IMG/VR virus record: IMGVR_UViG_3300034272_000784 | Span: 1 to 25,974 of that record | DNA from: a virus | Direction: 5' to 3' (one strand) | DNA: 25,974 nucleotides | Part shown: positions 1 through 25,974 of the stretch, piece by piece | How positions within the stretch are numbered: position 1 is the first letter of the stretch | Layout of the letters: every line of letters starts with the position of its first letter | Made by a program: the position numbers and the translations under genes | The notes under the pieces: model-generated | Seen by the model: only the letters and a program-made list of their open reading frames with translations | What the model was told of the DNA's origin: nothing | Databases searched by the model: none

Positions 1-1
1 A

Positions 2-634
2 AGAGGTACATCTAGCGATATTATCGTTGGCGCTGCTGCACTGTTTACAGCAGATAGTACATTAACACCAGGAACTGTCCCTGCTTTCGTTTCAACTGAG
101 TCTTACAAAACGACTCTATCTAATAGCGCTAATATCGCTGGCGGAATTGAAAACGTAGGATATACAAGTAATGGTATTGAAATCACATTCCAACCTGATT
201 TCGGCGAAGTTCAAGTAGACCAAATTCTTGACGTTGCAAAACTTTACAAACAAGGTATGCAAGTAACACTTGCTACTTCTTTTGCAGAAGCAACTCTAGA
301 AAATCTATTGTTCTCAATCGCAGGACAAGGCGATGATCTTTCAGGCAGCAAAACAACATCTGCAGGACGCACACTCAACCTCGCTTCTGGCGATATCGGT
401 GAATGTCCAGTAGAGCGTGCTTTGATTGCAGTAGGTCCAGGAACAGGTGATTGTGACGAGTCATCTAGCGTTGAGCGTGTTTATGTTGCATACCGTGCAC
501 TTTCTATTGAAAATGTTACAGTATCAGCAAAGCGTGACACAGCAACAATGTTTGATGTTACTTTCCGTCTTCTACCAGAAGACTCAACAGGATCTTACGG
601 AAAAATTATTGACCGTACAATCCAAGGTTCATAA
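2..634 (+). CDS. Major tail protein (tail tube subunit), 5' end cut by the window
   Basis: The open frame runs from the first bases of the window to TAA at 632-634, giving 210 residues with no start, so the N-terminus lies upstream. An internal ATG at 257 is not the real start because the same frame stays open before it and encodes convincing protein. The product is rich in Thr, Ser, Gly and beta-prone residues, with stretches such as GIEITFQPDFGEVQVDQI and a C-terminal FDVTFRLLPED, typical of the stacked hexamer subunits of a siphovirus tail tube. Position supports this: it lies directly before the tail assembly chaperones and tape measure, where actinophages keep the tail tube gene. Arg is almost always CGT or CGC, unlike the AGA-rich neighbours, which fits a highly expressed structural gene. 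A strong terminator follows. The role rests on order and composition; I see no decisive motif. Confidence 0.8.
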   Translation, partial: RGTSSDIIVGAAALFTADSTLTPGTVPAFVSTESYKTTLSNSANIAGGIENVGYTSNGIEITFQPDFGEVQVDQILDVAKLYKQGMQVTLATSFAEATLENLLFSIAGQGDDLSGSKTTSAGRTLNLASGDIGECPVERALIAVGPGTGDCDESSSVERVYVAYRALSIENVTVSAKRDTATMFDVTFRLLPEDSTGSYGKIIDRTIQGS

Positions 635-656
635 AAAACTTAATAAAGAAAAGAAG

Positions 657-689
657 GGCCCACTAGTCAAACTGGTGGGTCTTTTTTTT
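657..689 (+). terminator. Rho-independent terminator after the major tail protein gene
   Basis: An 11-bp stem pairs 657-667 with 671-681 around a CAA loop at 668-670, with G-U pairs at 658/680 and 664/674, and is followed by eight T residues (682-689). It sits 22 nt after the stop codon. It should end the abundant major tail protein transcript and insulate it from the chaperone genes. The last T is also the first base of the next promoter's TGn element. Confidence 0.93.
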
Positions 690-697
690 GATATAAT
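689..697 (+). promoter_or_regulatory. Extended -10 promoter for the fused tail chaperone gene (leaderless)
   Basis: TGATATAAT combines a TGn extension (689-691) with a perfect TATAAT (692-697). No -35 box is evident; its position would fall inside the terminator stem. Six bases separate the -10 box from ATG at 704, so the expected transcription start coincides with the start codon and the mRNA would be leaderless. There is no Shine-Dalgarno sequence before 704, which agrees. Confidence 0.78.
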
Positions 698-703
698 GGA
701 ATT

Positions 704-1384
704 ATGGCAAACACTGTTTATGATATTAAAAATGTATACTCTGTTGATAATTTTGAAATAGAAGTTAGTCCTTTAAAAATTAAATATTTAAGGGAATTTA
801 TGGATACCTTTCAATTAGTCAAAGATACTAATGGCGATGATGAAGCCACAGATGTTTTGATTGAGTGCATTAGAATATGCATGAAACAGTTTCATCCAGA
901 ATGGTCTAAAAATAAAAAAGATGTAGAGGACAATTTTGACATGCCGACAATATTTGAAATATTAGATGTAGCAGCAGGGATCAAAGTCAATAAAGACTCA
1001 AAAGATTCCGTGGCAAAAAACGTTACAGAGGACAAATCGGTTTGGGCAGATCTAGATTTAGTAAAATTAGAATCAGAAGCATTTTTGCTGGGAATATGGA
1101 AAGACTACAATGAATTAGAAACTTCTATATCTATGCCAGAACTAATGGCCATTCTTAAATCAAAAAGAGAAGTTGATAATGAAGAGAAAAAATTTCTTGC
1201 TGCTATCCAGGGTATTGATTTAGATAAGAATAAACCACAAGAAGAAGACCCCTGGACTAAGTTAAAAAATAAAGTATTTAATGGCGGAAGACAAGATAAT
1301 GACATTCTTACCTATAAAGGCGACAAAGCGAGGAGAGCAGGCTTTGGCATTGGCATGGGGTTAGATTATGAAAATCTAAATTAA
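704..1384 (+). CDS. Tail assembly chaperone with both domains fused in one frame
   Basis: This 226-residue protein has two parts. Residues 1 to about 105 align by eye with the whole of the next gene product, sharing LR-FM, (I/V)EC, QF-PE-SK, PT and GIK at matching positions. The remainder, starting near WADLDLVKLESEAF and including FLAAIQGIDLD, looks like the second domain that other siphoviruses add by a -1 frameshift (the lambda G and GT arrangement). Here both domains are in one uninterrupted frame. Tail assembly chaperones coat the tape measure protein during tail assembly and are absent from virions. An in-phase A_AAA_AAC heptamer lies at the domain junction. The gene lies between the tail tube and tape measure genes as expected, and translation is probably leaderless from ATG 704. 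The family call is strong from order and paralogy; the domain naming is inferred. Confidence 0.8.
   Translation: MANTVYDIKNVYSVDNFEIEVSPLKIKYLREFMDTFQLVKDTNGDDEATDVLIECIRICMKQFHPEWSKNKKDVEDNFDMPTIFEILDVAAGIKVNKDSKDSVAKNVTEDKSVWADLDLVKLESEAFLLGIWKDYNELETSISMPELMAILKSKREVDNEEKKFLAAIQGIDLDKNKPQEEDPWTKLKNKVFNGGRQDNDILTYKGDKARRAGFGIGMGLDYENLN
1015..1021 (+). other. Candidate -1 ribosomal slippery heptamer A_AAA_AAC
   Basis: The zero-frame codons are GCA AAA AAC (1013-1021), so A_AAA_AAC is in the correct phase for a simultaneous -1 slip. It lies at residues 104-106, exactly between the two chaperone domains. A slip would add 30 codons and stop at TGA 1111-1113, giving a protein of about 136 residues with a basic tail. 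No downstream pseudoknot was found by eye. A-rich sequence makes chance occurrence possible. Confidence 0.4.
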
Positions 1385-1406
1385 TGTATAAAAAAACAAG
1401 GTTTTG

Positions 1407-1415
1407 TGATATAAT
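1407..1415 (+). promoter_or_regulatory. Extended -10 promoter for the second tail chaperone gene
   Basis: The 9-mer TGATATAAT is identical to that at 689-697, here in the 61-nt gap between the two chaperone genes. No -35 box is seen. Transcription would start near 1422, giving a leader of about 24 nt that contains the ribosome binding site AGGAAGGGA (1432-1440), 5 nt before ATG 1446. It would let the single-domain chaperone be made separately from the fusion. Confidence 0.7.
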
Positions 1416-1445
1416 TAAGTTCAACCTAAACAGGAAGGGAAGTAT

Positions 1446-1781
1446 ATGCCAACAGTAAAATCAGAAGGAACAGAACTCGTCTTGATGGATGGAACAAAGA
1501 TTAGTGTTAGACCACTAAAACTTTCGTTGTTAAGACCATTTATGAAGAAGTTTGAGCAGGTCGCAGCAGTAGCCGAAGATAATGATAAGTCTATGACATT
1601 ACTCGTAGAATGTGCTCAAATTGCTATGGAGCAATTTAGTCCTGAATTATCTAAAGACATTGATAAGTTAGAAGAAATATTAGATCTTCCAACAACTTAT
1701 AAAATTATTGAAGCAGCCTCTGGAATTAAATTAGCAGATGCAAATGCTCTTTTAAATACAGTACTTGCAAATAACGAATAA
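1446..1781 (+). CDS. Tail assembly chaperone, single-domain paralogue
   Basis: This 111-residue protein is equivalent to only the first domain of the preceding fused chaperone, with roughly one residue in three identical by eye over about 70 positions (for example LLRPFMKKF against YLREFMDTF, and ASGIKL against AAGIKV). It should act in tail assembly by binding the tape measure protein, filling the role of the short chaperone that classical phages produce when the ribosome does not shift frame. The start has a strong ribosome binding site, AGGAAGGGA, 5 nt upstream, in contrast to the leaderless upstream gene. The frame ends cleanly with TAA, no slippery heptamer is seen near its end and no further chaperone domain lies between it and the tape measure, so it is not itself a frameshift donor. 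A duplication of the first domain is the simplest origin. Confidence 0.8.
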   Translation: MPTVKSEGTELVLMDGTKISVRPLKLSLLRPFMKKFEQVAAVAEDNDKSMTLLVECAQIAMEQFSPELSKDIDKLEEILDLPTTYKIIEAASGIKLADANALLNTVLANNE

Positions 1782-1800
1782 ATAAACGGGGTGTAAATGA

Positions 1801-4800
1801 ATGGCTGATGTAAACGCTAAAATTGGCGTAAGTATAGATGCATCCGCCGCTTTAGCAGAATTAAAAAGTTTACAGAGGCAACTAGCAGCCTTTCATTCAT
1901 CTCTATCAAAAGGCAGCGCAGCCTCTGTCGCAGCGCAAAAAAATCTATCTACTAATCTTTTAAATTCAATTAATGCTACGGGCAAATTTACTGCCCAAAT
2001 GGGATTAGTAAGAAGTTCTACAGAATCCTTTACTCACTCACTTGAAACAAACAAACTTTCAATGCGTGAGTATTTCCGTTATGCAGGCGGATCTACCAGA
2101 ACTTTTGGAAAATTATTTAAACAAGAATTTAACACTATCGGGAAAGTTGCTGAAGAACGTGTTAAAAAGATGCAGACTCAATATATTAAAATGGGTCGTG
2201 ATGCATCTGGAGCAATTAAGGCAATGTCAATTACTCCAAGAACATTGGACATGAATGACTATGCAACTAAAACAGCGCTAGCAGCACAGAAACAAGCATT
2301 ATTTAATCAACTATTAAAGCAAGGATCTACAAATCTTTTAAATTTTGGTAAAAACACTCAGTGGGCAGGTCGTCAATTAATGGTAGGTTTTACAATACCA
2401 CTTGCATATTTTGGAACAGCAGCATCAAAAACATTTATGGATCTTGAAGCACAAGCCATTAAATTTAAACGTGTCTATGGAGATATTTTTACAACTGCAG
2501 ATGAAACTAATAAAGCATTAAAAGAAATACAACTTCTTGCTGAAGGGTTTACTAAATATGGTGTCGCAGTTACTGAAACTATGGAAATGGCTGCCAAAGC
2601 AGCAGCAATGGGTAAAACTGGAGCAGACCTTACAGCACAAGTAGCACAAGCAACTCGTCTTGCAGTTCTTGGCGGGGTAGAACAAGAACAAGCACTAGAA
2701 ACGACCATATCAGTAACAAACGCTTTTGGAATAGCAGCAGAAGACCTAGCAAGTAAAATTAACTTCCTTAACGCAGTAGAAAACCAAACTGTAGTATCTA
2801 TTGAAGATTTAACTGTTGCAATCCCCAAAGCAGGCCCAGTAATAAAACAACTTGGCGGATCTGTTGAAGATTTAGCATTTTTCTTAACCGCAATGAAAGA
2901 AGGAGGAATTAATGCATCAGAAGGCGCTAACGCACTTAAGTCTGGTCTTGCATCATTAATTAATCCAAGCAAAAAGGCTAGCGAAATGTTGGCTGGTTTT
3001 GGAGTTAACATTAAAGCAATTGTTGAGGGCAACCAAGGCAATATTAGAGAAACAGTTGTAGATTTTGCTCAGGCATTAGACACACTAGATCCGCTAAATC
3101 GCTCCCGTGCAATTGAACAACTATTCGGCAAGTTTCAATTTTCACGTTTATCAACACTATTTCAGAACATAACAAAAGAAGGCACTCAGGCTTCTAAGGT
3201 CTTAGGCCTTGCCTCAGCGTCAATTGAAGAACTTGCAATTTTATCTGAACGAGAATTAAAGACTGTAGAAAATGCTATAGGAACTGACTTTAGAGAATCT
3301 GTTGAAAAATTAAAAGTTGCAATTGCGCCAATAGGAAAAACATTTTTGCAAGCCGTAACTCCTATGGTAAAGGTTATAGGATCCTTATTAGATAAATTTG
3401 ATAATTTGAGTGAAGGTACTAAAAAGTTTATTGTTGTAGCAGGAACTTTAGTTGGAGTTATTGGCCCTGTGTTGTTAATGACATTTGGTTTAGTTTTAAA
3501 TGCTACGGCAAATATTGTTAAATTGTTTGGAACACTAAGGGCTGGATTTTTAAAATCTGGGGCTAGTACCAAAGTTTTGGCTGATCAAACAAATTATTTA
3601 AATTCAGAACAACTAGAAGCAGCAACAGTTGCAACTTCATTGGATCAGGCGCACAACAGACTTACTCAATCATTTACAATAGAAGCAGTAGCAGTTCAAG
3701 CATTAAGAAAAGCATATATTGACGCAACAGTAGCAGCAGCAAATTTTGCCAGAACAAATCCAGGAATGATGAATCCAGGATTTAGAAATCTTGGCCCTAA
3801 GAAATTTGCATCAGGCACAACTGGCGTTGTCGGTGGAACTCCAGGAAAAGATTCTGTCCCATCTTTATTAATGCCAGGAGAGGCTGTTATTCCTACAGAT
3901 ACTGCACAAGATAATAGATATAAACCACTTGTGGCAGCGCTTGTTACTGGAAAAATTAAAAAATACGGAAAGGGAACTGTTTCTGCAGGAGATGACTATA
4001 CTCACGTAGGCGGGGGAAGATTAACAAATATAGATGACATAATTGCACAAGGAAGACTAACAGAAAATGAAAAACTTCAAGCCCAAGTATATAGAGATGT
4101 GTTAAAAGCAACAGGAAAATCTCCAGAAGCAAGAGCATATGGTTCTTTAGCACTTTCATTTGATCCTAACCTAAATAAAGGTTTGGCAACAAGAAATGGT
4201 GTGTCGTTAGGCGATTTTGAAAGAGAATGGGCAAGTCGCCCAAACAAGTGGGCACCTTCAGGACTAACTTCATCACAAACTCAAGCAATTGATTCAGCAA
4301 TGATGGATCAAATAAGAAGATCTCCAAGGGTTACTGATGCTGTTATAGAAAATGCTTTTAAGAATGTTCCTGACAATATTAAATCTACTCCAGCATATCA
4401 AAAAATGCTAAGTCAGTATGACAGAATTGGCGGATACTCTTTAGGAAAAGGATTAGGGTCTACCCCTCAAACTAGCGCTCAAGTTTTAGAGCAAGCAAAA
4501 CGTGCTGGGATTATTAAAGATTTTAGAGTTGAAACAAGACAAAGACAATCTGGAGCAACTGGAACAAAGAGTCTTATTGTTACAACTAATGATGGAAAAG
4601 AGGTAAGTCTTGGTCGTGGGTCAAAGGCCAATAGAATTTATTTTTCAGATAAATCTTTAGCAAAAGGCTACCAATCTACAGCATCTACTCTGGCAGTAGC
4701 CAAAGGAGAAATTTATCAAACTAAAGATGGAAAAACTGGCGTAGTTGGTGGACAAACTGGAGAACCAAAACCAAGTGGTAAAACAATAACAGCAAATCCA

Positions 4801-7800
4801 AGAGATACAAGACTTATGCCTACATCTAATTTGGCAAGAATTTTTCCATACGGCGTCAAGGGTCCAAGATTTTCTGGTGCAATGGGTGGAGCAGAAGATT
4901 CATCCTTAATGACTGGAAAATCATTTTCACAAACTGCAAGTGGCCTATATGTTCCAGAATCTAAACTTATTGATGCAATAGAAAAAAATACTGATTCATC
5001 TAAAGAAAATACACAAAATGATAAACAATCAAAAAGAGAAGCAAAAGCACAAAGAATGAACCGTATGACCAGCATAGCAGGTCCAATGTCTATGGTTGCA
5101 GGAACTGCTGCAATGGCTGGTTATGCCACAGGAAATACTGGTTTAGGAAATGTTGCTATGGGAGTTTCTGGGTTAGCAATGATTGCTCCAATGCTTGCAA
5201 ATCCACTAGGTGCAGCAGCAGCAGGATTAACAGCGTTAGCAGCATCTGTTGTTCTTATTAGAAGGGCATTTGATAGCGCACAAGATAGTGCTATGAAAAT
5301 GTCTGAGGCGATGGGAAGTGGAGATAAGGCAATACAAGATCTTGCTATATTTTCAAACAGGGTAAGTGCTGGAGAAATTATGGATAGAAGAAGGGGGAAT
5401 CTTCTTAATCCTTTTGCAGTCCAAACTGGTAAAACAACATTTGGCGAAAACTTTGTTAAGTCTGAAACAGGCAAATCTATGGTGTCTGGTGTTTCTGAAT
5501 CTATTAAAACTGGGGGGACTCAATCTGCACAGGGGCAATTATTAAATCAGTTAGCAACCGGAATTGCTGCGGGCGCAATTAATCCAGCACAAGCCAGAAG
5601 TATTGCTGCCAACATAGCATCAGAAATAGGAGACTATTCATTTGGAATTAGTGTTAATGCAAAACTTATAGATTTGATTGGCGTTAATGGAGAAAATCTA
5701 ATGAAAGACCCATTAAAGTTAAGAGTAACGCTGATGGAAGAATCACGTCAAGGTTTGGCAAAACAATCAAAACTTTTATCATCTGCTGGAGCAGGAGCAA
5801 TGACAAAAACACAAACAAAGGTTGGCGCAATAGGTTTAGGTGCAATGGGTGCGATTGGCGGTGGAGTGTTAGGGGCTACAGCAGTTGGTGCCACTGCTGG
5901 ATCAGTTGTTCCAGTTGTTGGAACTGCAATTGGCGCAGCAATCGGTGCAGCAATTGGTGCTGGAGCATTATGGTATAGTCAAAAAGGACAACAAGAAAAA
6001 CTTGGCAGGGCATCTGGAGCAAATGTTGCTATGCAAAAAATGGCTTTAGAACAAAGCCAACAAATGCAAGACTCTTTAAGACTTGAGTATGAACAAAGAA
6101 TTGCTAACGCTAAGGCTGCTGGAGACACTGTAAAAGCAATTCAATTGCAAAATGAATATCAACGAGCAAACACTACACTGCTTGAGCAAAATGGAAAATT
6201 AGTTACAGATATACAAAACACATATAAAAATTCATCTGGAGCAGTTCGTGGAGCGCTTGAAACTGGATTAGACAAACAGATTACAAGTAAATATAAAGAT
6301 ACTGCTATGGCAGATATAGCACCGCTTGCTACAGATTTATTAGGTGGTTCGTCTTTGTCTAAAGAAGCACAATTTACTTTAAAAATGCAACTAGCATCTG
6401 GTCAAATGGACCCAATGCAAATTGTTAATTTAATGGAAACATTTGGACAAGATTCAGAAACTTTAACCAAAGTTATGAATATTGTTACAAAGTTTGGTGG
6501 TGCTTTTGCTAATCAAGCCATGTCAGTTGTTAACCTATTCCAGGATAAAAATGGAAATCCGCTTAAAGAACAGCAGACAAAATTTATTGCGGACATTAGT
6601 GGTAAAACTTCAGAAGAAGCAGAAAAATATCTAAAACTTTTTGCAGATATAAGTAGGGTTGGAAATGTTATGGATATTGAAGTTGCATTAACATATTATA
6701 GTAATAATCCAATTGAAGCAGCAAACCTACAATCAACAATAGATAAAATTAATGAGCAAAAAGGAAAAATTGATTTAGAAATTGCAACAAAAATATTAGG
6801 GGCAAAAGAGATGGAGGTTTTAAGAAAAGATCAAGAATATTTTAGCAACCTTCCACCAGAACAACAAAAGGTATATTTGCAGACACTTACGACAGTAGCA
6901 AACATTGAGGGCAATAATGCAGAAGCAATTCAAAATTGGCTAACACAAAATCCAGACAAAACTGTATTAGATTATTTGGCCGAACTTGCACAAAAAGTAA
7001 CAAAGATTAGTATAGATAACACAATCCCAGGTGGTAATAAAAATGTACAAAGTGGCAATAGAGATACCACATTTGACGATATTTTAATTAATCTTAAGAG
7101 AACAAGAGATGCCACAATAAATGCAACTAAAGGCGCAGGAGAACTTCTAAGAGTTCTTGGTGGAGCCAAAGACATTAAAATATTTAATGGCATTGATCAA
7201 CAATTAGCAAGCCTTGGTGCAAATACAGATTTTATTGATTGGGTCGGCGGAGCAGAAAAAGCAATTCAAAATAAGTTAATTAAAGTGGCAAAAGATGGCA
7301 TAGTTACAATAACTGCTTTGGGAAAGGCTGCTCAAAAAGCATTTGACGAAAAGGCACTTGGTTTATTTAATGCTGAACAAATAAATGCAATTAATGGAGC
7401 GCAAGCACAAAGAACTGCATTTGTAAGGTTAACTGCAGCAGGAGTAAATCAAGCACAGGCCTTAGAGTTAGTTGCTGATGCAAACTTGGCAATTGCTATT
7501 TCACGTATAAAAGATATTAAAGAGTTAGAAAAGTGGATAGAAACATATAAAACTGCAAAAGATTTAATTGATAAAACAGCAAGACAAAATGACCCAATTA
7601 CAGCATTTAGAAATGATATGGCCAAAGTTAGTGAAATGCTAGATGTTCAAGAACAGCAGGCTAGGGCTAAATATCAACCAGAAATTGATAGAGTAAATGG
7701 TTTAATTGAAGCAAACGAAAAAGCAATAGAGGCCAAACAACGCTACTCTGAGATCACTTATGACAGACCAATTCAACAACGTCAGTCTGAAATCACAGAA

Positions 7801-9024
7801 CTAAACCACGATCTTTCCTTAATAGAAAAAACAGCCTCAACAATAACTGAAAAATATGGCAAACAGAGGGACGCTTTAGAGCAAGTTTATTCAATTAACC
7901 AAAGAATTGCCGATCAACAAAAGTCTAAAATTTCCCTTGCTGATGCATTAACAACTGGAGATATTTCTCAGGCAGCACAAATAGTACAAGATATTAGAAA
8001 TCAAGAACAGGTTTATGCAAAAGAGCAAAGTTTAAATGCTTTAGAGATTGCCCAAACCAATGAAATAAATGCTTTAAGATCAGCAGGCGGATTATCTAAA
8101 CTTCAAATTGAACAAAAAATTTATACCTTGGGAGAAGAAATATACTCTCTAGAACAAAAGCAGGCAGTTGTTGCAGCAGAAATTGTTGTGCTTCAAGATA
8201 AAAACTATAACTTAAAAGTTGGGGAGTTAGCAAAAGCACAAGGACTACTTGATAACGAAATAAAACTTATTGAACAACAAAGACTAAAATATGCAGAAGC
8301 AGAACTTGCTATTAAAAGTGCAGAAGTTAAAACTAAAGATTATATTAAAGCATTAGAAAGCGCAGAAAACGTTTTAAAGAGAATGGCAATTTTATGGGCG
8401 ACTCTAGGCAGTAAAACATCAGCAGATCTAGGAGGCATTACAGGAGCAGTTGAAGACCCAAAGGATAAAATTAAAAATGACGAAGAGAAAGACAAACCCC
8501 CAGCCAAAACAAACCTTATAAGCGTTACAGCCAAAAACGGACAAACATTATCTAGTATTGCTAAGGCAAACAATACAACCGTAAAAGAATTGCTTGCCAT
8601 AAACCCAGTATTAACCAGCAATCCTAAATATAATAATGGAAATACAATCTTTAACGGAACAACAGTTAAAGTTCCAGGAAAAATGTATGGAGGCGTTGTT
8701 TCTGGAAGTGGAATGCTAGATAAAGTTCCTACCATGCTTACTCCAGGAGAATTTGTCATGAATAGGGCTGCTTCACAAAAATTTGGACCATTACTAGAAA
8801 GGATGAATGAGTCTAAATATCCAGGAAGTTTATCACTTGGAGGAACTCCTGCAGTAAATGTGGTTAGCAATAACTCAGCAAAAAATAGCAACACTTCAGT
8901 GTATAATTATAGTTTAAGTGTTGGGGTAAACGGAACTTCTGCAAGCCCAGACGACATTGCAAGAACAGTAATTACACAAATTAGAAATATGGATGCTCAA
9001 AGATTGAGGGGGAATAGATACTGA
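1801..9024 (+). CDS. Tail tape measure protein, TP901 type, with LysM-like domain
   Basis: This 2407-residue protein sets tail length and is carried inside the tail tube. Residues about 184-404 form a TP901-like core (includes KAAAMGKTGADL and FFLTAMKEGGINASEGA). Hydrophobic stretches lie near 544-567, 1096-1157 and a glycine-zipper stretch 1342-1391, plausible membrane-interacting segments for DNA injection. Residues about 1934-2197 are Gln/Glu/Lys-rich and likely coiled coil. A LysM-like domain lies at about 2239-2293, starting SVTAKNGQTLSSIAKANN. A D-x-VP-x(2)-L-x-PGE motif occurs twice, at 684-694 and 2307-2317. At the usual 1.5 angstroms per residue the tail would be about 360 nm. No lytic active site was recognised. 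ATG 1801 is preceded by GGGGTG with 7-nt spacing; an ATG at 1797 is in a frame that stops at once. Confidence 0.95.
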   Translation: MADVNAKIGVSIDASAALAELKSLQRQLAAFHSSLSKGSAASVAAQKNLSTNLLNSINATGKFTAQMGLVRSSTESFTHSLETNKLSMREYFRYAGGSTRTFGKLFKQEFNTIGKVAEERVKKMQTQYIKMGRDASGAIKAMSITPRTLDMNDYATKTALAAQKQALFNQLLKQGSTNLLNFGKNTQWAGRQLMVGFTIPLAYFGTAASKTFMDLEAQAIKFKRVYGDIFTTADETNKALKEIQLLAEGFTKYGVAVTETMEMAAKAAAMGKTGADLTAQVAQATRLAVLGGVEQEQALETTISVTNAFGIAAEDLASKINFLNAVENQTVVSIEDLTVAIPKAGPVIKQLGGSVEDLAFFLTAMKEGGINASEGANALKSGLASLINPSKKASEMLAGFGVNIKAIVEGNQGNIRETVVDFAQALDTLDPLNRSRAIEQLFGKFQFSRLSTLFQNITKEGTQASKVLGLASASIEELAILSERELKTVENAIGTDFRESVEKLKVAIAPIGKTFLQAVTPMVKVIGSLLDKFDNLSEGTKKFIVVAGTLVGVIGPVLLMTFGLVLNATANIVKLFGTLRAGFLKSGASTKVLADQTNYLNSEQLEAATVATSLDQAHNRLTQSFTIEAVAVQALRKAYIDATVAAANFARTNPGMMNPGFRNLGPKKFASGTTGVVGGTPGKDSVPSLLMPGEAVIPTDTAQDNRYKPLVAALVTGKIKKYGKGTVSAGDDYTHVGGGRLTNIDDIIAQGRLTENEKLQAQVYRDVLKATGKSPEARAYGSLALSFDPNLNKGLATRNGVSLGDFEREWASRPNKWAPSGLTSSQTQAIDSAMMDQIRRSPRVTDAVIENAFKNVPDNIKSTPAYQKMLSQYDRIGGYSLGKGLGSTPQTSAQVLEQAKRAGIIKDFRVETRQRQSGATGTKSLIVTTNDGKEVSLGRGSKANRIYFSDKSLAKGYQSTASTLAVAKGEIYQTKDGKTGVVGGQTGEPKPSGKTITANPRDTRLMPTSNLARIFPYGVKGPRFSGAMGGAEDSSLMTGKSFSQTASGLYVPESKLIDAIEKNTDSSKENTQNDKQSKREAKAQRMNRMTSIAGPMSMVAGTAAMAGYATGNTGLGNVAMGVSGLAMIAPMLANPLGAAAAGLTALAASVVLIRRAFDSAQDSAMKMSEAMGSGDKAIQDLAIFSNRVSAGEIMDRRRGNLLNPFAVQTGKTTFGENFVKSETGKSMVSGVSESIKTGGTQSAQGQLLNQLATGIAAGAINPAQARSIAANIASEIGDYSFGISVNAKLIDLIGVNGENLMKDPLKLRVTLMEESRQGLAKQSKLLSSAGAGAMTKTQTKVGAIGLGAMGAIGGGVLGATAVGATAGSVVPVVGTAIGAAIGAAIGAGALWYSQKGQQEKLGRASGANVAMQKMALEQSQQMQDSLRLEYEQRIANAKAAGDTVKAIQLQNEYQRANTTLLEQNGKLVTDIQNTYKNSSGAVRGALETGLDKQITSKYKDTAMADIAPLATDLLGGSSLSKEAQFTLKMQLASGQMDPMQIVNLMETFGQDSETLTKVMNIVTKFGGAFANQAMSVVNLFQDKNGNPLKEQQTKFIADISGKTSEEAEKYLKLFADISRVGNVMDIEVALTYYSNNPIEAANLQSTIDKINEQKGKIDLEIATKILGAKEMEVLRKDQEYFSNLPPEQQKVYLQTLTTVANIEGNNAEAIQNWLTQNPDKTVLDYLAELAQKVTKISIDNTIPGGNKNVQSGNRDTTFDDILINLKRTRDATINATKGAGELLRVLGGAKDIKIFNGIDQQLASLGANTDFIDWVGGAEKAIQNKLIKVAKDGIVTITALGKAAQKAFDEKALGLFNAEQINAINGAQAQRTAFVRLTAAGVNQAQALELVADANLAIAISRIKDIKELEKWIETYKTAKDLIDKTARQNDPITAFRNDMAKVSEMLDVQEQQARAKYQPEIDRVNGLIEANEKAIEAKQRYSEITYDRPIQQRQSEITELNHDLSLIEKTASTITEKYGKQRDALEQVYSINQRIADQQKSKISLADALTTGDISQAAQIVQDIRNQEQVYAKEQSLNALEIAQTNEINALRSAGGLSKLQIEQKIYTLGEEIYSLEQKQAVVAAEIVVLQDKNYNLKVGELAKAQGLLDNEIKLIEQQRLKYAEAELAIKSAEVKTKDYIKALESAENVLKRMAILWATLGSKTSADLGGITGAVEDPKDKIKNDEEKDKPPAKTNLISVTAKNGQTLSSIAKANNTTVKELLAINPVLTSNPKYNNGNTIFNGTTVKVPGKMYGGVVSGSGMLDKVPTMLTPGEFVMNRAASQKFGPLLERMNESKYPGSLSLGGTPAVNVVSNNSAKNSNTSVYNYSLSVGVNGTSASPDDIARTVITQIRNMDAQRLRGNRY

Positions 9025-9626
9025 TGGCTAGTGCAGCGTATTTAGCAGGTAGACGTAGATATGTACTGCCACAGGCTATGCTTTGGTCTGAAAATCCAGG
9101 AACCCTATCTAACGGATTCTATTATCCTGATGGATACGAAATTGGATCAAATTTGACTGGCGTATCAGAAAATGAGAAAAATACATTTTTAATTTTATCA
9201 GATCACAATAGGAATGAACTGTCTTTTGGCCAAGAAAGAATTCAAAAAAGAGAAAGAATGATTAACGGAAACATGAGAGCCTATAACATAGCAGATAAAA
9301 TTAATTTATCAACTTCTTGGCAATTGTTGCCATCAAAGTCATACATAGATAACCCATCTTTTGATTCTAATGGATTGACAAATCTTCGTGGAGGCTTAGG
9401 CGAATTTACTGTTGATGGTGGTGCAGGGGGATTAGAATTATTAGGATGGTATGAAAATCACAAAGGACCATTTTGGGTTTATTTAGCATATGATAGATAT
9501 GATGATAAAACAAAATATAATCAAATTGTTCAAATGTATTTTAGAGATTTTTCTTATTCTGTAGTAAAAAGAGGATTTACTAATCATGACCTATGGAATA
9601 TTAATATAACGCTAGAAGAGGTCTAA
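9024..9626 (+). CDS. Distal tail-like minor tail protein
   Basis: This 200-residue protein starts at an ATG that shares one base with the tape measure stop (TGATG), with a G-rich ribosome binding site at 9006-9012. Being first after the tape measure and before the large hub, with this length, points to a distal tail (Dit-like) role: the ring joining the tail tube to the tip. The C-terminal part contains aromatic-rich strands (FWVYLAYDRYDD, IVQMYFRDFSYSVVKRG) and ends in NITLEEV, similar in style to beta-sandwich tail proteins. The one-base overlap suggests translation coupled to the tape measure gene. No catalytic motif is seen. The assignment rests mainly on position. Confidence 0.65.
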   Translation: MASAAYLAGRRRYVLPQAMLWSENPGTLSNGFYYPDGYEIGSNLTGVSENEKNTFLILSDHNRNELSFGQERIQKRERMINGNMRAYNIADKINLSTSWQLLPSKSYIDNPSFDSNGLTNLRGGLGEFTVDGGAGGLELLGWYENHKGPFWVYLAYDRYDDKTKYNQIVQMYFRDFSYSVVKRGFTNHDLWNINITLEEV

Positions 9627-9627
9627 A

Positions 9628-12600
9628 GTGTTTAGCAATAGTGACCTTGTAGAATATTTAAAAACATCCAACGATATATCTTTGCAGTCAGTCGTTATTG
9701 CTGAATGGAATATGAACGTGCCTGGCAACATTAAAAAGGTAGGAAATTATAGATATAGACCAAATGATATTTCTAGTATTTATAAAAATATTCCTAACAC
9801 TTTTGATTTAGAGGACAGCGGAGATTACTATACAAATGCTGAATTATCTTATGAACAAATACAAAATACATATAATACCAACGACACACTACAACTATTT
9901 CAATCTTTAGATCAAAAAAAATCTTTATATTATTCTTTGGAGGATTGTCTTAAACCATTTAGGCCAAGATCTGGCATTAACAAGATGTCATTTTTTGATA
10001 AAAAATATATACCAACAAATGTTATGTTTGGAAACAATGCTCCAAGATATTACATGTCATCACGAAACGATATTTTTAAATACTGGTCATCCTATAGAAA
10101 AGAAAATGGAACTGAAAGAGGTATCGCAAATAAAACAATTAATGGTATTAACTATATAGAAGACTCATGTCCTTTTGTCGTATACAAAGAAAGCGTCCCG
10201 TGCAATAGAATTGTTGTAAAAATGCAAACGAATGTTGGGCAGAATGATCCTGGAAATTTTCAAGACATTGTTGGCACAGACTCTAGCCCATTTTATGGCA
10301 ATCAAAATAAAACCATTCCAAATAAATTTAAGGTACAAATTTTAAAAAATAATAACTGGATAGATATTTTAAATGTTGATCAAAATAGCAGAAGATTGGA
10401 CGACTCTGATATCATTGGGCCAGATGGATATTTAGAATTGTCATATTTAAACAATGAATGGTTTTTAAAATCTGAGTCAGTTGACTACAATACTTCATTT
10501 GTTACAAAAATTTCTGATCCGATAAAAACTACTAAGATAGATAATACATTTTTTTATAATGAATTTGATTATATTGATGGAATAAGAATAGTAGTTTTAT
10601 CAATGAATAAATTTGATTCGGTTTTTGATTTAATTGAAATGTCTCCAAGACTTTCTGTAAATATTTCAAATAATGTTTTAGACTTTCAAATAACAAAAAC
10701 AATGTCTGATATGTCCCAAGGTGCTATTCCGGTAGGCCAATTACTTGCCTCTAATGGCACCGTTACTATTTTTGATGAAGAGTTGGCCTTTAATGAAAAT
10801 AATGAAAATAGTATTATAAAAAATTATTTAAACAAAAATATTAAGTTTGTTTTTTATGAAAATATATACAATGATAATTTAACAATAAACTATTTTGTTC
10901 CAATTAAAACTTTATATTCGGACAATTTTCCGCAGGCAACTGACGATGGATCTACAATATCAATTAGTCTTCGTGATTTTTATTTTTATTTTGAATCTCA
11001 AACAGCACCAAGGATGCTTTTGACTGACGTATCTTTAAGTTTTGCAATATCAACATTATTAGATTCTGTAGGATTTTCAAATTATACATTTAAAAGAATT
11101 GGATTAGAAAAAGATCCAATTATCCCTTATTTTTTTATTGCACCAGATCAGAGTTTGGCTCAGGTTTTAAATGAGTTAGCAGTGTCAACTCAGACTGCAA
11201 TGTTTTTTGATGAATATAATAATTTTACTATCATGAGCAAAAATTATATAATGCCAGAGGCTGGAGAAAGAGAGTCATCATTTACTTTAGTTGGCACAAA
11301 TAACCAACAAGAATTAAAAGGCATAATGAATAATCAAGAAAATTTAGATGTAATCAAAAACAAACCATTGTCTTCAGACCTGCCAAATATTATTTCTATA
11401 TCTTCACAAGATAAAAAAATATATAATGATGGAAAAATTAACTATACCTCAAGATATATACAAAGATCTTATGGGTCAATTAAACAAAGCACTTTAGTAG
11501 ACAAAGAAAAAACCTGGATCTATAAACCATCATTGTTATGGGAAGCATCTGGAGAAGATGTATTAAAAACAATAAACTCCCAAGTAGACAAACAATCAAG
11601 TTTTGTTTTAGGTGCGGTCCCCATTAATTCTGATTTACCAATATCTATTCCTTCAGTATCTAATGGATTTATTATTGATAATACCGTTGATTTAGGAGAA
11701 AATGTTTATTGGTTAACCAAATATAAAGGATATTTTTATTCTAGCGGGGAGGTTATAAGATATGACGCTGTTCAATTTAACATAACAGGAATTGGTAATA
11801 TCTGGATATCAAACAATCAGGAGTATCAGGAATATATGGGATCGCTTCCGTTTAATGGAAAAATATATCCAACAGGATTAATTAGAATTTTAGCAAACCC
11901 CTACTACGAAACAATTGATGGCGACACAAAAATAAAAAATGGTCCAGTTTTTGAACATGGAAGAGGACAGTTTGGAACATTGGTTGCCAGCCATACAGCA
12001 GGCATATCAAACAATTGGACAGAAGACACATACCTTCGTGGTTGCAATATGAAGTCTAATTATTTATTTACAACTAGTCCAGAAATTGAATACCCTATAG
12101 ATCTTACAGTTGGTGCTGCTGGAGTTAATAATACGCTGGCTAAAAAATGTTCAAGAACTGGCATAATTAAAAACTTTATGACAAGCAATTACTTAACCGA
12201 AACAGAATTAAATAGTTTGCAATCAACTCAAACTGGAACAATTCAATCATCGGCATTAGTAATGTCTGGCCCATCTTTTAGTTCTACAGATACTCCAGTT
12301 GATTTTATATCTTATGTATATAAACCGTTAGATAGTTCTTACAAACATTTTGGAACTAGAATGAGAATTGTTGGTAGCGTAAATACAAGCGAAGATAGAC
12401 TTCAGACTCCAATCGGAAGCACAACATATTACCAAGTGCCAACAACACAACCAAACCAAAGTACAAACATTGGTGGTGGTTCTGGTGGCTTAGGAATTAT
12501 GATTAACCCAGAAACAAACAATGGATATTATTTTGAGATAATTGCGTTATCAGAAAAAAATATTGAATCATACTTAAAGATTAAGTCTGATGGTTCATCT

Positions 12601-13788
12601 GAAAATAATATTTCAAATATCGTTTTTTATAAAATTAAAAAAGACAGTGCTGGCAATGCTATTCCAATAAAACTTTGGTCAGGACTAACTAATATTTTAG
12701 TAGATGATGGTAAATTTACTGGTCAATACAGAATGTCTGGAGAAGAAAACCCGACAGTTTATGATTTAGCAGTAGAGTATTCTAATGTTGGAACAACAAG
12801 AAAATTTTATTTATATATTAATAACAAACTAATTGGCATAGTTGATGACACAGATCCACTTCCGGTGTATAACAATGTTTCTCTTTTTGTTAGAGGATCA
12901 TCAAAATGTATGTTTGAAAATATTTATGCTTTAAACGAAAACTATTCTCAAAACACAGTTTTTAATGTTGCTGACTCTATATCTTCTGTGTTTGGAGCAA
13001 ATGAAATTAATGCAAACTCAGCATTAAGAAAATATGCAATGAGTGGGGTTGTTCAATCTACATATTTAGAGGGTATATCTAGTTTGCAGCCACCAAAATA
13101 CAACATGTATTATGATGAGTTTGGTTCTATTTTTAGAGAAGTTGCATACTTTAATGTTAAATATGATAAAGCCTATCCAGCGCTATATGCAAAAATATCT
13201 CCAACACCAAACACAACAAAGGGATATGTTGTTTCTGGATTTCAGGCAGACTCTTACGGAGCAGAATTTTTAGTATTTAATGCAACAGATTCTGCACTTA
13301 ATTTAGATGAAACTGGCGGAAACTATTTAAAAATTCAAGGAATAACATTTACACAAGATACTACATATACCGTATCCGTAGATGATTATTTTAATAAAAA
13401 ATCAAATTTTGCTGAATTGGATAATTTAGATAATAATACAATTAGATCTAATCTGGTAAGCATTCAAGATTACAACTATATAAAACAAAGTAGATTAAAT
13501 CATGGTATTAGTAGTTTTACTTTAGAGACTCCATATATTCAAACATTGTCCGATGCTGAAAATATTTTAGGATGGATTGTTAAAAAATCAATGAAACCTA
13601 AAAAACTTGTCGGAGCACAAATATTTTCTTTACCAATACTTCAATTAGGGGATCTTGTACAAATTGACTATAATAAAGATGGAGTAGATTTAATCTGCAG
13701 TCCAGCCAAACAGTTTGTTATTTATAACATGGACTATCAGAGAAATTCAAACGGACCAAGCATGACAGTATATTTGGCGGAGGTGTAA
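9628..13788 (+). CDS. Large tail hub / minor tail protein with lectin-like insertion
   Basis: This 1386-residue protein starts at GTG 9628, one base after the previous stop, with AGAGG upstream at 9617-9621. Gene order after tape measure and distal tail protein, and its size, suggest the tail-associated hub that closes the tube and carries the tip. The C-terminal part contains LPILQLGDLVQIDY and SPAKQFVIYNMDYQRNSNGP, typical of phage hub proteins. Residues about 890-1110 look like a concanavalin/laminin-G-type beta-sandwich: a strand with GGLGIMINPETNNGYYFEI, then KFYLYINNKLIGIVDDTDPL and a closing strand before NIYAL. Such domains in tail proteins often bind cell-surface sugars. Arg is almost always AGA and the sequence is very AT-rich. 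The lectin-like call is from pattern only, with no sugar-binding residues identified. Confidence 0.75.
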   Translation: MFSNSDLVEYLKTSNDISLQSVVIAEWNMNVPGNIKKVGNYRYRPNDISSIYKNIPNTFDLEDSGDYYTNAELSYEQIQNTYNTNDTLQLFQSLDQKKSLYYSLEDCLKPFRPRSGINKMSFFDKKYIPTNVMFGNNAPRYYMSSRNDIFKYWSSYRKENGTERGIANKTINGINYIEDSCPFVVYKESVPCNRIVVKMQTNVGQNDPGNFQDIVGTDSSPFYGNQNKTIPNKFKVQILKNNNWIDILNVDQNSRRLDDSDIIGPDGYLELSYLNNEWFLKSESVDYNTSFVTKISDPIKTTKIDNTFFYNEFDYIDGIRIVVLSMNKFDSVFDLIEMSPRLSVNISNNVLDFQITKTMSDMSQGAIPVGQLLASNGTVTIFDEELAFNENNENSIIKNYLNKNIKFVFYENIYNDNLTINYFVPIKTLYSDNFPQATDDGSTISISLRDFYFYFESQTAPRMLLTDVSLSFAISTLLDSVGFSNYTFKRIGLEKDPIIPYFFIAPDQSLAQVLNELAVSTQTAMFFDEYNNFTIMSKNYIMPEAGERESSFTLVGTNNQQELKGIMNNQENLDVIKNKPLSSDLPNIISISSQDKKIYNDGKINYTSRYIQRSYGSIKQSTLVDKEKTWIYKPSLLWEASGEDVLKTINSQVDKQSSFVLGAVPINSDLPISIPSVSNGFIIDNTVDLGENVYWLTKYKGYFYSSGEVIRYDAVQFNITGIGNIWISNNQEYQEYMGSLPFNGKIYPTGLIRILANPYYETIDGDTKIKNGPVFEHGRGQFGTLVASHTAGISNNWTEDTYLRGCNMKSNYLFTTSPEIEYPIDLTVGAAGVNNTLAKKCSRTGIIKNFMTSNYLTETELNSLQSTQTGTIQSSALVMSGPSFSSTDTPVDFISYVYKPLDSSYKHFGTRMRIVGSVNTSEDRLQTPIGSTTYYQVPTTQPNQSTNIGGGSGGLGIMINPETNNGYYFEIIALSEKNIESYLKIKSDGSSENNISNIVFYKIKKDSAGNAIPIKLWSGLTNILVDDGKFTGQYRMSGEENPTVYDLAVEYSNVGTTRKFYLYINNKLIGIVDDTDPLPVYNNVSLFVRGSSKCMFENIYALNENYSQNTVFNVADSISSVFGANEINANSALRKYAMSGVVQSTYLEGISSLQPPKYNMYYDEFGSIFREVAYFNVKYDKAYPALYAKISPTPNTTKGYVVSGFQADSYGAEFLVFNATDSALNLDETGGNYLKIQGITFTQDTTYTVSVDDYFNKKSNFAELDNLDNNTIRSNLVSIQDYNYIKQSRLNHGISSFTLETPYIQTLSDAENILGWIVKKSMKPKKLVGAQIFSLPILQLGDLVQIDYNKDGVDLICSPAKQFVIYNMDYQRNSNGPSMTVYLAEV

Positions 13789-13789
13789 A

Positions 13790-14614
13790 ATGCCAGGAGA
13801 AAATTCAGGTCATGGCAAAACCATTGATTCAGAAACTAGAAGAGAAAACAATCGTGCTCAGATTGCTAGGGATTTGGCTTACCAAAATTCAATGGATTCA
13901 GAAACCAGAAGAGAAAATAACCGTGCTCAAGTTGCTAAAGATTTAGCGGGTTGGAGACAAGAAGAACAAAAGCAAAAAGAAACCCCCAAGTCACAAACTA
14001 TAAATAAAGAGCGGGTTACTTATAGAGAAGGAGAAAGAGAAGATCCACCTAAGAAAGTTCCAGAACCAATATTTAATCCTATTCCATTTTCAGGATCTCC
14101 TGAAGTTATTTTTACGCCAACTGTTGCAGCAATTCCAGTAACACTGCCACCCCCTCCTCCACCGCCAGCCACTACTTATAAAGTAAAAGTTGCCACCCCA
14201 GAAATAATTTTATTTGATGATGAAACTTTGCCTATAGAAACATTAACAGATATCTTATTTGAAGATATAGGCGGTCAAGAACTCTTATCTATGTCTAGGC
14301 ATGACATAGTCAGTGGCAACTATATTCCAAACCAATTAATTAAAAATCTTACATCCTTAAATCAGGAATTTTCTTCAAAACGTTTGCTAAGCCTTCAAAA
14401 TACCTCAGACAAATATTTTTCTAATTTTGGTATTAAATTAGAGAATAAGATACCATTTGTTGGTAACGGTCTAAACGGAGAAAATATATACCTAGATGAA
14501 TCTCAAAATGTTATTATTGAGTTAGTTAATTTAGATATAGATGAGCAGGTAGAAGTTCAATTAAGCATAGGTGGTACAATGTATACTATAATGCTTGGAG
14601 TAGTGGAATCATGA
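13790..14614 (+). CDS. Minor tail protein with N-terminal tandem repeat and poly-proline linker
   Basis: This 274-residue protein has three parts. Residues 13-53 hold two copies of DSETRRENNRAQ(I/V)A(R/K)DLA with a 23-residue period, highly charged and probably helical. Next comes a low-complexity linker with a run of seven prolines near 14150-14168. The C-terminal half (from about KVKVATPEII) is folded-looking and contains LFEDIGGQELL and a beta-rich end. Its place between the hub and fibre-like genes suggests a tail-tip component, the charged repeat perhaps binding a partner. The start has a very strong ribosome binding site, GGAGGTG (13779-13785), which lies inside the end of the upstream gene. 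The proline run may need EF-P for efficient translation. I do not recognise a named family with certainty. Confidence 0.6.
   Translation: MPGENSGHGKTIDSETRRENNRAQIARDLAYQNSMDSETRRENNRAQVAKDLAGWRQEEQKQKETPKSQTINKERVTYREGEREDPPKKVPEPIFNPIPFSGSPEVIFTPTVAAIPVTLPPPPPPPATTYKVKVATPEIILFDDETLPIETLTDILFEDIGGQELLSMSRHDIVSGNYIPNQLIKNLTSLNQEFSSKRLLSLQNTSDKYFSNFGIKLENKIPFVGNGLNGENIYLDESQNVIIELVNLDIDEQVEVQLSIGGTMYTIMLGVVES
13826..13948 (+). repeat. Two-copy direct repeat of 54 nt within a minor tail gene
   Basis: Copies at 13826-13879 and 13895-13948 (period 69 nt) encode nearly the same 18 residues, differing only by conservative I/V and R/K changes. The DNA copies differ at several synonymous positions, so the duplication is not very recent and the protein sequence appears to be selected. 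Confidence 0.85.
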
Positions 14615-15735
14615 TAACTAATACTGGGAAGTATATTATTGCAAAGTACTTGCTTGGTCAAACCCCAGCCTATGCCTCTTATATGGCCCTGGGATGCGGT
14701 GCTAAGCCTTTAGACACATCCGATACACCTTTGGACTACTCCGCAAAACAAAATTTAGATTTTGAAATGTTTCGTATACCAATAAGTTCTAGGGGGTATA
14801 TTGTAGAAGACGGTCAATCAAAACTAGTACTAACCGCAGAACTGCCAACGGAAGAAAGATATGAAATTTCTGAAGTGGCTATATATTCTGCTGGATCAAA
14901 CCCGTACGCTGCATCATATGACAGTCGAACTATTTTAACATTTACTCAGGGAGAAAATTGGCAACATATATCCCCAAGTGCTACTACGGATATTTTAAGA
15001 ATTACTCAGCCATTAGACGGATCATTGTCAGATAATATTATTGAAACTACGTCAAAAGTTTTCGAAACCAATGCAGACAATAAAATATTTTACAATACAA
15101 ACAGAGCAGCACGATATGAGCGCTGCCGATATTATAACAATATTATTGCCTTGCGTGGAGATTCCTCTACAATGACAACTTCTGGCGAACATTTAGTTGT
15201 AGCAACAGGTCCAGAATATATTAGGGCAACTGGAATCTCTTTAGATTTTTCTAAAAATGCTCCATCAGATGAACTAAGATTTGCTTTTTCTGTAATTAAT
15301 AAAGATGGAGATTCTTTATCTGTTCCAGATACAGTAAAAATTATTGTTGAGTTTACTAGCAGTATTGATGCAACTAAATTTTCTAGATTTGAAACAACTT
15401 TAGCAAATGGTACTGGCTTTGGACAACATGATTTTTCAACCAATAGATATTGTGTTGTAACAAAAGAAAGACAAGAACTTTATACCACATCAAATTTTAC
15501 ATGGACATCTGCCGATACTATTAACATTTATGCTTCAGTTGTAGATGGTGGAACTGCGTCAGATGATTTTTATGTTGTTTTAGATGCACTAAGATTTGAA
15601 AATTTAAACACGCCTAACCCACTTTATGGAATGGTTGGATACTCGGTAGTTCAAAATGATACTGCTTCAGCAATTATTAAATCTCCAAATACAAGCAATT
15701 ATGTAGAATTTAAATTTGCTATTGGTGTCGGATAA
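14611..15735 (+). CDS. Tail fibre or tail-tip structural protein
   Basis: This 374-residue protein starts at ATG within an ATGA overlap with the previous stop, with GGAG at 14597-14600. The N-terminus MITNTGKYIIAKYLLGQ followed by YASYMALGCGAKPL is a style I associate with phage fibre-attachment or virion-tip proteins, in which the N-terminal part docks to the tail and the rest is beta-rich. The middle and C-terminal regions are dominated by Ser/Thr/Asp-rich strands (for example DTVKIIVEFTSS, DDFYVVLDALRFE), compatible with a beta-sandwich binding module. The four-base overlap implies coupled translation with its neighbour. No enzyme motif is seen. Receptor binding is a reasonable guess from position but is not shown by the sequence. 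Confidence 0.6.
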   Translation: MITNTGKYIIAKYLLGQTPAYASYMALGCGAKPLDTSDTPLDYSAKQNLDFEMFRIPISSRGYIVEDGQSKLVLTAELPTEERYEISEVAIYSAGSNPYAASYDSRTILTFTQGENWQHISPSATTDILRITQPLDGSLSDNIIETTSKVFETNADNKIFYNTNRAARYERCRYYNNIIALRGDSSTMTTSGEHLVVATGPEYIRATGISLDFSKNAPSDELRFAFSVINKDGDSLSVPDTVKIIVEFTSSIDATKFSRFETTLANGTGFGQHDFSTNRYCVVTKERQELYTTSNFTWTSADTINIYASVVDGGTASDDFYVVLDALRFENLNTPNPLYGMVGYSVVQNDTASAIIKSPNTSNYVEFKFAIGVG

Positions 15736-16289
15736 TGGCAGACGCTGGAATTAAAAGAACTATAATAAAATCATCAGATCTTCCCCCAACACTAGGAGAC
15801 AATCAAACCCTAACTTACACATTAAGATATCGTATATTGTCAGAAGATAAGAATAGGTTTTCGCACTGGTCTCCAATAAAAGAAATAACAATAAATAATA
15901 CATTTGATGAAACTGGCTTTGATCCAAATAATTTAGCAACTACAAATATTCCATATAGCATTAACGTTGATAGTCAAGCAAATATAGTTAACATTTCATG
16001 GACAATGCCTGCATTATTAATTGTAAACCCAACAGAAGAAGAAAAAATATTACAGGAAAAGCAGGCTGCAATTACAGAGTTTGATGTTTATGTTCAATGG
16101 AAAACAGGTGAAGTTGTAAGTAATTGGATTTGGGTTGGAAAATCTACAAGCACTAATTATTCTCTTTCTTACCCACATGGGTCAGGGGCGCCAGATCAGA
16201 TAAAGATTAGAATACAAAAGGTGACCATAGTAAAGGGACCATTTGATGCAGCAACATATCTAATTAGTGACTTAGAAAACATAAACTGA
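15735..16289 (+). CDS. Probable tail-tip protein with fibronectin-III-like fold
   Basis: This 184-residue protein starts at ATG overlapping the previous TAA by one base (TAATG). The pattern TLTYTLRYRILSEDKNRFSHWSP, then a strand with VNISWTMP, and a second sheet including FDVYVQWKTG and YSLSYPH resembles fibronectin type III modules, common decorations of phage tails that help bind cell surfaces. It is the last gene of a continuous translationally coupled run beginning at the tape measure. Its TGA stop supplies the TGn element of the promoter for the next gene. No catalytic residues are apparent. The fold is inferred from strand pattern and the role from position. Confidence 0.55.
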   Translation: MADAGIKRTIIKSSDLPPTLGDNQTLTYTLRYRILSEDKNRFSHWSPIKEITINNTFDETGFDPNNLATTNIPYSINVDSQANIVNISWTMPALLIVNPTEEEKILQEKQAAITEFDVYVQWKTGEVVSNWIWVGKSTSTNYSLSYPHGSGAPDQIKIRIQKVTIVKGPFDAATYLISDLENIN

Positions 16290-16295
16290 TATAAT
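16267..16295 (+). promoter_or_regulatory. Promoter for the 147-residue structural gene
   Basis: A -35-like GTGACT (16267-16272, four of six consensus bases) is separated by 17 nt from TATAAT (16290-16295), which is preceded by TGA to give the same TGATATAAT 9-mer seen at 689 and 1407. The TGA is also the stop codon of the upstream gene. The ribosome binding site AAGGAG (16301-16306) lies 4 nt before ATG 16311, so the transcript would have a leader of about 9 nt. Confidence 0.7.
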
Positions 16296-16310
16296 AATAA
16301 AAGGAGAAAA

Positions 16311-16754
16311 ATGTCAAAGATACCATTACCAGAAAGAGGGCAACCTTTAGATGTAACGTATATCTATCAGTTAGCCGAGGCAATAAATGATGTTGCAACA
16401 GAGGTTTCTTCAACCACCTCTAATTATGCAACTGTAGATACTACGGGGTCCGATAAAGCAAATGTAAAAACTTCAGAACTAAGAGTTGTTGCTGGCAGAG
16501 TTGAAATTTTTAATAATACAACTGTAACGCCAACAACAGAAAAAGATTTCTTTTATAATTTTACTACAAACTTTAAATATGCACCAATTGTTACTGCAAC
16601 TCCAGTTAACGTAGGCAACACTCCAGCGGGTAAAAATGTGTCTGTAATTTTAAAAAACATTACGACCTCTCGTGTGGAGGGTAGCGTTAAATTTGGAGCC
16701 TCTGGAGATTTATCTGTATGGGTAAATCTTATTATTGTAGGCATTCCAAATTAA
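16311..16754 (+). CDS. Small virion or fibre-like protein with own promoter
   Basis: This 147-residue protein begins MSKIPLPERGQPLDVTYIYQ and has a short helical segment (QLAEAINDVATEV) followed by a beta-rich C-terminal domain, from about residue 60, with alternating polar and hydrophobic strands (KYAPIVTATPV, GDLSVWVNLIIVGIPN). This layout, a helical or trimeric neck followed by a small beta domain, is common in phage fibres, head fibres and H-type-lectin-like tips. It has a good ribosome binding site (AAGGAG) and a dedicated promoter, implying expression separate from or above the preceding tail genes. It is the last virion-like gene before the regulatory and replication genes. The function is inferred and no defined family motif was found. 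Confidence 0.55.
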   Translation: MSKIPLPERGQPLDVTYIYQLAEAINDVATEVSSTTSNYATVDTTGSDKANVKTSELRVVAGRVEIFNNTTVTPTTEKDFFYNFTTNFKYAPIVTATPVNVGNTPAGKNVSVILKNITTSRVEGSVKFGASGDLSVWVNLIIVGIPN

Positions 16755-16945
16755 TGATTAAATGCTTAAAATGTAAATCAAGAATGTTTATTGATAGGCA
16801 ATACACTAATCCTGAACATCTTGAAACATTTTGTTTAAAATGTGGCAACAGAAAGTTTTATAATCCACCATCAACGTCAAGCGAGGGGCTATGGCTACTG
16901 CAAAAGGAAAAATTGAGGGCCAAGAGTACAATCAGTCATCTGTAA
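16754..16945 (+). CDS. Small zinc-ribbon protein
   Basis: This 63-residue protein begins MIKCLKCKSRMFIDRQ and contains two CxxC pairs, C4/C7 and CLKCGNRKF near residues 29-32, the classic four-cysteine zinc ribbon. Such small proteins usually bind nucleic acid or a protein partner such as RNA polymerase. The start used is ATG 16754, overlapping the previous stop by one base (TAATG), as in several upstream junctions; the frame is open further upstream to an ATG at 16718, but that would run well into the previous gene and put a non-ribbon segment before the first CxxC. Its last 55 nt overlap the start of the next gene in another frame. Partner and role are unknown. Confidence 0.75.
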   Translation: MIKCLKCKSRMFIDRQYTNPEHLETFCLKCGNRKFYNPPSTSSEGLWLLQKEKLRAKSTISHL

Positions 16946-17436
16946 TAAAAGGTAGTGGGGCTGTTTGGTTTTTAAATAAAGACTTAGTAAGAGTTCACCA
17001 CTATAACAGATCAGATGGTACTGTTGCTATTTATAATATTGTAAAAAATAAACTTGAACTTTGTTTTATTTTAGATTTTAAAAAAAATAGAGAAAGGGCA
17101 TATACTATAGCAGAAACTGCTAAACTTGTCAATAGACATAGAAAGTACATGCCAAGTTTAATAAAACGAGGAGTCATTCCCGTCCCACTTGGTTGTTCTG
17201 AAAATGGAAAACGTGGATATCAGATAAGAGCATATTATTCTGAATCGCAAGTAAAAGAGATACGTGATATACTTGCAAGTATACATATTGGCCAACCTAG
17301 AAAGGATGGATTAATTACAAACAATATGACGCCAACCAAACAAGAATTGACAAGAAAGATGGGCGATGGTATACTTACATATACAAAAACTGAAGATGGA
17401 AGATTTATTCCTGTTTGGAATGAATCAATAAAATAA
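16891..17436 (+). CDS. MerR/excisionase-like helix-turn-helix protein
   Basis: This 181-residue protein contains, at residues about 71-99, YTIAETAKLVNRHRKYMPSL followed by IKRGVIPVP and a basic GKRGYQIRAYYSESQVKEI segment. That is the pattern of MerR-family or excisionase-type winged helix-turn-helix proteins (helix, turn, recognition helix, then wing reading 'RGYQIRAYY'). The first 65 residues form a separate beta-rich part (GAVWFLNKDLVRVHHYN) of unknown role, and the C-terminal 50 residues are polar. ATG 16891 is the only convincing start; GAGGGG lies immediately upstream at close spacing. It sits at the switch point between structural and replication genes, so a regulator of middle or late transcription, or a DNA-binding replication accessory, are both possible. 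Confidence 0.7.
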   Translation: MATAKGKIEGQEYNQSSVIKGSGAVWFLNKDLVRVHHYNRSDGTVAIYNIVKNKLELCFILDFKKNRERAYTIAETAKLVNRHRKYMPSLIKRGVIPVPLGCSENGKRGYQIRAYYSESQVKEIRDILASIHIGQPRKDGLITNNMTPTKQELTRKMGDGILTYTKTEDGRFIPVWNESIK

Positions 17437-17438
17437 TT

Positions 17439-17451
17439 TCCCTGGGAGGGA
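17439..17451 (+). promoter_or_regulatory. Short hairpin enclosing the ribosome binding site of the next gene
   Basis: TCCCT (17439-17443) is perfectly complementary to AGGGA (17447-17451) around a GGG loop. The ribosome binding site GGGAGG for ATG 17454 falls within the loop and 3' arm, so the hairpin could mask it. The stem is only five base pairs, so this is tentative. Confidence 0.35.
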
Positions 17452-17453
17452 CA

Positions 17454-17660
17454 ATGAATAACGAAGAAACAAAAGTAAACGTTACGCTAGGTTATACATT
17501 AAATCTTGGTAATTTTCAATCACTAAGATTAGATCTTGGCATTACTGATAGTCGACGTGAAGGCGAAAACATTAATGATGCTTTTGAAAGAGTTTATAAG
17601 TTTGTTGAAGATAAACTTACCGAAAAAATTAACGAAGCCAAAGTAGAAATAGACGAATAG
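17454..17660 (+). CDS. Conserved-looking 68-residue phage protein of unknown function
   Basis: This small acidic protein has an N-terminal beta stretch (TKVNVTLGYTLNLGNFQSLR, then LDLGITDS) and a C-terminal amphipathic helix (NDAFERVYKFVEDKLTEKI), a compact beta-then-helix design. Proteins with this 'NLGNFQSL' style occur in phage replication and recombination clusters, but I cannot name the family with certainty. It has a strong ribosome binding site (GGGAGG) that may be enclosed by a hairpin, and its TAG stop overlaps the GTG of the next gene by one base, suggesting coupled translation with the replication operon. Function unknown. Confidence 0.6.
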   Translation: MNNEETKVNVTLGYTLNLGNFQSLRLDLGITDSRREGENINDAFERVYKFVEDKLTEKINEAKVEIDE

Positions 17661-17968
17661 TGGCTGAACGCAAAGACCGAATGGCTTTGCTAAGTAGATA
17701 TAGTAAACTACATACTATAAAGTACGAAGAAAAGCCATCGTTGAACTTAAATGTTGAACAGTGGGCTTCTGATGCGCTAATAGAGTCTTATGGGATAGGA
17801 AAATGTTATGACCTACTTGATTACTACTTTAGCGTTTCCTTGTCCCCTTCTTGGAGTTACTTTGCTTATAATGCAGAAAAAATATTTCAGACAAGACTAA
17901 ATAAAATTAAAGATGATGAAGAGCGTGCAGAGCGTAGGAAAAAAGGAAAGGAATGGCTAAGTGAATAA
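17660..17968 (+). CDS. Unrecognised 102-residue protein next to the helicase
   Basis: The proposed start is GTG 17660, overlapping the previous stop (TAGTG); ATG 17681 is a less coupled alternative seven codons later. The product is largely helical, with an aromatic middle (CYDLLDYYFSVSLSPSWSYF) and a strongly charged C-terminal helix (KIKDDEERAERRKKGKEW). It overlaps the DnaB-like helicase gene by 8 nt, so the two are almost certainly translated together. Small helical proteins upstream of phage helicases are sometimes helicase loaders or replisome organisers; that role is a guess from position only. No motif identifies it. Confidence 0.6.
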   Translation: MAERKDRMALLSRYSKLHTIKYEEKPSLNLNVEQWASDALIESYGIGKCYDLLDYYFSVSLSPSWSYFAYNAEKIFQTRLNKIKDDEERAERRKKGKEWLSE

Positions 17969-19190
17969 CACAGAGTCTAAACTTATAACGGCGCTACTTA
18001 AAGATAAACAAATGCATGTTCTTTTGCAGGCTAATGTTGAAAATCTTTTAAAAACACATACTGACCTTTGGTTGTTTATAAGAAAGTATTATGAAGCAAA
18101 TAATGCAGTCCCCCCTGAATCACTAGTCGTTGAAAAATTTAGAGATTTTCAAACAATAGAGAATGTTGGTGCAACTAAATATCATTTAGAAGAATTGCAG
18201 GCAGAATATCTAACCGATAGTCTAAAAGATATTTTAAGATCTGCTGCAACTGATGTTCAGAGTGGGAATGGAGACATAGCCCTAACAGGATTGATTAATA
18301 AAACATCAGAGTTAAAAAAGAATGTTGCTGCAATTAGAGATATTGATGCCACAGATTTAGATTCTGCCGTTGCCTATTTTACCAATGTGCAAAAAATGAA
18401 AGAACTAGGATCGGTTGGAATTAAAACAGGTTTGCCAGGATTTGACAACTACCTTCCATCTGGAATTATGCCAGGCCAACTTGGTGTTTTCCTTGCGTAT
18501 CCAGGAATTGGCAAATCTTGGCTTGCTCTTTATTTTGCGGTACAAGCATGGAAACAAGGAAAGTCTCCATTAGTAATAAGTTTAGAAATGTCAGAAGTAG
18601 AGGTTAGAAATCGTGTATACACCATTATGGGCCAAGGTGTTTGGTCACACAGAAAAATAAGCAATGGTGAAATTGAATTAGACATGCTAAAGTCATGGCA
18701 TGAAAAAAACTTAGTTGGAAAACCAGAGTTTCACATTATTTCAAATGATAGCGGGGGAGAAGTAAATCCTTCAGTTGTTCGTGGAAAGATTGATCAGTAT
18801 AAGCCAGATTTTGTTATTGTGGATTATTTGCAATTAATGTCTCCAAATCAAAAATCTGATAATGAAACAGTGAGAATGAAAAATCTTTCAAGAGAGTTAA
18901 AACTTATGGCAATTGGTGAAGAGGTCCCTATTATTGCTATCTCATCAGCCACTCCTGATGATGTTACAAACCTCAATACAGTACCAACATTAGGCCAGAC
19001 TGCTTGGTCTAGACAGATTGCTTATGATGCAGATTGGGTGCTAGCGCTAGGCCGAGCAGCAAATAGTGATATTATTGAATGTGCTTTTAGAAAAAATAGA
19101 AATGGTTTTATGGGAGAGTTTTTAGTTCAAGCAGATTTTGACAAAGGATACTATAAGTATAAAGATTTTGAGGATTTAAGTGGCAAATAA
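17961..19190 (+). CDS. dnaB: DnaB-like replicative DNA helicase
   Basis: This 409-residue protein has a helical N-terminal part to about residue 150, then a RecA-fold ATPase. The Walker A is AYPGIGKS at residues 179-186, using Ala first as bacterial DnaB often does (ARPSMGKT). It is followed by the DnaB signature SLEMS, a Walker B hydrophobic strand ending VDYLQLM with Asp288, and a late WSRQIAYDADWVLAL segment matching the DnaB region that carries the arginine finger. It should unwind the fork as a hexamer ahead of the primase and polymerase encoded downstream. The usual SQLNR element is changed to SSATPDD, a divergence from bacterial DnaB. It starts at GTG overlapping the upstream gene by 8 nt and overlaps the primase gene by 11 nt. 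A DnaB family assignment is secure; whether it needs a loader is unknown. Confidence 0.93.
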   Translation: MNNTESKLITALLKDKQMHVLLQANVENLLKTHTDLWLFIRKYYEANNAVPPESLVVEKFRDFQTIENVGATKYHLEELQAEYLTDSLKDILRSAATDVQSGNGDIALTGLINKTSELKKNVAAIRDIDATDLDSAVAYFTNVQKMKELGSVGIKTGLPGFDNYLPSGIMPGQLGVFLAYPGIGKSWLALYFAVQAWKQGKSPLVISLEMSEVEVRNRVYTIMGQGVWSHRKISNGEIELDMLKSWHEKNLVGKPEFHIISNDSGGEVNPSVVRGKIDQYKPDFVIVDYLQLMSPNQKSDNETVRMKNLSRELKLMAIGEEVPIIAISSATPDDVTNLNTVPTLGQTAWSRQIAYDADWVLALGRAANSDIIECAFRKNRNGFMGEFLVQADFDKGYYKYKDFEDLSGK

Positions 19191-20112
19191 TAAAATAGAT
19201 TTATATAGCGAAGACCAAGTAAAAAGAGTGTTAGACGGATCTGGCATTAATATAGAGTCAGAAATGGATAATGACTTTATGATATTTTGTCCATATCATA
19301 ACAACTTTAGGACTCCTGCAGGGGAAGTGTCAAAAACAAGAGGAACCTTTTTTTGCTTTTCTTGTCAAGAAACCAAAGACTTAGTTGAATTAGTAATGAC
19401 TGCCACAAATAGAACTTATTTTGAAACGGTTAGATTTATTGCAAGCAAAGGGAAAGAAACAAACATTGAACAATTTGTTAATAAAGCCCTTGTAGATGTT
19501 CCAGACTATGTTGCTTTTGATGAATTAATTATTAAAAGATTGAATAATCATGCATTGATTTCACCAAGGGCTATGTCTTATTATGAAAGTAGAAAAATAA
19601 CAAAAGAATCAATTGTTAAATTTAACTTAGGCTATTCGGAAAAACAAGATATGGTTACTGTTCCAGTTCATTCACCAGATGGATTAGCAGTTGGTTTTGT
19701 TGGAAGATCTATTGAAGGCAAAGATTTTAAAAATACCCCAAAACTTCCAAAAGCAAAGACACTTTTTAATCTTCATAAAGTAAAAGCATCAGAAAAAGTT
19801 TATGTGGTAGAATCTTCTTTTGATGCGATTAGACTAGACCAAGTTGGCTTTGCTGCAGTTGCTACCCTAGGGGCTAATGTATCAAATACACAAATAGATT
19901 TGCTTCAAAAATATTTCAATAACATTATTGTTATTGCAGATAATGATGAAGCAGGGGGGAACATGAAAGAGAGAATAGTTGAAAAATTAAAATCTCGTGT
20001 CTCCGTAATACAACTTAATATAGAATATAAAGACATAGGCGATATGGATGATAATGCAATCAGAAATTTAGAATTTCAGTTTGACAAATCTATATCGCTT
20101 ATGCTAAACTAA
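19180..20112 (+). CDS. dnaG: DnaG-like primase
   Basis: This 310-residue protein makes RNA primers. It has a CHC2-type zinc site, C37-P-Y-H40 and C59-F-S-C62, then a TOPRIM domain with Glu211 (VVESSFDAI) and the acidic D254-x-D256 pair in ADNDEAGG. The TOPRIM glycine normally after the Glu is replaced by Ser. At 310 residues it ends soon after the catalytic core and lacks the C-terminal helicase-binding domain of bacterial DnaG, as is common in phage primases. GTG 19180 overlaps the helicase gene by 11 nt with GAGGA upstream, so helicase and primase are probably translated in fixed ratio. The family is certain from the metal and TOPRIM motifs. Confidence 0.93.
   Translation: MANNKIDLYSEDQVKRVLDGSGINIESEMDNDFMIFCPYHNNFRTPAGEVSKTRGTFFCFSCQETKDLVELVMTATNRTYFETVRFIASKGKETNIEQFVNKALVDVPDYVAFDELIIKRLNNHALISPRAMSYYESRKITKESIVKFNLGYSEKQDMVTVPVHSPDGLAVGFVGRSIEGKDFKNTPKLPKAKTLFNLHKVKASEKVYVVESSFDAIRLDQVGFAAVATLGANVSNTQIDLLQKYFNNIIVIADNDEAGGNMKERIVEKLKSRVSVIQLNIEYKDIGDMDDNAIRNLEFQFDKSISLMLN
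20081..20110 (+). promoter_or_regulatory. Candidate promoter for the single-strand binding protein gene
   Basis: A perfect TTGACA (20081-20086) is followed 18 nt later by TAAACT (20105-20110), preceded by TGC (20102-20104) as a TGn extension. The elements lie within the end of the primase gene. The leader, from about 20117, includes AAAGGAG just before ATG 20139. Extra expression would suit a stoichiometric DNA-binding protein. Confidence 0.5.
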
Positions 20113-20138
20113 ATACACAAAACACAAAGGAGAAACAT

Positions 20139-20789
20139 ATGAGCGTTATTAAGGGACTAAAAAATATCAACGCCCTGCTCGACAAACCAAAATCAGATAC
20201 ACCAAAAGTTCGTTGGCTTAAATTGGCTGATGGACAATCAGTTAAAATTCGTTTTATAGAAGAACTAGATGAGGATTCTGCAAGTTATAATGCAGATCGT
20301 GGTCTTGCTCTTGTTGTAAAAGAACATGTTAATCCAAAAGATTATAAGCGCAAGGCTGTAGACACGATGGATTCCGAAGGCCGTGACTGGGCAGAAGAGA
20401 TGCACAGAAAAGATCCAAAGGCTGGCTGGAGAGCACGCCTTCGTTTTTATTGCAACGTTTTAGTAGATGATGGTATTGAACCACCATACGTAGCAATCTG
20501 GTCAATGGGTGTTAGCAAGCAGTCATCATTTAATACAATTCGTGAGTTTGCTTTAGAAACAGGAAGCATCTCAAACCTAACTTGGAAACTTAAGCGTAAT
20601 GGACAAAGTACAGAAACTAGTTATACTATGATTCCGTCTGCTCCAGATAAAGAACCATTTAATTGGGAAGGGCTAGCACCTTATCCACTTGAGATGGCTT
20701 TGCGTCGGATTCCATATGCAGAGCAAGAAAGTTTTTATCTTGGCTTTGATTCACCATCAGTAACTTCAGCAACAAATACTGATTGGTAG
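20139..20789 (+). CDS. gp32-like single-stranded DNA-binding protein
   Basis: This 216-residue protein has an N-terminal basic segment and LADGQSVKIRFIEELDED, then KDYKRKA, a helical MHRKDPKAGW stretch and the core strand RFYCNVLVDDGIEPPYVAIW. This order resembles T4 gp32-type proteins, where a KRK segment precedes a zinc subdomain and an aromatic strand (YWANILV in gp32). Such proteins coat single-stranded DNA at the fork and assist recombinases, fitting its place between primase and polymerase and near RecA. At the expected zinc-ligand region the sequence reads RDWAEEMH (residues 82-89), so the usual cysteines seem absent. Arg is mostly CGT/CGC, unlike the neighbouring genes, consistent with high expression. 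AAAGGAG precedes ATG. The C-terminus lacks an acidic DIPF-type tip. Confidence 0.78.
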   Translation: MSVIKGLKNINALLDKPKSDTPKVRWLKLADGQSVKIRFIEELDEDSASYNADRGLALVVKEHVNPKDYKRKAVDTMDSEGRDWAEEMHRKDPKAGWRARLRFYCNVLVDDGIEPPYVAIWSMGVSKQSSFNTIREFALETGSISNLTWKLKRNGQSTETSYTMIPSAPDKEPFNWEGLAPYPLEMALRRIPYAEQESFYLGFDSPSVTSATNTDW

Positions 20790-20790
20790 T

Positions 20791-23700
20791 ATGAATTACG
20801 TAGGACTACACGTACATACACACTATTCGTTAATGGATGGTGTTGCTACGCCAGAAGAATATTTAGAACGTGCCGTGACTCTTGGTATGCCAGCACTGGC
20901 AATTACGGATCATGGCACTCTATCTGGGCATCGTGAGTTCTATCGCATTGCAAAAGAAAAAGGGATAAAACCAATTCTTGGCATAGAAGGCTATATGTGT
21001 GCTGACCGCTTTGACAAAAGAGACAGGGCGGAAAGAAAAGATCCACTAGATAATGTATACAACCATATAGTTCTTCTAGCCAAGAATAAGCAAGGTTTAG
21101 AAAATCTTAACAAAATTAACGAAATTGCATGGACTGAAGGTTACTTTAGAAAACCAAGGTTTGATTTTGAAACATTGGAAAAATACAAAGAAGGAATTAT
21201 TGTTACGTCAGGATGTTTAAGTGGAATTGTTACCAAGGCAGTAGAACTTGAAGAATTTGCAAAAGCCAAAAAATATATAAAATGGTTTAAAGATACATTT
21301 AAAGATGACTATTATATTGAGGTAATGCCACATAACCCGCAACAAGTAAATATGCATTTAATGGATTTGGCAGATGAGTTTGGCATTAAGATTGTTGTTA
21401 CCCCAGATTGTCATCATTCGGATAAAAGTCAAAAAGAAATACAAGAGTTAAAATTAATTTTAAATACTCATGCAAAATTAGAGAAAAATGTTACTTACGA
21501 AAAATCTAAAAAGTATAACGACATGATGACAAAACTTGATTATTTATATGGCAAAGATAGACAAATGAGTTTTAATAAGTTTAATATTCACTTACTAAGC
21601 GGACCAGAAATGTTAGAAGAAATGCAAAAACAAATGTTTACAAGAACAGACATATTTAGTTCAACTATTGAAATTATGAATAAAATAGAAGACTATGACA
21701 TTAAAGAACATTTAAATTTATTGCCAGTTCAATATAAAAATCCAGATCAGGAGTTGGCAAATTTGGCATTTGCTGGATTAGAAGAAAAACGTTTAACTAG
21801 TAGTTGGCTAGGCAATGATATATACGAACAAAGACTTGATGAAGAACTATCAATTATTAGAGATAAAAAATTTGCTCCCTATTTTCTTGTTGTAAGCAAC
21901 ATGATTAATTGGGCAAAAAAAGAAAGTATTAGAGTTGGTCCAGGTCGTGGATCTTCTGCTGGCTCTTTACTTTGTTATTTAATTGGAATTACAGAAATTG
22001 ATCCAATAGAGCATGGGCTTTTATTCTTTCGATTTATCAATCCAGAACGTAATGACTTTCCAGATATTGACACAGATATTCAAGATTCTAGAAGAGAAGA
22101 AGTGAAAGATTATCTTGTTAGACAATACAGGCATGTGGCTTCTATTGCAACATTTTTAGAATTTACAGGAAAAGGAATTGTTCGTGATGTTTCTAGAGTT
22201 CTTAATATTCCATTATCAGATGTAAACAAAATTTTAAAAACAGTAGATACCTGGGATGATTTTTGTAACTCTAGGTCTACATTAGAGTTTAGAGAAAAGT
22301 ATCCAGAAGTAGAGGTTTATGGAGAACAATTGCGTGGGCGCATTAGGGGCACTGGAATTCATGCTGCTGGAATTGTTACTAGTAAAGAGCCAATTTTTAA
22401 ACATGCTCCATTAGAAACAAGATCTTCTCCAGGATCAGAAAATCGCATACCAGTTGTTGGGGTAGATATGGAAGAAGCAGAAAAGATAGGTTTAATTAAA
22501 ATCGATGCCCTAGGATTAAAAACTTTAAGTGTTTTAGATGACACTATTAAGATGATTGAAAAAAATCATTTTGTTAAAATTAATCCACTTGAGATAGACA
22601 TGGAAGATTCCAAGGTGTATGAAATGATTTCAGATGGACACACTAAAGGAATTTTTCAATGCGAAGCAACACCCTACACTAATTTAATTGTTAAAATGGG
22701 GGTAAAAAATCTTAATGAATTAGCAGCATCAAATGCTCTTGTTAGGCCAGGAGCAATGAACACTATCGGAAAAGACTATGTTGCAAGAAAACATGGAAAA
22801 CAGGCTGTATCATATTTACATCAGATATTAAAACCTTACACGGAGGATACTTATGGCTGCATTCTTTATCAAGAGCAAGTTATGCAAGCATGCGTACACC
22901 TTGGACAAATGTCAATGTCTGAAGCCGACAAAGTCAGAAAAATTATTGGAAAAAAGAAAGACGCCAAAGAGTTCGACATTTATAAAGAACGTTTTATTAC
23001 TGGCGCTTCTGCCTATATTACTCCTAATCAGGCTCGTGATTTATGGCATGATTTTGAGGCGCATGCGGGATACTCGTTCAATAAGAGCCATGCAGTCGCT
23101 TACTCTACTCTCTCGTATTGGACGGCGTGGCTAAAATATTACTACCCTCTTGAGTTTATGTTTGCATTATTAAAAAATGAAAAAAATCCTGACAACAGAA
23201 CTGAATATTTAATTGAAGCAAAACGCATGGGTATTCCTATTAAACTTCCACATATTAATGATTCTGGTAAAGACTTTCAAATTGAAGGAAAAGGAATTCG
23301 ATTTGGGTTAACTGCAATTAAATATATATCAGATAAAATAGCAGACAAATATATTGCTGCAAGACCTTTTAAAACCTATAAAGATGTAGAAGACTTCACT
23401 TTTACTAAAGGTAACGGGGTAAACAGTCGTGCATTAGCAGCAATGAACGCCGTTGGATCATTGACATTTTTAGACAATCCCCGTAACGATAATCAAATAA
23501 AAGAAAATTTATACGAATATTTAAATTTGCCAGAGTTTAATATTAATATTCCATCTCATTATCATGCCTTTATCCAGCAAGTTGACGAATTTGAAGAAAA
23601 GGGCTCTTTTATTTTAATGGGTATGATAAAATCAATTAAAAGAGGAAAGGGATGGTCACGAGTTGAAATTCTTGACAAAACTGGGAGTGTTGGCATATTT

Positions 23701-24075
23701 GATGAAGAAGGAACGACTATTGAGACGGGTCGCACTTACTTGGTTCTTACTAATGATAATAGGATTATATCTTCAGTTCCTATTGATGAAATAAAGCAAT
23801 CTTCTAGTGCTCTTGTTAAATTTTTAAGTTATAAACAGTTGCCATTTAAAGATGAAGAAATGTTTGTTGTTGCATTTAAATCAAGGACAACTAAGCAGGG
23901 AAAAAAAATGGCTTCAATGACATTAGCAAATACATCTAGAGAATTAAAATCTATTCTTGTGTTTCCTACATCTTTTGCTAAAGCCTATATGAATATTAAA
24001 GAAGGAAATTCTTATAGGTTTGTTTTTGGAAAAACAAAAGATGGAACTGTTACGTTAGATGATGTACTTATTTAA
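20791..24075 (+). CDS. dnaE: DNA polymerase III alpha subunit (DnaE)
   Basis: This 1094-residue C-family polymerase is essentially full length. The N-terminal PHP domain has all nine metal-binding positions known in M. tuberculosis DnaE1: H7, H9, D16, H41, E66, H92, C142, D206 and H208, with matching spacing at the first five. The palm has GPGRGSSAGSLLCYLIG, the acidic cluster PDIDTD (D425-D429) and KIDALGL with D572. The conserved NKSHAVAYSTLSYWTAW and a C-terminal OB-fold (about 937-1000, FILMGMIKSIKRGKGWSRVE) follow. It should replicate the phage genome with the helicase, primase and binding protein encoded alongside, and may proofread through its PHP domain as no separate exonuclease is seen. 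It begins one base after the previous stop without a good ribosome binding site. No clear clamp-binding motif was identified. Confidence 0.96.
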   Translation: MNYVGLHVHTHYSLMDGVATPEEYLERAVTLGMPALAITDHGTLSGHREFYRIAKEKGIKPILGIEGYMCADRFDKRDRAERKDPLDNVYNHIVLLAKNKQGLENLNKINEIAWTEGYFRKPRFDFETLEKYKEGIIVTSGCLSGIVTKAVELEEFAKAKKYIKWFKDTFKDDYYIEVMPHNPQQVNMHLMDLADEFGIKIVVTPDCHHSDKSQKEIQELKLILNTHAKLEKNVTYEKSKKYNDMMTKLDYLYGKDRQMSFNKFNIHLLSGPEMLEEMQKQMFTRTDIFSSTIEIMNKIEDYDIKEHLNLLPVQYKNPDQELANLAFAGLEEKRLTSSWLGNDIYEQRLDEELSIIRDKKFAPYFLVVSNMINWAKKESIRVGPGRGSSAGSLLCYLIGITEIDPIEHGLLFFRFINPERNDFPDIDTDIQDSRREEVKDYLVRQYRHVASIATFLEFTGKGIVRDVSRVLNIPLSDVNKILKTVDTWDDFCNSRSTLEFREKYPEVEVYGEQLRGRIRGTGIHAAGIVTSKEPIFKHAPLETRSSPGSENRIPVVGVDMEEAEKIGLIKIDALGLKTLSVLDDTIKMIEKNHFVKINPLEIDMEDSKVYEMISDGHTKGIFQCEATPYTNLIVKMGVKNLNELAASNALVRPGAMNTIGKDYVARKHGKQAVSYLHQILKPYTEDTYGCILYQEQVMQACVHLGQMSMSEADKVRKIIGKKKDAKEFDIYKERFITGASAYITPNQARDLWHDFEAHAGYSFNKSHAVAYSTLSYWTAWLKYYYPLEFMFALLKNEKNPDNRTEYLIEAKRMGIPIKLPHINDSGKDFQIEGKGIRFGLTAIKYISDKIADKYIAARPFKTYKDVEDFTFTKGNGVNSRALAAMNAVGSLTFLDNPRNDNQIKENLYEYLNLPEFNINIPSHYHAFIQQVDEFEEKGSFILMGMIKSIKRGKGWSRVEILDKTGSVGIFDEEGTTIETGRTYLVLTNDNRIISSVPIDEIKQSSSALVKFLSYKQLPFKDEEMFVVAFKSRTTKQGKKMASMTLANTSRELKSILVFPTSFAKAYMNIKEGNSYRFVFGKTKDGTVTLDDVLI

Positions 24076-24099
24076 ACCATGGAGAAGGAAAAAATAAAA

Positions 24100-25119
24100 A
24101 TGACAATGACCATAGAAGATGTATTGGCACAACTTAATCCAAAGTTAAGAAAAACTGTAATGTCTGGAGACACTATTCCAGCAACACAATATGCTGCAAC
24201 ACCAAGTTATGGGTTGAATAAAGCATTAAATGGTGGTCTGCCTTATGGGCGTCAAGTTTTAATCTGGGGAAGCAAATCAAGCGCCAAGTCATCACTATGT
24301 TTACAAACAGTAGCGCTTGCACAAAAAGAAGGAAAAATCTGTGCTTGGATTGATGCAGAAATGTCATATGATAAAGATTGGGCTGAATTACTTGGTGTAG
24401 ACTCTTCAAAACTTATTGTTTCTCAGTGCCGAACAATAAATGAAATGGTAGATATTGGAACAAATTTAATGAATGCTGGAGTTGATTTAATTGTTGTTGA
24501 CTCAATTACATCACTTCTTCCAGCAATATATTTTGAAAAAGATTCAGATGAACTTAAGCAACTTGAAAATACAAAACAAATTGGAGCAGAATCAAGAGAC
24601 TTTTCTAATGCTTGGAAAATGATCAACTATGCTAATAACAAAGTTAAGCCAACTCTCTTTATTCTTATTAGTCAAAGTCGTAATAATATTTCTGCTATGT
24701 ATACTAGCCAGCAGCCTACTGGTGGTCAGGCTACTAAATTTTATTCTTCAACAGTTGTTAAGTTATTTTCTTCAGAATCAGACAATCAAGCAATTAAAGG
24801 AAAGATTCCTGTAGGTGATAAATTAATTGAAGAAAAAATTGGTCGCAAGATTAGATGGGATTTACAGTTTTCAAAAACAAGTCCAGGATTTCAATCTGGA
24901 GAATATGATTTTTACTTTAGGGGAAATTTGGTTGGGGTTGACAGCATTGCTGATCTTATCGATACTGCTGAATTAATGGGTATAGTAGAACGCACAGGGG
25001 CCTGGTATCTATTACCAGATGGATCAAAGGTGCAGGGAAGAGAAGGTTTTATTAATAAAGTTAGAGAGGACAAAGAATTGTTTGCAGACATTTTAAATAA
25101 GGTCAAACAGTTTGGATAA
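24100..25119 (+). CDS. recA: RecA-like recombinase
   Basis: This protein is 339 residues from ATG 24100, chosen because GGAGAAGG (24081-24088) lies 11 nt upstream; an in-frame ATG at 24079 would overlap that site. ATG 24106 is a second possibility. Visible motifs are a Walker A GSKSSAKS (57-64), catalytic Glu87 in WIDAEMSYD, Walker B VVDSITSLLP with Asp134, and a DNA-binding region with PTGGQATKFYSS equivalent to the RecA TGGNALKFYAS. The C-terminal GIVERTGAWY also follows bacterial RecA. It should promote strand exchange and recombination-dependent replication with the phage single-strand binding protein. In the Walker A the usual Gly before Lys is Ala; T4 UvsX has Phe there. RecA identity is secure. 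Confidence 0.94.
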   Translation: MTMTIEDVLAQLNPKLRKTVMSGDTIPATQYAATPSYGLNKALNGGLPYGRQVLIWGSKSSAKSSLCLQTVALAQKEGKICAWIDAEMSYDKDWAELLGVDSSKLIVSQCRTINEMVDIGTNLMNAGVDLIVVDSITSLLPAIYFEKDSDELKQLENTKQIGAESRDFSNAWKMINYANNKVKPTLFILISQSRNNISAMYTSQQPTGGQATKFYSSTVVKLFSSESDNQAIKGKIPVGDKLIEEKIGRKIRWDLQFSKTSPGFQSGEYDFYFRGNLVGVDSIADLIDTAELMGIVERTGAWYLLPDGSKVQGREGFINKVREDKELFADILNKVKQFG

Positions 25120-25291
25120 ACAGTATTCCGTATACCCTGGCAAATTTTTATGTCAGACTTGCAATGAAGAAGTAAAATCTATGAGGCTATTTCCAGATAC
25201 AACAGAATGTACTTGGATGTGCAGTAAAAAGCATTTATCAAAAATAACTTTAGTAAGGCAAACAAGTTATACAAAGAGAGGTAGGGTATAA
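25112..25291 (+). CDS. Small zinc-ribbon protein with TTG start, overlapping recA
   Basis: An open frame from TTG 25112 to TAA 25289-25291 encodes 59 residues, beginning (M)DKQYSVYPGKFLCQTCNEE and continuing with CTWMCSKKH, giving two CxxC-like pairs (C15/C18 and C33/C37, the second with one extra residue spacing) plus a nearby His, a probable zinc-binding module. It overlaps the end of recA by 8 nt in another frame, with AAGG at 25100-25103 upstream of the TTG. The coherent cysteine pattern and the tight overlap support a real gene in what would otherwise be a gap of about 180 nt. Its stop codon lies inside the next promoter's TATAAT. A role with RecA or in transcription is possible; nothing shows which. 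Confidence 0.7.
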   Translation: MDKQYSVYPGKFLCQTCNEEVKSMRLFPDTTECTWMCSKKHLSKITLVRQTSYTKRGRV

Positions 25292-25292
25292 T
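25287..25292 (+). promoter_or_regulatory. -10 promoter box for the dioxygenase gene (leaderless)
   Basis: A perfect TATAAT lies exactly 6 nt before ATG 25299, the same spacing as at 692-704, so the mRNA is expected to start at the start codon. No Shine-Dalgarno sequence lies at a usable distance and no clear -35 box or TGn is seen. The TAA stop of the upstream small gene is contained in this box. Confidence 0.68.
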
Positions 25293-25298
25293 ATTAGT

Positions 25299-25967
25299 AT
25301 GACTACTTTCCCATTGCTAGATAAATTTCCAAAGTATAAAAAATTGAGAGAATCTCAAGACTATGTGTCTGATCAAGATTTTATTCCAATCTTAGTAGAT
25401 AATATTTTTACTGATAAAGAACTAAAGGCTATATTGCAAGCAGCCAGGGAATTTCCTTTAAAAAAGGTTAGAGTTCAAAAATGGGGTGGGCAAGGAGTTC
25501 TAGATCATATAAAAATTTCAGATAATATAATTGCAAAAATACAAAACTTAGCATCAGAAGTATGCAATAAAGATTTGGTTGTTGCAGAATATTCTGTTGT
25601 TAGATATTCTCCTGAGTACGGATATGAAGTTAAATTGTTTCCACATTATGACACAAGGCCGTACGAGATGTTTGTTTTTGATGTTCAATTGCAAACAAAT
25701 GAGGATTGGGGAATAATTGTTGAAGGCAAACAATTTAATATTTTAGACAATCAGGCCTTACTATTTTCTGGGACTCAACAGATGCACTGGAGAGAAAATA
25801 AAAAATTGCAAGATAACTCAGAAATACTAATGATGTTTTTCTGGCTTAAGCATAAAATTTCAAAGCCCATATCTGAAACTATTTCAACAATTATGCTTGA
25901 AAGACAAACAGTTCTTCAAAAAGAAACAAATATCTTGAGTGACGAAACTTTAAGGAAAAGAGGATAA
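25299..25967 (+). CDS. 2-oxoglutarate/Fe(II)-dependent dioxygenase-like protein
   Basis: This 222-residue protein has the double-stranded beta-helix signature of 2OG-Fe(II) enzymes: an H-x-D pair, H116-Y-D118 in LFPHYDTRP, and a distal His163 in QQMHWRE, about 45 residues later and followed by Arg165. Strands such as FVFDVQLQTNEDWGIIVEG and NQALLFSGTQQ lie between them as in the prolyl-hydroxylase type. Such enzymes hydroxylate or demethylate proteins or nucleic acids; phages also use them to modify DNA bases. No substrate can be named. The co-substrate arginine is not certain: the usual H-x(8-10)-R spacing is not clear here. It appears to be a leaderless single gene after the replication module. 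The window ends 7 nt after its stop, so its downstream context is unknown. Confidence 0.75.
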   Translation: MTTFPLLDKFPKYKKLRESQDYVSDQDFIPILVDNIFTDKELKAILQAAREFPLKKVRVQKWGGQGVLDHIKISDNIIAKIQNLASEVCNKDLVVAEYSVVRYSPEYGYEVKLFPHYDTRPYEMFVFDVQLQTNEDWGIIVEGKQFNILDNQALLFSGTQQMHWRENKKLQDNSEILMMFFWLKHKISKPISETISTIMLERQTVLQKETNILSDETLRKRG

Positions 25968-25974
25968 TCCTAGG

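Follow-up and report, generated by a model that had tools for sequence, protein, structure and literature searches.

In phage lambda, the tail assembly chaperones gpG and gpGT are produced at a ratio of about 30:1 by a low-level programmed −1 frameshift, and the same account states that, T4 apart, the G/GT frameshift is widely conserved in long-tailed phages (PMC5009743). Some subclusters of the Microbacterium EA phages are reported to have two chaperone ORFs and no evident frameshift (PMC7302621; for EA1, PMC11659878), and the Gordonia cluster DJ phages are summarised as having no recognised chaperone with a slippery site (PMC12859696). For SEA-PHAGES genomes in which no frameshift is annotated, the PRFect survey counts 347 with one chaperone gene and 342 with two, and it suspects incomplete annotation in many of them (PMC10885494). 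Outside phages, yeast IDP3 is described as a case in which a frameshift isoform was fixed after gene duplication (PMC4526572).

Streptomyces phage Coruscant (Stanwilliamsviridae) has a G gene (114 aa) and a T in the −1 frame, both annotated as tail assembly chaperone and located between the major tail protein and the tape-measure gene; EGole and Mildred21, also Streptomyces phages of that family, have this layout as well. We analysed a locus in a virus sequence of 25,974 nucleotides (IMG/VR record IMGVR_UViG_3300034272_000784, positions 1 to 25,974, one strand), all of which is referred to here as the window. This locus resembles those of the three phages in its homologous G and T domains and in its place between a tail protein and the tape measure, but they have one G and a T in the −1 frame whereas the window has GT in one frame and G as a second gene. 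As in lambda, two products, G and G with a second domain, are encoded just before the tape measure; in lambda, however, a single recoded gene gives an identical G in both, while in the window there are two genes whose G domains are 41% identical. We consider it likely that this is a tail assembly chaperone module in which the −1 frameshift has been replaced by gene duplication, with the products partitioned between the copies and initiation taking the place of recoding.

The Microbacterium EA phages, compared here by their description only, are alike in that chaperone ORFs are apparently expressed separately without a frameshift, and the passages describing them in PMC7302621 and PMC11659878 name no fused GT with a G paralogue. 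The likeness to IDP3, as that case is outlined in its source, is that a product once made by frameshifting acquired a dedicated gene after duplication, although IDP3 concerns error-type +1 shifts and protein targeting in a eukaryote and not a programmed structural ratio in a phage. The open-access literature searched yielded no description of a fused GT accompanied by a G paralogue. Non-frameshift chaperones have already been reported elsewhere, and the fused GT with its G paralogue is the new part. The largest threat to the novelty of the split locus is the study by Vladimirov et al. (2022) of chaperones in T4-like phages, the title of which reportedly proposes a mechanism other than frameshifting.

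Layout and homology of the chaperone locus

The chaperone genes lie downstream of a gene that by synteny putatively encodes the tail-tube protein, and upstream of the tape-measure gene. The features of the locus are:

1..634, plus strand: 3' part of the upstream gene, putative tail-tube (major tail) protein, by synteny with Coruscant and EGole
657..689, plus strand: terminator-like hairpin before gene 1, with arms at 657-666 and 672-681 and a T run at 682-689
689..697, plus strand: putative extended −10 of gene 1, TGATATAAT, 6 nt upstream of the ATG and directly behind the hairpin
704..1384, plus strand: gene 1, predicted fused GT chaperone of 226 aa, with G at about 704-1024 and T at about 1025-1384
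1407..1415, plus strand: putative extended −10 of gene 2, TGATATAAT, 30 nt upstream of the ATG
1432..1440, plus strand: purine-rich, Shine-Dalgarno (SD)-like stretch of gene 2, AGGAAGGGA, as read from the sequence
1446..1781, plus strand: gene 2, predicted G-only chaperone paralogue of 111 aa, by homology to the G of gene 1
1801..9024, plus strand: tape-measure gene of 2407 aa, matching phrog_10030, tail length tape measure protein (E=2.8e-93)

In the upstream gene, a profile search matches the ORF at 257-634 to phrog_2175, 'protein with Ig domain' (E=3.7e-16); major tail protein is the annotation of the gene 5'-adjacent to the chaperone in Coruscant and EGole. Only 19 nt separate the stop of gene 2 from the tape-measure gene, no terminator-like signal is seen between them in the window, and the putative gene 2 promoter may serve the tape-measure gene too. 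The exact TGNTATAAT occurs four times in the window where 2.7 copies are expected, two of them being the gene 1 and gene 2 sites; this count is not significant within one window alone, and the position of the sites is conserved among relatives. Another exact TGATATAAT lies on the plus strand at 16287-16295, just 5' of an ORF at 16311-16754, and is possibly a late promoter. Near the other end of the window, the ORF at 25299-25967 weakly matches a PHROG that is named ferrochelatase (E=2.5e-6).

A first-pass annotation of this DNA had described the two ORFs at 704-1384 and 1446-1781, the first with both domains in one frame, and both are as it described them: phrog_10504 is matched by the gene 1 protein (E 1.8e-18) and by the gene 2 protein (E 2.5e-19), and phrog_10474 by residues 131-184 of the gene 1 protein only. 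The paralogy that it had read from shared motifs is borne out by BLASTP of one protein against the other (71.6 bits, E=3e-21, 41% identity over 83 aa), in whose alignment the named motifs lie. The same annotation had allowed that the N-terminal domains might be dissimilar, or the second half of gene 1 foreign to known chaperones; the former are homologous, and the T half is homologous to the −1-frame ORF of Coruscant annotated as tail assembly chaperone. Both a G form and a longer G plus T form with a homologous N-terminal domain are present, and the ORFs of kin are annotated as tail assembly chaperones. It can be proposed that phrog_10504 and phrog_10474, both of unknown function, represent the chaperone G and T domains.

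Predicted structures (mean pLDDT 75.9 for gene 1 and 71.4 for gene 2) model the G domain in both proteins as two strands with helices, and T as helical. In Foldseek searches, predicted viral proteins named tail assembly chaperone match both models, with E=2.1e-4 for gene 1 and, in the case of A0A6J5QVP5, E=1.4e-6 for gene 2. HK97 gp13 (2ob9) tops the list of solved structures for gene 2 (Z 4.2, 87 residues aligned, rmsd 5.5), albeit tied with unrelated entries and weak on its own; the corresponding PDB fold list for gene 1 has no chaperone, which does not exclude the fold. Solved structures searched by sequence gave chance-level matches only. Named chaperone PHROGs have weak matches to at most four of 57 members, and Phage_TAC_19 matches two of the 57, below an unrelated Pfam family (14 of 57). 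A Pfam search with four window proteins gave only DUF4778 (E=0.05).

Spread of the two layouts and loss of the frameshift signal

A tblastn search with the gene 1 protein found 132 phage records (127 of Streptomyces and 5 of Rhodococcus phages) with one matching place each; among the matches listed, those in Streptomyces phages are split in two pieces, and in the two from Rhodococcus phages the second half of the protein alone matches. The gene 2 protein matches one place in each of 127 records, all from Streptomyces phages, and at the sensitivity of the search no record of that phage collection has two G copies. There was no match in a plasmid collection.

We assembled a set of loci from six IMG/VR scans, one scan of GTDB contigs, three GenBank regions and the window. 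Each collection scan contributed its best 80 loci, the same contig can recur, and the counts below are not prevalences; two copies of the window were left out of the 456 loci. The GTDB contigs contained one relative among 115 candidates. By profile searches, 243 of the 456 loci listed have a fused G-T followed by a G, and 195 have a G followed by a T in the −1 frame, the layout that we call canonical. The remaining 18 comprise 14 cut by a contig end, one with a broken gene 1 and three that are divergent. Counted as distinct domain sets, there are 143 fused, 120 canonical and 17 others among the loci listed. The first-pass annotation had called for a survey of relatives for the two-gene layout, and the layout thus recurs in 143 distinct relatives; on these numbers an artefact of assembly or sequencing was rejected.

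No complete fused locus without a downstream G was found among the loci listed; four candidates for such a locus (L038, L021, L275 and L279) were rejected and end within about 130 nt of T. T is in the −1 frame relative to G in all 195 canonical loci listed. No reading frame is fixed between gene 1 and gene 2 (of the 243 fused loci listed, gene 2 is at +1 in 97, at 0 in 83 and at −1 in 63), as expected for independently started genes.

Several single loci have peculiarities of their own. In L133 (4227-4971) a short near-exact tandem repeat in the T domain breaks gene 1, the sole case among the loci listed, and this is either a mutation or an assembly artefact. In the divergent canonical loci L262, L263 and L265 the G profile match falls in two separated pieces before the −1-frame T, possibly through an insertion within G. 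The contig with the canonical locus L326, 110 kb long, belongs to a metagenome-assembled genome that bears the label uncultured cyanobacterium, and represents either a mis-binned phage or a different host.

WhiB was found only in Corynebacterium among 14 control genomes. Eight of the 12 related contigs that were searched for it encode WhiB, namely the one canonical contig and each of the seven fused contigs of at least 94 kb, and none of the four shorter fused contigs does. This distribution points to actinobacterial hosts, and the viruses with the split locus appear to be a group of freshwater bacterial viruses.

For the frameshift signal we took an in-frame X XXY YYZ as a slippery heptamer, and obtained the expectation for fused linkers from codon shuffles. 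Such a heptamer is present in 111 of the 120 distinct canonical overlaps, mainly as CCCAAAC, GGGAAAC or CCCAAAT. Among the 143 distinct fused linkers it is present in 25 versus 26.25 expected, which is the chance level, and the end of gene 2 has one in 27 of 143. The −1 frame behind gene 2 is closed (median of −2 codons past the stop, maximum 18), and that behind canonical G has a median of 110 open codons. Lengthening of gene 2 by a −1 shift was rejected because the frame closes, and an internal frameshift in gene 1 was rejected across the clade because the linker heptamers are at chance level. The locus is not a frameshift-expressed G/GT pair, in that gene 1 has G and T in one frame and the linker signal is at chance; the earlier proposal that the frameshift had been replaced agrees with the absence of any signal above chance in the fused linkers.

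The window itself has an in-frame A AAA AAC at 1015-1021, at codon 105 of gene 1 and at the G/T boundary, where a −1 shift would terminate after 30 codons. In a smaller, earlier set it is common to four of 89 distinct pairs, these being the closest kin only and one of them identical to the window, and a local exception that retains frameshifting may exist in this small group.

Start signals of the two genes

We compared the distinct regions upstream of gene 1 (123), gene 2 (127) and canonical G (107) from the loci listed. A first promoter count took the best hexamer anywhere in 80 nt, and about one in ten of the gene 1 distances were far from the start; the hexamer counts given here for gene 1 and canonical G are from a second count, made by position relative to the start.

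All 127 gene 2 upstreams have an exact TGnTATAAT at 20-40 nt before the start, at a median of 27 nt (shuffled mean 1.05), and in 126 an SD core lies no more than 18 nt from the start (shuffled 21.95). Of the 123 gene 1 upstreams, 110 carry at 4-12 nt a TG-extended hexamer that matches at 5 or 6 of its 6 positions (shuffled 0.8), 32 of the hexamers being perfect, and none of the 123 has a TG-extended hexamer at 20-40 nt. Most of the 13 without such an extended −10 at 4-12 nt carry a weaker or slightly displaced one. None of the 123 has an SD core, versus 12.65 expected, and the start codon is ATG in 122. Leaderless starts are common in Actinobacteria. With a −10 at 4-12 nt and no SD, gene 1 is probably expressed from a leaderless mRNA.

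Of the 107 canonical G upstreams, 104 have at 20-40 nt a hexamer that matches at 5 or 6 positions, in 82 cases with the TG extension, and the extended signal of the gene 1 type is in none of the 107. An SD core is present in 86 of 107, and in only 11 of the 21 proximal canonical upstreams. By these positions the promoter spacing of gene 2 appears to be of the ancestral type. In 51 of the 107 distinct canonical upstreams G is predicted to start with TTG. Terminator-like hairpins lie upstream of gene 1 in 107 of 123, of gene 2 in one of 127, and of canonical G in 49 of 107; shuffles that kept only base composition gave 8, 2 and 0, respectively.

The promoter and ribosome binding site that the first-pass annotation had given to gene 2 thus correspond to conserved TGnTATAAT and SD signals. 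Its further view, that the two genes are started separately, is upheld by signals that are conserved and differ between the genes, although it had overlooked that gene 1 has an extended −10 of its own and no SD. In the window both −10 hexamers are perfect, so that any difference in strength there would have to come from the leader and the SD.

Origin of the two copies and the proposed mechanism

The main G tree was built from 96 G domains; the trees used 25 of the 49 fused pairs and 46 canonical rows, without L283, L295, L312, L292 and L315, which have long branches. The G domains of gene 1 (G1) form one clade (100/99) and those of gene 2 (G2) another (99/91), and a quick tree of 129 rows again gave each as one clade. 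The G2 clade lies within a group of proximal canonical phages that includes L306, L287 and L242, while G1 is on a long stem, and a branch supported at 100/98 separates G1, G2 and the proximal canonical G from the rest. The best tree does not place the two copies as sisters, although a clade of G1 with G2 is not rejected (p-AU 0.298). The T of the fused genes groups with the proximal canonical T (98/96). Three canonical T domains, from the G/−1/T loci L308, L242 and L373, fall among the fused T, and either T was exchanged or recombined there or the fusion state may have reversed.

Mean identity over the same 400 random locus pairs is 0.562 for G1, 0.696 for G2 and 0.693 for T, and mean identity to canonical G is 0.467 for G2 and 0.359 for G1. 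The alignments show gene 2 finishing with a short tail like that of unshifted canonical G, and gene 1 continuing into T. By these measures G2 is the ancestral-like copy. Median dN/dS over 561 pairs, picked by low synonymous divergence of G2 in a way that itself lowers the dS of G2, is 0.124 for G1, 0.084 for T and 0.107 for G2; these low medians indicate that all three are under purifying selection. In L017, L019 and L025 gene 2 is about 62-63% identical to that of the window and T about 78-83%, and in L018 gene 2 is 87% identical, which suggests that gene 2 may have been swapped between lineages. The simplest history would be that a frameshifting locus was duplicated, with each copy keeping one product.

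Other readings of the locus have to be weighed against this. Recombination could have brought gene 1 from another phage lineage, placing a xenologue beside a native G, and the long stem of G1 outside the group of proximal canonical G and G2 in the best tree fits such an origin. We regard it as unlikely: fast evolution of G1 gives the same tree through long-branch attraction, the joint clade of G1 and G2 is not rejected, and the T of gene 1 groups with the proximal canonical lineage, as G2 does. A xenologous origin would, moreover, leave the working mechanism the same. We also give little credence to the idea that the tape-measure gene is the true target of the conserved promoter ahead of gene 2, with gene 2 regulated only incidentally. 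Although the tape-measure gene follows gene 2 at 19 nt with no terminator-like signal seen, in canonical kin a promoter of this kind immediately precedes G, with T still lying between G and the tape measure; a promoter that serves both gene 2 and the tape measure would be compatible with these observations.

It is quite improbable that gene 1 alone does the chaperone job, whether because GT suffices or because the short form arises by cleavage or internal events, and that gene 2 has another role. G2 is the copy closest to canonical G and has the same type of promoter spacing, and gene 2 is present in every complete fused locus listed and under purifying selection; what speaks for this reading is that G1 is far from canonical G (0.359 against 0.467 for G2), so that the copies are not interchangeable, and that single-gene chaperones appear in annotation surveys, as in the figures reported in PMC10885494. 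A dnaX-like scheme, in which gene 1 still makes a short G by an internal −1 frameshift at 1015-1021 and gene 2 is an extra copy, draws on a textbook heptamer in the right frame in the window and on the stop after 30 codons, yet that heptamer is in four of 89 distinct pairs, one of them identical to the window, and the linkers are at chance over 143 loci; we hold it to be very improbable.

Under the duplication reading, an ancestral locus consisting of promoter, G, slippery site, −1-frame T and tape measure would have been duplicated. The upstream copy would have been fixed in one frame as GT, with its own promoter and a predicted leaderless mRNA, and in the downstream copy the slippery site and T would both have disappeared, with promoter and leader staying of the ancestral type, so as to give G alone before the tape measure. 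By analogy with lambda, G would coat the tape measure, and a minority of GT would recruit tail-tube subunits. The balance of G to GT may then depend on how the promoters are used and on leaderless as against SD-led initiation. As no terminator separates the two genes, G and the tape measure are probably also encoded on the GT message, and transcripts from the second promoter would add G and tape measure without GT, keeping G above GT.

On balance we lean toward the view that an actinobacterial phage lineage dropped the frameshift through duplication, placed the stoichiometry in initiation signals, and let the G part of GT specialise as a dedicated starter. The G part of GT no longer shares its coding sequence with G and so is free to specialise, and with two genes the protein forms can be dosed and can evolve independently. 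Across a clade, the choice between leaderless and SD-led initiation seems to have taken over from recoding in the control of dosage. The sister lineages differ in exactly this, a frameshift versus two genes, with the ancestral type of control region still recognisable, and the pair of loci makes it testable why most phages keep the frameshift, whether anything beyond the ratio is important, and whether GT works only if its G part is the same as G.
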